Shown here: positions 1-64,000 of the stretch, one piece after another
Layout: each line of letters opens with the position of its first letter
Numbering within the stretch: position 1 is the stretch's first letter
Assembly: GCF_039545795.1 (NCBI RefSeq)
Contig: NZ_CP154260.1
Span: 1,865,001 to 1,929,000 of the forward strand
DNA length: 64,000 bases
Direction of reading: 5' to 3'
Source: Chitinophaga niabensis
GTDB lineage: Bacteria > Bacteroidota > Bacteroidia > Chitinophagales > Chitinophagaceae
Notes under the pieces: model-generated
What the model was told of the DNA's origin: nothing
The model's input: only the letters and a program-made list of their open reading frames with translations
Databases searched by the model: none
Translations under genes and position numbers: made by a program

Positions 1-1
1 C

Positions 2-1564
2 CTGGTGCCAGCTTCCGGTGTGGACATCTACATCTTCGGCGGCCCTACGGCTATGAATGCCGTACAACGGTACAACCTCTTCAATGGTGGCGGATACCTG
101 CCTCCCAAATGGGGACTGGGCTTTACACAACGTGTACCCACCTTATATTCACAAAGTGATATCCTCCGGGAGGCCAACGAATTTGAAGCACATAATTTCC
201 CCTTGGATTTTATTGGCGTAGAGCCGGGATGGCATTCTATGGCTTATCCCTGCACTTTTGAGTGGGACGCTAAACGTTTCCCTGATCCAAAGGGTTTCAT
301 CAACAGCCTGCTGCAGAAAGGCATCAGGGCTAATCTCTGGCTGAACCCTTATGTGTCGCCCACGAGTTCACTGTATCCAAAAGTGAAACCCTTTTCCGGT
401 ACACATACTGTTTGGAATGGTATCGTAACAGACTTTACTATTCCTGAAGCGCGTAATATCTTCAAAGAACATTTCATAAAAAACCATATATCCCTTGGCG
501 TTAGCGGGTACAAAATGGATGAGAACGATGGATATGATAAATGGTTATGGCCGGATGTAGCTACTTTCCCTTCCGGTACCTCCGCTGAACAGATGCGCCA
601 GATCTATGGCCTGCAAATGCAGAAGATGACGGATGAATGGTACCGTGAAACAAACCAGCGTACATATGGCCTGGTACGTGCTTCTAATGCAGGCGCCAGT
701 AATCTGCCCTATGTGATCTACAACGATTATTATTCCCATCCTGATTTCATTACGGCATTGGTGAACAGCAGCTTTATTGGTGTGTTATGGACGCCGGAAG
801 TACGTGCTTCCAAATCTGCTGAAGAATGGGTGAGAAGGATGCAGTCTGTATGTTTTTCCCCCATGGCTATGCTGAATGCATGGGCGGATGGCACTAAACC
901 ATGGTCTTTCCCCGAAGTGGAAAAAGCGGTACAGGAAGTGGCCACTTTGCGTATGCGCCTGCTGCCTTATCTCTATTCTACTTTTGCACAATATCACTTT
1001 GAAGGCAAACCTCCTTTCCGTTCCATGAACCTGGTAGATGGTTTTGCTTATGCGCCACAGATCACGGCCGGTAAACTGGATGCTACATTGAACCCTTATG
1101 AGGCAAAAACAAAGTCTGATCTGAAGGACCAATACATGATGGGAGATAATCTTCTGGTAGCACCCGTATTCGCAGGAGAAAAAAGCCGCAAAGTATACCT
1201 GCCTGCCGGTAAATGGTATGATTTCTATACCGGTAAACTCGCAGGAGAGAACCAGGTGATCACGGTACAGGCAGAACTGGAGAAAATTCCTTTATTCGTT
1301 CGCGACGGAGGTCTGATCCCTATGGTTCCCGCCCGCAGGCAGGCGCCGAAAGCAGGAGAGGTGTTGCCGCTGGAAGTAAGGGTATATGGTACAGCACCGG
1401 GTACATTTACTTTGTATGACGATGATGGTACTACTTTCAACTTTGAGAAAGGAGCGTTTTCAAAAGTGGAGTTAAAGAGTGCTAACAGGTCCATGAGCGC
1501 TCCTGCAAACGGCAAACCTTTTGGTTATGATAAAAAGGTGACCTGGACGTTTATGACGAAGTAA
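2..1564 (+). CDS. Glycoside hydrolase family 31 protein, 5' part missing
   Basis: C-terminal 520 or so residues of a GH31 alpha-glycosidase (alpha-xylosidase/alpha-glucosidase type), which cleaves alpha-linked sugars by a retaining mechanism. The reading frame is open to the left edge, and the GTG at position 5 is probably internal, so the N-terminal beta-sandwich lies outside the window. Counting from that GTG, the (beta/alpha)8 barrel is visible from about residue 30; KMDEND (D172) fits the catalytic nucleophile and IYNDYY (D241) the acid/base. A C-terminal beta domain with YGTAPGTFTLYDDDG (DUF5110-like) follows. The substrate cannot be told from this part. A lipoprotein gene follows 17 bp downstream. 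Confidence 0.9.
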   Translation: MVPASGVDIYIFGGPTAMNAVQRYNLFNGGGYLPPKWGLGFTQRVPTLYSQSDILREANEFEAHNFPLDFIGVEPGWHSMAYPCTFEWDAKRFPDPKGFINSLLQKGIRANLWLNPYVSPTSSLYPKVKPFSGTHTVWNGIVTDFTIPEARNIFKEHFIKNHISLGVSGYKMDENDGYDKWLWPDVATFPSGTSAEQMRQIYGLQMQKMTDEWYRETNQRTYGLVRASNAGASNLPYVIYNDYYSHPDFITALVNSSFIGVLWTPEVRASKSAEEWVRRMQSVCFSPMAMLNAWADGTKPWSFPEVEKAVQEVATLRMRLLPYLYSTFAQYHFEGKPPFRSMNLVDGFAYAPQITAGKLDATLNPYEAKTKSDLKDQYMMGDNLLVAPVFAGEKSRKVYLPAGKWYDFYTGKLAGENQVITVQAELEKIPLFVRDGGLIPMVPARRQAPKAGEVLPLEVRVYGTAPGTFTLYDDDGTTFNFEKGAFSKVELKSANRSMSAPANGKPFGYDKKVTWTFMTK

Positions 1565-1581
1565 TAGTATCTTGGGGCACT

Positions 1582-2253
1582 ATGAAATTAATGATATCCC
1601 TGCTGTGCATCCTGTTATTTGTGGGATGCCAGCCAGCACCTAAAGTAGAAAAAGAACTGACTACTGATTTTGAAGGCAGCATTACCTATAAGCTTTTAGA
1701 ATGGGACTCGAAAGATATGGATAGTGCAAGAGCCGTTGGGATGAGGGCTTTGGGGCCTAAAGACAGCCTGAGGGTTTTATTCAAAGAAGGCAGCTTTATG
1801 TCAATTATGGATAGCTCCACGATAGATTATTCTTATTTCAATCCTCACCTCAATAAATATTATACCAGGCTGGCCGGGGATGATTCCGTCTACGAAGATC
1901 CGGGAGATGTGCTGACCGAGGCAGGAAACTTCCTGTTGGATACCCGGCTGGAGTATAATACAGATACGATCCTGGGTTATGTCTGCAACCGGTTGATCAT
2001 GAAGTATAAATTCTCGACCAAAACATATATCTACTCACCGGAAATTGCTACCAATCCAGAGTGGTATAAGCACTCGAAGGTTTATTACTTTGATGTGATG
2101 TACAAATTGATGAAAGCTTACTACTTAGGTATGCGGGTGGACCATCGGGACTATGCTTACGAGGTCCGTGCTATCAGTGTAATCCGCTCAGAACTACCGG
2201 ACAGTGTTTTTCCGGATCCCAAACAAATGCTTATACACACAAGCTGGCAATAA
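1582..2253 (+). CDS. Predicted lipoprotein of unknown function
   Basis: A 223-residue protein with a lipoprotein signal peptide: hydrophobic stretch at residues 3-15 ending in LFVGC, then a polar region. It is therefore probably lipid-anchored in the periplasm or outer membrane. The mature part begins with FEGSITYKL, a pattern seen in Bacteroidota GLPGLI/DUF4412-like secreted proteins, but I cannot assign a family with confidence. It starts 17 bp after the GH31 stop codon and may be read through from it. The function is unknown. Confidence 0.75.
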   Translation: MKLMISLLCILLFVGCQPAPKVEKELTTDFEGSITYKLLEWDSKDMDSARAVGMRALGPKDSLRVLFKEGSFMSIMDSSTIDYSYFNPHLNKYYTRLAGDDSVYEDPGDVLTEAGNFLLDTRLEYNTDTILGYVCNRLIMKYKFSTKTYIYSPEIATNPEWYKHSKVYYFDVMYKLMKAYYLGMRVDHRDYAYEVRAISVIRSELPDSVFPDPKQMLIHTSWQ

Positions 2254-2310
2254 CTTCCCCAACTATCACAAAAAATCGGATATTTTCATAGAAATACCTA
2301 TGTTTAAAAT

Positions 2311-3834
2311 ATGAAAAGTATCCTAACGGCAGCCTTATTGCTCGGCTGCACCAGCCTATACGCTCAGAAAACCCCGGCCACAGACACAGCCGATGGTAAA
2401 TTCTCAAAAGGAGGCGCCAGCCGCAACCTGAACATGGATGCCGGCGTTACTACCGCTCACCAGGTAACCATCAAAGGCCAGGTAGTACCTTACAAAGTTA
2501 CTGCCGGTACCATCCCTGTTTGGGACGATGATGGAAAAGTGATCGCAGGCGTTTTCTACACTTACTTCGAAAGATCAAACGTAGCAGACCGTAATGCCCG
2601 CCCATTGGTATTTTCTTTCAATGGCGGCCCCGGCACAGCCTCCGTATGGATGCAGATCGGTTATACCGGCCCGCGCATCCTCAAGATAGATGATGAAGGA
2701 TATCCCGTACAGCCCTATGGCCTGAAAGACAATGCACATTCTATCCTGGACGTGGCGGATATTGTATACGTAGACCCTGTGAACACGGGCTTTTCAAGAA
2801 TGGCCAATAAAGATGTGCAAGGCAGTAAGTTCTTTGGTGTGAACCAGGATGTACGTTACCTCGCAGAATGGATCAATACATTCATTACCCGTTATAAACG
2901 CTGGGCTTCCCCCAAATACCTTGTGGGCGAAAGTTATGGCACCACCCGTGTATCAGGACTGGCACTGGAATTACAGAACTCCCAGTGGATCTATGTAAAT
3001 GGCGTAGTACTGGTATCGCCTACAGAATTAGGCATTGAAAGAGATGGTCCTATGGCCGCTGCACTCCGTTTACCATATTATGCAGCTACTGCATGGTACC
3101 ATAAAGCCTTACCGGCAGACCTGCAGCAGAAAGACCTGCCAGTGATGTTACAGGAAGTGGAAGCATTTACCATCAAAGACTATATCCCTGCATTGGCAGA
3201 AGGTGGTTTTATCAGCGATGCCCGCAGGAAAGAGATCGCCGCTAAAGTAGCCCGCTATGCAGGTATTTCTGAGAAAGCGGTACTGCAGAATAACCTGGAT
3301 ATCCCCACTGGTTTCTTCTGGAAGGAACTGCTGCGTGAGCGTGGTTATACTGTGGGCAGGCTGGATTCCCGCTACCTGGGTATTGATCGTAAAGATGCAG
3401 GGCAGAATGTAGATTTCAATGCGGAATTAACTTCCTGGCTGCACTCTTTCACACCGGCTATCAATATGTACCTGAGAGAAGAACTGAACTATAAAACAGA
3501 CCTGAAGTATTACATGTTCGGCCCTGTATTTCCATGGGATAATACAGGTAACAAAACAGGAGAGAATTTAAGGCAGGCCATGGCGCAGAACCCTTACCTG
3601 CACGTACTGATCCAGAGCGGTTATTACGATGGCGCCTGTGATTATTTCAATGCGAAATACAGCATGTGGCAAATGGACCCAAGCGGTAAACTGAAAGACC
3701 GCCTTTCCTGGGAAGGCTACCGCAGCGGGCACATGATGTATCTGCGTAAAGATGACCTCGCCACCAGTAACGAACATCTAAGGGAATTCATTCAGAAGTC
3801 TATTCCCAAAGCGGGACAGGCTGCAAAATATTAA
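2311..3834 (+). CDS. Secreted peptidase S10 (serine carboxypeptidase) family protein
   Basis: A 507-residue serine carboxypeptidase-like protein with a signal peptide (cleavage likely after YAQ, about residue 19). It carries the S10 hallmarks in order: the oxyanion-region motif FNGGPGTASVW near residue 106, the nucleophile motif GESYGTT (S208), an acidic residue in YYDGACD (D440 or D444), and the C-terminal histidine in RSGHMMY (H474). The family removes C-terminal amino acids from peptides and works here probably in the periplasm or outside the cell. It stands alone, with a rho-independent terminator just after the stop, and dinB is convergent. The peptide substrate is not predictable. Confidence 0.9.
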   Translation: MKSILTAALLLGCTSLYAQKTPATDTADGKFSKGGASRNLNMDAGVTTAHQVTIKGQVVPYKVTAGTIPVWDDDGKVIAGVFYTYFERSNVADRNARPLVFSFNGGPGTASVWMQIGYTGPRILKIDDEGYPVQPYGLKDNAHSILDVADIVYVDPVNTGFSRMANKDVQGSKFFGVNQDVRYLAEWINTFITRYKRWASPKYLVGESYGTTRVSGLALELQNSQWIYVNGVVLVSPTELGIERDGPMAAALRLPYYAATAWYHKALPADLQQKDLPVMLQEVEAFTIKDYIPALAEGGFISDARRKEIAAKVARYAGISEKAVLQNNLDIPTGFFWKELLRERGYTVGRLDSRYLGIDRKDAGQNVDFNAELTSWLHSFTPAINMYLREELNYKTDLKYYMFGPVFPWDNTGNKTGENLRQAMAQNPYLHVLIQSGYYDGACDYFNAKYSMWQMDPSGKLKDRLSWEGYRSGHMMYLRKDDLATSNEHLREFIQKSIPKAGQAAKY

Positions 3835-3841
3835 GTAGAAG

Positions 3842-3871
3842 AACGGCGCTTTCACCAGGTGCCGTTTTTTT
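3842..3871 (+). terminator. Intrinsic terminator after the S10 peptidase
   Basis: The arms AACGGC (3842-3847) and GCCGTT (3861-3866), with further partial pairing inside, are followed directly by a run of T. It lies 8 bp after the peptidase stop codon. Confidence 0.7.
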
Positions 3872-3997
3872 ATGTGACCGGGCTGTTGATCGCTGACCTG
3901 GCCGCCGTTGTGTCACTCACTTGTACGGCAGGAAGGGGCTCGGCTGAGTGCTGTTCTTTTAATTATGTTAAATAGATTTCATAGAACCGCTATGGTA

Positions 3998-4079
3998 GCT
4001 TCATCCTTGCTTCATCCTAGCTTCATGTTGCTTCCCAGAGCGGGTTTAAGCTACTTTGAAGCTAGGATGAAGCAAGGAT
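3998..4079. repeat. Large perfect inverted repeat built from GCTTCATCC units
   Basis: Positions 4003-4025 and 4057-4079 are perfect 23-bp reverse complements around a 31-bp loop. The left side is itself a short tandem array: GCTTC recurs at 3998, 4009, 4020 and 4030, that is at 11, 11 and 10 bp steps. The element fills the gap between the convergent S10 peptidase and dinB genes and ends 4 bp from the dinB stop. There is no T-tract after the stem in either direction, so it is not a classic intrinsic terminator. It may be a dispersed palindromic element or an mRNA 3'-end structure. Confidence 0.75.
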
Positions 4080-4083
4080 AAAC

Positions 4084-5160
4084 TCAAAAAAGACTCAATT
4101 GCGCTGTTTCGGGGGGATGTTCCTCTCCAAAATTAGATAATGTGATCCCCAGCAACCTGATCTTCTTATCCTCCGGCTCTGTTTTCAGTAACAACTGTTT
4201 GGCAATAGCCGAAATAGTGGGCAGATCATTGATCCCCTGGGCTAAGGACTGGTTCCGGGTGATCTGTTTAAAATCGCTGTATTTGATCTTCAGGGTAACT
4301 GTTCTGCCTTTCAGCTGGTACCGTTCCAGCCTGTTGGCCACCGTTACCGCTATTTTATCCAATTCTGTATTCATTTCTTCTATGAGGGTGAGATCGTAGG
4401 CAAAAGTGTCTTCTGCCCCCACGGATTTAGTTTCCCGGTGTGGCTCCACTGCTCTGTCGTCTATGCCCCTTACGATCTTGTAATAAAAGCGGCCGGATTT
4501 GCCGAAGTATTGCACCAGTTCATTCTCTGTGAGTTTCTTGAGGTCCTTGCCCGTATGCAGGTTCATCCCTTTCATTTTATCCGCCGTTACTTTCCCCACG
4601 CCAAAGAATTTCTCTACCGGCAAATTCTCCATAAACGATTCCACCTGCGAGGGTGCAATGAAAGTAAGGCCATCCGGCTTCTGCATATCCGAAGCTATTT
4701 TGGCCACGAATTTATTGATGGATACACCTGCAGAAGCAGTAAGCTGCAGTTCATCCCTGATCGCCTGTTTGATCTGTTGTGCAATGGCAATAGCGGAACC
4801 GATCTGCTGTTTATCTTCCGTAACATCCAGGTAAGCTTCATCGAGGGAGAGGGGTTCTATGAGGTCTGTATACCTGCTGAAGATCTCACGTACGCTTTGG
4901 GATACTTCTTTGTAAGCGGCAAAACGTGGCCTTACAAAAATGAGATGCGGGCATAATTGCAGCGCTCTTTTGGAAGGCATGGCAGAACGCACACCAAATT
5001 TCCGGGCTTCATAACTACAGGTGGCCACCACGCCACCCCGTCCTTCCGGAGAACCTCCCACTGCAATGGCTTTTCCACGGTACTCCGGATTGTCGCGCTG
5101 CTCTACAGATGCATAAAATGCATCCATGTCTATGTGAATGATCTTACGTTGCACGGACAT
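4084..5160 (-). CDS. dinB: DNA polymerase IV (Y-family translesion polymerase)
   Basis: A 358-residue DinB/Pol IV. The start is placed at MSVQRKIIHIDMDAF rather than five codons upstream, because family members begin a few residues before the IHIDMDAFYASVE motif. The metal-binding residues are visible: D11 in IDMDAF and D107/E108 in SLDEAYLDVT. The polymerase core, the helix-hairpin-helix region (FGVGKVTADKMKGM) and the little finger domain follow. The protein ends in AQLSLF, a canonical sliding-clamp binding motif. It bypasses DNA lesions with low fidelity. It is divergent from the HxlR gene with only 42 bp between the starts. No SOS box was recognised. Confidence 0.96.
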   Translation of the reverse strand: MSVQRKIIHIDMDAFYASVEQRDNPEYRGKAIAVGGSPEGRGGVVATCSYEARKFGVRSAMPSKRALQLCPHLIFVRPRFAAYKEVSQSVREIFSRYTDLIEPLSLDEAYLDVTEDKQQIGSAIAIAQQIKQAIRDELQLTASAGVSINKFVAKIASDMQKPDGLTFIAPSQVESFMENLPVEKFFGVGKVTADKMKGMNLHTGKDLKKLTENELVQYFGKSGRFYYKIVRGIDDRAVEPHRETKSVGAEDTFAYDLTLIEEMNTELDKIAVTVANRLERYQLKGRTVTLKIKYSDFKQITRNQSLAQGINDLPTISAIAKQLLLKTEPEDKKIRLLGITLSNFGEEHPPETAQLSLF

Positions 5161-5180
5161 AGCTGCAATATACATTATCG

Positions 5181-5188
5181 TATCTTTG
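5181..5188 (+). promoter_or_regulatory. Bacteroidota -7 element (TATCTTTG) for the HxlR gene
   Basis: TATCTTTG matches the Bacteroidota primary sigma factor -7 consensus TAnnTTTG exactly and lies 15 bp upstream of the HxlR ATG. No clear -33 TTTG was seen. Confidence 0.45.
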
Positions 5189-5202
5189 ATAAAACGGGAA
5201 CA

Positions 5203-5565
5203 ATGACAAATGAAGGAATCTGTTCAGTGGATTATGCTTTCCAGCGCATTGGCGGAAAATACAAAGGGCGCATTATCTGGGCGCTGAAGGATAAGGTGAT
5301 GCGGTATGGTGAACTGAAGCGGTATGTGCAGGGAATAACCCCTAAAATGCTCACACAGGCCCTGCGGGAATTGGAGGAAGATGGCCTGGTTCAAAGAACG
5401 GTTTACCAGGAAGTACTTCCCCGGGTTGAATACCTTCTCACCGGGGAAGCGAAAGAATTAATCCCTTTCATTGAGTTGCTGAGTTGCTGGGCTGAAAAAC
5501 AAATGCAAAAACGAGGCATTCCTTCCATGGTACAGCATGCAACGCCCATGAAAAAGGCGATGTAG
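5203..5565 (+). CDS. HxlR-family winged-helix transcriptional regulator
   Basis: A 120-residue protein. The ATG at 5203 gives the usual HxlR N-terminus with a single early cysteine (GICSVDYAFQRIGGK), followed by the winged-helix region with the family pattern RYGELKRYVQGITPKMLTQAL and RELEEDGLVQR. The frame extends open far upstream, but that part overlaps dinB antisense and is not coding. HxlR proteins are dimeric regulators that often respond to electrophiles or quinones and control adjacent genes. Here the divergent neighbour is dinB, but no direct link is shown. The stop codon is one base away from the stop of the convergent membrane-protein gene. Confidence 0.9.
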   Translation: MTNEGICSVDYAFQRIGGKYKGRIIWALKDKVMRYGELKRYVQGITPKMLTQALRELEEDGLVQRTVYQEVLPRVEYLLTGEAKELIPFIELLSCWAEKQMQKRGIPSMVQHATPMKKAM

Positions 5566-5566
5566 A

Positions 5567-5881
5567 TCACCTGGACTGGTAACGCGGCATCACCAGTAGT
5601 TTCACTATCGTGTGCGCTACTGCGGATAATACCAGTACTACCACAATGATCAGCCAGCGTTTTACCGGGGTGTCAAATACATCAATAATGTCTGATTCTC
5701 CTTTTCCTGCAAAAAGCAATGCCATGGTAAAGACCAAAGCTCCGCAGATCCAGAGGGTGAGGTGCGACCAGAAATATTTGGTCTTGTTGTAACCATTCTT
5801 TCCGAATGAGGTGAATAGCAATAAAACGTGTGCAACAAAAAAGGCAGCTGCTGCAATAGCTAACAATGTGAATGGAGTCAT
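5567..5881 (-). CDS. Small three-helix membrane protein, unknown function
   Basis: A 104-residue hydrophobic protein with three likely transmembrane segments (about residues 4-24, 38-60 and 75-95) joined by short polar loops. No family is recognised. It is convergent with the HxlR gene, the two stop codons being separated by a single base. The reading frame is well kept, with a hydrophobic-helix pattern typical of real membrane proteins. Confidence 0.7.
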   Translation of the reverse strand: MTPFTLLAIAAAAFFVAHVLLLFTSFGKNGYNKTKYFWSHLTLWICGALVFTMALLFAGKGESDIIDVFDTPVKRWLIIVVVLVLSAVAHTIVKLLVMPRYQSR

Positions 5882-5934
5882 AGTGTACAGTGTTTTTGGA
5901 TATGATATATATAAATATAATTAAATTTCTGTCA

Positions 5935-6594
5935 CTACAAAACCTTCAGTTCTATCTTTCGGTAATAGATATCCGCCCCTTCACTTTGAATAGCGATCTT
6001 TCCTGAGCGTACACTGGCATCTTCTGCTTCATTTACGATCACGCCATTTACAATATGCGTGCATTTTCCTTTCAGGGAGATCACTTCTATACGGTTCCAT
6101 TCCCCGGTGGGTTTTTCTGCATCCTTTTTCTTTACAATGTGGGTGTTTTTTGTAGCAGGAGAGCGTACACCATCTATGATGGCTGTAACACTGTCTATCA
6201 GCCAGAAATCGCCGCAATCCTTTTCCTGGATCTGGCATTCCACGGCACGGGGCCATACTTTGTCGTTACCCACGGTATGGTATAAGATGCCATTATCCCG
6301 CACTGCTTTTTCCCGGGGAGGCCATTTGTTATTACCCCATTTGAATTCCACCACCAGGTGAAAGTCGCTATAGGTTTTTTCGGTAGCGATATAACCGAAC
6401 TCTTTGCCGGTAATATACAACATGCCGTCCTGTACGGAAAACACTTTGTCCACGTCATTATCCTTTCCCTTCGATTTAATAAAGGAATACCATCCGCTGA
6501 GGTCTTTTCCGTTGAATAGAGGCTTGAAGTTCTGGGCGTTAGCTCCCATGAAAGAGAGGAGCAGGAAAGACAATAAAATGCATTTGCTGTTCAT
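5935..6594 (-). CDS. Secreted DUF1080 (3-keto-disaccharide hydrolase-like) protein
   Basis: A 219-residue protein with a signal peptide (MNSKCILLSFLLLSFMGANAQ) and one DUF1080 domain, a concanavalin-like beta-sandwich. Typical family features are FKPLFNGKDLSGWYSF near the mature N-terminus, EFKWG, DNGILYHT and VECQIQEKDCGDFW. Some members of this family hydrolyse 3-keto-disaccharides; whether this one is catalytic is unknown. It is probably exported to the periplasm. It is divergent from the DUF4251 gene, with about 100 bp between starts. Confidence 0.88.
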   Translation of the reverse strand: MNSKCILLSFLLLSFMGANAQNFKPLFNGKDLSGWYSFIKSKGKDNDVDKVFSVQDGMLYITGKEFGYIATEKTYSDFHLVVEFKWGNNKWPPREKAVRDNGILYHTVGNDKVWPRAVECQIQEKDCGDFWLIDSVTAIIDGVRSPATKNTHIVKKKDAEKPTGEWNRIEVISLKGKCTHIVNGVIVNEAEDASVRSGKIAIQSEGADIYYRKIELKVL

Positions 6595-6694
6595 AACTGG
6601 AATTTTAACAAAATAATTATTATTTGGGAATTACAGGGAACATTTGTGGCCTGCGTTTTGTTTTATAAGGCAAAAATGGAATAAATCCAATCAT

Positions 6695-7207
6695 ATGAAG
6701 TACATCAAAACTATACCGGTCCTGTTGTTACTTTTAGTGCTGGGCGTTGGATCATTTGCTCAGACCGCCGTAAAGCCAAAAGAATCCGAAAAAGCAAAGA
6801 AGATAAAAGAACTCATCAGCAGCCGGAACTACCAGTTCCAGGCGCAGACTGTTTTCCCTATGTCAGGCCGTACGCGGCAGATAGGGGGAGAAGGGTATGA
6901 CGTCTCTGTTTCCAAAGATACCGTGAATTCTTACCTGCCTTATTTCGGCCGTGCTTATGCCGCGCCCATCGATCCTTCAAGGGGTGGTATACAGTTCATT
7001 TCCAAAAATTTTGAATATACAGAAGCACCGGGTAAGAAAGGGGGATGGGATATTACCATCAAACCGAAAGACGTACGGGATGTACAGCAATTCTTCCTGT
7101 CTGTTTCTGAAGATGGTTATGCCTCTTTGCAGGTGACCAGCACCAACCGGCAGCCGATCTCTTTTAACGGGATCATTGCCGAGAAGCGTTCCAGGAAAAA
7201 GAAATAA
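6695..7207 (+). CDS. Secreted DUF4251 domain protein
   Basis: A 170-residue protein. The ATG at 6695 was chosen because it directly precedes a clean signal peptide (MKYIKTIPVLLLLLVLGVGS, cleavage near FAQ); the upstream in-frame extension has no such character. The mature part matches the Bacteroidota DUF4251 family: FQAQTVFPMSGRTRQIGG, then SYLPYFGRAYAAPID, GGIQFISKNFEY and VTSTNRQPISFNGII. The function of the family is unknown. A strong terminator follows. Confidence 0.88.
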   Translation: MKYIKTIPVLLLLLVLGVGSFAQTAVKPKESEKAKKIKELISSRNYQFQAQTVFPMSGRTRQIGGEGYDVSVSKDTVNSYLPYFGRAYAAPIDPSRGGIQFISKNFEYTEAPGKKGGWDITIKPKDVRDVQQFFLSVSEDGYASLQVTSTNRQPISFNGIIAEKRSRKKK

Positions 7208-7228
7208 GCAGGATGGTCAACGAGTAGG

Positions 7229-7256
7229 AAAGCCGGGTTTCGATCCGGCTTTTTTT
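7229..7256 (+). terminator. Intrinsic terminator after the DUF4251 gene
   Basis: The arms AAGCCGG (7230-7236) and CCGGCTT (7245-7251) enclose a short loop and are followed by a T-run, about 22 bp after the stop codon. The next 145 bp up to the convergent DUF2341 gene show nothing further. Confidence 0.85.
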
Positions 7257-7402
7257 ATGAGGTAAGGTGGTGTTTTTCTATTTTCAACTAAACCAGACTG
7301 CCAGCCGTATTTGTGGGCTGGCAGCATGTATACATGGATTTAGATTTTGGTGTTGCCCTCAGGGGCAATCGTTTCTATAAATTACATAAAATTTTCCATA
7401 TG

Positions 7403-8554
7403 TTAACGCCTTTTCTGTGTTTTTCCGAACAGGAGTAGTACAGATCCTTCCCGCTGGCTTTCGTAGTCCAGTTTTATCCAGTTTTCATCCTTCACTACTT
7501 TTAAAACCCTGGCTTCATCCAGCAACCCATCCCAAAAACGCCCTTTGTCCGGGAACTGACTTTGGTTGCCGATACCAACAGGATGATCGTCCGACTTCCA
7601 TTCCACTTCAAACTTCTCCACCTTATCCAGCACCCCGTTTACGTAGAGTTTTACATAAGGATAATCGTGCACGCCGGTAAGGTGAAACCATTTGCCGGTG
7701 ACCATATCCGTTTTACCTACCACGCAGAGGTCTCCTTTGGGTTGCTGCTCCACGCAGATCTCTATCAATTCTGCCGCAGGTTTATGCCAGTACCTTGGCC
7801 CGAACTTCTGCAAACGCCATGAATTATCGCCTTTCGCAAACATGGTTTCATAACCGGGGCCTATCCGTTTGGCTTCATCACCTTTATTGGCATAACTGCG
7901 GGCTTTTGCCCAGATGGAAAAAGTAAGCTTCCGTGTAAGGTCAAAGAGTTTGCGTTTATCGGAATCTACTTTGATCCATTGCTGATCTTCGTAATTGAAT
8001 TGCTGTGCTTTACCAATGATGCCATCTGTAGCCGTCCATGGCTTCATGTTTACACCGGTGGCATCTGCTGCATTATCCGTAGCATCTTTATAACCTTCCG
8101 GTAAAGTATTGCCGGGCTCATTCAAATGCCATACCCCAACAAAGCCGTCTTTACCGGCGAAGATCTCTTTGCCGCGATCTTCATCAGCAGCCTGTTCATT
8201 CCCCCAATGCATATAGATAGCTTGTGTGGCATTGTTACCTTTTACAACCGGCACCTTTACCCATACCAGGGCTTTTTTGTTTACAGGGTCCCACCATTCA
8301 ATGCTATGGGGGAGAAAGGTATTGCCATTGGAAAAACGGATATCCGCACCATTGGCTTTTGCCTGTGAGAAATCGAAGTTTTGCGTGGTGAGGGTAACGG
8401 CCAGGGGGAAGTCCTTTACGTCGCCGCTTACGTTGGCGCCGTTGGGGGAAGTGTTAAGCCTGATCTCTTTATAATATTGCCAGGCGGAGGTTTCCTGGGA
8501 TAGTACAGGATAACAGATGCAATAGGATAATACGAATAAGACAAGATGTTTCAT
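7403..8554 (-). CDS. Secreted DUF2341/LamG-like concanavalin-fold protein
   Basis: A 383-residue protein with a signal peptide (MKHLVLFVLSYCICYPVLSQ). Residues about 25-120 fit DUF2341 (FPLAVTLTTQNFDFSQAKANG, ADIRFSNG, YMHWGN). Residues about 140-375 fit a LamG-like jellyroll (VGVWHLNEPG, LTFSIWAKARS, VKLYVNG, GLLDEARVLK). Such proteins often bind or act on polysaccharides at the cell surface, but no catalytic signature is visible. It starts 13 bp after the stop of the LytTR regulator and is probably the last gene of that operon, so it may be part of, or an output of, sensor system 1. Confidence 0.85.
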   Translation of the reverse strand: MKHLVLFVLSYCICYPVLSQETSAWQYYKEIRLNTSPNGANVSGDVKDFPLAVTLTTQNFDFSQAKANGADIRFSNGNTFLPHSIEWWDPVNKKALVWVKVPVVKGNNATQAIYMHWGNEQAADEDRGKEIFAGKDGFVGVWHLNEPGNTLPEGYKDATDNAADATGVNMKPWTATDGIIGKAQQFNYEDQQWIKVDSDKRKLFDLTRKLTFSIWAKARSYANKGDEAKRIGPGYETMFAKGDNSWRLQKFGPRYWHKPAAELIEICVEQQPKGDLCVVGKTDMVTGKWFHLTGVHDYPYVKLYVNGVLDKVEKFEVEWKSDDHPVGIGNQSQFPDKGRFWDGLLDEARVLKVVKDENWIKLDYESQREGSVLLLFGKTQKRR

Positions 8555-8567
8555 TAACAGGAAGTTA

Positions 8568-9251
8568 CTATTTCCTTTTGAAACTACCCACCACTGCCTC
8601 CTTGTAATTAGGACTAACAGGAATGCTTACCTGATTCGCCAAAAGCAGGCTGTCTGTTTTAACCAGCTTGATCTGCGCCAATGCTACAATGTATGATTTA
8701 TGCGTACGAATGAATTGCCCTGCAGGCAGAGCGCTTTCCAGGTTTTTCATGGTTTGATGCACCAGGTACTGCCTGTCTGCCGTATGCACCTTCATATAAT
8801 CTTTTGCTGCTTCAATGTACAGTATATCTGTATGTGCGATCTTCATCAAAGCATCCTTCTCTTTGATCACCAGGTAGGTGGTTTCAGGCGCTGCTTTTTC
8901 CACAACAGGTTTCAGTTTGGCAACGGCTTTGGCGAAACGCTCGTAGGAAAAAGGTTTGAGCAGATAGTCCACTGCATTTAATTCAAACCCTTCCACGGCA
9001 TGTTCCGCATAAGCAGTGGTGAAGATCACTTTAGGCGGATGGCTGAGCGTTTTAAGGAAAGTAGTTCCTTTTACCAGCGGCATTTCAATGTCCAGGAACA
9101 GGAGATCTATTTCCTGCTGCTCCAGTTTAGCAAAGGCCTCCATGGCATTACGGCTTTTAGCTACCAGTGTAAGACCTTCCGTTTGCAGGATGTACTGTTC
9201 CAGGATCTGATGTGCTATGGGCTCATCATCCACTATCATGCACCTGATCAT
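8568..9251 (-). CDS. LytTR-family response regulator (system 1)
   Basis: A 227-residue response regulator. The receiver domain is at residues 1-120, with acidic pocket VDDEP and phospho-acceptor D54 in LFLDIEMP, plus conserved T/K positions (FTTAYAEHAVEGF, DYLLKPF). The LytTR DNA-binding domain is at about 130-227 (DILYIEAAKDYMKVHT, FIRTHKSYIVAL). Its ATG overlaps the kinase stop by 4 bp, showing translational coupling with the LytS-like kinase. The most likely target is the divergently oriented outer-membrane barrel gene. Confidence 0.95.
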   Translation of the reverse strand: MIRCMIVDDEPIAHQILEQYILQTEGLTLVAKSRNAMEAFAKLEQQEIDLLFLDIEMPLVKGTTFLKTLSHPPKVIFTTAYAEHAVEGFELNAVDYLLKPFSYERFAKAVAKLKPVVEKAAPETTYLVIKEKDALMKIAHTDILYIEAAKDYMKVHTADRQYLVHQTMKNLESALPAGQFIRTHKSYIVALAQIKLVKTDSLLLANQVSIPVSPNYKEAVVGSFKRK

Positions 9252-10333
9252 AAGTTGTTGTTTAATTGAATACGAAGTGTTACCCGGAAAAGCTGTCCAT
9301 TGTTTTCTATCTGCAGATCATGTTGCCCGGGATAGTACAATGCCAGCCGCTTCTTCACATTTTCAATCCCGATCCCGCTGTATGGATGGGCAGCAGGCGT
9401 ACTGTCCAGGATATCATTTTCCAATATGAATACCAGCATGTTGTTCTGTAAATACAATTCACCCCGCACAAAACCATTTTCCCTGACCCGGTGTGCGCCA
9501 TGTTTAAAACTGTTCTCTATAAAATTGATCAGCAACAGCGGGGCGATCGTTTCGTCCCCTTCAGGAATAGCTGTCCGGAAACTGATATCCGCATCAGGAT
9601 ACCGTTTCTTTTCCATTTCAATATAGTTGAGCAGAAATTCTACATCCTTGGACAGCAATACTTTGTTCTGCTGGCAGTCATACAACACAAATCGCAGCAT
9701 ATCACTTAAACGGAGAATGAAAGCAGGCGTTTCAGGGGATTGCACCAGGCTCATGCCATACAGGCTGTTCAGGGTATTGAACAGGAAGTGCGGATGCAGC
9801 TGTGCCTTCAGGGAATTTAACTGTAACACAAGATTATCTGTTTCCAGCTGGTGTTTCTTTTCTTCCGTTTCATATGCGTAACGCATGAGGAAAACGGAGG
9901 TGAAGGTTACAAAGTCCGTAGCCAGTATGCGAAGGTCCCAGCCGGCCAGCAGATGTTTTAACCTTTCTATGGACATCATTTTCTGCCAGGCAAAATAAGG
10001 GTTCAGCTTAGGGTCCTGGTTCAGCAGATCAAAGAGCTGATACCAGATCATATAGTTCACTTTGGAGATATAACCGAAGAAAACAATCACCATCAGTGCA
10101 AACAGCCAGTACTTTTTCCGCCTGATGAGCATGGGAGCCAGCCAGCGATAGTAAAGGATCATATACAGGGAAGTGGCAATGGCAAAAAGAATAAAGATCT
10201 GATAAGGGAAATACCCGCGCGGCGTGCCGGAGATGTGGATACTATCCACATAGTAATCGTACTTGTAGATCACTACATACATCAGCCATATAACAGCCTC
10301 ATAGATGTAAGGGAACTTTGCCTTGTTTTTCAT
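9248..10333 (-). CDS. LytS-like membrane histidine kinase (system 1)
   Basis: A 361-residue sensor kinase of the His_kinase (LytS/YehU) type. The N-terminal half holds about four transmembrane segments (residues 9-26, 42-62, 75-95, 132-152) with no separate periplasmic sensor domain. The His-containing motif is LHPHFLFNTLNSLYGM (H182), followed by the ATP-binding part with INFIENSFKHG (N-box) and GIGIENVKKRL (G-box). It phosphorylates the LytTR regulator with which it overlaps by 4 bp. The signal is unknown. Confidence 0.94.
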   Translation of the reverse strand: MKNKAKFPYIYEAVIWLMYVVIYKYDYYVDSIHISGTPRGYFPYQIFILFAIATSLYMILYYRWLAPMLIRRKKYWLFALMVIVFFGYISKVNYMIWYQLFDLLNQDPKLNPYFAWQKMMSIERLKHLLAGWDLRILATDFVTFTSVFLMRYAYETEEKKHQLETDNLVLQLNSLKAQLHPHFLFNTLNSLYGMSLVQSPETPAFILRLSDMLRFVLYDCQQNKVLLSKDVEFLLNYIEMEKKRYPDADISFRTAIPEGDETIAPLLLINFIENSFKHGAHRVRENGFVRGELYLQNNMLVFILENDILDSTPAAHPYSGIGIENVKKRLALYYPGQHDLQIENNGQLFRVTLRIQLNNNL

Positions 10334-10372
10334 ACCTGTAAATTAATGGGTCATCTTTTTCCCTGCTCCCCA

Positions 10373-10450
10373 TTATCGACAAAAACAGTTTTTTATCGAT
10401 GAAATGAAACCTTTCCTGTTTCAGCGAATAAGCCTCCCTGCTGATCGAAA
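10373..10450. promoter_or_regulatory. Candidate LytTR binding region between system 1 and the barrel gene
   Basis: The divergent intergenic region holds TTATCGA at 10373 and 10393 (20 bp apart) and two weaker CGAA-containing copies at 10425 and 10446 (21 bp apart). About 33 bp beyond the last copy lies TTTCTTTG (10479-10486), one mismatch from the TAnnTTTG -7 element, 18 bp before the barrel gene ATG. The 20-21 bp period fits paired LytTR half-sites. The copies are short, so this is tentative. Confidence 0.3.
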
Positions 10451-10504
10451 CCTGCTTTACCGCTCCGGGCCGGCATCCTTTCTTTGTGTCATAAAACCGA
10501 AAAT

Positions 10505-12613
10505 ATGAAAAAGAACTTTTTATTCCTCTCCCTGATCCTCATCACTCATATGGCCATCGCTCAAAAGCAGGATACTGTTGCACTGAAAGGTGTAACTATT
10601 CAAGGCCAGAAGGCTTTCGTTGAAATGAAAGCCGGCAAAATGATCCTGAACATGGCCAACAGCCCCCTGGCGGCAGGCAGCAATGTACTGGAAGTTTTAC
10701 AAATGGCCCCGGGTGTGCAGGTAGATCAAAACGGCAGGATCACCTATAATGGTAAACCGGTGGTTGTGTACCTGGAAGGCAGGCCTTCCTATCTGAATAC
10801 AGCAGCATTAAAAGCATTGCTCAGCGGAACACAGGGGCAGAACATAGATAAGATAGAACTGGTTAGCAACCCCTCTGCAAAGTACGATGCAGCAGGCGGC
10901 GCCATGATCAATATCAAAATGAAAAAGGAAAAGGGACTGGGCACAAATGGTAATGTAACGGTGGGAATGGGTTATGGTGATCATTTCCGCACCAATGAAT
11001 CCGTATTCCTGAACTACCGCGCAAAAAAACTGAATGTTTATGGCGGATATGATCTGAGTTACAGCACACGTTCCCGGCAATCTGCCAGTGAAAGGAATAC
11101 CCCTGAATTCAGTATCCTGGGAAATGGGGCCGCCCTGAACACTACAGAAAGCCATAACTTCCGCAGCGGGCTGGATTATACCATCAGTAAAAGAAGCTCT
11201 CTGGGTTTCACGCTGAATGGCATGTATAACCAAAAGCAAACTTCCAGCAGCCAGCATTCTCTTTTCTACAGTAAATCCTCCCGGCCGGATTCTTCCCTGG
11301 TGGCTGATAACCATGGAACCGGCGGTTTCTTTACACCGGCCTTCAATGCTTATTTTACTACTAAACTGGATAGTACCGGTAAAGAACTGACCATTAACGG
11401 GGATTATTATACGTTCAATACCCGTTCCCGTCAATCCTTCGATACGCGTTCAGATGCAGCCCCGGCTTATCTCCTTCGTCATAACTCTCCTCAGCAGATA
11501 GGTATCCGGTCCCTGTCTGCGGATTACAGGCAGCCGCATTGGGAGGCCGGCCTCAAAACCATCTTCGTTAAAACAGATACGGATACACGCTGGGAAGAGG
11601 AAACATCTGCCGGCTGGGTACCGGATGCAGGAAAATCCAATCACTTCATCTACCGGGAATGGATCAACGCAGGATATGTGAACTATGCAAAAGACTGGAA
11701 AAAATGGGGCCTGCAGGCTGGATTACGTTTGGAAAATACCCGTACCAAAGGGCATTCACTTACTTCCGACGAGGCATTTTCGAAGAACTACACCCGCCTT
11801 TTCCCGAATGTGGCATTGCAATATACCCTGAATGACGATCAGCAGTTCTCCTTTTCTTACAGGAAGAGCATTAACCGGCCTTCTTACGCTGCTGTGAACC
11901 CTTTCCTCATCTTTGAAAGCAAATATGCTTACTTCCGTGGCAATCCTGACCTTGGGCCTGAAATGGCGCATGCTGTTGAACTGAATCATGTGTTTAAAGG
12001 AAAGCTTTTCACCACCTTATCCTATATGCGTTACAATGGAGTTGTGTCCGAAGTCTATGAGCAGAACCCTCAGAGCAAGGTGCTCTACAGTTCCTACAGC
12101 AATCTCTCTTTCTCCGAATGGTATTTTGCGGGCATTTCTTACAGCAGCAGGATCAATAGCTGGTGGAGCAATCAAACTTCTTTACAGGGAGGTTATATCC
12201 GGTATAATTTCGATACCGTTGCGTTGCAAAGATCAACGCCCGGTTTCTTTTTCAGTACCATCAATACATTTACCATTCCCAGGGTATGTACCATACAAAG
12301 TGCTTTCAATTATTCTTCCCGCGTATCTTCCGGTTTACAGGAGATGAAAGATTACTGGGGTGTTAATCTTGCTTTCCAGCGCAGCATCCTGGAAAAGAAA
12401 ATGGACCTGAAACTGAATATCACGGATCTCTTCCGCACGATGCAGATGGGCAATATCTCAGACTACAGGAATGTGCGGATCAATACCATTGATTATAACG
12501 ACAACCGTGCTGTGACCCTTACCATGACCTATCGCTTCGGGGATAAAGATGTAAAGGCGAACCGCAATCGCAAAAGCGGGATTGAAAGTGAAAAGGGGAG
12601 GATCAGCAGATAA
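10505..12613 (+). CDS. TonB-dependent receptor-type outer-membrane beta-barrel protein
   Basis: A 702-residue protein from the ATG at 10505, which precedes the signal peptide MKKNFLFLSLILITHMAIAQ. A plug-like domain is at residues about 30-145 (NVLEVLQMAPGVQVDQNGRI, GKPVVVYLEGRPSY, IDKIELVSNPSAKYDAAGG), followed by a C-terminal OMP_b-brl_3-type barrel to the end. It lacks the CarboxypepD-like N-terminal domain found in SusC proteins and is shorter than most SusC, so it belongs to the TonB-like barrel family often found next to LytS/LytTR pairs. The cargo is unknown. It faces away from sensor system 1 and is its probable output. Confidence 0.9.
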   Translation: MKKNFLFLSLILITHMAIAQKQDTVALKGVTIQGQKAFVEMKAGKMILNMANSPLAAGSNVLEVLQMAPGVQVDQNGRITYNGKPVVVYLEGRPSYLNTAALKALLSGTQGQNIDKIELVSNPSAKYDAAGGAMINIKMKKEKGLGTNGNVTVGMGYGDHFRTNESVFLNYRAKKLNVYGGYDLSYSTRSRQSASERNTPEFSILGNGAALNTTESHNFRSGLDYTISKRSSLGFTLNGMYNQKQTSSSQHSLFYSKSSRPDSSLVADNHGTGGFFTPAFNAYFTTKLDSTGKELTINGDYYTFNTRSRQSFDTRSDAAPAYLLRHNSPQQIGIRSLSADYRQPHWEAGLKTIFVKTDTDTRWEEETSAGWVPDAGKSNHFIYREWINAGYVNYAKDWKKWGLQAGLRLENTRTKGHSLTSDEAFSKNYTRLFPNVALQYTLNDDQQFSFSYRKSINRPSYAAVNPFLIFESKYAYFRGNPDLGPEMAHAVELNHVFKGKLFTTLSYMRYNGVVSEVYEQNPQSKVLYSSYSNLSFSEWYFAGISYSSRINSWWSNQTSLQGGYIRYNFDTVALQRSTPGFFFSTINTFTIPRVCTIQSAFNYSSRVSSGLQEMKDYWGVNLAFQRSILEKKMDLKLNITDLFRTMQMGNISDYRNVRINTIDYNDNRAVTLTMTYRFGDKDVKANRNRKSGIESEKGRISR

Positions 12614-12683
12614 TTTGTTTAGGGGGTGTTGCAAATAAGTAATACATTCGTAATCAGTAACATAACCTCACAAATATCCTGAA

Positions 12684-13178
12684 ATGAAAAACAAATTCTC
12701 CGCGCTCATTGCGCTACTGCTAATTTGCAGTTTGGCAAGCCATGCACAATTAAAACGTTTCAGTCTTGGTCCTTATGTTGAAGCCGGTTTCCCTGTGGGA
12801 GATCTCAGTAAAACGCATAATACCGGTTATGGTGTAGGCCTTGGGGCAGACATTAAACTGATCAAGGGTTTTGGTGTAACAGGTTCAGTTGGGTATATGC
12901 GGTTTGGTGGTCAGCGGGATGCTCTGAATAATAAGATCTCTGCTGTTTCTGCAGTGCCGGTAAGGCTGGGTATCAAATACCAGCTGGTATCTATCCTCTA
13001 TGTGAAACTGGAAAGCGGGGCTTCTACCTATACGGGAGATGATTCAGGGGCTGCTTTTATCCTTGCACCGGGTGTTGGTATCCGTGTGTTGGGCTTAGAT
13101 GTAATGGCCAAGTATGAGACCTGGATCAAAAACGGAAATATTGGTTTCTTTGGCTTGAAAGCCGGGTATAATTTCTAA
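12684..13178 (+). CDS. Small outer-membrane beta-barrel protein
   Basis: A 164-residue protein with a signal peptide (cleavage near SHAQ, about residue 21) and alternating amphipathic strands with glycine-rich turns (FSLGPYVEAGFPVGDLSKT, GYGVGLGADIKLI, GFGVTGSVGYMRFGG). It ends in the aromatic-terminated strand FGLKAGYNF. This fits the OMP_b-brl (PorT/OmpA-like 8-stranded) family. Its role is unknown. It is 70 bp after the larger barrel gene and may be co-regulated. A strong hairpin terminator follows. Confidence 0.85.
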   Translation: MKNKFSALIALLLICSLASHAQLKRFSLGPYVEAGFPVGDLSKTHNTGYGVGLGADIKLIKGFGVTGSVGYMRFGGQRDALNNKISAVSAVPVRLGIKYQLVSILYVKLESGASTYTGDDSGAAFILAPGVGIRVLGLDVMAKYETWIKNGNIGFFGLKAGYNF

Positions 13179-13198
13179 AGTGTTTTTCGGTAAATAGG

Positions 13199-13246
13199 AA
13201 AAGGCTTTTAAAAGAGCTATAACTCTTTTAAAAGCCTTTTTTATTT
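13199..13246 (+). terminator. Intrinsic terminator with perfect 18-bp stem
   Basis: AAAAGGCTTTTAAAAGAG (13199-13216) is perfectly complementary to 13223-13240 around a 6-nt loop and is followed by T residues. It sits between the barrel gene and the convergent DsbA-like gene. Confidence 0.88.
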
Positions 13247-13263
13247 ATGCAGTGAAAGGGTAT

Positions 13264-13959
13264 TTACACTGTACATGAACCATCATCACAGGTAGCACCT
13301 TTATCGCCGGTCTGGATCAGTTCCACCGGAGGATGTGCTTCTTCCCATACCTTTTGCAGGGTCTGTGTAAAGGCATCTACAGGCTGTGCGCCGGATACAG
13401 CATACTTCATGTCAAACACAAAGAACGGCACACCACGGATCCCCAGTGATTGTGCATCTGCTTCATCTTTCCTCACTTCCTTTGTATAGGCATCACTGTT
13501 CAGCACTTCTGTAGCATCCAGCCCAAGTTCTTTGGCAATAGCCAGGAGGGTTTCCTTGTTGCTGATATGTTTTCCTTCCATGAAATAGGCGCTGAACAAA
13601 CGTTCTTCCATTTCATCCTGTTTACCATGCTGCGCCGCAAACTGGATCAGGCGGTGTGCATCAAATGTATTGGTAGGAATTACTTTGTCGAACGCAAAAG
13701 CAAGGCCGGCTTTTTCTCCGGATGCTGCTACTCTGTCTGTATTTTCAATAGCCTGCTCGCGGGACATCCCGTATTTGCGGGCCAGTAAAGTGTATTGGTC
13801 TTCCTTATTATCCCTGGCCGCATTCGGGTCCAGTTCAAAGTTATGCCAGGTCACTTCTACATCGTTCTTATGAGGGAATTGCTCCAGTGCCGCCTCCAGG
13901 TGTCTTTTTCCGATATAGCAGAACGGGCATGCTACATCAGACCAGATATCGATCTTCAT
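13264..13959 (-). CDS. DsbA-family oxidoreductase (FrnE-like)
   Basis: A 231-residue thioredoxin-fold protein of the DsbA/FrnE branch. The start at MKIDIWSDVACPFCYIGKRH places the CPFC active site at C11-C14, as usual for the cytoplasmic FrnE group; there is no signal peptide. Further family features are WHNFELDPNA, an inserted helical domain, and GIRGVPFFVFD with the cis-proline near residue 175. The C-terminus carries a second cysteine pair (CDDGSC). It is thought to catalyse dithiol-disulfide exchange or isomerisation. It lies 34 bp downstream of the FAD oxidoreductase on the same strand and is probably co-transcribed. Confidence 0.92.
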   Translation of the reverse strand: MKIDIWSDVACPFCYIGKRHLEAALEQFPHKNDVEVTWHNFELDPNAARDNKEDQYTLLARKYGMSREQAIENTDRVAASGEKAGLAFAFDKVIPTNTFDAHRLIQFAAQHGKQDEMEERLFSAYFMEGKHISNKETLLAIAKELGLDATEVLNSDAYTKEVRKDEADAQSLGIRGVPFFVFDMKYAVSGAQPVDAFTQTLQKVWEEAHPPVELIQTGDKGATCDDGSCTV

Positions 13960-13993
13960 ACGCATCAATTTTAAGGGTACAAATTTACGCATT

Positions 13994-15202
13994 TTATCCC
14001 TTATAGCGGGCAAAGGAGAAAACGTCCGCATCCGGGTGTTGTTTGCCCCTGATCTGATCGCAAACGATCTCTGCGGCTATCTGGCTGAAGGTAATGCCGT
14101 TACCGCCAAAACCCAGTGCAAAGAAGGTATGGGGCATTTTAGCGTAGGTGCCAATATAAGGCAGTCCATCCTGCGTACTGCCAAAGGTACCCGTCCATTT
14201 GAATTCAGGTTTGAAAGGAATATGCGGGAAATGTTTACTGAAATCCTGCTGCAGCTGCCTGGCCTTTGCCGGCAGGAGTTTATCCCTTTTGGTGGGATTG
14301 TAGAACTTTTCATCCCGGCCACCTACAATAATACGGTGTTCAGGTGTGGTACGAAGATAGAGATAGGGGTCTTTCATTTCCCAGATCAGGCAGTCTTCAT
14401 ACCATAAGGGCCCTTTTTCATGGTGTTCACTGGCTACGGCATAAGTGGCATGCAGATCAACAATGCCGGCAGGGAGATATTGAAGGGTTTCATACCCCGT
14501 GGCTATTACAAGATGATCGGCCAGTACCGTATGGCCTTCTTCGGTAGTAAGCCTTACGCCGTTCTTAGGAAAACTGATATCCTGCACCAGCGTTCTGTCG
14601 TACACGGCAGCACCCTTTTCCAGGTTATACTGATGAAGGGCATGTGTGAGGCTATAGGCATCTGTCTGGGCAGCGGTGCGGGAATATATGGCAGCAGGGG
14701 CATCCAGCCCCAGCAGGTCTTTCAGCATGCCGGGGTCCCAGAACATCACATCCAGGCCCATGGCTTTGCGGGCTTTGTATTCTGCTTCCAGTTTAGGAAG
14801 GTCTTTCTTAAAAGAGGCGAGGTATAAACTATGTTTCCTTTCAAAATATGGTGCATTCACTCTTTTGGTTATCTTCTCCAGTTTGTCGATAGACCTTGCA
14901 CAGGCGGCATAGGCCCTTTCTGCATGTGCAACACCTACTTTCTCTTTTAATTCCGTAAGGGGCACGTCTATTTCATATTGTAAAAGAGAAGTGCTGGCGC
15001 TGGTGCTTCCCAGCCCCACAGTCCGGGCATCTAATACCACACAGGTTATTCCTTCCCGCACCAGTGCATGGGCCATCAAAGCGCCTGAAATGCCTCCCCC
15101 GATCACCACCACGGATGCACGAAGATCGTTTTCCAGTTTGGGGTAATTGAAAGGCAGGCCATGCCGGATCAGTGAATATGGATATCCTGAGTGTAAGTCC
15201 AA
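13994..15202 (-). CDS. FAD-dependent oxidoreductase (DAO family)
   Basis: A flavoprotein of about 402 residues with an N-terminal dinucleotide-binding motif VVVIGGGISGALMAHALVREG and DAO-family features (GSTSASTSLLQYEID, IATGYE, GRDEKFYNP, GLPYIG, FALGFGGNGITFSQ). It probably oxidises an amino or hydroxy acid; the substrate is unknown. No ATG is available before the FAD motif. I chose the TTG at 15202 (upstream sequence AAAATAAACAT, protein beginning with LDLHSGYPYS). Another TTG at 15286 would add 28 residues with no domain character. It is followed by the DsbA-like gene. Confidence 0.87.
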   Translation of the reverse strand: MDLHSGYPYSLIRHGLPFNYPKLENDLRASVVVIGGGISGALMAHALVREGITCVVLDARTVGLGSTSASTSLLQYEIDVPLTELKEKVGVAHAERAYAACARSIDKLEKITKRVNAPYFERKHSLYLASFKKDLPKLEAEYKARKAMGLDVMFWDPGMLKDLLGLDAPAAIYSRTAAQTDAYSLTHALHQYNLEKGAAVYDRTLVQDISFPKNGVRLTTEEGHTVLADHLVIATGYETLQYLPAGIVDLHATYAVASEHHEKGPLWYEDCLIWEMKDPYLYLRTTPEHRIIVGGRDEKFYNPTKRDKLLPAKARQLQQDFSKHFPHIPFKPEFKWTGTFGSTQDGLPYIGTYAKMPHTFFALGFGGNGITFSQIAAEIVCDQIRGKQHPDADVFSFARYKG

Positions 15203-15338
15203 AATGTTTATTTTGTGCCTGTTCAATAACGGACAGCCATTGTGCTGTAATGAACAGTGCCTTTTATGTAATATACTGATTATCAACCGAAGTTAGCGTT
15301 GGTATGATAATGGCCTGCAAAAACCAAATCTAAATCCC

Positions 15339-17732
15339 ATGTTCCGCAATCATCTGAAAATAGCACTTCGCCATCTCTGGAAACATCGTACCTATACCGG
15401 TATTAACCTGGCAGGACTGGTCATTGGTCTTGCTGCCTGTTGGATCATCCTCCTGCATGTAGGGGACGAACTGAGTTACGACCGCTTTCATGAAAAGGGT
15501 GAAAATATATACAGGGTGGTGAATGCGGCCAGCTGGGAAGGAGGGGAGCTTAATGTGGCTTCTTCCTCTGTACCACAGGGACCTGCATTGCAAAACAACT
15601 TTCCTGAAGTATTAGCGCAGACAAGGATCGTGCCGGAGGGCGGAGGCAGTTTGCTAAGCGCCGGAGATAAAAGCGTTGAGCCGGGTGAAGCGCTTTTAGC
15701 GGATAGCAATGTTTTCCAGGTTTTCACTTTCCCTTTCATTGCCGGCGATCCTGCCACAGCATTGAAGGCCCCGAATGCTATTGTATTAACCAAAAGCCTT
15801 GCGGCAAAGTTGTTCGGTGATCCGGCAGCGGCATTGGGTAAAAACGTAACCTGGAATGGTGATAAAGATGTAGACCTGGTAACCGGCGTGATGGAAGATG
15901 TGCCGCATAATACACATTTTCATTTTACGGCATTACGCACCCTGCCGAAGGACTTTAGCTCTAAATGGGACAATTTCAGCATCTATACCTACCTCCTGTT
16001 ACAACCCGGCGCAGATGCAGAAAAGATCAGCAACAAAAGCCAGGCTTTCTATGAGCAATACATGAAAGGAGACATGGGAGAGGGCGTGACCTTTAAAATG
16101 AGCCTGCAGCCGCTGCGGGACATACATCTGAATTCCCACCTTAATTATGAATTAGGTACGAACGGAAATAAACGGAGTGTGTACATCTTTGCTACCGTAG
16201 CCATACTGATATTATTGATCGCCTGCATCAACTACATGAACATTTCCACCGCCCGCTCTTCTGTAAGGGTAAAGGAAGTGGGCGTGCGTAAAACATTAGG
16301 GTCTGTACAGGGCCAGGTAGCGGGCATGTTCCTGGTAGAATCCATTATCCTCACTTTACTGGCGGCGCTGCTGGCGGCAATTGTTACTACGCTGGCATTG
16401 CCTGTATTCAATAAAATAGCCGGTAAATCCTTATCGCTCTGGCAATACGGCATAGGTTACACGTTGTTATTACTCCTGGTGTTTTCTGTAGCGGCAGGTT
16501 TCCTGGCAGGTTCTTATCCGGCCATCTTTATGTCCCGCTTCAAAACCATTAATGCGCTGAAAGGTAAGCAGGGCAATAGCACAGGGAATGCAGCTTTCAG
16601 GAAGGTATTGGTATCCTTCCAATTCGTAGTGGCCATCATTTTAATTGCTGTGTCTATTGTTACATGGCTGCAGATGGAATATGTCAATAAAAAAGATCTC
16701 GGTTTTGCGAAGGACCAGATCCTGAGCTTTCACCTGAACGATATGCGGCTACGGGAAAGGGTGTCTGCTATCAAGGCTGAACTGAAGAAGAGCCCTTATA
16801 TAGAAAGTGTATCCGCCGCCAGCAATCCTATCGGCAACAACAACATCGGTGCAAATGGTTTTAAAGCAGAGAAAGACGGAAAGTTTGAGCACGGATCACT
16901 GATCACCCAGAGCTATTATGCAGATGCGGATTTTGCGCCTGTTATGGGGCTTAAACTGGTGGCAGGAAGGAACTTTGACCCTGCCATTCCGGGAGAGAAA
17001 TATACTACCATGTTGGTGAATGAAACCATGGTAAAGGAAATGGGGCTGAAAGATCCTATCGGAAAACGGGTACAATATGAAGCAGATACTATACGGGAAC
17101 GCCGGATCATAGGAGTGGTGAAAGACTTTCACATTTATTCCCTTCAACATAAAATAGCTCCCATGGCTATTATGCTGCCTGCGTTCACGGCCATGGAAGA
17201 TAACCTGTTTGTGCGTTTGAATAAAGCGCATATCCCGGAAGGATTGCAGCACCTTGAAAAAGTGTATGCCCAATTCGAAAAAACATATCCCCTGGAAGTA
17301 CATTTCCTGGATGAGAATTTTTCCCGTCAATATTTCGCGGAGCGAACACAAAGCAAAGTGTTCCTGCTATTCACCTTGCTGGCTATTTTCATTGCCTGCC
17401 TGGGTTTGTTTGGCCTGGCTGCCTTTACAGCAGAGCAAAGGACCAAAGAGATCGGTATCCGCAAAGTACTGGGTGCTTCCGTGGCCAGTATCACCGGCAT
17501 GTTGAGCAGGGATTTCTTAAAACTGGTAATGATCGCCGCAGTGATGGCTATACCCATCGCCTGGTGGAGTATGCAGGTATGGCTGAAGGACTTTGCCTAC
17601 CGTATCTCCTTGAGCTGGTGGATGTTTGCTGCGGCAGGATTGCTGGCGGTAGTGATCACATTGGCCACCGTGGGCTATCATGCCATGCGGGCGGCCCTGG
17701 CTAATCCGGCAAGGAGCCTCCGGGCGGATTGA
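15339..17732 (+). CDS. FtsX/MacB-type ABC transporter permease
   Basis: A 797-residue permease with two MacB_PCD plus FtsX halves, the standard Bacteroidota layout. TM1 is at about residues 21-42 (TGINLAGLVIGLAACWIILL), then a large periplasmic domain, FtsX helices near 285-310, 335-360 and 375-400, a second TM start near 425, a second periplasmic domain, and the final helices at about 675-790. EVGVRKTLGS and EIGIRKVLGAS are the two family coupling motifs. Such proteins drive mechanotransmission-type export with a separate ATPase, which is not in the window. It may export a peptide or an antimicrobial. The M1 peptidase gene follows 73 bp downstream. Confidence 0.93.
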   Translation: MFRNHLKIALRHLWKHRTYTGINLAGLVIGLAACWIILLHVGDELSYDRFHEKGENIYRVVNAASWEGGELNVASSSVPQGPALQNNFPEVLAQTRIVPEGGGSLLSAGDKSVEPGEALLADSNVFQVFTFPFIAGDPATALKAPNAIVLTKSLAAKLFGDPAAALGKNVTWNGDKDVDLVTGVMEDVPHNTHFHFTALRTLPKDFSSKWDNFSIYTYLLLQPGADAEKISNKSQAFYEQYMKGDMGEGVTFKMSLQPLRDIHLNSHLNYELGTNGNKRSVYIFATVAILILLIACINYMNISTARSSVRVKEVGVRKTLGSVQGQVAGMFLVESIILTLLAALLAAIVTTLALPVFNKIAGKSLSLWQYGIGYTLLLLLVFSVAAGFLAGSYPAIFMSRFKTINALKGKQGNSTGNAAFRKVLVSFQFVVAIILIAVSIVTWLQMEYVNKKDLGFAKDQILSFHLNDMRLRERVSAIKAELKKSPYIESVSAASNPIGNNNIGANGFKAEKDGKFEHGSLITQSYYADADFAPVMGLKLVAGRNFDPAIPGEKYTTMLVNETMVKEMGLKDPIGKRVQYEADTIRERRIIGVVKDFHIYSLQHKIAPMAIMLPAFTAMEDNLFVRLNKAHIPEGLQHLEKVYAQFEKTYPLEVHFLDENFSRQYFAERTQSKVFLLFTLLAIFIACLGLFGLAAFTAEQRTKEIGIRKVLGASVASITGMLSRDFLKLVMIAAVMAIPIAWWSMQVWLKDFAYRISLSWWMFAAAGLLAVVITLATVGYHAMRAALANPARSLRAD

Positions 17733-17805
17733 TCCGTTCATCCAATGTGGCTTTAAAAAGCGGAATATTATTGCTAGATTACCCCGATTATAATCAAACA
17801 ATTCT

Positions 17806-19770
17806 ATGCCTGCATTTCAGCGACAATACCCAGTGTTAGCTGTCCTCCTTGGATGGCTATGCCTGCCAATGGCAGTATCAGCGCAGCAAAGCGCCTCCAG
17901 ATTCAATGCTTACAAAGCCTTTGAGCCCGTATTTTATGAAGCCAACGGAGATGAGGTCCGCACAGCAAGTGGCAGACCCGGCAGTAAATATTGGCAGAAC
18001 TCAGCCGATTACAAGATCGATGTGACCTTTGATGATGTGAAGGACAATGTTGCTGGTACCGTGCTGATCACTTACAAGAACAATAGCCCGGAGAACCTGC
18101 CTTTCCTTTGGCTGCAACTGGATCAGAACATTTACAACGAAGCATCCCGTGGTGTAGCCGTTACGCCGGTTGCCGGAGGCCGTTGGGCAAACCGCAATTT
18201 CAATGGCGGTTATACAATTGACGGGGTGTCTATTGTAGCTTTAGGCAAAGAGCAAAAAGCAGAACATGAAGTAGTGGATACCCGCATGCGGGTTGAACTG
18301 CCGCAGGCTTTGAAAGCTAACGGTGGTGTGATCCAGTTAAAAGTAAAGTTCTCCTTTAACATTCCTGAATACGGCACAGACCGGATGGGGATCCTCAAAA
18401 CCAAAAATGGTAAAGTATATGAGATCGCACAGTGGTATCCCCGCATGTGTGTATTTGATAACGTGATAGGCTGGAACACCCTGCCATACCTTGGCCAGGG
18501 AGAGTTTTACCTGGAATACGGGAATATAGAGTACAGCATCAATGCGCCTGCTAATCATATTGTAGTGGGTTCCGGTGCTTTGCTGAACCCGGCAGAAGTA
18601 TTAACGCCTACGCAACTGCAACGCTGGAAGAAAGCAGAGCAGAGTGATAAAACGGTGATGCTGCGCGATGTAAATGAGATCACGGATGCATCTACCCGCC
18701 CTGCCAAAGAACGCCTTACCTGGAAGTTCAAATGCACCAATACCCGCGATGTGGCCTGGGCTTCTTCTCCTGCTTTTATCTGGGATGCTGCACGTATCAA
18801 TCTGCCCGGTGGCAAAAAATCACTGGCTATGAGCGTATATCCTGTAGAGAGTGCCGGCGATTCTGCATGGCGCCGGTCTACGGAATTTGTGAAAGGCTGC
18901 ATTGAACATTATTCTGAAAAATGGTATCCATATACTTATCCTACAGCCGTGAACGTAGCGGGTATTGTAGGTGGAATGGAATATCCCGGTATCGTTTTCT
19001 GTTCCGCACGTTCTCAGAAAGGCGGCCTGTGGGGTGTAACAAGTCATGAATTTGGTCATAACTGGTTCCCCATGATCGTGGGCAGCAACGAAAGACGTTT
19101 TGCCTGGATGGATGAAGGCTTTAATACTTTCATTAACGGTCTTGCAGAGAAAGCATTCAATGGTGGCGAATTTGCTGATAAAGGTAAACCGAACCGCCAT
19201 GCCGCAAGCCGCATGATGTATTACGATTCTGCGAGCACCATCTATCACCGCGCTGATGTTATCAGAGGCGGCAGCCTGGGTATCCTGGCTTATTACAAAC
19301 CTGCGATGGGAATGGACCTGCTGCGGGAAGTAGTATTGGGAGAAGAACGTTTCGATAAAGCATTCCGCTATTATATTGATAACTGGGCTTTCAAACATCC
19401 TACCCAATGGGATTTCTTCCGTGCTATAGAAAACAGCAGCGGAGAGAGCCTGGACTGGTTCTGGCGCGGTTGGATCATCAACAACTGGAAAGTAGACCTG
19501 GCAGCAAGGGAAGTTGTGTATCACAATGATACCACGGCTATCATTTCCATTGAATGCCTGGAGCAATTGCCGATGCCGGTGACAGTAGAGATCAAAGAAG
19601 AGGATGGTACCAGCAAACGTGTGAACTTGCCGGTAGAGATCTGGCAGACCGGGTCCTTATGGCGTTTCCGTTATCCCATTAAAGCCGGCAGCAAGGTGGC
19701 GAGTGTGGATGTAGATCCGGATAAGACCTTGCCGGATGCCAACACCCTGAATAATGTCTGGAAGAAATAA
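17806..19770 (+). CDS. Secreted M1-family metallopeptidase
   Basis: A 654-residue zinc aminopeptidase-like protein with a signal peptide (cleavage near VSAQ, about residue 26). The catalytic site is intact: HEFGH (H414, E415, H418) and, 18 residues later, the third zinc ligand E437 in WMDEGFN. The substrate-binding GxMEN-type motif appears as [11 protein letters not shown]. The protein is probably periplasmic or surface-exposed and trims peptides from the N-terminus. It follows the FtsX-like permease, with a terminator after it. Confidence 0.94.
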
Positions 19771-19784
19771 TTTTTTATAGCAGA

Positions 19785-19813
19785 GCGGGCTGGTTAACCA
19801 GCCCGCTTTTTTT
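19785..19813 (+). terminator. Intrinsic terminator after the M1 peptidase
   Basis: GCGGGCTGG (19785-19793) pairs with CCAGCCCGC (19798-19806) over a TTAA loop and is followed by seven T. The T-run touches the stop codon of the convergent LytTR gene. Confidence 0.92.
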
Positions 19814-20510
19814 ATCCCAGTTTGATGGCTTCAAAGAATTGCTTCACGTAAGTATCCCCAATGGGTATCGTATGTGCCCCTATAAAAATGCGCTGCCTTT
19901 CCACACTATCAATCTTATCAATAGCAGTGATAAATGATTTATGCACACGGATGAACTTCTGAGGTGGCAGTATTTCCTCGATCCCGCGCAGGTTCTGCAG
20001 GGTAAGGATTTTTTGACTGACCGTTTGTATAGCCACGTAATTGCGTAAGGCTTCAATGAATAAGATCTCGCTGAGGTTCACCCGCACAATACGTTTGTCT
20101 GTACGGATGAAGATGAATTCATTTTGTACAAGGGAGATATCTTTCGGTTGTTTATTCACCACCTTTTGCACGGCCTTCACAAAACGATCGAACGACACGG
20201 GTTTGAGGAGATAGTCTGTGGCTTCATACTGGAAGCCATCCAGCGCATATTCATCGTAGGCAGAGATGATCACCACATCCACCTGGTTCTGTAATAACTG
20301 CATGAATTCCACGCCGGTGAGTTCCGGCATCTGGATGTCCAGGAACACAAGTTTTACAGATGGTTCCTGTTTCAGGTAGGCCAATGCTTCCAGCGGATTG
20401 GAGAAGCTGCGTTGCAGCTGCAGTTCCGGCATTTTGGAAATAAATGCTTCGATCACCTGTACGGCGAGCGGTTCATCATCTACCACAATACATTGTATAG
20501 CCATATTCAC
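19812..20510 (-). CDS. LytTR-family response regulator (system 2)
   Basis: A 232-residue response regulator. The receiver domain has VDDEP near the N-terminus and phospho-acceptor D58 in VFLDIQMP; the LytTR domain is at about 135-232 (EILFIEALRNYVAIQT, FIRVHKSFITAIDKID). It is the last gene of a three-gene unit: kinase-like protein, LytS-type kinase, regulator. The gap to the kinase stop is 5 bp. A second in-frame ATG two codons later is equally possible as start. The nearest divergent gene is the TlpA-like thioredoxin, a candidate target. Confidence 0.94.
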   Translation of the reverse strand: MNMAIQCIVVDDEPLAVQVIEAFISKMPELQLQRSFSNPLEALAYLKQEPSVKLVFLDIQMPELTGVEFMQLLQNQVDVVIISAYDEYALDGFQYEATDYLLKPVSFDRFVKAVQKVVNKQPKDISLVQNEFIFIRTDKRIVRVNLSEILFIEALRNYVAIQTVSQKILTLQNLRGIEEILPPQKFIRVHKSFITAIDKIDSVERQRIFIGAHTIPIGDTYVKQFFEAIKLG

Positions 20511-20515
20511 GTTGT

Positions 20516-21550
20516 TTACCAGCGTATGCTCAATTTACAATAATAATCCGCATCGTTATCCTGTACGGTTAATTGGTACCGGCCGGGATAGACAAGGTCC
20601 AGCCGCTTGCGCACATTGTGCAGGCCAATGCCTCCCGTTTTATCTTTCCGGGCACCTGATTTGAAATTGAATACAGCGAACTGTAATTCCTCTTCATTAC
20701 AGGTGATATCAATGGTAACAGGCTTTGCTGCCTGGTTAGCGATCCCGTGTTTGAATGCATTCTCCACAAAGGGCACCAGCAACAAAGGCGCTATTTCATA
20801 AGCTTGCGGGTCCCCGGTTATGGTGAGGCGGATGCATTCATCACAGCCGGTCCGTAAGCGTTGCAATGCGATATAATCTTCCAGGTAACGGATCTCATCC
20901 ACCAGTTTACTGCGGTAGCTGGTAACAGGCGGTTGCGCTACCATGTATTCCAGTATATCTGAAAGGGTGTGTGTGGCATCCACTACCTGTGGCGAACGTA
21001 CCAACGCCAGCGAATAAATGCTGTTCAGACTGTTCATCAGGAAGTGGGTGTTGAGTTGCATTTTCAGGAAGGCAAATTCTGCCTGCTGTTTTTGCTGGTC
21101 TAAGTTCTTCCTGCGTTTATCTTCTTCCAGCCAGGAAAAGAAGAGCACGTAAGCAACAGCGGCCAGCACTACCAGGGTATTGCTCCAGAGCCCATTGAAG
21201 AAGAACTGGCCGAAAGTTCTGTACACTTTGGCATTGCCCCTTGTGCCCATCAGTAATACCTCTTCCCGGAAGAAGAAATGCGCTATGAAATATTTAAACA
21301 GAATAAAGACCAGGATCAGCGGGATCAATTTAGCCAGCAAAGCCCACCAGTTCCTGTTACGGAGGAATACCGGGATAGGCCATATAATAGTAACATAGAA
21401 CAGAAAGAAGCTAATAAAACCGAACAGGCCGTTGTTAATATGAATGTAAGTTGTAAGAGGACCTGGATTACCTAAAATGGTCATCCCATACATCAGCGTC
21501 ATCCAGATCGCGAGGAGTACAAAGGGACGATATGTAAAGCGTGCGGGCAT
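20516..21550 (-). CDS. LytS-like membrane histidine kinase (system 2)
   Basis: A 344-residue sensor kinase with about four transmembrane helices in the first 140 residues, a coiled region, and a His_kinase domain. The His motif is the variant LNTHFLMNSLNSIYSL (H169) instead of the usual PHFLFN. The N-box (VPFVENAFKHG) and G-box (GIGLHNVRKRLDLVYPG) are intact, so it should be active. Its start codon overlaps the stop of the upstream kinase-like gene by one base (TGATG), indicating translational coupling. Confidence 0.93.
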   Translation of the reverse strand: MPARFTYRPFVLLAIWMTLMYGMTILGNPGPLTTYIHINNGLFGFISFFLFYVTIIWPIPVFLRNRNWWALLAKLIPLILVFILFKYFIAHFFFREEVLLMGTRGNAKVYRTFGQFFFNGLWSNTLVVLAAVAYVLFFSWLEEDKRRKNLDQQKQQAEFAFLKMQLNTHFLMNSLNSIYSLALVRSPQVVDATHTLSDILEYMVAQPPVTSYRSKLVDEIRYLEDYIALQRLRTGCDECIRLTITGDPQAYEIAPLLLVPFVENAFKHGIANQAAKPVTIDITCNEEELQFAVFNFKSGARKDKTGGIGLHNVRKRLDLVYPGRYQLTVQDNDADYYCKLSIRW

Positions 21551-22473
21551 CAGGCTAATTCAGGATATAAGGGTGTTTTAAAGGCTTTATGTTTTGCCTT
21601 CAGGGATAAGGAATCAGATTGAATATTTAGTTCCACCATGATAGGAGCCGGGGAGGATTGTTGTTGTAAGAGTTGTTCTGTGGCAGATTGTAATAGCAAG
21701 GGTTCTATACTGAAACCGGCTGTGCTGCCATTGATCTGCAAGCTGATCACCTGTTGCGGAAAGAGGCGGTTATGCAGCTTTAAGTAGATATCATAAAAAT
21801 GCAGTTCCCTTTGCAGGCTGGCCTTCTCCCGTTGAACAGATTTATCGTACAACATATACCGCAACAGTTCTGATAATTGCAGGATACATTCAACACCTTC
21901 CTGATCTCTTTTCTCTTCCACCTTCAATACATCCTCCAATGCCTTTAGTTTGCGTAATAATAACTGCGAGGATAAATGCATCCGCTCATACTGCCGGGAA
22001 ACATCTGCTACGGCCTTTTCCAGCTCACGACTGTTTTTATCGCTCGAGCGCCAGTTGATGAAGATGTAATAAGCATATGCTACAAAAGTAACCAGCAGGC
22101 TGGTTTGCAGGGCTATACGTGAATAGGCGAAGAAGGATAAGTAGGTTTTCTTTATACCTATCAGGGCTATAGCTTTCTGTAATACAATATCAGCGAAGAT
22201 GAGCCCAACACCATATTTGATCAGGCAGAAAGCAAGCAGCGTAGCAACAACTGCAACGATCGCCTTTTTGCCCTTTAAGGGGAATACTACAAATACAAGC
22301 AGGTAGAACAACTGGAAATTGATAAACCCATAACCGATGTATCTTACCAATATCCATTGCATACCAAAAGAAGAACTGAAATTTGCCCGGAGCTGCGGGG
22401 AAATATAGAGCATTACCAGCGCCATCCAGATGGCCAGGTGTACGAGATAACGGTATGGTTTGCTGCTGAGCAT
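21550..22473 (-). CDS. Degenerate LytS-like sensor protein, predicted pseudokinase
   Basis: A 307-residue protein with the same layout as the LytS-type kinase just downstream: about four transmembrane helices (residues 10-25, 40-66, 70-96, 118-140), a coiled region (147-190), and a remnant His_kinase domain that still shows LSELLRYMLYD. The catalytic residues are gone: the histidine position reads LSSQLLLRKL (Q170), the ATP-binding asparagine of the N-box is replaced in PLLLQSATEQLLQQQ (Q267), and the protein ends before any G-box. The frame is intact and translationally coupled to the active kinase, so it is probably a functional partner or signal-receiving subunit rather than a pseudogene. 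Confidence 0.82.
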   Translation of the reverse strand: MLSSKPYRYLVHLAIWMALVMLYISPQLRANFSSSFGMQWILVRYIGYGFINFQLFYLLVFVVFPLKGKKAIVAVVATLLAFCLIKYGVGLIFADIVLQKAIALIGIKKTYLSFFAYSRIALQTSLLVTFVAYAYYIFINWRSSDKNSRELEKAVADVSRQYERMHLSSQLLLRKLKALEDVLKVEEKRDQEGVECILQLSELLRYMLYDKSVQREKASLQRELHFYDIYLKLHNRLFPQQVISLQINGSTAGFSIEPLLLQSATEQLLQQQSSPAPIMVELNIQSDSLSLKAKHKAFKTPLYPELA

Positions 22474-22552
22474 TAGCCCCGTAAGTTACAGTATCCACGC
22501 GGAGTTTGGGCGATTACAGGAGTGTTTTTTTTCATACTTGCAGGGTGCCGGA

Positions 22553-22579
22553 ACGTACATTCAGAATGCCTGTACGTAC
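22553..22579. promoter_or_regulatory. Candidate operator between system 2 and the thioredoxin gene
   Basis: ACGTAC occurs at 22553 and 22574, exactly 21 bp apart, within longer partial matches (CCGGAACGTAC and CCTGTACGTAC). The same bases form a dyad, ACGTACA (22553-22559) and TGTACGT (22571-22577). A -7-like element TTACTTTG (22609-22616) lies 35 bp after the second copy and 38 bp before the thioredoxin ATG. Candidate LytTR or other dimeric regulator site. Confidence 0.45.
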
Positions 22580-22654
22580 TATTTTAATGGGATGGAATGC
22601 AGATCTGTTTACTTTGGTATAATCGTTTCATTTAATCAACAACCAACCTAAACA

Positions 22655-23893
22655 ATGAAAAAATTAGTAGTTGTGGCAGCCCTGATGAGCCCAATGGCCC
22701 TGATGGCACAAACACAGAAAACGGCCCTCCCGAAACAGATCACCGTAAAAGGGAGTGTAAAGTTTGCCGCGCCGGAAGAGCGTTTCAGAAAGATCTGGCT
22801 CTCCCGCGATAATGGTACAGGCAAAGCTGTGGTAGTGGATTCTGCCGTTCTCGGAGCCGACCTTACCTATTCTTTTAAGATCAAACAGGATCATCCCGGT
22901 ATCTATAAACTGAACATCATGCAATGGGACCATATCAGCTTCTGGAGCGATGCTGATGTAACTGTTGATTCCCGCGGATACGATACTGCGAAGATGAAAA
23001 TGAAGATCCCGCACTTCTATCTTGTAAAAGGCTCTTCTGACAACAATTTCATCAACCAGATAGAATTGAACAATACCAATGGTTACCTCCGCATGGTAGA
23101 TGAATTGAATGAAGAGTACTACGCTAAAAAATACAAGGATGAAAAAGGCGATTCCGCCTGGATCAGTTACCTCAAAACCCGCAAGCGTTATAACCCCATG
23201 AGAGAAGACGCCAGAATGCGCGAAGAACTGCTCATGGAGATCTATAAGGACCGCCCGGTATTGATCTATGCCCTGCGTGGTATGGCAGGTACGGAAGACG
23301 GAGAGAAATACGCAGCCGTATTAACCAAACTGGATAACCTGATTGCAAAATATCCCTGGTTAACAGAAGCGAAGGAAATGAAAACCACCATCCTGAAGAA
23401 CAAGGCACAAGCCATGAAACTCAAAGCAGGACAGCCTGTTCCTACCATCGCTTATCCTGATGACCTGGGTAAATTACAAGGCCTGGAGCAATACAAAGGC
23501 AAATATGTACTGGTAGATTTCTGGGCCAGCTGGTGTGGTCCCTGCCGTCAGGCAATTCCAAGAGTGAAGGAGTTGTACACGCAATACAAGGAGAAGGGAT
23601 TGGAGGTAGTGAGCATCTCTATCGATACAGATAAAAAAGCCTGGAGGAAAGCAATGGAAGAAGAAAAGATGAGCTGGATGCAGTTGTTGAGTGATGATAA
23701 GGATAAAACGATGGAGATGTTCCAGTTTTCAGGTATTCCCACCATGTATATGATCGATCCGCAGGGAAATATCATTACAAGGTTTACGGGCTTTAGTCCT
23801 GAGGCGCAAAAGGAGGCAGAGGGGATATTGGCTAAGGGTACATCTGCGAAGCCTGCAACAGAGAGGAAGTCGATTCCTATGACTTCGTTTTGA
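22655..23893 (+). CDS. TlpA-like thioredoxin-fold protein with DUF4369 domain
   Basis: A 412-residue secreted protein (signal peptide MKKLVVVAALMSPMALMAQ). The N-terminal DUF4369-like beta domain is at about residues 25-140 and a helical linker at 140-255. The C-terminal AhpC/TSA-TlpA domain carries the active site DFWASWCGPCRQAIPR (C294, C297) and FSGIPTMYMID with the cis-proline. It probably reduces disulfides in periplasmic proteins. It is divergent from the system 2 kinase operon and shares its intergenic region, so regulation by system 2 is plausible. A two-way terminator follows. Confidence 0.92.
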   Translation: MKKLVVVAALMSPMALMAQTQKTALPKQITVKGSVKFAAPEERFRKIWLSRDNGTGKAVVVDSAVLGADLTYSFKIKQDHPGIYKLNIMQWDHISFWSDADVTVDSRGYDTAKMKMKIPHFYLVKGSSDNNFINQIELNNTNGYLRMVDELNEEYYAKKYKDEKGDSAWISYLKTRKRYNPMREDARMREELLMEIYKDRPVLIYALRGMAGTEDGEKYAAVLTKLDNLIAKYPWLTEAKEMKTTILKNKAQAMKLKAGQPVPTIAYPDDLGKLQGLEQYKGKYVLVDFWASWCGPCRQAIPRVKELYTQYKEKGLEVVSISIDTDKKAWRKAMEEEKMSWMQLLSDDKDKTMEMFQFSGIPTMYMIDPQGNIITRFTGFSPEAQKEAEGILAKGTSAKPATERKSIPMTSF

Positions 23894-23933
23894 AGCATAC
23901 CAGAAGTAGTGAGGAAGCAGTAAGACATATTAT

Positions 23934-23972
23934 AAAAAAGCCTTCAGGTGGTATAGCCTGGGGGCTTTTTTA
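23934..23972. terminator. Bidirectional terminator between thioredoxin and suf operon end
   Basis: A hairpin with arms at about 23934-23947 and 23957-23970 is flanked by A-rich sequence on the left and a T-run on the right, so it can end transcription from both sides. It overlaps the stop codon of the fRMsr-like gene. Confidence 0.8.
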
Positions 23973-24440
23973 TTGGATCCAGGAAACAATCTCTTCCAGA
24001 TACTGCTTATCTGTTTCATCAAACTCATTCAGTTCAATACTATCCACATCCAATACACCGGTAACTATTCCATTCTGCAATATCGGCACCACAATCTCAG
24101 ACCGTGATAAACTGCTACAGGCAATATGCCCCGGAAAAGCCTCTACATCCGGCACGATCAGGGTTTGTGCCTCTGCCCAGCTGGCACCGCAAACACCTTT
24201 CCCTTTACGGATACGTGTACACGCTACCGGTCCCTGGAAAGGGCCTAACACCAGTTCATCCTGTTTTACGAGATAAAAACCTACCCATAACCAGCCGAAC
24301 TGTTCTTTCAGTGCGCCTGCAATATTGGCGAGGTTAGCAATGAGGTCCGGTTCACCGGTGATCAGTGCTTTGATCTGTGGGAGAAGGGATTGGTATTGGC
24401 TTTCCTTTGTGCCTTTAATAATGCTGAGATCTTCTGCCAT
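23970..24440 (-). CDS. GAF-domain free methionine-(R)-sulfoxide reductase
   Basis: A 156-residue single GAF-domain protein. It has the three conserved cysteines of the fRMsr family at the expected spacing: C74 (VACTRI), C84 (GVCGAS) and C108 (IACSSLSRSEIV), together with FGWLWVGFYLV and GVLDVDS. fRMsr reduces free methionine-R-sulfoxide using thioredoxin. It is the seventh and last gene of the suf operon, 8 bp after the DUF59 gene, which links oxidised methionine repair to Fe-S cluster assembly under oxidative stress (inference). Confidence 0.92.
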   Translation of the reverse strand: MAEDLSIIKGTKESQYQSLLPQIKALITGEPDLIANLANIAGALKEQFGWLWVGFYLVKQDELVLGPFQGPVACTRIRKGKGVCGASWAEAQTLIVPDVEAFPGHIACSSLSRSEIVVPILQNGIVTGVLDVDSIELNEFDETDKQYLEEIVSWIQ

Positions 24441-24448
24441 AAAGGAAA

Positions 24449-24757
24449 TTAGAGGAATCCTAATTCAAGTTTCGCTTCTTCGCTCATCATATCTTTTGTC
24501 CATGGCGGATCAAAAGTAAGGCGTACGTCTGCATTGGTAACGCCGGGAATAGCCATGATCTTATCATTCACTTCCTGCATAATACTTCCTGCCACAGGGC
24601 ATCCGGGGGCGGTGAGGGTCATGATCACCACTACATTTCCATCAGCCACATCTATTGAGTACACAAGGCCCAGGTCGTATATATTCACGGGGATCTCAGG
24701 ATCGTACACTGTGTGTAACGCTTCTTCCACCTGGTCTCTGAGTGTTATTGTTTCCAT
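24449..24757 (-). CDS. SUF-associated DUF59/MIP18-family Fe-S assembly factor
   Basis: A 102-residue protein with the MIP18/PaaD-like pattern: YDPEIPVNIYDLGLVYSIDV, then MTLTAPGCPVAGSI with the conserved cysteine, and VRLTFDPPWTKDMMSEEAK at the end. This family (SufT-like, without the longer SufT extension) assists Fe-S cluster maturation. It lies between sufE and the fRMsr gene with gaps of 7-8 bp, clearly within the suf operon. Confidence 0.93.
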   Translation of the reverse strand: METITLRDQVEEALHTVYDPEIPVNIYDLGLVYSIDVADGNVVVIMTLTAPGCPVAGSIMQEVNDKIMAIPGVTNADVRLTFDPPWTKDMMSEEAKLELGFL

Positions 24758-24764
24758 GATAACG

Positions 24765-25193
24765 TCAGTTTTGAATTGATTTAGCCTGGTATCCTATAGC
24801 ATACAGTTTGATCTGTTTCAGCATGGACAGCAAGCCGTTGGAACGGGTAGGGGAGAGATGGCTGGTAAGGCCGATGGCATCTATGAAATAGATCTCTGCT
24901 TCTGCGATGTCTTTCGGCGTTTGGTTGCTGAGTACCTGTATCACCAGTCCTACAAGGCCTTTGGTGATCACGGCATCACTGTCTGCAGAGAATACCAGTT
25001 TGCCATCCTGTAATTCTGCATGCAGCCATACTTTACTCTGGCAGCCACGGATCAGGTTATCGTCTGTTTTATACTTCGGGTCAATGAGCGGCAGGTCTTT
25101 TCCCAGCTGGATGATGTATTCATATTTCTCCATCCAGTCTCCAAACACTTCGAAGTCTTCTATGATCCTGTCCTGTTGCTCTTTGATAGTCAT
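24765..25193 (-). CDS. sufE: SufE-family sulfur acceptor
   Basis: A 142-residue SufE. The persulfide-carrying cysteine is C51 in NLIRGCQSKVWLHAEL; FGDWMEKYEYIIQLGKDLP at the N-terminus and GLTSHLSPTRSNGL near the C-terminus are family hallmarks. It takes sulfur from SufS and passes it to the SufBCD scaffold. It is 15 bp downstream of sufS. Confidence 0.96.
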   Translation of the reverse strand: MTIKEQQDRIIEDFEVFGDWMEKYEYIIQLGKDLPLIDPKYKTDDNLIRGCQSKVWLHAELQDGKLVFSADSDAVITKGLVGLVIQVLSNQTPKDIAEAEIYFIDAIGLTSHLSPTRSNGLLSMLKQIKLYAIGYQAKSIQN

Positions 25194-25208
25194 ATTCCGG
25201 GTTTTAAA

Positions 25209-26453
25209 TTATCCCAGCAAAGTTACGGCTTTACGCACACCTTGCACAAGGCGGTCTATTTCTTCCGTGGTGTTGTACACAGCGAGAGAAGCTCTCACGG
25301 TGCCGGGAATATTGAATCTTTCCATTAGTGGCTGTGTACAGTGATGGCCTGTGCGTACGGCAATTCCCTGCTGGTCCAGCAGTACACCCACATCGGAAGG
25401 GTGGTGGTCGCCGATCAGGAAGGAAATAGCGGCTGCGCGGTGTTTGGCTTCTCCAATGAAACGCAGTTGCGGAATGGTGCTGAGTTGTTCGATGGCATAC
25501 CTGGTGAGCTGATGCTCATATGCCTGGATCTTATGGATCCCCAGCTGTGTTACATATGCCATGGCAGCACCTAAACCAATTGCTTCGCAGATGGCAGGTG
25601 TACCGGCTTCAAACTTCAGCGGAATATCAGCATAAGTGGTTTTGGCGAAAGTAACATGTTTGATCATGTCTCCACCACCCTGGTAAGGCGGCAGTTTATG
25701 CAGCCAGCTTTCTTTACCATAAAGGATACCGATGCCGGTAGGGCCGTATATTTTATGACCGGATAAAGCGAGGAAATCAACATCCAGGTCGCGCACCCTG
25801 ATCTGGATATGTGGTGCAGCCTGGGCCGCATCCAGCAATACAGGGATACCCTGTGCATGTGCCAGCCTGATGATGTCTTTTACCGGGTTGATGGTACCGA
25901 GGGAGTTGGAGATCCAGGTAACGGCTACGATCTTCACGCGGGGATTGAGCATAGACTCAAATACATCCATTTCCAGCTCACCTTTATCCGTGATAGGGAT
26001 CACTTTGAGGTGCGCTTTCTTTTCTTCACAGGCCAGTTGCCAGGGAACGATATTGGAGTGATGCTCCATGGTGGAGATGATCACTTCATCCCCTTCGTTC
26101 AGGAATTCTTTGCGGAAACCTGCTGCCACCAGGTTGATGGCATCTGTGGTACCTTTTGTGAAGATAACTTCAGTATGATCAGCGCCAATGAAGCTGGCCA
26201 CCTGGTGGCGGGCAGCTTCATAAGCGGAAGTAGCTTTCTGGCTGAGGGTATGTACACCGCGGTGTACATTACTGTTGTAGCCGGTATAATATTCCTGCAT
26301 GGAACGGATCACCTGCACGGGCTTTTGGGTAGTAGCCCCATTATCCAGATACACAAGCGGGTTGCCATTCACAGTCTGCTGAAGGATCGGAAATTCGTTC
26401 CTGATCAACTCCACATCCGGCCAGATAATATTTTGCGTTGCGGTGGTTTCCAT
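25209..26453 (-). CDS. sufS: Cysteine desulfurase SufS
   Basis: A 414-residue PLP enzyme of the SufS (group II) type. The lysine binding PLP is K234 in LSGHKIYGPTGIG, and the active cysteine is C372 in RTGHHCTQPLM. Other hallmarks are YLDNGATTQKP, HRGVHTLSQKAT and TMEHHSNIVPW. It releases sulfur from cysteine as a persulfide for SufE. It sits between sufD and sufE with short gaps (13 and 15 bp). Confidence 0.97.
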   Translation of the reverse strand: METTATQNIIWPDVELIRNEFPILQQTVNGNPLVYLDNGATTQKPVQVIRSMQEYYTGYNSNVHRGVHTLSQKATSAYEAARHQVASFIGADHTEVIFTKGTTDAINLVAAGFRKEFLNEGDEVIISTMEHHSNIVPWQLACEEKKAHLKVIPITDKGELEMDVFESMLNPRVKIVAVTWISNSLGTINPVKDIIRLAHAQGIPVLLDAAQAAPHIQIRVRDLDVDFLALSGHKIYGPTGIGILYGKESWLHKLPPYQGGGDMIKHVTFAKTTYADIPLKFEAGTPAICEAIGLGAAMAYVTQLGIHKIQAYEHQLTRYAIEQLSTIPQLRFIGEAKHRAAAISFLIGDHHPSDVGVLLDQQGIAVRTGHHCTQPLMERFNIPGTVRASLAVYNTTEEIDRLVQGVRKAVTLLG

Positions 26454-26466
26454 TTGATCGCGGTTT

Positions 26467-27786
26467 TTAGTTGTTCACCGCAGCAGCGAGGTATTTTGAA
26501 GCTAAAAGCTCCACCTGTTTGCGTACGGCAGGTATTTTAACCTGGGCCGTGATATCAAAGGCGAAGGCTTTCACCAGCATAATGCGGGCAGTTTCATCAC
26601 CAATACCGCGTGCCTTCAGGTAGAAAAGCGCTTCATCGCTCACCTGGCCGATGGTAGTACCGTGGCTGCATTTCACATCATCCGCAAATATTTCCAGTTG
26701 CGGTTTGGTGTAAATGTTGGCAGTAGGACTGATCACCAGGTTATTGTTCTGCTGAAAAGCGTTGGTTTTCTGTGCGTCTTCGTGTACATAGATCTTGCCA
26801 TTGAACACGCCGGTTGCTTTGTCCATCATCACACCACGGTACAGTTCATTGCTTTCGCAATGCGGCATGCGGTGATCAACAGAGGTATGGTTATCTACCA
26901 GCTGATTACCGGTGGCGATGTAGAACCCGTAGAGATGTGTTTCTGTACGTTCCGCGTCCAGGGAGATGTTCAGGTTATTACGAACAAGGTCTGCTTCACA
27001 CAAAGTGAAAGTATAATTGTTGTAAAGGCTTTTGCCATGTTGCTGCACCAGTGTTTGATTAATGGCGCGGGTTTGCTGGCAGCCTGTTTGTAACTGGTAG
27101 TGATCCAGCTGTGCACGTTCAGATGTTACGGCTTCTATCACACTGTTCACAAATACACTGCCTGCGAGGTTCAGACCTGCGGCGGATTCTATGACCTGTA
27201 AATGAGCACCCGGCTGCACTACCCACAGATGGCGGGGTTGTACGAACAGGTTGCCTGTATTGTGATAGAGGTGAATAACATGAATGGGTTGTTCTACCAG
27301 CACTTTGGCTTTTGCTTCAATAAAAAGACCATCATTGAACAATGCAGTATTGAGTTGTGCAAAGTGATGTTCTTCCAGTTTCTTGCTTTTATTGAAGTAT
27401 TGAATGAAGGCAGATTCGTTGGCCGCTTCGCTCATTTTGCAAACCGTTACCTGTGCAGCGGGAGGCAGTTGAGAGAATTGCGGTTGCAGCACGCCGTTCA
27501 GCAATACTACGCGGTAAGTATCCGGCAGCAGGAGGCCGGTGGCTTCCAGTTGTTCTGCAGAAAGGGCAGGAGCGGCCGGTAACTGAAGGCTGATACCGCT
27601 TTTCAGGTAAGGCGTAACATTGGTGTATTTCCAATCCTCCGTTTTAACTGTAGGGAATCCGCCCAGGGCCTGGAAGCGTGCAAAGGCAGCTTTCCTGTCA
27701 TCCAGCCATTGTGCTTTGCTGCTCAGTTCAGAGAACTGTTCCGGCAGCTGGTCAATTAATGATATGTTAGATGCGATGGTCGTCAT
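26467..27786 (-). CDS. sufD: Fe-S cluster assembly protein SufD
   Basis: A 439-residue SufB/SufD-core protein: FPTVKTEDWKYTNVTPYLK in the N-terminal part, then a right-handed beta-helix with HVIHLYH, DNHTSVDHRMPHCESNELYRG and the C-terminal DVKCSHGTTIGQVSDEALFYLKARG, typical of SufD. It forms the SufBC2D scaffold with SufB and SufC. It is 11 bp downstream of sufC. Confidence 0.96.
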   Translation of the reverse strand: MTTIASNISLIDQLPEQFSELSSKAQWLDDRKAAFARFQALGGFPTVKTEDWKYTNVTPYLKSGISLQLPAAPALSAEQLEATGLLLPDTYRVVLLNGVLQPQFSQLPPAAQVTVCKMSEAANESAFIQYFNKSKKLEEHHFAQLNTALFNDGLFIEAKAKVLVEQPIHVIHLYHNTGNLFVQPRHLWVVQPGAHLQVIESAAGLNLAGSVFVNSVIEAVTSERAQLDHYQLQTGCQQTRAINQTLVQQHGKSLYNNYTFTLCEADLVRNNLNISLDAERTETHLYGFYIATGNQLVDNHTSVDHRMPHCESNELYRGVMMDKATGVFNGKIYVHEDAQKTNAFQQNNNLVISPTANIYTKPQLEIFADDVKCSHGTTIGQVSDEALFYLKARGIGDETARIMLVKAFAFDITAQVKIPAVRKQVELLASKYLAAAVNN

Positions 27787-27797
27787 GTTGTTTTTAC

Positions 27798-28565
27798 CTA
27801 TTGTACCGGTTCTTCTAAACGGATGTCTTCTTTCAGCCAGTCGTAGCCTTTTTCTTCGAGTTCCAGGGCCAGTTCTTTGGTGCCTGATTTCACGATACGA
27901 CCGTTGTACAGTACGTGTACAAAATCCGGAACAATGTACTCCAGTAAACGCTGGTAGTGGGTGATGATGATGAAAGCAGTGTCTTTATTGCGGAGTTTGT
28001 TCACCCCTGCAGATACGATGCGGAGGGCATCGATATCAAGACCTGAATCCGTTTCATCCATGATAGCCAGCTTAGGTTCCAGCATAGCCATTTGAAAGAT
28101 GTCGTTACGTTTCTTTTCACCACCGGAGAAACCTTCGTTGAGGGAGCGGTTCATCAGGTTGGCGTCAAATTCCATCAGCTTTTGTTTGGACTTCAGCATG
28201 TCCAGGAACGCTTTGGCTTGCATGGGCGGTTGGCCATGGTAAGCGCGGATCTCGTTCACCGCTGTTTTCAGGAAGTTGATGTTTGAAACACCGGGTATTT
28301 CTACCGGGTACTGGAAGGCAAGGAAGAGACCTTCACGTGCGCGTACCTCAGGACTCATGTCCAGCAGGTCTTTACCATCGAAATCCACAGAACCTTCTGT
28401 TACTTCATAAGCTTCGCGGCCAGCGAGTACAGATGCGAGAGAGCTTTTACCGGAACCGTTAGGCCCCATGATAGCGTGTACTTCGCCCGCTTTCACATTC
28501 AGATTAATGCCTTTCAGTATAGCATTTCCTTCTACTGCCGCATGCAGATTGTTAATATTAAGCAT
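27798..28565 (-). CDS. sufC: Fe-S cluster assembly ATPase SufC
   Basis: A 255-residue ABC-type ATPase. The start at MLNINNLHAAVEG is the family start; the in-frame extension upstream overlaps sufB. Motifs are Walker A GPNGSGKSSL, signature FSGGEKKRND (SufC type), Walker B LAIMDETDSGLD, and the H-loop in IIITHYQRLL. It powers conformational change in the SufBC2D complex. It starts 16 bp after the sufB stop. Confidence 0.97.
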   Translation of the reverse strand: MLNINNLHAAVEGNAILKGINLNVKAGEVHAIMGPNGSGKSSLASVLAGREAYEVTEGSVDFDGKDLLDMSPEVRAREGLFLAFQYPVEIPGVSNINFLKTAVNEIRAYHGQPPMQAKAFLDMLKSKQKLMEFDANLMNRSLNEGFSGGEKKRNDIFQMAMLEPKLAIMDETDSGLDIDALRIVSAGVNKLRNKDTAFIIITHYQRLLEYIVPDFVHVLYNGRIVKSGTKELALELEEKGYDWLKEDIRLEEPVQ

Positions 28566-28581
28566 TTCTTTGTCGTTTATG

Positions 28582-30027
28582 TTATCCAACACTACCTTCC
28601 AGGGTAATGGATAATAATTTTTGCGCTTCCACGGCAAATTCCATGGGGAGCTGGTTAAGAACTTCTTTTGCGTATCCGTTAACGATCATATTCACTGCCT
28701 GTTCGCTGTCAATTCCACGTTGGTTCAGGTAAAACACCTGGTCTTCCCCGATCTTGGAGGTAGTGGCTTCGTGTTCCACCATCGCCGTGTTGTTCTTTGA
28801 CTCGATGTAGGGGAAAGTATGTGCTCCGCAACGATCACCGATCAGCAGGGAATCACATTGTGTGAAGTTACGGGCGCTGGCTGCGTTAGGGCCTACTTTT
28901 ACAAGACCGCGGTAAGTATTGTGACCGTGGCCTGCGGAGATACCTTTGGAAATGATACGGCTTTTGGTATTCTTACCAATGTGTACCATTTTGGTGCCTG
29001 TATCTGCTACTTGTTTGTTAGCAGTTACGGCAACAGAATAGAATTCACCAATGGAGTAGTCTCCCTGTAAAATTACACCCGGATACTTCCATGTGATCGC
29101 AGAACCGGTTTCCACCTGGGTCCAGGAGATCTTGGAATGATGACCTTTACAGATACCGCGTTTGGTAACGAAGTTGTAGATGCCGCCTTTACCGTCTTTA
29201 TCACCTGGGTACCAGTTCTGAACGGTAGAGTACTTGATCTCTGCGTTATCCATAGCAATGAGTTCTACCACCGCTGCGTGGAGTTGATTCTCGTCACGCA
29301 TAGGTGCTGTACAACCTTCCAGGTAACTTACATAACTGCCTTCATCTGCCACAATGAGCGTACGCTCAAACTGACCGGTGTTTTTGGCATTGATACGGAA
29401 GTAAGTGGAAAGTTCCATCGGGCAGCGCACGCCTTTTGGAATATATACAAAGGAGCCGTCTGAAAAGACTGCGCAGTTCAGGGCGGCGTAAATATTGTCT
29501 GATTGAGGGACTACTGTACCGAGGTATTTCTTCACCAGTTCAGGGTGTTCCTTAACAGCTTCGCTGAAGGAGCAGAAGATAATGCCCAGTTCGTTCAGTT
29601 GTTTCTTGAAAGTGGTGGCTACGGATACACTGTCAAATACAGCGTCCACGGCAACACCGGAAAGGAGTTTTTGTTCTTCCAGTGGAATACCCAGCTTTTC
29701 AAAAGTACGGAGGAGTTCAGGGTCTACTTCATCCAGACTTTCATATTTCACCTGCTTTTTAGGTGCGGCATAATAGGAAACACTCTGAAAATCAATTTCA
29801 GGGAGTTTAAAGTTCTGCCAGGTGGGCATAGTCAGTTTCTGGTACAGCTGATAACCTTTTAACCGCCATTCCAGCAGCCACTCGGGCTCCTGTTTTTTGG
29901 CAGAAATGAAGCGTACGATCTCTTCGCTCAGGCCCGGAGGTGCAATATCCATTTCGATCTGCGTCTCAAAACCGAACTCGTAATCGCGGCCTGCCAGTTC
30001 CTGCAATATGTCTTGTTCTGCGTTCAT
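28582..30027 (-). CDS. sufB: Fe-S cluster assembly protein SufB
   Basis: A 481-residue SufB. Hallmarks are [14 protein letters not shown] at the N-terminus, [40 protein letters not shown] (conserved cysteine) and [22 protein letters not shown] near the C-terminus. It is the scaffold on which the cluster is built, and the first gene of the operon sufB-sufC-sufD-sufS-sufE-DUF59-fRMsr. A SufR-like regulator is encoded divergently 195 bp upstream. Confidence 0.97.
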
Positions 30028-30098
30028 ATATTTTGCTTCTCTATCAATTTATTCTTCAAAATCGTTCAGAATTCCCCTTTTTATGTGAGATGATACTG

Positions 30099-30106
30099 CA
30101 AAGATA
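30099..30106 (-). promoter_or_regulatory. Candidate -7 element of the suf operon promoter
   Basis: On the minus strand this reads TATCTTTG, a full match to TAnnTTTG, about 72 bp before the sufB ATG. No well-spaced -33 TTTG is visible, as might be expected of an activated or repressed promoter. I could not recognise a convincing SufR dyad in the 195-bp gap. Confidence 0.4.
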
Positions 30107-30222
30107 GGTCGTCCGAAGCGGTATATTATCAATATAAGGAGGGAATTTCAGCTATGGTAACCAAATACATGCATTGAAATCTCCGCAAAGTTACGATATT
30201 TGCTAATAAAGCAAGTAAAAAC

Positions 30223-30864
30223 TTGGAAAACTACAAGGCATATCATACCTCTTCATCTGACCGTATGTTGTTGCTGCTCAAGACCAAAGGGCCGCTTTCA
30301 ACAAATGGCATTGCTCAGGAGCTGGGAATTACCGGCGAGGGGGCACGTCAGCAGCTACAGCGGCTGGCGGAGGAGGGTTGGGTAGCTTTTGAGTCCAGCT
30401 CCAAGGGAGTAGGCCGCCCATCTTTAATATGGAGCCTGTCCGACCGGGGGAACCGCCGTTTCCCGGATACCCATGCTGAATTGACAGTGCAGCTGATCAA
30501 TACCATCCGGGATGTATTGGGAGATGAGGCTTTGGGAAATGTGATCTCCGCCCGGGAGCACAAAGCACTTTTACGTTACTATGACATTATCAGGCTGGAA
30601 GAAGGGCTGGAGGGCAAGGTGCGGAAATTTACGGCTTTGCGGTCTTCGGATGGGTACCTGGCGGAATATAGGGCCGAGGGGGATGGATTCCTGATGATTG
30701 AGAATCACTGCCCGATCTGTGCGGCGGCGAATGCCTGCCATGATATCTGTAAAGTGGAATTGCAGACCTTTCAGCAGATCTTTAAAGAATGGGCTACTGT
30801 TGAAAGATTGGATCATGCGATAGAAGGAGCGAGGCATTGTGCGTATAGAATATTGCCTGTTTAA
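30223..30864 (+). CDS. SufR-like Fe-S sensing transcriptional regulator
   Basis: A 213-residue protein with an N-terminal winged helix (residues 10-75: LLLLLKTKGPLSTNGIAQEL, ARQQLQRLAEEGWV, GRPSLIWSLS). A C-terminal domain follows with a cysteine cluster C163, C166, C172, C176 and C206 (ENHCPIC, ACHDIC, GARHCAYRI), the arrangement of the SufR/DeoR-ArsR group that ligates an Fe-S cluster. It starts with TTG at 30223; the first ATG would cut into the helix-turn-helix. Placed head-to-head with the suf operon, it is most likely its local regulator, sensing cluster status. Whether it represses or activates is not shown. Confidence 0.9.
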   Translation: MENYKAYHTSSSDRMLLLLKTKGPLSTNGIAQELGITGEGARQQLQRLAEEGWVAFESSSKGVGRPSLIWSLSDRGNRRFPDTHAELTVQLINTIRDVLGDEALGNVISAREHKALLRYYDIIRLEEGLEGKVRKFTALRSSDGYLAEYRAEGDGFLMIENHCPICAAANACHDICKVELQTFQQIFKEWATVERLDHAIEGARHCAYRILPV

Positions 30865-30878
30865 TTTTATTTTTTTAT

Positions 30879-30886
30879 TACATTTG
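30879..30886 (+). promoter_or_regulatory. -7 element of the tRNA-Lys promoter
   Basis: TACATTTG matches TAnnTTTG exactly and lies 33 bp before the mature tRNA 5' end, behind an AT-rich stretch that follows the sufR-like stop codon. Confidence 0.55.
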
Positions 30887-30919
30887 CACACCCGTAGCGA
30901 AAATGCTGTGGGTTTTTTT

Positions 30920-30993
30920 GACTCCCTAGCTCAGTTGGTTAGAGCTACTGACTCTTAATCAGTAGGTCCTGGGTTCGAGCCCCAGGGGGGTCA
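30920..30993 (+). tRNA. tRNA-Lys (anticodon CTT)
   Basis: A full cloverleaf of 74 nt can be drawn: acceptor GACTCCC pairs with GGGGGTC (one T-G pair), the D-arm contains AGCTCAGTTGGTTAGAGC, the anticodon stem ACTGA/TCAGT encloses loop CTCTTAA (anticodon CTT, lysine), and the T-arm is CTGGG-TTCGAGC-CCCAG. The discriminator is A. The CCA end is not encoded. Confidence 0.96.
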
Positions 30994-30999
30994 CTTCGC

Positions 31000-31034
31000 A
31001 AAGCCTTATCAGTTCATACTGGTAGGGCTTTTTC
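31000..31034 (+). terminator. Intrinsic terminator after tRNA-Lys
   Basis: An imperfect hairpin (AAAGCC at its base, 31000-31005, pairing with GGGCTTT at 31025-31031, plus TCAGT with ACTGG in the stem) ends in a T-run about 40 bp after the tRNA. Confidence 0.7.
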
Positions 31035-31109
31035 GTTTCAGGTCAAATACGAAAAAATTTGTTTTTACAGGACTGAATCTATAACTTATATCAAACTGAA
31101 ATCAAAAGA

Positions 31110-31748
31110 ATGCAACAAATCAAACCCTATACAGGTATTAATGAAGCAATAGTTTCGCTGGATAATGGTGGACGCTTTTACAACATCCTTACGCAGGCAG
31201 AAGATGGGATAATTTCTCCCGCTGAAGTAGGAAAAGTCGGAGGACTATTTAATGAAAAGCAAAAAATGATACTCTTCCTGGAATTGTCCATTTCAGCACT
31301 GGACCCAGCAGCTAAAGCTGAATTAATTTCAAAATTGGACAGTAACCTGCAACGCAGTTATCAAAAGTATAAGGCCCAGGAACTATTGCCTTCTGAAGCC
31401 AATGATCGTGGCGTCATTTCCTCCAATGCAATCATCACCGGATTTCCCAAAATGCGGGAATCCAAATCAGATCTTAACGGATTTATATTGATTCCGATCA
31501 GCACCGGGAAGGCGATGACTTTTGTTCCGGTCCCCATTATTGATAAATACGATATTTATGAAATAAGGGATGAAATATCAGCTGAGACCTTTCTGATTGC
31601 CCATGCCAGAGGAGAAGAAAAACTACCGGAACAGCAAATTAAAGTAGCTGGGGTCTTAAAGGAACTGAAATTGAAAAAGGATGAAGAAAGCACTACGAAA
31701 TTCCTTGAGGTCAATTACTTTTTGAATGTAGATGGAGCTATTGTTTGA
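31110..31748 (+). CDS. Hypothetical protein, 212 aa
   Basis: I do not recognise this protein. It has no signal peptide or transmembrane helix and should be cytoplasmic. The first 90 residues look helical (ISPAEVGKVGGLFNEKQKM, LDPAAKAELISKLDSNL). The middle holds a beta-rich stretch with hydrophobic strands (GFILIPISTGKAMTFVPVPI), and a charged KELKLKKDEEST segment comes before the end. Its base composition is more AT-rich than the suf genes next to it. It directly follows tRNA-Lys, a common integration site, and may be an acquired gene. Confidence 0.7.
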   Translation: MQQIKPYTGINEAIVSLDNGGRFYNILTQAEDGIISPAEVGKVGGLFNEKQKMILFLELSISALDPAAKAELISKLDSNLQRSYQKYKAQELLPSEANDRGVISSNAIITGFPKMRESKSDLNGFILIPISTGKAMTFVPVPIIDKYDIYEIRDEISAETFLIAHARGEEKLPEQQIKVAGVLKELKLKKDEESTTKFLEVNYFLNVDGAIV

Positions 31749-31962
31749 AATAAATGAGAGTTTTTCCATCTTTCAGACGCTGAAGGTCTCTTACGTTCGA
31801 TTGATTTTCCTCTTACCTGTACCGGAATTATTATCATTTATAAATAGAACCAAGTGGTCGTCTAGAAATATAAAGTTCATTTGCTGTGAAATTTGTGCTA
31901 ATACGTTTTAATTTCCCGTTTTTATATCGTAATTAGCCATAAACTTAGCTACCCACTTTGCT

Positions 31963-32733
31963 ATGGATATCTCTAAAAAAACAAAATGGACATGGAAGGA
32001 TGGTTTGGATCATTTCAGAAAAATGATTGCCCCACCTGATAAGGCCTTAATTATTCAAAACGAACTTACAAGACTTAATTCAAGGCTTCCTTTAGAAAAT
32101 GGCTTTTTGATCTCTGACAAGAATAGGCAATCCCAGATAATTACAGGGCTTGCAGACGGCTCAATCAGTATTGACTTTTGGGAAAACGGAATTTGCTGGC
32201 ACACACAACTTCTTAAGGATATACCTGCTGCAACAAATGCGGCTTATTTATGGAACGATATCAGAGAAAATAGCGGCTTTATTGAAAAGGAAATTCCATC
32301 AGTTCTATTTCCGGAGAAGAGAAAACAGATTGAAATAAGCAGTCAGCAATATATTAAATGGCATTGGCAGCATCTGGTGTATGGTAACACAAAAACTGAG
32401 AATGAATTTATCGAACTGCTCAAAGATAATTCTACAATTACAAAGCTCATGACTTTTCATCAGTTATGGGACTTTGGATTAAGTAGACATATTGGAAATT
32501 ATGGCAATGATCTGAAAAACGATCTGCTAAGAGCAAAAATTCAGGACAAAATAATTGAAGTACGAACAGAAGAAATGGCGAGGGACGATTATGGAAAGGG
32601 GGTGCATAATTGTATCGGCAAAGGAGATGCTCCAACCGCTTATAAACTTATAGTTGATAACCTGCCTGCTGACCTGGATTGGGCAGAATACCAGACACTT
32701 GAACAGTATCTTAATCGAACGGGCCTGCGTTAG
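31963..32733 (+). CDS. Hypothetical protein, 256 aa
   Basis: I do not recognise this protein. It has no signal peptide or transmembrane segment. It is rich in aromatic and charged residues, with tryptophans spaced through the sequence (WTWKDGLDHF, SIDFWENGICWH, YIKWHWQHLVYG) and a helical C-terminus (PTAYKLIVDNLPADLDWAEY). The coding region is clearly AT-rich: 18 G+C in the 60 bases 32041-32100. The 214 bp upstream of it hold no other gene or clear signal. It may be a laterally acquired accessory gene. Nothing supports a specific function. Confidence 0.65.
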   Translation: MDISKKTKWTWKDGLDHFRKMIAPPDKALIIQNELTRLNSRLPLENGFLISDKNRQSQIITGLADGSISIDFWENGICWHTQLLKDIPAATNAAYLWNDIRENSGFIEKEIPSVLFPEKRKQIEISSQQYIKWHWQHLVYGNTKTENEFIELLKDNSTITKLMTFHQLWDFGLSRHIGNYGNDLKNDLLRAKIQDKIIEVRTEEMARDDYGKGVHNCIGKGDAPTAYKLIVDNLPADLDWAEYQTLEQYLNRTGLR

Positions 32734-32847
32734 GGCTAATAAAGCATAGTTTAGCACGCTACTGGTTAAGCATCCTATCGCATACAAGAATAGAATATGC
32801 TGGAATCGGCATCTAAAACGATTTGGCCCAAAGCTTGTACTGAATAG

Positions 32848-32867
32848 ATCAGTTCAAATCAACTGAT
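32848..32867. promoter_or_regulatory. Dyad directly before the GNAT start codon
   Basis: ATCAGTT (32848-32854) and AACTGAT (32861-32867) are perfect reverse complements around a 6-bp spacer and end immediately before the ATG. The dyad could be an operator or an mRNA hairpin covering the ribosome entry region. Confidence 0.4.
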
Positions 32868-33443
32868 ATGACAGTAAAAACAGCTTTGGCACAAGATGAA
32901 AACGGCGCCATTGGTGTATTAACGTTGGCATTCAGCGTTGACCCCATGGCCAGATGGTCCCTGCCGGACCCCGCAAAATATCTGGCAACTTTCTCCTCAA
33001 TAACAAAGGCTTTCGGCGGAAGCGCGTTCGGGAAGGGCACGGCTTACCTTGCCAATGGCTTTACCGGCGCTGCTTTATGGCTGCCGCCAGGTGCCAAATC
33101 TGATGAAGAATCCTTAAAGAGGTTGTTCGATGAGAACACCAATGATGATATAAAAGAGGATATGCAGCGAATTTTTGAGCAAATGGAAAAATATCATCCA
33201 ACCGAACCGCACTGGTATTTGCCCATGATAGGTGTGGATCCGGCGCATCAGGGTGGGGGGATAGGTTCTGCACTGATGACGGAAGCGCTCAAGGCTGTTG
33301 ACCGTGACGGATCAATCGCATATCTCGAATCTTCAAATCCCAGGAATATTTCATTATATCAGCGGCATGGTTTCGAGGTTATCGGCGAAATTCAATCCGG
33401 CAGTTCGCCTGTTTTACGCCCCATGTTGAGAAAAGCACGATGA
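32868..33443 (+). CDS. GNAT-family N-acetyltransferase
   Basis: A 191-residue acetyltransferase. The acetyl-CoA binding motif A is visible as YLPMIGVDPAHQGGGIGSALMTEAL (Q/RxxGxG/A type) at about residues 118-142, followed by AYLESSNPRNISLYQRHGFEVIGEI, the motif B region. The substrate is unknown; N-acetylation of small molecules or drugs is common in this group. A SnoaL-like gene begins 3 bp after its stop, so the two are almost certainly co-transcribed. Confidence 0.9.
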   Translation: MTVKTALAQDENGAIGVLTLAFSVDPMARWSLPDPAKYLATFSSITKAFGGSAFGKGTAYLANGFTGAALWLPPGAKSDEESLKRLFDENTNDDIKEDMQRIFEQMEKYHPTEPHWYLPMIGVDPAHQGGGIGSALMTEALKAVDRDGSIAYLESSNPRNISLYQRHGFEVIGEIQSGSSPVLRPMLRKAR

Positions 33444-33446
33444 ATC

Positions 33447-33791
33447 ATGAATAATAAAGCAATACTCGAAAAAGCAAATGCTGCCATCACAGAGGGAAAC
33501 AATGAGGGATTCCTGCTTTTCTGCACAGAGGATACGGAGTGGACATTTGTTGGCGACAGGACCTTACGAGGGAAGGAAGCTGTCAGGCAGTATATGGCAA
33601 CAACGTACGCAGAGCCGCCCAAATTCATGGTTGAACATTTGATTGCAGAAGGTGACTTTGTTACGGCGGTTGGTAAGATCAGTTTGAAGAACGAAGACGG
33701 GAAAACAGTCAATTACGCTTACTGTGACGTTTGGCGATTTCGCGATGGCAAGATGGCCGAATTGAAAGCTTTCGTCATTGAGACAAAATAA
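33447..33791 (+). CDS. SnoaL-like (NTF2-fold) protein
   Basis: A 114-residue single-domain protein with the cone-shaped NTF2/SnoaL pattern: an N-terminal helix (AILEKANAAITEGNNEGFL), DTEWTFVGDRTLRGKEAVRQYM, and strands ending VNYAYCDVWRFRDGKMAELKAFV. Such proteins are small-molecule isomerases, cyclases or binding proteins; the role here is unknown. It starts 3 bp after the GNAT stop codon. Confidence 0.85.
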   Translation: MNNKAILEKANAAITEGNNEGFLLFCTEDTEWTFVGDRTLRGKEAVRQYMATTYAEPPKFMVEHLIAEGDFVTAVGKISLKNEDGKTVNYAYCDVWRFRDGKMAELKAFVIETK

Positions 33792-33835
33792 GACTGATCT
33801 GAACTACCCAGGCAAGTATAGGAACATTGCCCATA

Positions 33836-34657
33836 TTAATGTATCGTATAATCCTTTACGTCCACTTCCGATAATCTGAAATATCCATAAGCGAAGTTTT
33901 CGAAATGGGCCTGATTGATGATATTTCCTCTCACCGAACCTGGTGCTGTTTGAAACGGGCCGTTACCAGCCCCGGATGCTGCTAACAGTTTTCTGAAATA
34001 ATCATAATATCTCCTGGAAATTCCATACAGCCTGATGTTTATCAGATCTCCGGAATCCAGATCTTCGTCAGAAAAATATTCCTGCATCAGCTTGCCCTGA
34101 CTGTTCTTGTCATCTTTAGCTTTATAATCCGGATACTTTGATACAGGCGACAGGATACGATGGAGATAGTGGTTTTCCTCATTGCCATTATCCTGGTAGT
34201 AATATTTGATTTCCACTTCATTACCTCCAAATCCGCCGGCATTATTCTGTTCAATATTATTTTCAATATGCGGCACACCTATACAAGTTTCGGTTGCGGT
34301 ATAGGTTTCCCCATTTAAAACTACTTTTAATGTATAAGTTTCCCCGATAACCGGAAGGAAATTGGAACAGATATATTCTCCTGTTCCGGGGTTTTCTGTA
34401 AAACGAAAAACAGTGTTTTCTGAATTTGTTATCACTATATCCGCTCCTGAAACTGTTGGGAATTCGGTACTGTAATATCCCGTTGTAGTGGAGAGTTTGA
34501 TCTTCTGCTCATTGCCTGTCGTTCCCTTTACCCAATCAATCGATGCGTCAATTACCAGTTTCGGTTCAGCTGTTTCCAGGTCCACATCCACTACTTTTGT
34601 GCAAGACAGTATAAAAAAACAGGATGAGACAATCAGGTATTTAAGTGTATTTTTCAT
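33836..34657 (-). CDS. DUF4249 lipoprotein
   Basis: A 273-residue lipoprotein (signal ending in FILSC, cysteine at about residue 19) with the DUF4249 pattern: TKVVDVDLETAEPKLVIDA at the mature N-terminus, then ADIVITNSENTVFRFTE and GETYTLKVVLNGETYTATE (Ig-like strands). DUF4249 proteins are regularly encoded after a TonB-dependent receptor, as here (16 bp gap), and are presumed surface or periplasmic partners of it. The ligand is unknown. Confidence 0.9.
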   Translation of the reverse strand: MKNTLKYLIVSSCFFILSCTKVVDVDLETAEPKLVIDASIDWVKGTTGNEQKIKLSTTTGYYSTEFPTVSGADIVITNSENTVFRFTENPGTGEYICSNFLPVIGETYTLKVVLNGETYTATETCIGVPHIENNIEQNNAGGFGGNEVEIKYYYQDNGNEENHYLHRILSPVSKYPDYKAKDDKNSQGKLMQEYFSDEDLDSGDLINIRLYGISRRYYDYFRKLLAASGAGNGPFQTAPGSVRGNIINQAHFENFAYGYFRLSEVDVKDYTIH

Positions 34658-34673
34658 TTTTGTATTGTTAGCA

Positions 34674-37046
34674 TTAAAATTTGAAATTGTAAGTCACACC
34701 CGGAATGATGCTGAAGATCGATATCCTCTTTGCTTCGCTCAAGCCTGTTTCCCTGTTTTGCTCGAACATCATAGATGCGGCGTTGCTTCTGTTGTAAACA
34801 TTGTAAAGACTGAACACCCATTCACCTTTCCACCTTTTTTTACTGTCAGGTTTTCGTATATAGGTTGCGGATAGGTCCAAATGATGATAAGCCGGAAGTG
34901 AATTAATATTTCGCTCTCCGTAGTTGGCAACCGTAATTCCCTGGTACTGATATTTACCGATGGGATAGGTGGCAGCTTTCCCCGTCTGGTAAGTGAAAAT
35001 GCCGCCAAAACTCCATTTTTTCGTCAGTTGATAAGCGGCGGTGAGTGAAAGGTTATGCGTTTTGTCGTAATTGGCACGATACCATTCGCCGTTGTTAATA
35101 CCAGGTTCTTCTGCGTTCCTTCCCGGTGTGCGTTGCTCTGCTTTGGAAAGGGTATAAGAAAGCCAGCCTGTGAGTTTTCCGGTATTTTTCTTCAGCATCA
35201 GCTCAAGTCCGTAAGCCCTTGCCTCCCCGTTTAGCAGTACCTGTTCTATGGCTTTGTGGGCAATCAATTCAGCACCGTCAATGTAATCTGCTTTGTTTTT
35301 AGTTTTCTTGTAAAAGGCTTCTGTTTCCAAAGAGTATTTTCCATTGCGGAAATTTCTGAAATAGCCCAATGCAACCTGGTCAAGAATTTCGGGTTTCAGA
35401 TATTGGTCGCTCGGTGCCCAGATGTCGAGTGGAGAAACGGACGCTGTGTTGGAAATCAAATGGATATACTGGCTCATCCGGTTATAACCCGCCTTAATGG
35501 ATTGGTTGTCATTTATAGTATAGGAAACTGCCAAACGAGGTTCTAGATTTCCAAAACCAATAATCTTTTTGTTTTTATTGTAATGTGTTACACTGGTAGG
35601 CGTTCCTTCCTCATAAATTTGTAACTCGGGGTTGAAGATCACTGCCTGATCATTGGCATAATTATTTACATTCTGTTCTCCCAACCGTTGGAAATTGCTA
35701 TACCGCAGTCCGTAATTCAACGATATTTTGTCCGTGAGTTTGTGATCGGCACTGATATACAATGCATTTTCCCAGGCATATTTTTTTTCGAGCTGGTCTG
35801 CATTGATCGGCGATTTAGCATCCATAGGTTTTATTGTACCGGGGTTGAATTGGTAGTAGATGGAGTTGATGCCATAATTCAAAACCAGTTTATCAGACAG
35901 GTTATGGCTGAAATTGTACTTCAGATTATAATTACGGATGTCCGATGTCCAGTCAATACCAACAAATTTTATCTTCAGGCCATAATCGTACTTACTGTAA
36001 ATGACCGATGCATTAGAAAAAAGTTTCTCGGAAAAAGTATGATTCCAGCGAAGATTAAAGAATGAGTTTGAATAGTTGTTGCTGAAAAAATTACTGAAAT
36101 CCATTTTGTCCTTACCGAAATATCCGGAAAGGAAGATCCTGTTATTGTCATTGATCTTGTAATTCAGTTTGGCATTCAAATCATAAAAGGAAACAGAATT
36201 GTCATTGTCCGCCAATTTCATAAGTAAATGAGCATAAGAAGTACGGCCGGCAACCACAAACGAACCTTTATCTTTTACAATAGGACCTTCTGCCAGTAAT
36301 CTGCTTGAAACCGCTCCAATTCCACCCGTTATGTGATATTCTTTGTTATTCCCTTCTTTTTGATAAATATCCAGAACAGAGGAGGTGCGCCCACCGAAAT
36401 TAGCAGGTATTCCACCTTTATACAATTTCAGATCTTTGATCACATCAGCATTAAAAACGGAGAAAAAGCCGAACAGGTGTGAAGTGTTATAAACAACGGC
36501 TTCATCTAACAATACCAGATTACCGTCAACCGAACCGCCCCTGACGTTAAAGCCTGTTGCTCCTTCCTGTGCAGTGGAGACTCCCGGAAGTTGCAGAATG
36601 GCTTTCAAAATATCCACCTCACCCATAACTGCCGGCATCTTTTTGACGGTGGCGATGGAGAGTTTATTCACACTCATTTCCGGTTTTTGGATGTTGCTTG
36701 CTGAGCTATTGGATTTTATCACTACTTCATCTAAAGTTTTACTTTTTTCAAGCATCGAAAAATCCTTCCTGCTATTTCCTGTCAAAATGATATGTTCCTC
36801 AATACTCTCAAACCCTATATAGCTGATAACGATCGTATATTCTCCTTTAGGCAGGGTGATAGAATAGAAACCATACGCATTGGTTACTGCTGAAGCTTTT
36901 ACTTCAGGAATGAAAACGCTTGCGCCGATTATTGTTTCGGTGCTTGTTTTCATGGTGATTGTTCCGCTTAATGTGACTTTCTGCTGTGAATAGGCCCCGA
37001 ATGACATGGTTATTAACAGTAGTGTATAAATGATCTTGTATCTCAT
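34674..37046 (-). CDS. TonB-dependent receptor with carboxypeptidase-like N-terminal domain
   Basis: A 790-residue outer-membrane receptor: signal peptide (MRYKIIYTLLLITMSFGAYSQ), CarboxypepD_reg-like domain at about 24-110 (GASVFIPEVKASAVTNAYGFYSI), plug domain at about 120-230 (ILKAILQLPGVSTAQEGATG, VRGGSVDGNLVLLDEAVVYN), then the beta-barrel ending in IIPGVTYNFKF. It imports an unknown ligand using TonB energy. It is the first gene of a unit with the DUF4249 lipoprotein and is divergent from LytS/LytTR system 3. Its upstream region carries the same direct repeat as the efflux operon. Confidence 0.93.
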   Translation of the reverse strand: MRYKIIYTLLLITMSFGAYSQQKVTLSGTITMKTSTETIIGASVFIPEVKASAVTNAYGFYSITLPKGEYTIVISYIGFESIEEHIILTGNSRKDFSMLEKSKTLDEVVIKSNSSASNIQKPEMSVNKLSIATVKKMPAVMGEVDILKAILQLPGVSTAQEGATGFNVRGGSVDGNLVLLDEAVVYNTSHLFGFFSVFNADVIKDLKLYKGGIPANFGGRTSSVLDIYQKEGNNKEYHITGGIGAVSSRLLAEGPIVKDKGSFVVAGRTSYAHLLMKLADNDNSVSFYDLNAKLNYKINDNNRIFLSGYFGKDKMDFSNFFSNNYSNSFFNLRWNHTFSEKLFSNASVIYSKYDYGLKIKFVGIDWTSDIRNYNLKYNFSHNLSDKLVLNYGINSIYYQFNPGTIKPMDAKSPINADQLEKKYAWENALYISADHKLTDKISLNYGLRYSNFQRLGEQNVNNYANDQAVIFNPELQIYEEGTPTSVTHYNKNKKIIGFGNLEPRLAVSYTINDNQSIKAGYNRMSQYIHLISNTASVSPLDIWAPSDQYLKPEILDQVALGYFRNFRNGKYSLETEAFYKKTKNKADYIDGAELIAHKAIEQVLLNGEARAYGLELMLKKNTGKLTGWLSYTLSKAEQRTPGRNAEEPGINNGEWYRANYDKTHNLSLTAAYQLTKKWSFGGIFTYQTGKAATYPIGKYQYQGITVANYGERNINSLPAYHHLDLSATYIRKPDSKKRWKGEWVFSLYNVYNRSNAASMMFEQNRETGLSEAKRISIFSIIPGVTYNFKF

Positions 37047-37082
37047 CTTGAAAAAATAGATTTAACAATTGCAGTTTGAACA

Positions 37083-37090
37083 CAAAACTA
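37083..37090 (-). promoter_or_regulatory. -7 element for the TonB receptor/DUF4249 unit
   Basis: The minus strand reads TAGTTTTG, a full TAnnTTTG match, 37 bp before the receptor ATG and 34 bp after the G of the downstream half-site (37124). Confidence 0.55.
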
Positions 37091-37116
37091 TTCCTTCGGA
37101 TAACCGCCTTTTTCTT

Positions 37117-37149
37117 AATTATACCAAATGGGGTATCTTTTATAGCAAA
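37117..37149 (-). promoter_or_regulatory. Paired direct repeat upstream of the TonB receptor
   Basis: On the minus strand TTTGCTATAAAA (37149-37138) and TTTGGTATAATT (37128-37117) are direct repeats with a 21-bp period. They match the repeats before the kinase and efflux genes and are a candidate binding site of the neighbouring LytTR regulator. Confidence 0.6.
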
Positions 37150-37207
37150 GTATGTGGGGGTACTACCAAATATATTTTTTGTTTTATGCGTTTTTATAAT
37201 GCTTCCG

Positions 37208-37245
37208 CTTTCGTATAAAAAGCACGGACTTTCGTATAAAAAGCA
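37208..37245 (+). promoter_or_regulatory. Perfect 17-bp direct repeat upstream of the system 3 kinase
   Basis: CTTTCGTATAAAAAGCA occurs twice without mismatch at 37208-37224 and 37229-37245, period 21 bp (two helical turns). Known LytTR regulators such as AgrA bind paired 9-bp direct repeats with about 12 bp between them, which is also a 21-bp period. Likely site of autoregulation. Confidence 0.75.
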
Positions 37246-37268
37246 GGTCAGGCCATAGCTTTAAGCGG

Positions 37269-37276
37269 TATATTTG
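37269..37276 (+). promoter_or_regulatory. -7 element for the system 3 kinase gene
   Basis: TATATTTG matches TAnnTTTG exactly, 20 bp before the ATG and 35 bp after the G of the second repeat core (37234). There is no -33 motif, as expected for an activator-dependent promoter. Confidence 0.6.
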
Positions 37277-37295
37277 TTCTATACACATTTTATAA

Positions 37296-38303
37296 ATGAA
37301 TGATTTTACCCATCAACAGTTTATTAGCGAAAACGTGCTTTTTCGCTTTCTCATCTCACCTGACCGCAGGATATTCCGGCATCTGCTGCTCATTGTTTTC
37401 ATAGGTGCTGTGTTGTACAACAGTACTTCCGTAATTGCCCACCCGGTAGCGTTATTTGTATATTTCATTATATTATTCTATGTAAATATGTACGTGCTGG
37501 TGCCAAAGCTTTTGTTTAAGAATAAGAATATTAAATACTTTTTATCTGTGATCAGCATTCTTGTTGTAATGGCTGTTTGTGGTTATTTTTTCAATCCTAT
37601 CAATGAACAAAACGAGCTGAATATCCCGCTTTTCTCTTTCTTTACCGTGCTGCTGCTAGCGGCTTCATCTTCCGTAAAACTGTTTCAGAAGGGAATGATG
37701 GACAGGCAATTGATCTACGAGTTGGAACGGTCGAAAACATATGCAGAACTGGAACAATTGAAAAACCAGATCAATCCGCATTTTTTGTTTAATATGCTAA
37801 ACAATGCCAATGTTCTAACGAAGAAAGATCCCGAAAAAGCCTCTCAGGTTTTAATGAAACTGAGTGATTTGCTTCGCTATCAGCTTTATGACAGTGCAAG
37901 AGATAAGGTGTTGCTGACTTCGGATATTCGTTTCCTGGAAGATTTTTTAAATTTGGAGAAAATAAGGCGGGATAGTTTTGAGTTCCTGATTTCTAAAGAA
38001 GGAGATCTGAGCGGGGTGCAGATTCCCCCTTTGCTGTTCATTTCGTTTGTGGAAAATGCTGTGAAGCACAACAATGATGCAACAAAATCGTCTTATGTAA
38101 ACCTGTATTTTGATGTCAGGAACGATGAACTTTTCTTCAGATGCATCAACTCCAAACCAATGCTTAGATCCGTTAATAATACAGGCGGATTGGGGTTAGC
38201 AAATGTCAAACGAAGACTGGAACTTTTGTTCCCGGCAACACATAGTCTGAATATCGAAGATGACCCGGAAAGGTATTGCGTAACTTTAACTATAAAGCTA
38301 TGA
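37296..38303 (+). CDS. LytS-like membrane histidine kinase (system 3)
   Basis: A 335-residue kinase with about four transmembrane helices (residues 28-47, 50-68, 80-98, 110-126). The His motif is QINPHFLFNMLNNANVL (H162), the N-box ISFVENAVKHN and the G-box GGLGLANVKRRLELLFP, all intact. It has no extracellular sensor domain, so the signal may be sensed in the membrane or delivered by partner proteins. Its stop overlaps the regulator start by 4 bp (ATGA). Confidence 0.94.
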   Translation: MNDFTHQQFISENVLFRFLISPDRRIFRHLLLIVFIGAVLYNSTSVIAHPVALFVYFIILFYVNMYVLVPKLLFKNKNIKYFLSVISILVVMAVCGYFFNPINEQNELNIPLFSFFTVLLLAASSSVKLFQKGMMDRQLIYELERSKTYAELEQLKNQINPHFLFNMLNNANVLTKKDPEKASQVLMKLSDLLRYQLYDSARDKVLLTSDIRFLEDFLNLEKIRRDSFEFLISKEGDLSGVQIPPLLFISFVENAVKHNNDATKSSYVNLYFDVRNDELFFRCINSKPMLRSVNNTGGLGLANVKRRLELLFPATHSLNIEDDPERYCVTLTIKL

Positions 38304-39022
38304 CTTGTATAATTATAGATGATGAACCATTGGCGAGGGAAGCCATAGAGATGTTGATCAACCAAACTGATGGTTTAGATCTGACCGGTTCGTTCAACAG
38401 CCCCGAAAGCGCCGCAGATTTTATAGAAAAAAATACAGTTGAATTAATCTTTCTTGATATACAAATGCCGGGAATTAACGGAATTGAATTTGCCCGGACC
38501 ATTCCGAAAGAAACATTTGTGATCTTTACCACCGCTTATTCTGAATTTGCTACCGACAGCTACGAAGTAGATGCGATTGACTACCTGATAAAACCCGTAA
38601 AATTAGAGCGTTTTAAAAAGGCTGTTGAAAAGGCCCGGACCTACGCCAAATTATTCAAGGCAGATTATGCTGATAACAATATCGAACAGGTAGCAGACGA
38701 TTTTTTCTTTGTGAAAGCAGACCGGAGGATTTTTAAAGTCTATTTCAATAACATACTTTTTATTCAGGGTTTAAAAGATTATGTTGTGATGCACAGCGAA
38801 AATCAGAAAGTAGTTACGGCGATGAACATCAAAACAATCTATGATCAGCTACCCAAAGATATGTTTGTAAGAGTAAGCAAATCCTATGTCATCAATGTTA
38901 AACATATCGATTCAGTGGATAATAACACGGTGTACATAGGTACAAACGAAATCCCTATCGGAAGTATTTACAGGGATTTCTTTTTCAATGAATTTGTGAC
39001 CAAAAAGATTGCGAACAGGTAA
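38300..39022 (+). CDS. LytTR-family response regulator (system 3)
   Basis: A 240-residue response regulator from the ATG at 38300, which overlaps the kinase stop by 4 bp. The receiver domain has IIDDEP and D53 in IFLDIQMPGING; the LytTR domain is at about 140-235 (NILFIQGLKDYVVMHS, FVRVSKSYVINVKHIDSVD). It is the best candidate for binding the GTATAAAA direct repeats before its own operon, the TonB receptor and the efflux operon. Confidence 0.95.
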   Translation: MTCIIIDDEPLAREAIEMLINQTDGLDLTGSFNSPESAADFIEKNTVELIFLDIQMPGINGIEFARTIPKETFVIFTTAYSEFATDSYEVDAIDYLIKPVKLERFKKAVEKARTYAKLFKADYADNNIEQVADDFFFVKADRRIFKVYFNNILFIQGLKDYVVMHSENQKVVTAMNIKTIYDQLPKDMFVRVSKSYVINVKHIDSVDNNTVYIGTNEIPIGSIYRDFFFNEFVTKKIANR

Positions 39023-39037
39023 ACTCCCCAATACCTT

Positions 39038-39075
39038 CTTTTGTATAAAAAACAGCCGGTTTGGTATAAAATGAA
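39038..39075 (+). promoter_or_regulatory. Paired direct repeat upstream of the efflux operon
   Basis: CTTTTGTATAAAAAACA (from 39038) and GTTTGGTATAAAATGAA (from 39059) share the GTATAAAA core at 39043 and 39064, period 21 bp, like the repeats at 37.1-37.2 kb. A -7-like TATTTTAG (39098-39105, one mismatch) lies 34 bp after the second core. Confidence 0.7.
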
Positions 39076-39155
39076 TTTTAGCCGTTCCCCTATAAGCTAT
39101 TTTAGCAGCATTTTATCAGAGATCCTTTTACAGACGAAGGATTAAGTTAGAATGT

Positions 39156-40484
39156 ATGACTAAAAATTTTCTAATACTATTCATCTTTTGCGTATATGTC
39201 AAAGCTGAGGCCCAGGAGGGCTGGACATTGAAGCATTGCATAGAGTATGGTCTGCAGAATAACCGGAATGCCAGAATCTACGCTAATCAGAAGATCGCTG
39301 CAGATGCTAAAGCCAGGGAGATGCTTGCAGATTATCTTCCAAAAGCGAGTCTCACCTCAATGTTGGACAACAATCTCAAATTGCAGCAAAATGTTATTCC
39401 TGCCGGAGTTCTCGGGCCGAATGAAATCAAGGTGTCCCTTACACAAAAATTTACTTCGAATGCCGTTGCACAACTCGACCAGGTATTATACGATCAGTCA
39501 TTACTGACGGGACTCAAAGCAAATAAATTCAACAGGGAACTGGCTGATCTTAACATTCAGCAGGGTCAGGAATCAATTATCTACAATATCAGCGCTGCCT
39601 ATTTTCAATTACTGGTTTACCGGCAACAGATTCTGCTGTTGCAGTTTAACAGTAAGACCTATGAACGACAGATGGAGATCTACCGGTTGCAGGTGGAAAA
39701 AGGTATTGTATTACAGAAAGACCTTGATAAGGTGTCCGTGGATTTCAATAACACCATGTCGCAGATCAGGGTAGCTGAAAGTAATTTTCAATTGGCGGAA
39801 AATCAGTTGAAATTCGAGATGGGATATCCCATCGATGATAAACTTCAGGTTGATCTGGTAGCTGCTGTGGCGCCGCTGGTTGGTACTGAAGATTCGCTGG
39901 CCAGGTTTTCTCCGGCAGCCCGGATCGACTATCGGGTATCATCCGCTAATATTAGATTATTAGAGATAGAACAGGCTCGCATTAAGGCCGAGGGGCTTCC
40001 CAAATTAACAGGATATGTGCGTTATGGCGCTGTTGGATTTGGCGACAAATTGGGAGGAGCCTATGATGAATTATTGCCATACTCTGCAGTCGGCTTAAAA
40101 CTCACGATCCCAATATTAGACTTCTATAAACGTAATGCCAGGCATAAGCAGGCCATGGTGAACCGGATCAATGCAGAGGAGCGCCTGAAGCTTTCTGAAA
40201 GTAAGTTCAGCGTTGAATTCGAAAATGCGCAGACGAAAGTGACACAGGCCCGGACCAATATGGAAAATGATAAACGAAATATGGACCTGGCCGAATCAGT
40301 ATTTAAGATAACAGATCTTCAATTTCAGAAGGGCACCACTGATCTGAACGACTGGTTAATTACCCGGAATTCCCTCCAGTCAGCGCAAAATAATTATCTG
40401 AACGCTATCTATAGTTACTACCAGGCCCGGGTTGATCTTGAGAAAGCCGCGGGTACATTGAAAACATTTTTAAATTCTCTTTAA
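39156..40484 (+). CDS. TolC-family outer-membrane efflux channel protein
   Basis: A 442-residue OEP protein with a signal peptide (cleavage near AEAQ, about residue 20) and the long alpha-helical hairpins of TolC: WTLKHCIEYGLQNNRNARI, a first helical half (SIIYNISAAYFQLLVYRQQ), GYPIDDKLQVD as the half boundary, and a second half ending DLNDWLITRNSLQSAQNNYLNAIYSYYQARVDLEKAAG. It forms the outer-membrane duct for the adaptor and RND pump encoded 5 bp downstream. The operon is preceded by the LytTR-type repeat. Confidence 0.94.
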   Translation: MTKNFLILFIFCVYVKAEAQEGWTLKHCIEYGLQNNRNARIYANQKIAADAKAREMLADYLPKASLTSMLDNNLKLQQNVIPAGVLGPNEIKVSLTQKFTSNAVAQLDQVLYDQSLLTGLKANKFNRELADLNIQQGQESIIYNISAAYFQLLVYRQQILLLQFNSKTYERQMEIYRLQVEKGIVLQKDLDKVSVDFNNTMSQIRVAESNFQLAENQLKFEMGYPIDDKLQVDLVAAVAPLVGTEDSLARFSPAARIDYRVSSANIRLLEIEQARIKAEGLPKLTGYVRYGAVGFGDKLGGAYDELLPYSAVGLKLTIPILDFYKRNARHKQAMVNRINAEERLKLSESKFSVEFENAQTKVTQARTNMENDKRNMDLAESVFKITDLQFQKGTTDLNDWLITRNSLQSAQNNYLNAIYSYYQARVDLEKAAGTLKTFLNSL

Positions 40485-40489
40485 CTGAG

Positions 40490-41554
40490 ATGAAAAGAAG
40501 GATCATATTGATACTGGTTATCACTGCAATGCTAATTGCCATTGTGGTCAAGCTGGCATACAATAAAAGCAAAATTGCGGAGAAAAAATCACCTCCTAAA
40601 ATTGGGGACATCCGCATACCTGTCACTACTTCCGCTGTGAGGTCGGAGATCATGCTGGAACGCCTGGTGAAAACTGGCACACTGGCGCCTTTAAGAGCGT
40701 CCAGGGTGTTATCTGCTTCCGGCGGCCAGCTACAGAGCGTGATGTTCAGCCTGGGAGATCATGTAAAGAAAGGCCAGTTGCTCGCTATTGTTGATAGCAG
40801 ATTGCTTGCGCTCGACTTGCAAAAGGCCGAGACGAATGTTGTAAAGTTGGAACGGGATCTTAATAATTACAGGGAACTATTGGAAGGAAAGGCCGCTACC
40901 CTTGAAAAGGTGGAGGGTATGCAACAAAGCTATAATGACGCGCTAAATCTTGTTCAACAGATACGAAAACAGATAGCCGATGCGAGTATTAAAGCGCCGG
41001 ATGATGGTGTTATTGCTTCCAGGCCGGTTGAACAGGGTGTATTCATAGCAGCCGGAACAGAAGTAGCCTCCATAGTGAATATGTCATCGCTGAAGGTACA
41101 GGTAAATCTGACGGAGGACGAAGTTTACAAAGTGGCGAAAGGCCAGAAAATTGCCATCACCACAGATGTCTATCCGGAAAGGATTATTTCCGGGGTAGTG
41201 ACTTTCATTAGTCCTCAGGCTAATGAGGCATTCAACTATCAGGTGGAGGTTACTGCCCCTAATGATAAATCCATGCTGCTGCGTGCAGGTACATTTGTTA
41301 ATGCTGACTTCTCAAAGAAAACCGGGCGGAAAGTATTACTTGTTTCGCGGGAGGCCCTCATCGAAAGTACTTCCAATGCGGCTGTTTATGTGGTGATAAA
41401 TGGCAAAGCTATCCTGCGGAAGATCAGTGTAGGTAAAAATTACGGGGAGGAACTAGAGGTACTGGGCGGTTTGGAAGACAGGGAGGAGGTTGTTACTGCT
41501 GGTCAGGTTAACCTGAAGGACAGTGCTTTAATTAAGGTTACTAACAAAGAATAA
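40490..41554 (+). CDS. Efflux RND transporter periplasmic adaptor subunit
   Basis: A 354-residue membrane fusion protein. An N-terminal membrane anchor (IILILVITAMLIAIVVKLAY) is followed by a biotinyl-lipoyl-like domain split by a short helical hairpin (GGQLQSVMFSLGDHVKKGQL, then ASIKAPDDGVIASRPVEQG), a beta-barrel domain (LKVQVNLTEDEVYKVAKGQ) and a membrane-proximal domain (AAVYVVINGKAILRKISVG). It links the TolC-like channel to the RND pump. Gaps of 5 bp on both sides show one operon. Confidence 0.94.
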   Translation: MKRRIILILVITAMLIAIVVKLAYNKSKIAEKKSPPKIGDIRIPVTTSAVRSEIMLERLVKTGTLAPLRASRVLSASGGQLQSVMFSLGDHVKKGQLLAIVDSRLLALDLQKAETNVVKLERDLNNYRELLEGKAATLEKVEGMQQSYNDALNLVQQIRKQIADASIKAPDDGVIASRPVEQGVFIAAGTEVASIVNMSSLKVQVNLTEDEVYKVAKGQKIAITTDVYPERIISGVVTFISPQANEAFNYQVEVTAPNDKSMLLRAGTFVNADFSKKTGRKVLLVSREALIESTSNAAVYVVINGKAILRKISVGKNYGEELEVLGGLEDREEVVTAGQVNLKDSALIKVTNKE

Positions 41555-41559
41555 GAGGT

Positions 41560-44500
41560 ATGTCAATTACTGAAATCGCCATAAAACGGCCCCTGTTGCT
41601 TATTGTGATCTTTACAGTACTGATCCTGTTTGGAATTCAGTCGTACCTGAGTTTAAACTACAATCTCCTGCCTAAAATTGAGGTTCCTACAGTTTCTATC
41701 AGCACCATCTACCCGGGGGCGGCAGCTGCTGAAGTTCAGATCAATGTTACAAAAAAACTTGAAGATGCGGTTTCCTCGGTTGAGGGCCTGGATCAGATTA
41801 GTTCAACTTCCCAGGGAAATCTTTCAATAATTACAATTTCTTTCAGGCCAGGAACTGATGTTGATAAGGCAGAACGTGATGTTCAGCGAAAAGCCGATCA
41901 AATTATCAGTGAGTTACCACCTGATGCTGAAAAGCCGAGGGTAAGTAAGGTTAACCTGGACGAAACTCCGGTTATTAAGGCCGGCGTTACGGGAGATCTG
42001 CCTCCCCGGAAAGCTTTTGACCTGGTCGATAACCAGTTGCGCCCTGTATTACAAAACGTTCCCGGAGTGGGGCAGGTTAACATTATCGGAGGGGAAAAAA
42101 GAGAGATCCAGGTTGATGTAATGCAGGACAGGCTTTTGGCTTATGGGCTTTCCATTGGGCAGGTGACAAATGCTATCGGTAATGCAAACCTTTCATTTCC
42201 TGCCGGGAGCATTGAAACAACAAACAGACAGCTTTCCATCCGATACAATGCAAATGTGGATTCGATCGGGGAGCTTCGTAATCTGATCATTTTGCAGCAC
42301 CCCACGCTGGGCGCCATAAAATTAGGCGATGTTGCTGATGTGTCAGATGGGGCAGCAAAGCCTATCGCCATCAACCACATAGATGGGATACCATCAATTG
42401 GCATTCAAATCATTAAGCAGAGCGATGCAAATGCGGTGGCAGTGAGCGAGCGGGTAAAGAAGTGTTTTAATAAGTTGGAGAAACAATACCAGGGGCAGAA
42501 ACTGAAATTTAATGTTTCCTCGGATCAGAGTGTGTATACATTGCATGCAGCTGATGCAGTGATGTTCGATCTGTTTTTGGCTGTAATAATTGTAGGTATT
42601 GTGATGCTGGCTTTCCTCCATAGTATCAGAAGTGCAACATTTGTGCTGATCGCTCTTCCATCTTCTATCATCCCTACATTTATCGCCATGTACCTGCTGG
42701 GATTTTCCCTGAATCTAATGACGTTAATGGCCATGTCTTTAGTAGTGGGAATCCTTGTGGACGATTCAATTGTGGTTCTGGAGAATATTTATCGCCATAT
42801 GGAGATGGGGGCCGGTAGGGGAAAGGCAGCATTGGAAGGGCGAAATGAGATTGGTTTTACAGCCTTAGCTATCACATTGGTGGATGTGGTGGTGTTTCTG
42901 CCATTGGCATTAGCAGGCGGTATGATTGGATCAGTTTTACGGGAATTTTCTCTCGTTGTTGTTTTTTCAACACTGATGAGCCTCTTTGTATCATTTACCA
43001 TCACACCTTTGCTGGCAAGCAGATTCGGTAAACTGGAACATTTGTCTGCAAAAAGTATTTGGGGAAGGATGAATTTGAAGTTCGAGTACTTTCTTGAAGT
43101 TGTTAAAGAAGAATATGGCAGATTGTTAAGAGTGGTATTGAGAAGAAAGAGATGGTTGCTGATGCTTGTAACGTGCCTGATCTTTGGATCAATTGCGTTG
43201 GTCCCAATGGGATTTATTGGAGCTGCGTTTATTCCGAAGGCGGACCAAAGTGATTTGGTCCTGAATATAGAATTGGAACCAACAGCAAGTATTTACAAGA
43301 CTAATATGAAGGTTCAGCAGGCGGAGAAGATTATTCAGGAACAACCAGAGGTGAAGAGGATCTTCTCCAGCATAGGGTTTGTGAGTGGAAGCGTGGCCGG
43401 AGCGTCATCAAATGCCAACCTGGCTGAACTGACGATTGGCCTGGTCGATAAACACCTGAGAAGTAAAAATTCTGAGGAACTCGGCGTGTATCTGCAGCAA
43501 AAATTAAGTAGTATCATAAAGGGCGTGAAGTTTACAGTAGCCCCCACCTCAATAACAGGAAATGTAAGTAACGCGCCGATACAGATAGCTATCAAGGGTG
43601 TTGATCTGAGAGACGTCCGGCATGTTGCCGAGGAGTATATGAAGGTTATTGCAGATGTTCCCGGGGCGCAATTTGTAAAGCTGTCCGTAAAGAACAGGAA
43701 GCCAGAGGTGGGTATCAGGCTCAACAGGGAAAGAATGAGTCTCCTCGGACTCAATGCGGGTGCTGTTGGTGCTGCGCTGCAGAATGCATTTAGGGGGGAT
43801 GACAGGAATCAGTTCAAACAAAATGGGAATGACTATGATATCAGGATAGGGCTGGACCAGTTTAGCAGATCGGATGTCAGCAATATAAGGAACCTGCCGG
43901 TAGTAAACGCTAATGGCCAGACAATACTGCTGCGGCAATTCGCGGATGTTGAGGAAATGCTGGGGGAAACCACGCTTCAGCGTATTGACCGACTCGGATC
44001 AATTACAGTGCAGGCAAACGTTTCCGGGCGGCCAACGGGTACTGTAGGTACTGAGATCAAAGCTAAGGCAAAATCCATCAAGGTGCCGGAAGGAGTTAGC
44101 ATTGAGTATCTGGGAGATTCCAAAAATCAGGCAGATGCCTTTGGAAGTTTGGGCCTGGCACTTATCACCGCAATCGTACTGGTGTATCTTATCATGGTGG
44201 CGCTTTATGAAAATGCGGTGTATCCATTTGTGGTGCTGTTTTCAATACCAGTGGCACTGGTTGGTGCATTACTGGCGCTGGCTCTTACTATGGAAACATT
44301 AAACATCTTTACGATTATCGGGATGATCATGCTAATGGGCCTGGTTGCTAAAAATGCTATTCTCATTGTGGACTTTGCCAATAAACTCAAAGAGGAGGGG
44401 CATGGAACTGTGGAAGCACTGATTGAAGCAGGCAGGGAAAGGCTTCGCCCAATTCTTATGACAACGTTCGCGATGATCTTTGGCATGTTACCCATAGCAA

Positions 44501-44652
44501 TGGCAAAAGGCGCCGCGGCTGAGATTAAAAACGGAATGGCCTGGGTGATCATTGGAGGATTGACAAGTTCTATGATACTCACGCTCTTTGTGGTACCTGC
44601 TATGTACCTGATTGTGGATGGTATACTTGTCCGTTTTAAGAGGCCCTCTTAG
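41560..44652 (+). CDS. RND efflux transporter permease (HAE1/AcrB type)
   Basis: A 1030-residue proton-driven pump of full length. It has 12 transmembrane helices in two halves with two large periplasmic domains. TM1 is at about residues 10-30 (LLLIVIFTVLILFGI), and TM4 carries the acidic pair in GILVDDSIVVLENIYRH. The second half has ALITAIVLVYLIMVALYENA, GLVAKNAILIVDFANKLKEEG and RLRPILMTTFAMIFGMLPIA. It expels small molecules such as drugs or metabolites; substrates are not predictable, though the single acidic-pair pattern fits organic compounds rather than heavy metals. Last gene of the operon. Confidence 0.95.
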   Translation: MSITEIAIKRPLLLIVIFTVLILFGIQSYLSLNYNLLPKIEVPTVSISTIYPGAAAAEVQINVTKKLEDAVSSVEGLDQISSTSQGNLSIITISFRPGTDVDKAERDVQRKADQIISELPPDAEKPRVSKVNLDETPVIKAGVTGDLPPRKAFDLVDNQLRPVLQNVPGVGQVNIIGGEKREIQVDVMQDRLLAYGLSIGQVTNAIGNANLSFPAGSIETTNRQLSIRYNANVDSIGELRNLIILQHPTLGAIKLGDVADVSDGAAKPIAINHIDGIPSIGIQIIKQSDANAVAVSERVKKCFNKLEKQYQGQKLKFNVSSDQSVYTLHAADAVMFDLFLAVIIVGIVMLAFLHSIRSATFVLIALPSSIIPTFIAMYLLGFSLNLMTLMAMSLVVGILVDDSIVVLENIYRHMEMGAGRGKAALEGRNEIGFTALAITLVDVVVFLPLALAGGMIGSVLREFSLVVVFSTLMSLFVSFTITPLLASRFGKLEHLSAKSIWGRMNLKFEYFLEVVKEEYGRLLRVVLRRKRWLLMLVTCLIFGSIALVPMGFIGAAFIPKADQSDLVLNIELEPTASIYKTNMKVQQAEKIIQEQPEVKRIFSSIGFVSGSVAGASSNANLAELTIGLVDKHLRSKNSEELGVYLQQKLSSIIKGVKFTVAPTSITGNVSNAPIQIAIKGVDLRDVRHVAEEYMKVIADVPGAQFVKLSVKNRKPEVGIRLNRERMSLLGLNAGAVGAALQNAFRGDDRNQFKQNGNDYDIRIGLDQFSRSDVSNIRNLPVVNANGQTILLRQFADVEEMLGETTLQRIDRLGSITVQANVSGRPTGTVGTEIKAKAKSIKVPEGVSIEYLGDSKNQADAFGSLGLALITAIVLVYLIMVALYENAVYPFVVLFSIPVALVGALLALALTMETLNIFTIIGMIMLMGLVAKNAILIVDFANKLKEEGHGTVEALIEAGRERLRPILMTTFAMIFGMLPIAMAKGAAAEIKNGMAWVIIGGLTSSMILTLFVVPAMYLIVDGILVRFKRPS

Positions 44653-44728
44653 TAAAAAAACTCTTTTTTGAGCACCTATGGATTGCAATACACATAAGGT
44701 GTTACAGTTGTAGGTTATATGCAAACAG

Positions 44729-44748
44729 GTCCCGATATTTATCGGGAC
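44729..44748 (+). terminator. Hairpin after the RND operon, probable terminator
   Basis: GTCCCGATA and TATCGGGAC form a perfect 9-bp stem with a 2-nt core, 77 bp after the pump stop codon. The following sequence is only weakly T-rich. Confidence 0.5.
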
Positions 44749-44852
44749 TTCATTGTTTATAACGTCTGAGCCATACAGGCAAGTAAATTGGCCCATAGAA
44801 GAAAGTGGCCAAAGCTCCCAAAGCTGACCTTTGTGTCATTAAATCAAGAATC

Positions 44853-45818
44853 ATGACTACAAAGATCACTTTAGGTAAAAACGGGCCACTCGTGTCCAAA
44901 CTCGGATTAGGTTGTATGCGCATGTCGCCTGTCTGGGGAGGGGAAATGAAGGATGAAAAGGAAAGCATTGCCACCATTCAGATGGCCTTGGACAGCGGCA
45001 TTAACTTTCTGAACACGGGAGATTTTTATGGTGCCGGACATAATGAACTGCTGGTAGGTAAGGCCATCAAAGGCAGGAGGGACGATGCTTTCATTAGTGT
45101 CAAATTTGGCGGCATCGTTTATGGTGGTCAGTTTCTTGGGTTGGATCTGCGCCCTATAGCTATCAAAAACTTCATCAATTATTCTTTGGTACGTTTAGGT
45201 ATAGATACTATCGATCTTTATGAACCCTGCCGGCTTGATAACAGTGTTCCGATGGAAGACGTGATCGGGACTGTGGCAGACCTGATCAAAGAAGGAAAGG
45301 TGCGTTATCTGGGCGTTTCTGAAATAACTGCTGATCAATTACGCAAGGCGCATAGTATTCATCCTGTAACAGCATTGGAAATAGGTTATTCACTGGCAGA
45401 CCGTCAGATAGAAAGCGACCTGCTTCCTACAGCTAAAGAACTGGGTATAGGCGTTGTAGCATTTGCTAATACGGCGGAAGGATTACTCACCGGGGAAATG
45501 AAAGCACCTCTTCCCGCCAATGCTTATCATCACCATTTTTCGCGTTTCCAGGGAGATAACCTGATAAAAAACCTGGAAAAAGTGGAAGTATTAAAGCAAA
45601 TGGCGAAGGAGAAAGGATACTCACCAACACAGCTGGCGATCGCCTGGGTGAATGTGCAGGGTGATCATATGATGCCATTGGTGAGCATGAGCCGGAGATC
45701 ACGGTTGCCGGAAAACCTGCAGGCTATGAAAATTACGTTTTCTCCTGATGAGTTAAATACGCTTAATACGCATTTTGCACCGGGTGCGATATTAGGAGGC
45801 ACTTACCTGCAGCGGTAA
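44853..45818 (+). CDS. Aldo/keto reductase
   Basis: A 321-residue (beta/alpha)8 oxidoreductase. The ATG at 44853 gives the standard N-terminus (TLGKNGPLVSKLGLGCMRM). Catalytic Asp and Tyr are in NTGDFYGAGHNE (D57, Y59), the lysine in FISVKFGG, and the NADPH-binding end in VPLVSMSRRSRLPENL. This is the AKR11/13-like group that reduces aldehydes or ketones. An AraC-type regulator follows 17 bp downstream in the same direction. Confidence 0.93.
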   Translation: MTTKITLGKNGPLVSKLGLGCMRMSPVWGGEMKDEKESIATIQMALDSGINFLNTGDFYGAGHNELLVGKAIKGRRDDAFISVKFGGIVYGGQFLGLDLRPIAIKNFINYSLVRLGIDTIDLYEPCRLDNSVPMEDVIGTVADLIKEGKVRYLGVSEITADQLRKAHSIHPVTALEIGYSLADRQIESDLLPTAKELGIGVVAFANTAEGLLTGEMKAPLPANAYHHHFSRFQGDNLIKNLEKVEVLKQMAKEKGYSPTQLAIAWVNVQGDHMMPLVSMSRRSRLPENLQAMKITFSPDELNTLNTHFAPGAILGGTYLQR

Positions 45819-45835
45819 AGCTGTAACTTTACAAT

Positions 45836-46648
45836 ATGACGAATCCAACAGAAATACTCCCGGGGATCATCTTTTTCTCTTATTACTCGGACATGAGAAA
45901 GGAGAAAGTTGCATTCATGGAGGATAATACCCTGATATTGCAGGTTTTGGGCCAGTTTGTATTGGAAACAGCCAACCACAGGATTTCAATGGAGGGCGGC
46001 GAAATGTTACTGGTACGAAAGAATCAACTGGGAGAAATTACCAAGATCCCTTTGAACGGTGAGGGGTATCAAACAATTGTCATTCGCCTGAAAGAGGACT
46101 TACTCAGGAAAATAGCCCTTGAAGAACAGATAGAGGTAAAACAAAAATACATAGGGCCTTCCAGCCTTCTAATCCCCGGGAATGATTTTTTACATGCCTT
46201 TTTTCATTCCCTGCTTCCGTATGTCCGCCATCCGGAAAAAAAGATAACCACAGAGGTAGGTATGCTGAAAGTAAAAGAGGCAGTATACCTCCTCCTGGAT
46301 GTCATGCCCGGGCTCAGAGAATTCCTGTTCGATTTTTCTGATCCTTATAAGATGGACCTGGAAAAATTCATGGTCAGCAATTTCCATTATAACATTCCTG
46401 TTGATCAATTTGCACGGCTCACGGGAAGAAGTCTTGCCGGGTTCAAGCGTGATTTCCAGAAAATATTCGGGATGGCTCCGCGGCAGTGGTTGCAGGAAAG
46501 GAGATTAACGGAAGCCCGCCATCTTATAGAAACTAAGAACAAAAAGCCATCGGACATCTATCTCGATCTGGGATTTGAAAGTCTCTCTCATTTCTCGCAT
46601 TCCTTTAAAAAGAAATTCGGTAAGGCACCCACTGAATGGGCGATTTAG
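45836..46648 (+). CDS. AraC-family transcriptional regulator
   Basis: A 270-residue regulator: an N-terminal cupin-like sensing domain (ILQVLGQFVLETANHRISMEGG, LLVRKNQLGEITKIP) and a C-terminal double helix-turn-helix at about 170-268 (VDQFARLTGRSLAGFKRDFQ, PRQWLQERRLTEARHLIE, DIYLDLGFESLSHFSHSFKKKFG). It begins 17 bp after the aldo/keto reductase and is probably co-transcribed with it and controls it. Confidence 0.93.
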   Translation: MTNPTEILPGIIFFSYYSDMRKEKVAFMEDNTLILQVLGQFVLETANHRISMEGGEMLLVRKNQLGEITKIPLNGEGYQTIVIRLKEDLLRKIALEEQIEVKQKYIGPSSLLIPGNDFLHAFFHSLLPYVRHPEKKITTEVGMLKVKEAVYLLLDVMPGLREFLFDFSDPYKMDLEKFMVSNFHYNIPVDQFARLTGRSLAGFKRDFQKIFGMAPRQWLQERRLTEARHLIETKNKKPSDIYLDLGFESLSHFSHSFKKKFGKAPTEWAI

Positions 46649-46750
46649 GCAGGCAACTCCGAAGGAAGAGTTGTATGTAAGATTTATTATATGTATCTTT
46701 AAGGTTGGGAGCATTGAATTAACGAGGAGCAATCATCAAAGCACTATCCT

Positions 46751-47806
46751 ATGCCTGTAAAAACATATCTTAAAAGCCTGACCTTTATCGCTTTAACAGC
46801 GGTCGCCTGCGTTTCCTGCAAATCCACCGAGCTGGTTTACATTAATGTATTGAAACCGGCGCCCGTGACCATACCCGCCCATGTTAAAAGTCCCGGTGTT
46901 ATAAACAGAACCACCATTACCCCGCAATATAAGGCAGTAGATGTTGTTGACAAGATATTCAGCCTGGAAGGAGCACAGCTTGACAAGGAAGGGGCACAAA
47001 GCAGCGTCAGCGGGCTTACCGATGAACTGCTGAAGAACAACCGGTTCAGTGATGTAAAAGCGCTGGGCGAGCTGGATCTTACCACTAATGCTCCAGGACT
47101 CTTCTCTGCGCCGCTCTCCTGGGAAATTGTAGACAAAATATGCCGTGAACATCATGTGGACGCCCTTTTCTCGCTGGAGCTTTTTGACACCGATTCGAAG
47201 ATCAGTTATGCCACTGCACCGGTTTCTTTGAAGACACCGGTAGGTAATGTACCGGGTGTAGAACACAGGGCCAGCATGCTTACCACTGTGAAAACAGGAT
47301 GGCGGATCTATGACCCGGCCAGCAGGAATATCCTGGATGAATTCCCCGTTGCCAGGGACCTTACTTTCTCCGGCAGGGGCATCAACCCGGCTGTCGCCGC
47401 CGGCGCACTGATCAACCGCAAAGAGGCGGTAAAGGAAGTGAGCATACAAGCGGGGCAAAATTATGCCATGCGAATTATTCCATACCGGACAAGGGTGATC
47501 AGGGATTACTATGTGAAAGGCACTGATAATTTCAGAACAGCCCGCCGTAAAGCGCAAACCGGCAACTGGGACGGTGCAGCTGAGCTATGGAAGAAAGAGA
47601 CCTCAAATCCGAACAGCACTGTAGCCGGGAGGGCCTGCTATAATATGGCCATCATCTGCGAGATTAACGGGGAGCTGGACCTTGCGATCAAATGGTCGCA
47701 GAAAGCTTACGAGGAATATAGCAACCGTCTTGCACTGAACTATATCCGGTTATTAAAGAACAGGCAAGCCGGCAACGAACTCCTGAAAGAGCAGCAGGCT
47801 GAATAA
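46751..47806 (+). CDS. DUF6340-like lipoprotein
   Basis: A 351-residue lipoprotein: signal peptide with the lipobox ending ACVSC (cysteine near residue 23), then KSTELVYINVLKPAPVTIP. The central part (LSWEIVDKICREHHVDALFSLELFDT, then WRIYDPASRNILDEFPV) and a C-terminal TPR-like helical part (GRACYNMAIICEINGELDLAIKWSQKAYE) fit the Bacteroidota DUF6340 family. The function is unknown. It stands alone between the AraC gene and the convergent glycan locus. Confidence 0.85.
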   Translation: MPVKTYLKSLTFIALTAVACVSCKSTELVYINVLKPAPVTIPAHVKSPGVINRTTITPQYKAVDVVDKIFSLEGAQLDKEGAQSSVSGLTDELLKNNRFSDVKALGELDLTTNAPGLFSAPLSWEIVDKICREHHVDALFSLELFDTDSKISYATAPVSLKTPVGNVPGVEHRASMLTTVKTGWRIYDPASRNILDEFPVARDLTFSGRGINPAVAAGALINRKEAVKEVSIQAGQNYAMRIIPYRTRVIRDYYVKGTDNFRTARRKAQTGNWDGAAELWKKETSNPNSTVAGRACYNMAIICEINGELDLAIKWSQKAYEEYSNRLALNYIRLLKNRQAGNELLKEQQAE

Positions 47807-47834
47807 TCATGCCTTCAATAGATTTTTAAAGTAA

Positions 47835-47859
47835 GCGTTCAGGACGAAGACCTGAACGC
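47835..47859. terminator. Hairpin between DUF6340 and GH16 genes
   Basis: GCGTTCAGG (47835-47843) and CCTGAACGC (47851-47859) form a perfect 9-bp stem with a 7-nt loop in the 64-bp convergent gap. It is weakly T-rich on the minus-strand side (TTACTTT), so it is more likely a terminator for the glycan operon. Confidence 0.5.
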
Positions 47860-47870
47860 CCTGATTGAAC

Positions 47871-48683
47871 TTATTTCTTCTCCTGGTATACCCTTACGTA
47901 ATCTATCAGCATAGTTGCCGGAAATATGGTAGGATCAATACCTTTGGCACCTTCCCATTTACCACCTACAGAAATATTCATGATGATATGAAAGGGGCTG
48001 TCGAATGGCCATTCAGCCGGTGTTTTGTGTTCATTGGGGAAATGATACCGGTGTTTGCCGTCAATAAAATAATCAATCCCTTCCGGTGTCCATTCCATGG
48101 CATAAACATGAAAGTCGTCCCATGGCCTTGGCAGATAAGTTCTGACACCTCTTTGTGTTCCTTTTATGTGATTATAGGCACCTGTATGCACAGTCTGATA
48201 GATGGAGTCAGTATGCCATTCTATATGCTCCACGATATCAATTTCGCCACAGTCAGGCCAGCCGCCATACTTCTTTGTGGAAGCCAGCATCCATACAGCG
48301 GGTAATACACCCAGCCCTTTGGCAATTTTGGCACGCACCTCTATTCTTCCGTATGTCCATTCGTACTTGCCTTTGGTGAGCAGCCGGGCGGAGGTATAGG
48401 AGGTATCGGTACCATTAATATGCCTGTTGGCTTTTATCCGCAGCATGCCATTGGCCACTTTTGCGGTGGAGGTATCATTTGCGGTGTAATTCTGCAATTC
48501 ATTATTCCCCCAACCGCTTTTGCCCACATCGTATCCCCATTTTTTAGCATCCGGCAGGCCTTTGTAATTAAACTCATCGCTCCAGGCGAGTTTCCATGAG
48601 GTGTTGATTGTTTTTTGCTGCGCATTGGCGTATTCGGAAATGAAGATGATCAGGATGATCATCCAGGTGCGTGAACATGTCAT
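47871..48683 (-). CDS. Secreted glycoside hydrolase family 16 (probable beta-1,3-glucanase)
   Basis: A 270-residue enzyme if started at MTCSRTWMIILIIFISEYANAQ, which gives a clean signal peptide. An ATG 14 codons upstream (48725) is also in frame but lies inside a 13-bp hairpin. The GH16 active site is CGEIDIVEHIEW (E147 nucleophile, D149, E152 acid/base). SWKLAWSDEFNYKG, GWGNNELQNYT and GRIEVRAKI are typical of the laminarinase subfamily. It probably cuts beta-1,3-glucans at the surface or in the periplasm. It is the third gene after susC and susD, which suggests a laminarin-type utilisation locus. Confidence 0.9.
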   Translation of the reverse strand: MTCSRTWMIILIIFISEYANAQQKTINTSWKLAWSDEFNYKGLPDAKKWGYDVGKSGWGNNELQNYTANDTSTAKVANGMLRIKANRHINGTDTSYTSARLLTKGKYEWTYGRIEVRAKIAKGLGVLPAVWMLASTKKYGGWPDCGEIDIVEHIEWHTDSIYQTVHTGAYNHIKGTQRGVRTYLPRPWDDFHVYAMEWTPEGIDYFIDGKHRYHFPNEHKTPAEWPFDSPFHIIMNISVGGKWEGAKGIDPTIFPATMLIDYVRVYQEKK

Positions 48684-48700
48684 TTGTATGGTTTTGAAGG

Positions 48701-48733
48701 AAGAAGGCATGATACGGGTGATCATGCCTTCTT
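48701..48733 (-). repeat. Intercistronic 13-bp hairpin between susD and GH16
   Basis: Positions 48701-48713 and 48721-48733 are perfect reverse complements with a 7-nt loop, 18 bp after the susD stop. There is no T-tract. It may stabilise the susCD part of the mRNA or reduce read-through to GH16. Confidence 0.65.
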
Positions 48734-48751
48734 TGAGAGAGATAAGTTGTA

Positions 48752-50296
48752 TTATTTAAGATTTGAGTTAACGTCTTCCTGTGCCTGCGGAATAGGAAGG
48801 TATTCACTCCGGCCTTTAGTAAATCCGGGAAGTACTGTAGCTGCCTGATCTGTTCTGAGCAGGTCGTTAAATCTTTCTCCCCACCACTCGCAGATAAGCT
48901 CAGCGCGTCTTTCATCCATCAGCTGCTGGATGGTGGCATTTGTGAGAGGAAGCAGGTTTACACGGCCACGGACCAGGTTCAATGGGCCATCTCCATTCTG
49001 ACCTTTGCGGATCTTTGCTTCTGCATTCATCAGCAGCACTTCTGCATACCTGAACACGCGCACGTTGTTGTTAGCACCATAGTCTTGCCTGCCAGGCGTC
49101 ATTTGGGATTTGGGGAAATAGGACTTTCCGTTAAAGTATTTTTTCCTTGCGCCATTTCCGGAAACAGGATCACCATCGGGCGTAACGGTAACCGTACCGG
49201 GTTCTCCATTTACACCGCAATATTGTATCGCTGTTTTTAAGCGGAGTGCATCGTTACGGGCGGTCAGGAAATCCACTGCTTTTTGGGTGGGTACCATCCA
49301 TCCAGGGCCGGTTATGGGAGTTCCATATGTATTCTCCGGCCCCTGGAACAGGTAAAAATTACCCCATGTTTCATTAGAGCCTCCGGAAGTAACTATATCT
49401 CCTGATTCTGTTCCAAAGTCAGAGTACTGAAATTCCAGTATAGCTTCATCGCAGAGTTTACCGGGCTTTTTGAATAACTGGTAGTAGTCGCCGAATAAGG
49501 AGAACTTCTGGCTGTTGATGATCTGGTTGGTAGCATCCAGTACAACATCCCAACTGGGACTTGCATTATTAGCACCTGCCATATCCATAGCTACCTTTGC
49601 TTTCAGCATTAAGGCGGTATATTTGGTTACCGCCCCCTGCCTGGGCGCCGCTACCTGGTTAGGTCTTGCATCCTCCAGGTTAGCAATACAAAAGTCCATT
49701 TCCTCGATAATATTTTTCCTGATATCTTCCAGTTTACTTTTAGTGGCATTGCCCAGTTTGGCCGGATCTGTACTTTCCTGCCCAAGCATAGGAATGTCTC
49801 CAAAATACCGGCTGATCCAATAATGCCCCAACGCTCTGAAAAACCTGACCTCTGCCCGGTATTGTGCAAGGAGCTTAGTGTTAGCAGCATCACCTGCAGG
49901 TATGTTTTTAGCAAATTCATCTAACTCAACCAGTGCGGAGTTAGCGCCCAATACTACACCATAAAGACTGATCCACATATCATTGATGCCCCAGTAACTC
50001 TTTACGGTTACATTGTTCTGGAAATTGTGGATCGCAATTTGGCCGGCATCATCATTACCTGGTTCTATTTCATCGCCGCGTACAGATCTGATGGCTACGC
50101 TGATCCATTTGGCAAAAGTACCACTGCTGGCAGTCCGATAAACCCCTGCTACCGGCCTATACATCAGGGTAAGGTCTGCATAGTTGATTTTAGCGGCCTG
50201 TGCCTGATTTTCCAACGGACGATCTAAAAACTTGGAACAACCTGCTGAGAGGATAATCATTATCATCAGGCTTACGGCTAATTTATAAAGTTTCAT
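48752..50296 (-). CDS. SusD/RagB-family glycan-binding lipoprotein
   Basis: A 514-residue SusD-like protein with a lipoprotein signal (LSAGC near residue 20) and the usual helical TPR-type scaffold: VRFFRALGHYWISRYFGDIP, AVTKYTALMLKAKVAMDMAG, RVFRYAEVLLMNAEAKIRKG and the C-terminal ERRAELICEWWGERFNDLLR. It caps the SusC channel and binds the oligosaccharide at the cell surface. It follows susC by 28 bp. Confidence 0.95.
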   Translation of the reverse strand: MKLYKLAVSLMIMIILSAGCSKFLDRPLENQAQAAKINYADLTLMYRPVAGVYRTASSGTFAKWISVAIRSVRGDEIEPGNDDAGQIAIHNFQNNVTVKSYWGINDMWISLYGVVLGANSALVELDEFAKNIPAGDAANTKLLAQYRAEVRFFRALGHYWISRYFGDIPMLGQESTDPAKLGNATKSKLEDIRKNIIEEMDFCIANLEDARPNQVAAPRQGAVTKYTALMLKAKVAMDMAGANNASPSWDVVLDATNQIINSQKFSLFGDYYQLFKKPGKLCDEAILEFQYSDFGTESGDIVTSGGSNETWGNFYLFQGPENTYGTPITGPGWMVPTQKAVDFLTARNDALRLKTAIQYCGVNGEPGTVTVTPDGDPVSGNGARKKYFNGKSYFPKSQMTPGRQDYGANNNVRVFRYAEVLLMNAEAKIRKGQNGDGPLNLVRGRVNLLPLTNATIQQLMDERRAELICEWWGERFNDLLRTDQAATVLPGFTKGRSEYLPIPQAQEDVNSNLK

Positions 50297-50324
50297 AATG
50301 TGCTGTTTTAATTGGATGATACAA

Positions 50325-53300
50325 TTAGAAAGTAGCTCTTACACCAAAGCTGTATGTGGCAGAAACAGGATATACATTAACGTCATATCCCACACCGGTT
50401 ACTTCAGGTGTAAATCCATTGTATTTGGTGAAAATAAACGGTCTGTCTGCTGTAGCAAACACGCGCATGTTGATCGGCGCTTTGTTTTGGTTTAATTTAA
50501 AATTGTATCCCAGTTGTATGTTTTGTATGCGCAGGTAAGCACCACTTTCTGTGAAGAATGAATTGCTCACTTTGAACCATGAATCACGCAGTGCATTAGC
50601 CGATGGATAAGCATTGGTAGAACCAGGGCCTGTCCAGAGGTTACTAGCAAATTCTTCATCTATATTCAATGATGTGGATGCTTTGTAGAGCTTTCCCCGG
50701 TTCAGGTTAAGAATTTTATTTCCTGAAACGCCCTGGAAAAATATGCTGAAATCAACGTTTGCATATTGAAGACCCAGATTGAAACCATAGTTGAGCGTTG
50801 GTATATAGTTGCCAATATTCACACGGTCAGCATTGGTGAGTTCACCATCTCCGTCCTGGTCTTTATATTTAGGAAACCCGGGTTGTATCTTAGATACGGC
50901 GGTGCTGTTATATTTTGAAGCGATAGGATCTTTGTTTATTTCATCCTGAGTTTGATATATACCTATAAATTCATAACCATAGAAATAATTGATAGGCTGG
51001 CCTACTACAATGCGGTTGGGGAATTCAGCCATCCATTCCGGGAACCCGCTTGTTGAGCTGGGAAGGCTTCCCAGGTTGGTCACCCTGTTTTTCAGGGTCG
51101 AAAAATTTCCACCGATCTGATAGCTTAGTTTTCCAATTTTATCCTTCCAGTTTAGTGAAACATCAAAACCGCTGTTTACCATATCTGCCCAGTTACCATA
51201 CACGGAAGAGTAGGAGTACGCAAGGGGTTTGTTAAATGCGGACCCGTTTGTTGTACGGTGGTAATAATCCACGGAACCTTGTAATCTCCTGTTCAATGCT
51301 TCAAAATCAATACCTCCGTCCCATTCTGTTACCACTTCCCAGGTAATATCCGTGAAATTCCTGTCTACGGTATACCCCTGCAGGTATTGTCCATCTGATG
51401 TGCCTGTGCTTCCAAAGATGGCTGAATTAGGATTCCCGCCGAGCACTTTAGCATATGCGCCATTGGCACTTACCCCATCGTTCCCCAGTTTCCCCCAGCT
51501 ACCACGCAGTTTAACAAAATCAAAGATTCTCTGGCTCTTCATAAAATTTTCATTGGTAAGTACCCATCCCAGGCCCACTGAGGGGAAATAGCCCCATTTG
51601 GTTTGATATTTGGAGCTGCCGTCTGCCCGGAAGGTTGCGGTCAGCAGGTATTTATTATCAAAATCGTAAGTAGCCCGGGTAAAGTAAGAGATACCTGCAT
51701 TACGATAACCATCTTCATCGTATCCGCTGGCGGTTCGGGTTCCCCGCCCTGCATACCACGATTCTTCTACATTAGGAACATCATCGGCAGACACCCATGT
51801 TTGCCGCCATCTTTCCTCCCTGGTAGACTGGCCCAGTAAGATTGACCAGTGGTGAGAGCCGATGCCGTCTTTATACGTAAGCAGATTGTCTAAAATATAA
51901 TTTGTGACGCGCTCCTGGGTAGATCTTAAATTGGACTTGGTCACCTGGGTACCTGGCCCTAAATTACGTTCCGGGCTATAATTAACCCTGTGGCCGGAGG
52001 AGTATAACTGACTGAATTGCGAGCGGAAAGTAATTTTATTATTCCAGAAACTTGCTTCCGCATAGACGGCTGGCAATACCTGGAAGTTTTTAAGCCGGTC
52101 GTAATTATAATAGGCTGTTGCAACAGGGTTGGCATCTTCTCTGCCGATAAACGACGCGTTGGCAAACTTTACCGGAGATGCATTCACGTTTTGCTCATCA
52201 TATACAGGGAATAACGGAGAAGATGAATAGGCTTGGGAGAAAGCTACGTTAGGCGCATAAAATGTAGTGGCATTGGTAAGGGTAGAAGTAAAGCCAACCT
52301 TTAGCCATGAAAAGGCATTTGCCTCCACCTGTAACCTGATATTATATCTTTTGAAATCGTTCTTCGTTTCCATGATACCGTTTTGATAGGTATAATTGAA
52401 TCCGAAAGAATAGGTTACTTTATCACTACCACCCTGCAGATCTATGCCATGGTTAGTGATCAATGCCTGGCTACGGAGCAACTCTCCGTACCAGTCCGTA
52501 TTAGTAGTAGGAGCAACACCGCTACCGCCAAATCTTTGGGAAGAGAGCATAGCGGTGGCACTATCCTGGGCCGTTTTCCTTTGTAAAGAGAAAGACGTGT
52601 ATTGTGCACCGTTAGCCATTTTAAGTACATTGGTGGGTACCTGCATCCCAACATATCCATTGTAGGTTACCCTGGTTTTCATATTGAGCTTCCCTTTTTT
52701 TGTGGTGATCAATACTACTCCGTTAGCTGCCCTCACCCCATAAATGGCTGCTCCGGAAGCATCTTTCAGCACAGATATTTCTGCAATATCATTGGGATTC
52801 AGGAAGTTGATGTCACCAACAAACATCCCGTCCACCACATATAATGGGTCTGTATTATTAAAGGAGCCAATCCCCCGTATGCGAACAAGCGGGTTGCTGC
52901 CGGGAGCTCCGCTGCTTACAATCTGAACACCCGGCACACTCCCCTGGATGGCATCCATTGGACCGGCAGTGGTGCGTTTTAGCATGTCTTCTGTATTTAC
53001 AGTGCTGATTGGAGCTGTGAGGTCCCCCTTTCTTTGGGAGCCATAACCAACAATCACTACTTCATCCATCTGGGTTTCGGAGGGGAGGAGCCTGACCTCT
53101 ATATCATCTGAAATGGCAACAATTTGTTCTTTAAAGCTTAGCACGGTTATCCGTAATGAATCTGCCGAAGATGGTACGGAAAGGCTGAATGTGCCTTCTC
53201 CGGAAGTAACGGTACCGACCGTAGGATTATTCTTTACCCTGATGGCTGCCCCGGGTATCGGGCTACCCTTATCATCCAGTACCCTGCCTTTAAGGGTTCT

Positions 53301-53378
53301 GTTTTGTGCCTGGGTGGTTAAGTGAATGACGAATAAAAGCGATGTTATCAAAGTAGAGAGGTACAATTTTCTCTTCAT
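50325..53378 (-). CDS. SusC/RagA-family TonB-linked outer-membrane protein
   Basis: A 1017-residue SusC: signal peptide (cleavage near TTQAQ, about residue 24), CarboxypepD_reg-like domain (LKGRVLDDKGSPIPGAAIRV), the SusC signature DEVVIVGYGSQRKGDLTAP, the plug with RIRGIGSFNNTDPLYVVDG and ISVLKDASGAAIYGVRAANG, then a 22-strand type barrel ending SATYSFGVRATF. It has no STN domain, so it is not coupled to an ECF anti-sigma system; control by the divergent sensor regulator fits. It imports glycan oligomers with SusD. Confidence 0.95.
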   Translation of the reverse strand: MKRKLYLSTLITSLLFVIHLTTQAQNRTLKGRVLDDKGSPIPGAAIRVKNNPTVGTVTSGEGTFSLSVPSSADSLRITVLSFKEQIVAISDDIEVRLLPSETQMDEVVIVGYGSQRKGDLTAPISTVNTEDMLKRTTAGPMDAIQGSVPGVQIVSSGAPGSNPLVRIRGIGSFNNTDPLYVVDGMFVGDINFLNPNDIAEISVLKDASGAAIYGVRAANGVVLITTKKGKLNMKTRVTYNGYVGMQVPTNVLKMANGAQYTSFSLQRKTAQDSATAMLSSQRFGGSGVAPTTNTDWYGELLRSQALITNHGIDLQGGSDKVTYSFGFNYTYQNGIMETKNDFKRYNIRLQVEANAFSWLKVGFTSTLTNATTFYAPNVAFSQAYSSSPLFPVYDEQNVNASPVKFANASFIGREDANPVATAYYNYDRLKNFQVLPAVYAEASFWNNKITFRSQFSQLYSSGHRVNYSPERNLGPGTQVTKSNLRSTQERVTNYILDNLLTYKDGIGSHHWSILLGQSTREERWRQTWVSADDVPNVEESWYAGRGTRTASGYDEDGYRNAGISYFTRATYDFDNKYLLTATFRADGSSKYQTKWGYFPSVGLGWVLTNENFMKSQRIFDFVKLRGSWGKLGNDGVSANGAYAKVLGGNPNSAIFGSTGTSDGQYLQGYTVDRNFTDITWEVVTEWDGGIDFEALNRRLQGSVDYYHRTTNGSAFNKPLAYSYSSVYGNWADMVNSGFDVSLNWKDKIGKLSYQIGGNFSTLKNRVTNLGSLPSSTSGFPEWMAEFPNRIVVGQPINYFYGYEFIGIYQTQDEINKDPIASKYNSTAVSKIQPGFPKYKDQDGDGELTNADRVNIGNYIPTLNYGFNLGLQYANVDFSIFFQGVSGNKILNLNRGKLYKASTSLNIDEEFASNLWTGPGSTNAYPSANALRDSWFKVSNSFFTESGAYLRIQNIQLGYNFKLNQNKAPINMRVFATADRPFIFTKYNGFTPEVTGVGYDVNVYPVSATYSFGVRATF

Positions 53379-53440
53379 AACGTAATTTTTAGGTGGAAAA
53401 TGTTGTTAAACAGGGCCAGGTAAAAATAGGATTGTCTCGT

Positions 53441-53459
53441 TAGATTGTAAGGTAATCTA
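53441..53459. promoter_or_regulatory. Dyad TAGATT-N7-AATCTA upstream of susC
   Basis: Perfect 6-bp arms (53441-53446, 53454-53459) lie just upstream of a minus-strand -7-like element TATTTTTA (53428-53421, one mismatch to TAnnTTTG), at the place of the -33 region. Candidate operator for the SusC/SusD/GH16 unit. Confidence 0.4.
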
Positions 53460-53514
53460 CCACATCATAACCTCACACATTATTTTATAATTCATTAATT
53501 ATCACTAAATTCAT

Positions 53515-53558
53515 ACCTTATCAAAACCTCATCAATACCTCTCATCACCTCATCAAGG
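53515..53558 (+). repeat. Four tandem ACCTCATCAA-type repeats before the sensor regulator gene
   Basis: ACCTTATCAA (53515), ACCTCATCAA (53526), ACCTCTCATC (53537) and ACCTCATCAA (53547) follow each other at 11, 11 and 10 bp, ending 14 bp before the ATG. One repeat per helical turn puts all copies on the same face of the DNA; possible autoregulatory site. Confidence 0.6.
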
Positions 53559-53572
53559 AAAGCTGATCACAT

Positions 53573-56476
53573 ATGAAAAAGGCTTTTGTGTATATAACTA
53601 TCTTATTAGCATTTAGTTCAATCCACGTTTCCGCACAAAACACGTTGGGGCTTCCCCTCATCACCAATTACAATAAGTCCTTGTATAAAGGAGGCTTACG
53701 TACCTGGGGTATCAAACAGGACAGCAGGGGGATCATGTATTTTGCCAATGATGAGGGGCTTGTAACTTTTAATGGCGGTTTCTGGAAATTGTATCCATTA
53801 CCTAACAAAACCATTTTACGTTCCATCTATATAGATAAGAACGACCGGGTGTATGTGGGAGGGCAGGATGAGATCGGTTATTTTGAGCCGGGAGCGAATA
53901 ACGTCTTGCGCTATACGTCCGTAAAAAACATGATCCCGCAGCAATACAGGAACTTTTCGGATGTCTGGAATACCGTTGCGCTGGGGGAATCGATCTTTTT
54001 CCGGGTAGCTGACCGCATTTTTATGCTGGTTAACAACCGTATAGAGGTTTTTCTGCCAACTAAGGGAGAATGGCTGTTTATGGGAGAAGCCGGGGGAAGG
54101 CTCTTAGCCATGGACCAGAATTCCGGTTTGCTGGAATACAAACGTAACAAGTGGCTGCCTTTAATAAACGGCAGCATGTTAAAAGGCAGGGTACCGGCAG
54201 AATTCTTCAAGAGTGGGGAGAATAAATATATTATTGCAACAATTGATAACAACTTGTTCTCCTTACAAAATGATTCAATAAGTCACATTGATAATGTACC
54301 CCGGGGAGGTTTGTATACACCTTCTTATTCCAGGATCAGTGATTCCGAGTATGTTAAATCCACTTCAACACAAGGGTGTATCATACAGGATTTTCGGCAT
54401 CAGTTTATACAGCGGATCTCTGTCAAGGAAGGATTGAAGAATAATAACGTCACATCTGTTTTTGTTGACAGGGAAAAGAATATCTGGGTGGGGGTGGACA
54501 ATTCCATTAGTTTGATCAACTATAATTCTCCCATAAAGTTCCTCAGCCCTGATACCGTGAATAGTGTGATCGGCTATTCCTCCCTGATCTTTAAGAACAA
54601 CCTGTATATATCTTCATCCAATGGAGCTTTTGTGGCTCCCTTATCCGGTCTTAAGGGGGATCTCAGCCTGGTGAAAAGCAGTTTTTCCTTAGTGAAGGGC
54701 AGCGATGACGGTGAGGGCTGGCAATTGGAAGAAATGAACCAGGAAATTATCCTGGCACATAACAAGGGCATTTTTGCTATAAAGAACAACCAGGCAGTTC
54801 CGGTTGCAGCCGGAGCAGGATGCTGGACCTTTTTGCCCACTTCATCTGTATATCCGGTAACGGATATTGTGGTAGGTACCTATTGGGGGCTTGATCTGCT
54901 GCAATACGGGAGCAATGGATTTCATAGCAGAGGTGCTTTAAAAGGAAGATCCGATTCATACCGTTTTTTAGTACAGGATGAAACAGGAGGGATCTGGGCA
55001 TCGCATCCTTACCGGGGTATTTACCAGATCCAGGTATCCAGGGATAGCATGAAATTCAATACCCGCCTTTTTACAGACACGGATGGCCTGCCTTCCTCTT
55101 TTAATAACTATGTATTTAAGATCAAAAACCGGATCGTATTTCCAACAGAATCGGGGGTGTATGAGTTTGACCCGGCTACCGCTAAATTTATTCCATCCAG
55201 GTTCTTATCCGTTTTTGCGGGATTACCGGTGCGGTATATGAAAGAGGATGATAAAGGTAATATATGGTTCTGCAGCGGTAAGAAACTGGGGATTGCACAA
55301 TTTTCGGCAAATGATCAGCAGGCGCCCTATACTATTTCTTATTTCCCGGAACTGGAAGGGTATACCTTGTCGAATTTTGATAATGTTTATCCTTACAACC
55401 AGCAGAACATTTTTATAGGTTCCGAAAGCGGCTCCATACATATTAACTATGAAAAATATGCGGAGCAAAAGCTGCAGCCCACTGTTCTTTTGAATGAAAT
55501 TAAAGCCATTGGAAAAGAAGACAGCCTGGTATTCGGGGGATTCTTTCTCCGGGATAAAAAGGATGTTTTTTCCCAGCAACCGGAAGAGATGATCTCTCTT
55601 TCCTCCGTATTCAGTTCTTTTCACTTTGAATTCAGCTCTCCTATATATGGACGCCCCAATAATATCGAATACAGTTACCGGCTGGAAGGATATGAAAGGG
55701 ATTGGTCTGCCTGGACCTCAAAAAAGGAGAAGGATTATACCAACCTGCCTGCAGGTAAATATACTTTTAACCTGAAGGCCCGGGATAATTTAAACCATGA
55801 ATCGGCCATTGTTCAATATACTTTTACGATAATGCCGCCATGGTACTGGTCCGTCTGGGCAAAGGCTGTTTACTTCCTGGTGTTGTGCCTGGTTTTTTAC
55901 CTGCTCAACGGATGGCATCGCAGAAAGCTGTTGCAGCAGCAAAAGAAGTTTGATGAAAAGCAAAAGCAGTTAGAATACATACATCAGTTGGAGTTAGAGA
56001 AAAATGAGAAGGAGATCATCAAGTTACAGAACGAAAAACTGGCCAGTGAAGTGGCTTTGAAGAACAAAGAATTGGCGAGTACAAGTATGCAGCTCGAAGG
56101 AAATGCCAATACATTTCATAAGCTCAGGGAAGAAGTGATTAAACTGGATAGTAACCCTGATAATAAAAGTGATATAAAGAGTATCATTTCTTTATTAAAA
56201 GAGGTGGAGGATAATAATGCCAACTGGGATAAGTTTGCCGTGCACTTTGATGAAGCCAACGATAACCTGCTGAAAAAACTAAAGAAAAATTACCCTAAGT
56301 TATCGCAAAGTGAATTGAAGATCTGTGCCTACTTATACCTTAACTTCTCCTCCAAACAAATATCCCAGCTCAGCAATGTCACGGTCAGGGGGGTAGAGAT
56401 CCACCGTTACAGGATCAGGAAAAAGCTGGGCCTGCAAACCGGTGAATCACTCAATAGCTTCCTGGGAAATCTTTAA
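53573..56476 (+). CDS. Periplasmic ligand sensor/LuxR-type regulator of the glycan locus
   Basis: A 967-residue one-component membrane regulator. It has a signal peptide (to about residue 22) and a long periplasmic part made of two-component-regulator propeller repeats (for example QDSRGIMYFANDEGLVTFNG, DREKNIWVGVDNSISLINY, DDKGNIWFCSGKKLGIAQF). A Y_Y_Y domain follows at about 690-755 (IEYSYRLEGYERDWSAWTSK), then one transmembrane helix near 760-780, a coiled coil at 785-850, and a C-terminal LuxR-type helix-turn-helix (LSQSELKICAYLYLNFSSKQ, VRGVEIHRYRIRKKLGL). There is no histidine kinase or receiver domain, unlike the classical HTCS. It is divergent from susC-susD-GH16, its probable target. 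Confidence 0.92.
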   Translation: MKKAFVYITILLAFSSIHVSAQNTLGLPLITNYNKSLYKGGLRTWGIKQDSRGIMYFANDEGLVTFNGGFWKLYPLPNKTILRSIYIDKNDRVYVGGQDEIGYFEPGANNVLRYTSVKNMIPQQYRNFSDVWNTVALGESIFFRVADRIFMLVNNRIEVFLPTKGEWLFMGEAGGRLLAMDQNSGLLEYKRNKWLPLINGSMLKGRVPAEFFKSGENKYIIATIDNNLFSLQNDSISHIDNVPRGGLYTPSYSRISDSEYVKSTSTQGCIIQDFRHQFIQRISVKEGLKNNNVTSVFVDREKNIWVGVDNSISLINYNSPIKFLSPDTVNSVIGYSSLIFKNNLYISSSNGAFVAPLSGLKGDLSLVKSSFSLVKGSDDGEGWQLEEMNQEIILAHNKGIFAIKNNQAVPVAAGAGCWTFLPTSSVYPVTDIVVGTYWGLDLLQYGSNGFHSRGALKGRSDSYRFLVQDETGGIWASHPYRGIYQIQVSRDSMKFNTRLFTDTDGLPSSFNNYVFKIKNRIVFPTESGVYEFDPATAKFIPSRFLSVFAGLPVRYMKEDDKGNIWFCSGKKLGIAQFSANDQQAPYTISYFPELEGYTLSNFDNVYPYNQQNIFIGSESGSIHINYEKYAEQKLQPTVLLNEIKAIGKEDSLVFGGFFLRDKKDVFSQQPEEMISLSSVFSSFHFEFSSPIYGRPNNIEYSYRLEGYERDWSAWTSKKEKDYTNLPAGKYTFNLKARDNLNHESAIVQYTFTIMPPWYWSVWAKAVYFLVLCLVFYLLNGWHRRKLLQQQKKFDEKQKQLEYIHQLELEKNEKEIIKLQNEKLASEVALKNKELASTSMQLEGNANTFHKLREEVIKLDSNPDNKSDIKSIISLLKEVEDNNANWDKFAVHFDEANDNLLKKLKKNYPKLSQSELKICAYLYLNFSSKQISQLSNVTVRGVEIHRYRIRKKLGLQTGESLNSFLGNL

Positions 56477-57249
56477 AACTTAATCAGCAGTTTTTCTGCC
56501 ATCAGCTTATCGTCTTTATAGTATTCGAAATACCATGTGCCGTTTTTCTTCAGCACTATGCCATGGGAAGTTCCGTTATCGGCAATAAAATAATCAGGTA
56601 CAGAAGTTTTAAACAGGGTTAAAACTTTCTTAGGCGTAGTATCTATTAACTGGTAGCCGGTAGCTGTTGATTGGGCGTATAATGTTCCCGCTGCATCTTT
56701 TGTTTCTGCCGGGGCAGCAGGAGGAGGAACAGGAGTGGGGAGCGGGGCTGAAGAAGTGGTTGAAATAATTCCCACGGCCGGAGCCGGAGCTACCTGTTGT
56801 GGCGCTGCATTGGTTGTTCCATTGTAAGCATATGGCACATCTTTAAGGGATGTATAGGCATCTCTTAAAGCCATTGTATAGGAAACATCAAATTCTTTTT
56901 CCCTGCTTTTTCCTTCTTTACTTTTAAAAACAATATTGCCCTGGCAATCCTTTAGTATAAGCGTAAGATTGGTAACAAACAGGCCTTTTTTCTGCACTAC
57001 CTCGGCAGTCAATGCGTTACACCTGTTGCCGGCCAGTTCCTTAGGTATATCTGAATTGTCAAAATACGCGGAGAACCCTTTTTCTTCCAGGAGCGATTTG
57101 GCGAGTGTGTTTAATTCATACTGATTGGTTTCCCTGAGGAAGCTGAATTTCTCAGGTACCAGTACGTATTTGTAGTTATTGATCGTTTGCTGCTGGGCAT
57201 ACCCTGAAAGAGAAACGAGTAAAAAAAGTAACAAGATGTACCTTTTCAT
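56473..57249 (-). CDS. Secreted protein of unknown function
   Basis: A 258-residue protein with a signal peptide (MKRYILLLFLLVSLSGYAQ). The N-terminal half (KYVLVPEKFSFLRETNQYELN, then TLAKSLLEEKGFSAYFDN and MALRDAYTSLKDVPYAYNG) has an alpha/beta character common in Bacteroidota exported proteins. A proline/alanine-rich linker is at residues about 145-185, followed by a C-terminal beta part (GTLYAQSTATGYQLIDTTPK, NGTWYFEYYKDDKLMAEKLL). No family could be named. Its stop codon shares bases with the stop of the convergent sensor regulator (TTAA, 4-bp overlap). Confidence 0.8.
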   Translation of the reverse strand: MKRYILLLFLLVSLSGYAQQQTINNYKYVLVPEKFSFLRETNQYELNTLAKSLLEEKGFSAYFDNSDIPKELAGNRCNALTAEVVQKKGLFVTNLTLILKDCQGNIVFKSKEGKSREKEFDVSYTMALRDAYTSLKDVPYAYNGTTNAAPQQVAPAPAVGIISTTSSAPLPTPVPPPAAPAETKDAAGTLYAQSTATGYQLIDTTPKKVLTLFKTSVPDYFIADNGTSHGIVLKKNGTWYFEYYKDDKLMAEKLLIKF

Positions 57250-57328
57250 ATGGCATTTTGTTTGGGAACGAATATAGGCAAAATGAGATTATCCTCCGAA
57301 TTCCCAATTTCATTACATTTATAGCCAA

Positions 57329-57919
57329 ATGGGGGATTCCACGATCACTGAAGCCGAATACCTGGAGCGGCTCCGAAAGGGAGATGCAGATGCATACATG
57401 CAGCTGTACGACAAATACAGTGCACATGTTTATGGATGGGTGTTACGTTTTGTGAAAGTGCCCGCCTATGCAGAGGACATTGTGCAGGATGTATTCCTGA
57501 AAATTTGGGAAGTCCGCGAACGGCTCGATCCCGCTCAATCTTTCCCTGCATACCTCTATAAGATCAGCCGCAACAAAACCTTCAATTTTCTCAGGAAGAA
57601 CGCTTCTGATGAAGCTACACGCCTCCAGATCATGCAGCGCATTGGCGAAATAACGGAATCGCCCTACCACCAGGTGTTATGGGCGCAATACCAGCAAATG
57701 CTTAACAATGCCATTACACAACTGCCTTACCAGCGGCAAAGGGTTTTTACATTATGCCGGCAGGAAGGTAAGAGTTATGATGAAGCTGCAAAAGAACTGG
57801 GTATTTCCCGTAATACCGTAAAAGAACACATGGTCATGGCTCTCAAGGATATCAAGGCCTATTTCTACCGGCATGGTGATCTCTCCCTCGCTATACTGTT
57901 ACTGATGCACAAATTCTAA
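57329..57919 (+). CDS. ECF-type RNA polymerase sigma-70 factor
   Basis: A 196-residue sigma factor. Region 2 is at about residues 22-90 (MQLYDKYSAHVYGWVLRFV, YAEDIVQDVFLKIWE, FPAYLYKISRNKTFNFLRK) and region 4 at about 125-175 (LPYQRQRVFTLCRQEGKSY, EAAKELGISRNTVKEHMVMAL). It belongs to the Bacteroidota ECF family paired with FecR. It should be held by the FecR protein encoded 95 bp downstream and released on ligand binding by the STN-containing SusC, thereby switching on this uptake locus. Confidence 0.95.
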   Translation: MGDSTITEAEYLERLRKGDADAYMQLYDKYSAHVYGWVLRFVKVPAYAEDIVQDVFLKIWEVRERLDPAQSFPAYLYKISRNKTFNFLRKNASDEATRLQIMQRIGEITESPYHQVLWAQYQQMLNNAITQLPYQRQRVFTLCRQEGKSYDEAAKELGISRNTVKEHMVMALKDIKAYFYRHGDLSLAILLLMHKF

Positions 57920-58014
57920 GGTGCACATATAGTAATGAAATTTATTTGTTGACCAACCCACCCTCTTTTTCCCGGCAGGGGTATATATTAAAGTACCACG
58001 TACAAAACTGATAC

Positions 58015-59181
58015 ATGCCACAGGAAAAAGAACATTACCAGCAGCTGCTGCAACGTTTTCTTGCTAACAACTGTACTCCCGCAGAAACCGAGGAGTTATT
58101 GAACTTCCTGCAACAGGATGCCTCCAACCGCCTGCTGCTGGAAGAAATGAATACTTCCTTTGGCTCACCTGTACAGGAAGATCATGGCCCATGGCGTGAT
58201 CGGGTTAGACAACAACTTCTCCTTGCCACACAACCGGTAAAAGTGATTCCTCTCTATAAAAAATGGCTGCCGAAAGTGGCGGCCGCGGTATTGCTGTTGG
58301 CGGTAGCCACTTTAGGATGGCAGTATTACCGCTCCGCAGAAAATGTAATACCTGCTGATAAGCTGGCCGGCAGTAAGCCGGATCCGCTGCCGGGTGGAAA
58401 CAAGGCAATGCTCACTTTGGCAAATGGCACCACCGTAATGCTGGACAGCGCTACGAATGATGCTATTCCCAGCCAGGGAGCCACAAAAGTTATCAGGATA
58501 AACGGGCAATTAAAATATGAAGCAGGGCAGGCAGCAGATGATGCCGTGGTATATAATACGCTTAGCACACCAAGGGGCGGTCAATATAAAATAGAGCTGC
58601 CTGATGGTACGCTGGTATGGCTCAACGCGGCCTCCTCACTTCGTTTCCCCACCACTTTCAATAAGGGGGAACGTACCGTGGTGCTGAATGGTGAAGGTTA
58701 CTTTGAAGTGGCGCATAAGAACAATATGCCATTTAAAGTACAGCTAGGCAGTGGTGTGGTGGAAGTACTGGGCACACGTTTTAACGTGATGTCTTACCCC
58801 AATGAAACAATAGTGAGAACAACCCTGCTGCAGGGTGCAGTAAAAGTGACGCATAGTGCTCACTCCGCCAGGCTCGTTCCGGGGCAGCAGGCCAGTTGGG
58901 CTGATGATGGCAGTAACATCACTGTCAGCCAGACGGATGCGGATGAAGCTGTATCCTGGAAAGAAGGGTACTTCCAGTTCAACAAAGCTCCGCTGGCTGA
59001 TGTAATGCGACAGCTGGAAAGATGGTACAATGTGGAAGTCCGTTATGAAGGCAGTACCGGTAAAAGGGAATTCTGGGGTAAGATACCCAGGAATGTGCGG
59101 TTGAGTGAAGCGCTTAAAATACTAGAACTCAGTAATATTCCATATTCCATGAAAGGCGATACAATTATTATTCACCAGTAA
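58015..59181 (+). CDS. FecR-family anti-sigma factor
   Basis: A 388-residue inner-membrane protein: a cytoplasmic N-terminal helical part (residues 1-80) for sigma binding, one transmembrane helix at about 86-104 (LPKVAAAVLLLAVATLGW), a periplasmic FecR domain (STPRGGQYKIELPDGTLVWL, GEGYFEVAHKNNMPFKV, GTRFNVMSY) and a C-terminal DUF4974 region (FNKAPLADVMRQLERWYNVE). It carries the signal from the SusC STN domain to the sigma factor. It is followed by the STN-containing susC. Confidence 0.95.
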   Translation: MPQEKEHYQQLLQRFLANNCTPAETEELLNFLQQDASNRLLLEEMNTSFGSPVQEDHGPWRDRVRQQLLLATQPVKVIPLYKKWLPKVAAAVLLLAVATLGWQYYRSAENVIPADKLAGSKPDPLPGGNKAMLTLANGTTVMLDSATNDAIPSQGATKVIRINGQLKYEAGQAADDAVVYNTLSTPRGGQYKIELPDGTLVWLNAASSLRFPTTFNKGERTVVLNGEGYFEVAHKNNMPFKVQLGSGVVEVLGTRFNVMSYPNETIVRTTLLQGAVKVTHSAHSARLVPGQQASWADDGSNITVSQTDADEAVSWKEGYFQFNKAPLADVMRQLERWYNVEVRYEGSTGKREFWGKIPRNVRLSEALKILELSNIPYSMKGDTIIIHQ

Positions 59182-59233
59182 AAACAACCAACATCGTTCA
59201 CTTATGAAATGACAGTAGGGTAATGTAACTAAA

Positions 59234-59260
59234 AACGGAAGTGTCGTTACCACCTCCGTT
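59234..59260 (+). repeat. Hairpin between fecR and susC
   Basis: 59234-59243 (AACGGAAGTG) pairs with 59251-59260 (CACCTCCGTT) except for one base, with a 7-nt loop, and has no T-tract. It may be an attenuator or processing structure in the leader of susC. Confidence 0.45.
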
Positions 59261-59329
59261 ATGCTCAGGTTATCATTACAAAATTCCGTGTATGAAAGAT
59301 TGATTGACTCACCTAAACAACTCGAATTT

Positions 59330-62300
59330 ATGCAATTATCAGGTCTCTTCAAAAACCTGAGCGAGAAACGTTTGCCTGTTACGAGGCGTTTCTGCCTCTT
59401 ACCGTGCAGAAAAATCAGGCTCATTATGAAACTGACATACTTTCTTTTGCTGGCATGTTTTTGCCAGGTTCATGCAAGTAGTTACGCGCAAAAGGTTACG
59501 CTTCATGAAAAAAACGCGTCCCTGGAAAAGCTGATCAGGAATATTGAAAAGCAGTCCGGTTATGTATTCTTCCTGGACTACTCACTGATGGAACAGTCGA
59601 AAAAGATCAGTGTGGATATTACAGAAGGTACTTTACAGGAAGCGGTAGATCTCTGTATCCGGCCATTTTCGCTGACTTATATTATTGTTGGCAAAACCAT
59701 CGTGGTAAAACAAAAAGCACCTGAGCCGGTTGATTCCGTCATCGAAGTCCGTGGTAAAGTAACGGATGTGGAAGGCAGGCCACTTCCGGGTGTATCTGTT
59801 TCGGTACCGGGTACCAGGCAGGGAACGGTTACAAGTGATAATGGCGACTTTGTATTATCGGTATCACCTGCAGCCAAACTGCATTTCAGTATGCTTGGTT
59901 ACAAGGCTTCGGATATAGCAGTGAACGGGCAAAAGACCCTTACCGTGGTGCTTACTTTGCAAAACACCTCTGTGAATGAACTGGTGGTAGTGGGCTATGG
60001 CACACAACGCCGGGGGGATGTAACGGGCGCTATCGCTTCCGTAAATACCAAAACACTGGAAGGAACGCCCATCCGCTCTGTGGATCAGGCATTGCAGGGG
60101 AGGGTAGCAGGTGTTACCTTTGTACAGAACTCAGGTATGCCGGGAGCGGGTTCTTCTATTCGCGTGCGTGGTGGTAACTCTATCAACGGCAGCAACGAAC
60201 CCTTGTATGTAATAGATGGAGTACCGGTATTTGCAGACCAGGGAAGTGATGGTACTTCGCTCAATCCACTGAACAGTATTAGTCCTACTGATATAGCCTC
60301 CATTGAAATATTGAAAGATGCCTCTGCAACTGCTATCTATGGCTCGCGGGGTGGTAATGGTGTTGTGCTGATCACTACCAATCGCGGAAAAAAAGGCGAC
60401 TCCCGCATTACTTTTGATTCCTACTACGGTTCGCAGCAGATCCTTAAAAAATATTCGTTGCTGAATGCGGCACAGTTTGAGCAACTGGCTAATGAAGCCA
60501 GTGTTGCTGAAAATGGCCCGATCCTGTACGATCTCACCAAAACACCTGCTACCACAGACTGGCAGGGTGCTATTTTCAGAACGGCTCCCATACAAAGTTA
60601 TTCCCTGTCTTTCTCCGGAGCAGATCCCAAGACGCGTTTCCTGGTTACTGCTAATTATTTTGATCAGCAGGGTATTGCCCGGGGATCTGATCTGAAACGT
60701 TATTCATTACGTGCTAACCTTGATAAGGACATCAGGGAAAACATCAAGCTCGGCAGCAGTCTTACTGTCAGTAATGTACGCACCAACAGGGTGAATAGCG
60801 GATCGCTGTTCACAATGGCCACTATGGCACCTAATCTGCCCATCTACCAACCGGATGGCAGTTATACAGAACTCAACAACCAGGGGGCACCTTTTGATAA
60901 CCCGGTTGCATTGATTGACCACTACAAAAATTATAACAACGTTTATCGTACGTTGGGAAACGTATACGCCAGCATTAATATCACCAAAAACCTTACTTTC
61001 AAAACACTCTGGGGGGCAGATGTCAATTTTGCACGGAACGATATTTATCTTCCGCAATCGGTGTATTCCGGATCTCAGTTAGGTGGAAATGCATCGGTAT
61101 CTACCAATCAGACCTTTACCTGGCTGAATGAAAATACACTTAACTATACCCTGAACCGGGATGGGCATCAGCTGAACCTGCTTGGTGGTTTTACCCAGCA
61201 AAGTTCTTCCTATCAATCGCTCGGCGCGGAAGCCCAGGGTTTCCTGAACGATAATCTCGGTACGAATGCATTGGGTAATGCCGCTTCGGTACAACCTTCA
61301 TCTTCCAGCATAGCACGATGGGCGTTGCTGAGTTTCCTTGGCAGGGCCAACTATAGCTTCAAGAATAAGTACCTGCTTACACTCACCGGCCGGTACGATG
61401 GTTCCTCCCGTTTCGGGAAAAATAACCGCTTCGGGTTTTTCCCTTCAGTAGCAGTTGGCTGGAAGCTGGACCAGGAGGCTTTCATACGTGACCTGCATCT
61501 TTTCAGCACTCTGAAATTAAGGGTCAGCCATGGCCTCACCGGTAACCAGGATGGCATCGGTAATTATCCTTCTCTCGATCTGATGGGCAAGGCGAACTAT
61601 TCCATCGGTAATGTAAATGTGATAGGACTTATGCCTTCCCAGGTAGGTAATCCTGATCTGCGCTGGGAATCCACCGCGCAATCAGATATTGGTCTTGAAC
61701 TGGGTTTCTTCAATAATAAACTCACCTTCATCACAGATGTGTACTACAAAAAAACAAGCGACCTGTTGTTATATGTGAAAATTCCTACCACCTCCGGTTT
61801 CTCCACTTCGCTGCAAAACAGGGGGCAGGTAGAGAACAAAGGCATAGAACTTACTATTAATGCCACGCCGCTGGATAAGGAAGTACAATGGGAAACCGGT
61901 TTTAATATTTCCTTCAACAGGAACAAAGTGCTGGACCTCGCAGGTGCCGATCGTCTCTTTGCCGGCCAGGGGCCTAACCAGTCCACTATCGTACAGGTAG
62001 GTCAGCCGTTGGGAACTTTCTTCGGTTTTGAGGCGGCAGGTATTTTCAAGTCAAAGGAGGAAGTGGATGCTTCCGCTCAAAAAACGGCTAAACCCGGCGA
62101 TATCAGGTTCAGGGATATAAACGATGATAAAAAGATCAATGATGATGATCGGGTACTATTGGGCAATGCACAGCCGAAATTCTCTTTCGGGTTTAGCAAT
62201 ACCTTCTCGCTGAAAGGGGTTGAGCTGATGGTGCTGCTTCAGGGCGTTTATGGCAACAAGTTGTATAATATTAATACCAATACACTGGAAAACCTCACCG

Positions 62301-62668
62301 GCCTGCAAAATCAGAGCACTACCACCTTGAACCGCTGGACACCGGCTAATACCAATACGAATATTCCACGCGCTACCACGGTAAAACCTACAGCCCGTTC
62401 CTGGGACCGGCTGGTGGAAGATGGTTCTTACCTGAGAGGTAAAACCGTGCAGCTGGGATACAATCTGCCATCGGCAGCTCTGCGGCGTATTAAACTCTCT
62501 GCGCTGAAAGTATATGTGAATGTACAGAACCTGTTTACCATCACGGACTATTCAGGACTTGATCCGGAAGTGAGCCGTTATGGATCAGATAATGTGAGTC
62601 CGGGTTTTGACTCCGGCGCTTATCCGAACGCACGCACGATTTCTTTTGGTATCAATGCCAGCTTCTAA
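59330..62668 (+). CDS. SusC/RagA-family TonB-linked outer-membrane protein with STN domain
   Basis: A 1112-residue protein from the ATG at 59330. This start keeps a basic 32-residue extension (MQLSGLFKNLSEKRLP at its beginning) before the hydrophobic core MKLTYFLLLACFCQVHAS, a layout usual in Chitinophaga SusC; a start at 59426 is the alternative. Domains in order: STN (LEKLIRNIEKQSGYVFFLDY), CarboxypepD_reg-like (VRGKVTDVEGRPLPGVSVSV), SusC signature (LVVVGYGTQRRGDVTGA), plug (IRVRGGNSINGSNEPLYVID) and a C-terminal barrel ending GINASF. The STN domain fits signalling to the FecR/sigma pair upstream. The substrate is unknown. Confidence 0.94.
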   Translation: MQLSGLFKNLSEKRLPVTRRFCLLPCRKIRLIMKLTYFLLLACFCQVHASSYAQKVTLHEKNASLEKLIRNIEKQSGYVFFLDYSLMEQSKKISVDITEGTLQEAVDLCIRPFSLTYIIVGKTIVVKQKAPEPVDSVIEVRGKVTDVEGRPLPGVSVSVPGTRQGTVTSDNGDFVLSVSPAAKLHFSMLGYKASDIAVNGQKTLTVVLTLQNTSVNELVVVGYGTQRRGDVTGAIASVNTKTLEGTPIRSVDQALQGRVAGVTFVQNSGMPGAGSSIRVRGGNSINGSNEPLYVIDGVPVFADQGSDGTSLNPLNSISPTDIASIEILKDASATAIYGSRGGNGVVLITTNRGKKGDSRITFDSYYGSQQILKKYSLLNAAQFEQLANEASVAENGPILYDLTKTPATTDWQGAIFRTAPIQSYSLSFSGADPKTRFLVTANYFDQQGIARGSDLKRYSLRANLDKDIRENIKLGSSLTVSNVRTNRVNSGSLFTMATMAPNLPIYQPDGSYTELNNQGAPFDNPVALIDHYKNYNNVYRTLGNVYASINITKNLTFKTLWGADVNFARNDIYLPQSVYSGSQLGGNASVSTNQTFTWLNENTLNYTLNRDGHQLNLLGGFTQQSSSYQSLGAEAQGFLNDNLGTNALGNAASVQPSSSSIARWALLSFLGRANYSFKNKYLLTLTGRYDGSSRFGKNNRFGFFPSVAVGWKLDQEAFIRDLHLFSTLKLRVSHGLTGNQDGIGNYPSLDLMGKANYSIGNVNVIGLMPSQVGNPDLRWESTAQSDIGLELGFFNNKLTFITDVYYKKTSDLLLYVKIPTTSGFSTSLQNRGQVENKGIELTINATPLDKEVQWETGFNISFNRNKVLDLAGADRLFAGQGPNQSTIVQVGQPLGTFFGFEAAGIFKSKEEVDASAQKTAKPGDIRFRDINDDKKINDDDRVLLGNAQPKFSFGFSNTFSLKGVELMVLLQGVYGNKLYNINTNTLENLTGLQNQSTTTLNRWTPANTNTNIPRATTVKPTARSWDRLVEDGSYLRGKTVQLGYNLPSAALRRIKLSALKVYVNVQNLFTITDYSGLDPEVSRYGSDNVSPGFDSGAYPNARTISFGINASF

Positions 62669-62683
62669 TCAAAATCATTCGTT

Positions 62684-64000
62684 ATGAGATCTGCATTTTA
62701 TTTCATCATCATATTTTTTACACTGGCAGTAGCGGGCTGCGCCAAGCTTGATGGTGTTCCGGAAGGGACCTACACCACGGGTAATTTTTATAAAACAGAA
62801 GCAGACGCTGTGTCTGCAGTGAATGCGGTGTATTCCGGCCTGACCAGTTCATACCTCTACAACCAGTTCATGGAAGTGATACAATCACAGGGTACAGACG
62901 ACTGTGAATGGGGATTCGGCCGCAACACCAGCAATACAGATAAAACGGCGCTGGACAAATTCACCTTTGATGCCGGTACTAATTTATTTTTCCAGTTCTG
63001 GAGTACTTCTTACCAGGTGATCAACCGCGCTAATGCGGCTGCGGAAGGCATTGGCGCCATGACGGTAATTAGCAAGGAAAAAAAGGAACGTTTGCAGGCA
63101 GAAGCCCGGTTTGTACGTGGGCTGATGTATTTTAATCTCGTTCGTCTTTTCGGAGGTGTACCGCTGCAGCTTGTACCTACTACTTCACTCAATAATCTGG
63201 CAGTTAAAAGAGCAACGGAAGAAGAAGTGTATGTACAGATCATCGCAGACTTTCAATTCGGTGCGGAACATCTGCCACCGGCCTATGATGTGGTAAATGC
63301 AGGAAGAGCCACTACCGGAGCTGCCCTGGCCATGCTCGTGAAAACATACCTCACGAGGAAGGAATATACAAAAGCAGCAGAGGAAGCCAGGAAAGTGATG
63401 GCGCTTGGCCGTTATTCGCTATGGCCTTCTTACCAGGATGTATTCCTGATCGCCAATGAAAACAAAACCGAGTCCATCTTTGAAGTACAATTCCTGAGCG
63501 GCTCGGGTAATATTCCCAGCAGCTATGCAGGTTTCTATCGTCCTTCATTCGATAAACGGCCGGGATTCGGCGGTAATGGAGATAATCCTGTTACTAAAAA
63601 TCACTACGATGCTTACGCTGATGGAGATCAGCGAAGGGATGTAAATGTGATAAAGTATTCCTATACCGCTGATCCCAAAGCACCTACCACCATCAAGAAT
63701 CCCTATTACGTTGCCAAGTTTAAAGATCCTGCGGCACTGAATGTGAACGATGGCGGCAATAACTATTACATCGTTCGTTATGCGGATGTGCTGCTGATGT
63801 TCGCAGAAGCATTGTATTTGTCTACTCCCGGCAGTACCGAAGCGCTGGAAGCATTTAACCAGGTGAGGAGGCGTGCATACGGGCTGCCCGTTAATACACC
63901 ATCTGTGAGAGATCTTGCAGGTGGGCTAAGTGTTACGGCCTTCCAGGATTCCGTACTGAAAGAAAGAAGGCTGGAATTCGCATTTGAAGGGCAGCGGCGC
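62684..64000 (+). CDS. SusD/RagB-family lipoprotein, 3' end outside the window
   Basis: The reading frame starts at ATG 62684, 15 bp after the susC stop, and stays open to the right edge (439 codons seen). It has a lipoprotein signal (MRSAFYFIIIFFTLAVAGCA) and SusD features: YKTEADAVSAVNAVYSGLTS, EARFVRGLMYFNLVRLFGGVP, TTGAALAMLVKTYLTRKEY, YYIVRYADVLLMFAEALYL and LKERRLEFAFEGQR at the edge, which is close to the usual C-terminus. It is the ligand-binding lid of the SusC encoded before it. Confidence 0.93.
   Translation, partial: MRSAFYFIIIFFTLAVAGCAKLDGVPEGTYTTGNFYKTEADAVSAVNAVYSGLTSSYLYNQFMEVIQSQGTDDCEWGFGRNTSNTDKTALDKFTFDAGTNLFFQFWSTSYQVINRANAAAEGIGAMTVISKEKKERLQAEARFVRGLMYFNLVRLFGGVPLQLVPTTSLNNLAVKRATEEEVYVQIIADFQFGAEHLPPAYDVVNAGRATTGAALAMLVKTYLTRKEYTKAAEEARKVMALGRYSLWPSYQDVFLIANENKTESIFEVQFLSGSGNIPSSYAGFYRPSFDKRPGFGGNGDNPVTKNHYDAYADGDQRRDVNVIKYSYTADPKAPTTIKNPYYVAKFKDPAALNVNDGGNNYYIVRYADVLLMFAEALYLSTPGSTEALEAFNQVRRRAYGLPVNTPSVRDLAGGLSVTAFQDSVLKERRLEFAFEGQRR

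Follow-up and report, generated by a model that had tools for sequence, protein, structure and literature searches.

What connects a TonB-dependent receptor, a two-component system and an efflux pump that lie side by side in the genome of Chitinophaga niabensis? An earlier note, made from the letters of the DNA, had seen the same paired direct repeat in front of all three transcription units and proposed that one LytTR regulator activates them. We addressed this question in the window, a stretch of 64,000 nucleotides (positions 1865001-1929000 of the 7,201,998-base single contig of this 7.2-Mb genome), and in the genomes of other Bacteroidota.

Three promoters with one direct repeat

The first unit lies on the minus strand and consists of a gene for a TonB-dependent outer-membrane receptor with a CarbopepD_reg domain (34674-37046, 790 aa; PF13715, PF07715) followed by a DUF4249 lipoprotein-type gene (33836-34657, 273 aa; PF14054, E 3.7e-21). 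On the plus strand, a sensor histidine kinase (37296-38303, 335 aa; PF06580, E 1.9e-23) precedes the LytTR response regulator (38300-39022, 240 aa), which would bind the operator and act as the activator. The regulator belongs to the receiver-LytTR family, being above the Pfam cut-offs for PF00072 (E 3.2e-21; 76 bits for a cut-off of 30.2) and PF04397 (E 2.3e-15; 57 bits for 22.6). The third unit, also on the plus strand, encodes a TolC-type outer-membrane efflux protein (39156-40484, 442 aa; PF02321, E 3.8e-37), a periplasmic adaptor (membrane-fusion) protein (40490-41554, 354 aa; PF16576, PF13437) and an RND efflux permease (41560-44652, 1030 aa; PF00873, E 5e-257) whose NCBIfam subfamily matches all fall under their cut-offs. 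The kinase and regulator had been called a LytS/LytTR pair, and only the second half of the name suits them. LytS-type sensor regions carry 5TM-5TMR_LYT and GAF domains. In the kinase, Pfam recognizes PF06580 alone and no LytS-type or other sensor domain, NCBIfam gives no match, and hydropathy indicates about four hydrophobic stretches at the N terminus (residues about 29-130). Since these hydrophobic segments are all that accompanies the PF06580 kinase, "LytS" is a loose name for it.

When re-read from the sequence, the three repeats stand where they had been placed. Aligned on their core, all three pairs keep exactly a 21-bp period, and they can be described by the refined operator pattern TTTnGTATAAA-N10-TTTnGTATAAA. 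The pair at the kinase-regulator promoter (TTTCGTATAAA-N10-TTTCGTATAAA, 37209-37240, plus strand) has no mismatch and is embedded in two perfect 17-bp copies of CTTTCGTATAAAAAGCA (37208-37224 and 37229-37245). The pair at the TolC/MFP/RND promoter (TTTTGTATAAA-N10-TTTGGTATAAA, 39039-39070, plus strand) also has none and is kept in TolC orthologues. The pair at the TonB promoter (TTTGCTATAAA-N10-TTTGGTATAAT, 37118-37149, minus strand) is the weakest of the three, with 2 mismatches over the 20 fixed positions, and is kept in relatives. The distances from the core G of the downstream repeat to a -7 element had been correctly given as 34, 35 and 34 bp: the elements are TAGTTTTG at the TonB promoter (37083-37090, minus strand), TATATTTG at the kinase promoter (37269-37276, plus strand) and TATTTTAG at the TolC promoter (39098-39105, plus strand). 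All three had been described as TAnnTTTG-like; the position holds at each, and the TolC element is a weak one that makes a poor TAnnTTTG.

The TonB promoter has an additional feature, which the earlier note does not mention: 21 bp upstream of the pair and in phase with it stands a third half-site, a degenerate one (TTTGGTAGTAC, 37160-37170, minus strand). Of 36 TonB promoters, 20 match the half-site at this place with no more than 4 mismatches and 12 with no more than 3; five shifted control registers give 0-5 and 0-1, respectively.

The bare core is weak evidence, because it stays near background both in shuffles and in the reversed control. The core first described (GTATAAAA twice, up to 3 mismatches) matches 4 times in the window, a number equaled in 3 of 100 shuffles, and a shorter core, with up to 2 mismatches allowed, is found 166 times in the genome and its reversed version 145 times. 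Adding the TTTn flank, at up to 3 mismatches, leaves 6 genome matches against 2 in the reversed control, and the refined operator, at up to 2 mismatches, leaves 4 against 0. Three of these 4 are the TonB, kinase and TolC promoters, within 2 kb. The earlier note had called for a genome search with the two-copy motif and the -7 element together. Requiring TAnnTTT at 33-35 bp leaves two own-genome matches, the TonB and kinase sites, and none in the control; across 79 genomes of the genus the same requirement gives 55 matches, counted from the list, against 14. The three-promoter observation is confirmed and stands well above chance. The worry that the motif might be frequent at unrelated promoters applies to the bare core and not to the full operator, apart from one look-alike linked to an AraC-family gene. 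The whole-genome pattern search found no other operon with a LytTR-type site and, judged by the operator, the regulon would therefore be local.

A 21-bp rule for all 32 LytTR operons of this genome was also considered and set aside. Among repeats with lags of 20-22 bp upstream of these operons, lag 21 was the best in 5 of 32, and in the lag search over all LytTR genes other multiples of three (27, 33) stood out too, the pattern expected of coding DNA.

The operator among relatives of the regulator

If the repeat is the operator of this regulator, the two should occur together. Our Chitinophaga sample comprises 79 genomes; a LytTR relative at E<=1e-60 is present in 42 of them and absent from 37. 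At up to 2 mismatches they hold 100 operator sites, against 26 for the reversed pattern. The 26 perfect operators are spread over 22 genomes, all of them among the 42 with a relative and none among the other 37 (Fisher 2.7e-8, with the relatedness of genomes ignored). At up to 2 mismatches, 51 sites fall in the 19 genomes with a regulator of at least 84% identity (control 7), and 17, partly AraC-linked, in the 37 genomes lacking a LytTR relative (control 8).

Outside the genus search, we assembled 80 named loci chosen by LytTR similarity alone and scored the kinase promoter in 78 of them. The operator stands ahead of the kinase gene in 42 of these 78 (up to 4 mismatches, at most 1 in 100 shuffles for each), 16 times perfectly, and a further locus (L236) also has a kinase-side operator, which brings the total to 43 of 80. 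It persists at LytTR identities as low as 49%, and the genera that have it include Chitinophaga, Pedobacter, Chryseobacterium, Niabella, Flavobacterium and Algoriphagus. With loci divided according to the organism names of their records, the operator is present in 43 of 46 non-Bacteroidales loci versus none of 33 scored Bacteroidales loci. In a search over 26-44 bp in which ties were drawn toward 34, a -7-like element was found 33-35 bp past the core G in all 42 scored kinase promoters, and each of the 35 loci in which a TonB gene diverges has a pair there (0-5 mismatches), together with a -7-like element at the same 33-35 bp. The weakest of these 35 TonB-side pairs could not stand alone. In Flavobacterium, where a relative at E<=1e-70 occurs in 21 of 299 genomes, the operator, with no more than 4 mismatches, is present in 21 of 23 loci; the exceptions are one locus without it (L305) and one that begins inside the kinase gene (L298).

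Could AT-rich promoter DNA have produced these repeats by chance, or could they be an element common to promoters in general? The background numbers of the bare core would fit such an explanation, but the full operator, its period and its distance to the -7 element reappear in the same positions in different orders, with a 10-bp spacer that drifts between the copies, and the reversed pattern yields no match in this genome and 26 in the genus, where the operator yields 100. We give this explanation next to no weight; as a full account of the repeats, it can be regarded as already refuted by the conservation data.

The association has exceptions. Chryseobacterium sp. ISL-6 (L224, 87% regulator) lacks the kinase-side site and keeps the TonB-side one, Sphingobacterium haloxyli (L292, 53%) has no operator, and in one locus (L266) two pairs, one with 1 mismatch and one with 2, lie some 0.9-1 kb ahead of the kinase. 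No operator was found in G023 (84% regulator), where the 544-residue frame holding the regulator matches the regulator and not the kinase, nor at the kinase promoter of G013 (56%). Bacteroidales relatives, with identities of 55-61% and lower and mostly of a kinase-kinase-LytTR type, lack it at the nearest kinase in all 33 loci scored; ahead of the first gene, 4-mismatch pairs occur only in three Paludibacteraceae loci (L281, L283, L286), two of them with a TAnnTTTG element. Absence from orthologous loci had been named as an outcome that would speak against the regulon, and what we found is conservation in Bacteroidota outside Bacteroidales.

Regulators at 67-71% identity go with a drifted core, GTATAT or GTATAG, with 3-4 mismatches. 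The ten loci with this variant operator (L237-L243, L246-L248) share 16 group-specific regulator residues, 5 of them in or near the LytTR domain (136, 150, 165, 174, 183). We considered these 16 as specificity residues and rejected this reading: shared descent explains them equally well, and hence we claim no contact between residue and operator.

The operator travels with the regulator, and it is for this reason very likely one regulator's switch for all three units. In our assessment, the direct repeat is with high probability the operator of the LytTR regulator at 38300-39022, which would activate the receptor unit, its own operon and the pump. The link between this regulator and the three units, as first proposed, thus gains comparative support from an operator, a period and a -7 distance that have been kept.

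How would this switch work? A signal would reach the membrane kinase (37296-38303), which would phosphorylate the regulator (38300-39022), and a phospho-dependent dimer would bind both TTTnGTATAAA half-sites on one face of the helix, a period of 21 being two turns. The downstream half-site would span about -50 to -39, immediately upstream of RNA polymerase, with the other half-site two turns farther out. The bound regulator would then activate promoters that have a -7 element and lack a good -33 element. These would be its own operon, through which it would feed back positively on itself, the TonB receptor/DUF4249 unit that diverges from it, and the TolC/MFP/RND operon that follows. We expect an activator because the 43 aligned kinase promoters have no conserved -33 element, nor anything else conserved, between the operator and the -7 element. 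Phospho-dependent dimer binding and positive-feedback activation are proposed because published LytTR activators use repeats in similar positions. We infer binding, phosphorylation and activation (not repression), and that the receptor and the pump handle the same or related compounds.

The operator could also have been read correctly with the regulator acting as a repressor, or as one of several LytTR paralogues using the same sites. We consider this unlikely. Repression would sit poorly with sites that end upstream of a promoter core lacking a good -33 element, which is the geometry of an activator, and HdrR and PlnC, with sites placed alike, are described as activators in the available text of PMC6193735 and PMC2714321. 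Sharing among paralogues would be favored by the 32 LytTR domains of this genome and by a second clade of LytTR relatives of 46-50% identity (G024, G034, G063, G064, G091 and others) that has the same operator, so that cross-binding is possible where two members coexist. On the other hand, a single regulator of this genome passes E<=1e-60, and, as noted, no other of its operons carries the site.

Control by the LytTR protein has also to be weighed against an AraC-family regulator. The fourth near-perfect site of the genome (G000:C1:7103488-7103519) stands 12 bp before an AraC-family gene (331 aa, PF12833), with a 155-codon minus-strand open frame starting about 50 bp away on its other flank. 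It recurs in G070 and G021, similar sites exist elsewhere in the genus, and the scanned neighbors of such sites are AraC-family genes in 6 of 6 cases. AraC-type proteins too use direct repeats about 21 bp apart, and an AraC-family gene is also present inside the window (45836-46648). What makes AraC binding at our locus very improbable is the spacing: the core G is followed by the -7-like element after 27-28 bp at nine AraC-type sites (28 at the fourth site) versus 33-35 bp at LytTR-linked ones, and the three window sites, at 34, 35 and 34 bp, differ in this from the fourth, which combines the AraC neighbor with the short distance. In addition, the LytTR-linked sites follow LytTR identity and persist in dozens of loci in which no AraC neighbor was noted, on non-systematic inspection. 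The operator alone does not separate the LytTR and AraC families; the distance to the -7 element does.

The efflux pump and the probable spread of the cassette

The place of the pump in a LytTR regulon can be judged from its own relatives. Chitinophaga holds 19 TolC relatives at E<=1e-90. All 6 orthologues of 64-100% identity have an upstream operator (0-4 mismatches, 0 of 200 shuffles), and none of the 13 relatives of 46-56% identity does (6-9 mismatches). The TolC operator adjoins the regulator in G000 and G004, lies about 5 kb from a second-clade regulator in G024 and G091, is doubled and about 20 kb from the regulator in G089, and is 1.7 Mb away from it in G070. A TolC operon that keeps its site far from the regulator supports shared control of the pump. 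Of the 19 Chitinophaga genomes whose regulator reaches at least 84% identity, only 2 have the pump next to it. In Flavobacterium, an operator-bearing TolC-adaptor-RND operon follows the regulator in one genome (L234, identical in position to L300), and in two further genomes that hardly differ from one another, G190 and G346, such an operon runs convergent to the regulator. By these comparisons, the pump is the sporadic and least conserved putative member of the regulon; its membership recurs and is not general.

The distribution of the system also bears on how it spread. For comparison we used the highly conserved SufB, found in 10 of the 11 genomes asked and not in the Pedobacter sp. AK013 record. 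Chryseobacterium populi has a regulator 90%, a receptor 88% and a DUF4249 protein 87% identical to those of our locus, with a SufB of only 73%; in Taibaiella koreensis, the regulator is 88% identical versus 80% for SufB; and in Chitinophaga filiformis, the regulator is 71% identical versus 81% for SufB. Proteins of a fast-evolving type that are more alike across orders than the conserved SufB suggest that the whole cassette was transferred horizontally, operators included. GC content was tried as a general sign of transfer and discarded: the cassette stands out clearly in Chitinophaga alhagiae (41.8% against 54.3 and 51.6 in the flanks), mildly at this locus (39.3 against 44.3 and 46.5) and not at all in Chryseobacterium populi (38.0 against 38.9 and 34.1).

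The best reading of the regulon would be a positively autoregulated, horizontally spread LytTR two-component cassette. A wider interpretation, which we put forward tentatively and at less than even chances, is a portable cassette to sense, import and expel (the receptor and DUF4249 protein, the kinase and LytTR regulator and, in some lineages, the RND pump) that is under one operator and passes between orders of Bacteroidota, with LytTR and AraC regulators arriving at almost the same 21-bp-period operator and their regulons kept apart by 33-35 versus 27-28 bp to the -7 element. If true, an incoming compound recognized at the surface would switch on its own receptor and its own efflux. Bacteroidota have many LytTR regulators (32 domains in this genome), and the operator with its fixed promoter distance may serve as a rule for reading their regulons from sequence. 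The operator would also join TonB/DUF4249 units, kinase-LytTR pairs and RND pumps, which are usually annotated apart, into one testable response.

In Flavobacterium johnsoniae, according to the available text of PMC10197871, all five lines coevolved with Burkholderia were mutated in the kinase/LytTR pair FJOH_RS09520/RS09515. A link between the cassette and antibiotic tolerance through this pair, which may or may not be the orthologue, was considered and set aside as a lead only. Position 46 in the 6.2-Mb Flavobacterium G214 is an A, which does not fit the reported base.

Comparison with known systems

The classical LytTR consensus is [TA][AC][CA]GTTN[AG][TG]. In its best registers, our half-site agrees with it at 5-8 of 9 positions, and random AT-rich 18-mers mostly reach 6-8, so that the agreement is not above chance. 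The likeness to LytTR repeats that had been claimed for this motif hence holds for its architecture, the 21-bp period, and not for its sequence. Such repeats are described as poorly conserved in sequence among LytTR systems (PMC6193735, available text). The operators of AgrA, ComE, PlnC/PlnD and SilA are direct repeats with a 21-bp period, made of 9 bp plus a 12-bp spacer or of 10 plus 11, in the accounts available from PMC2714321 and PMC2766830. Like them, our locus has two repeats of this period immediately upstream of a promoter and a regulator adjoining its own operator. Unlike them, it combines the AT-rich TTTnGTATAAA with a -7 element of the Bacteroidota type, and the genes predicted to be under its control encode a TonB receptor and an RND pump instead of bacteriocins or virulence factors.

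Two other LytTR systems come close in part. LRS are positively autoregulated through direct repeats at a fixed distance upstream of the operon promoter, and LRS-like operons of Bacteroides thetaiotaomicron and B. ovatus have period-22 repeats 11 bp upstream of a promoter with a TATCTTTG -7 element (PMC6193735, available text). An LRS pairs its LytTR regulator with an inhibitory membrane protein and has no kinase, whereas our locus has a PF06580 histidine kinase and a receiver-LytTR regulator and thus falls outside the LRS; it also differs in that two further transcription units carry the operator. The combination of a PF06580-kind kinase with a receiver-LytTR regulator resembles BtsS/BtsR (YehU/YehT). 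BtsR is the best NCBIfam match of our regulator (NF008677), at 121.1 bits versus a cut-off of 246, which leaves the regulator outside this equivalog, and the targets differ. In the abstracts and listings of the open-access literature, we found no operator described for a kinase-paired LytTR regulator in Bacteroidota.

The receptor unit has its own counterpart in BT2172/BT2173, a TonB receptor and DUF4249 operon whose pairing is described as conserved across dozens of genera; the available text of PMC11003636 mentions neither a LytTR system nor an operator for it. Within the open-access literature covered, a single paper names DUF4249. Our locus shares with it the receptor and DUF4249 gene as an operon. 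Set against these systems, the combination of targets is unusual, and the AraC look-alike is informative.

Spread of the cassette beyond Chitinophaga

The cassette, i.e., the DUF4249-TonB unit with the divergent kinase-LytTR pair, was also found in records of Pedobacter, Chryseobacterium, Taibaiella, Niabella, Flavobacterium, and Muricauda, where its regulator is 77-90% identical (loci L219, L220, L223, L224, L227, and L229-L233; in L229 the kinase and the regulator are the only recognised parts). SufB, a conserved comparison protein, is 70-80% identical in five of the six such genomes asked, the five where it was compared. Since the regulator identity lies above that of SufB in these five, the occurrence of the cassette outside Chitinophaga looks like horizontal transfer. 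Separately, locus L047 of genome G023 encodes an 84%-identical regulator but shows neither the kinase match nor the operator. DUF4249 is still close by, and this locus could possibly be a decayed cassette.

Variants and look-alikes of the operator

Ahead of the operator pair of the TonB promoter, we observed a third half-site in phase (37160-37170, minus strand), which was found again in relatives. A near-perfect operator copy also adjoins an AraC-family gene in the same genome (G000:C1:7103488-7103519; loci L003, L033, and L166), with a -7-like element 28 bp after the core G. Nine AraC-type sites have this element at 27-28 bp: this one and those in the compared genomes G070, G021, G003, G061, G033, G072, G065, and G100.

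Other LytTR genes

A second LytTR clade (46-50% identical; L076, L095, L172, L173, L176, L181, L322, and L323) has the same operator, which faces a gene of ~340 aa. This gene matches DUF6268 weakly, under the cut-off, in L176, and has no DUF6268 match in L172 and L173. An RND operon often adjoins the operator-bearing loci of this clade. The window includes a further LytTR gene (19824-20096, minus strand; L140), whose operon has an upstream repeat at a 21-bp lag, GTACGTACAGGCA/GTACGTTCCGGCA, unlike the operator in sequence; none of 100 shuffles matched it at lags of 20-22. The Paludibacteraceae relatives L281, L283, and L286 carry, ~0.35 kb upstream of the kinase-kinase-LytTR operon, a pair with a period of 21 bp that is of the TTTgATATAcA...TTTGATATATA type.

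A kinase/LytTR pair in Flavobacterium johnsoniae

A pair described in F. johnsoniae is taken here as a lead only and is not equated, as an orthologue, with the kinase-LytTR system of the window. Passages of PMC10197871 that discuss this pair treat its LytTR part only. According to Table 2 of that paper, the pair was mutated in all five coevolved lines, in the kinase in three and in the LytTR gene in two.
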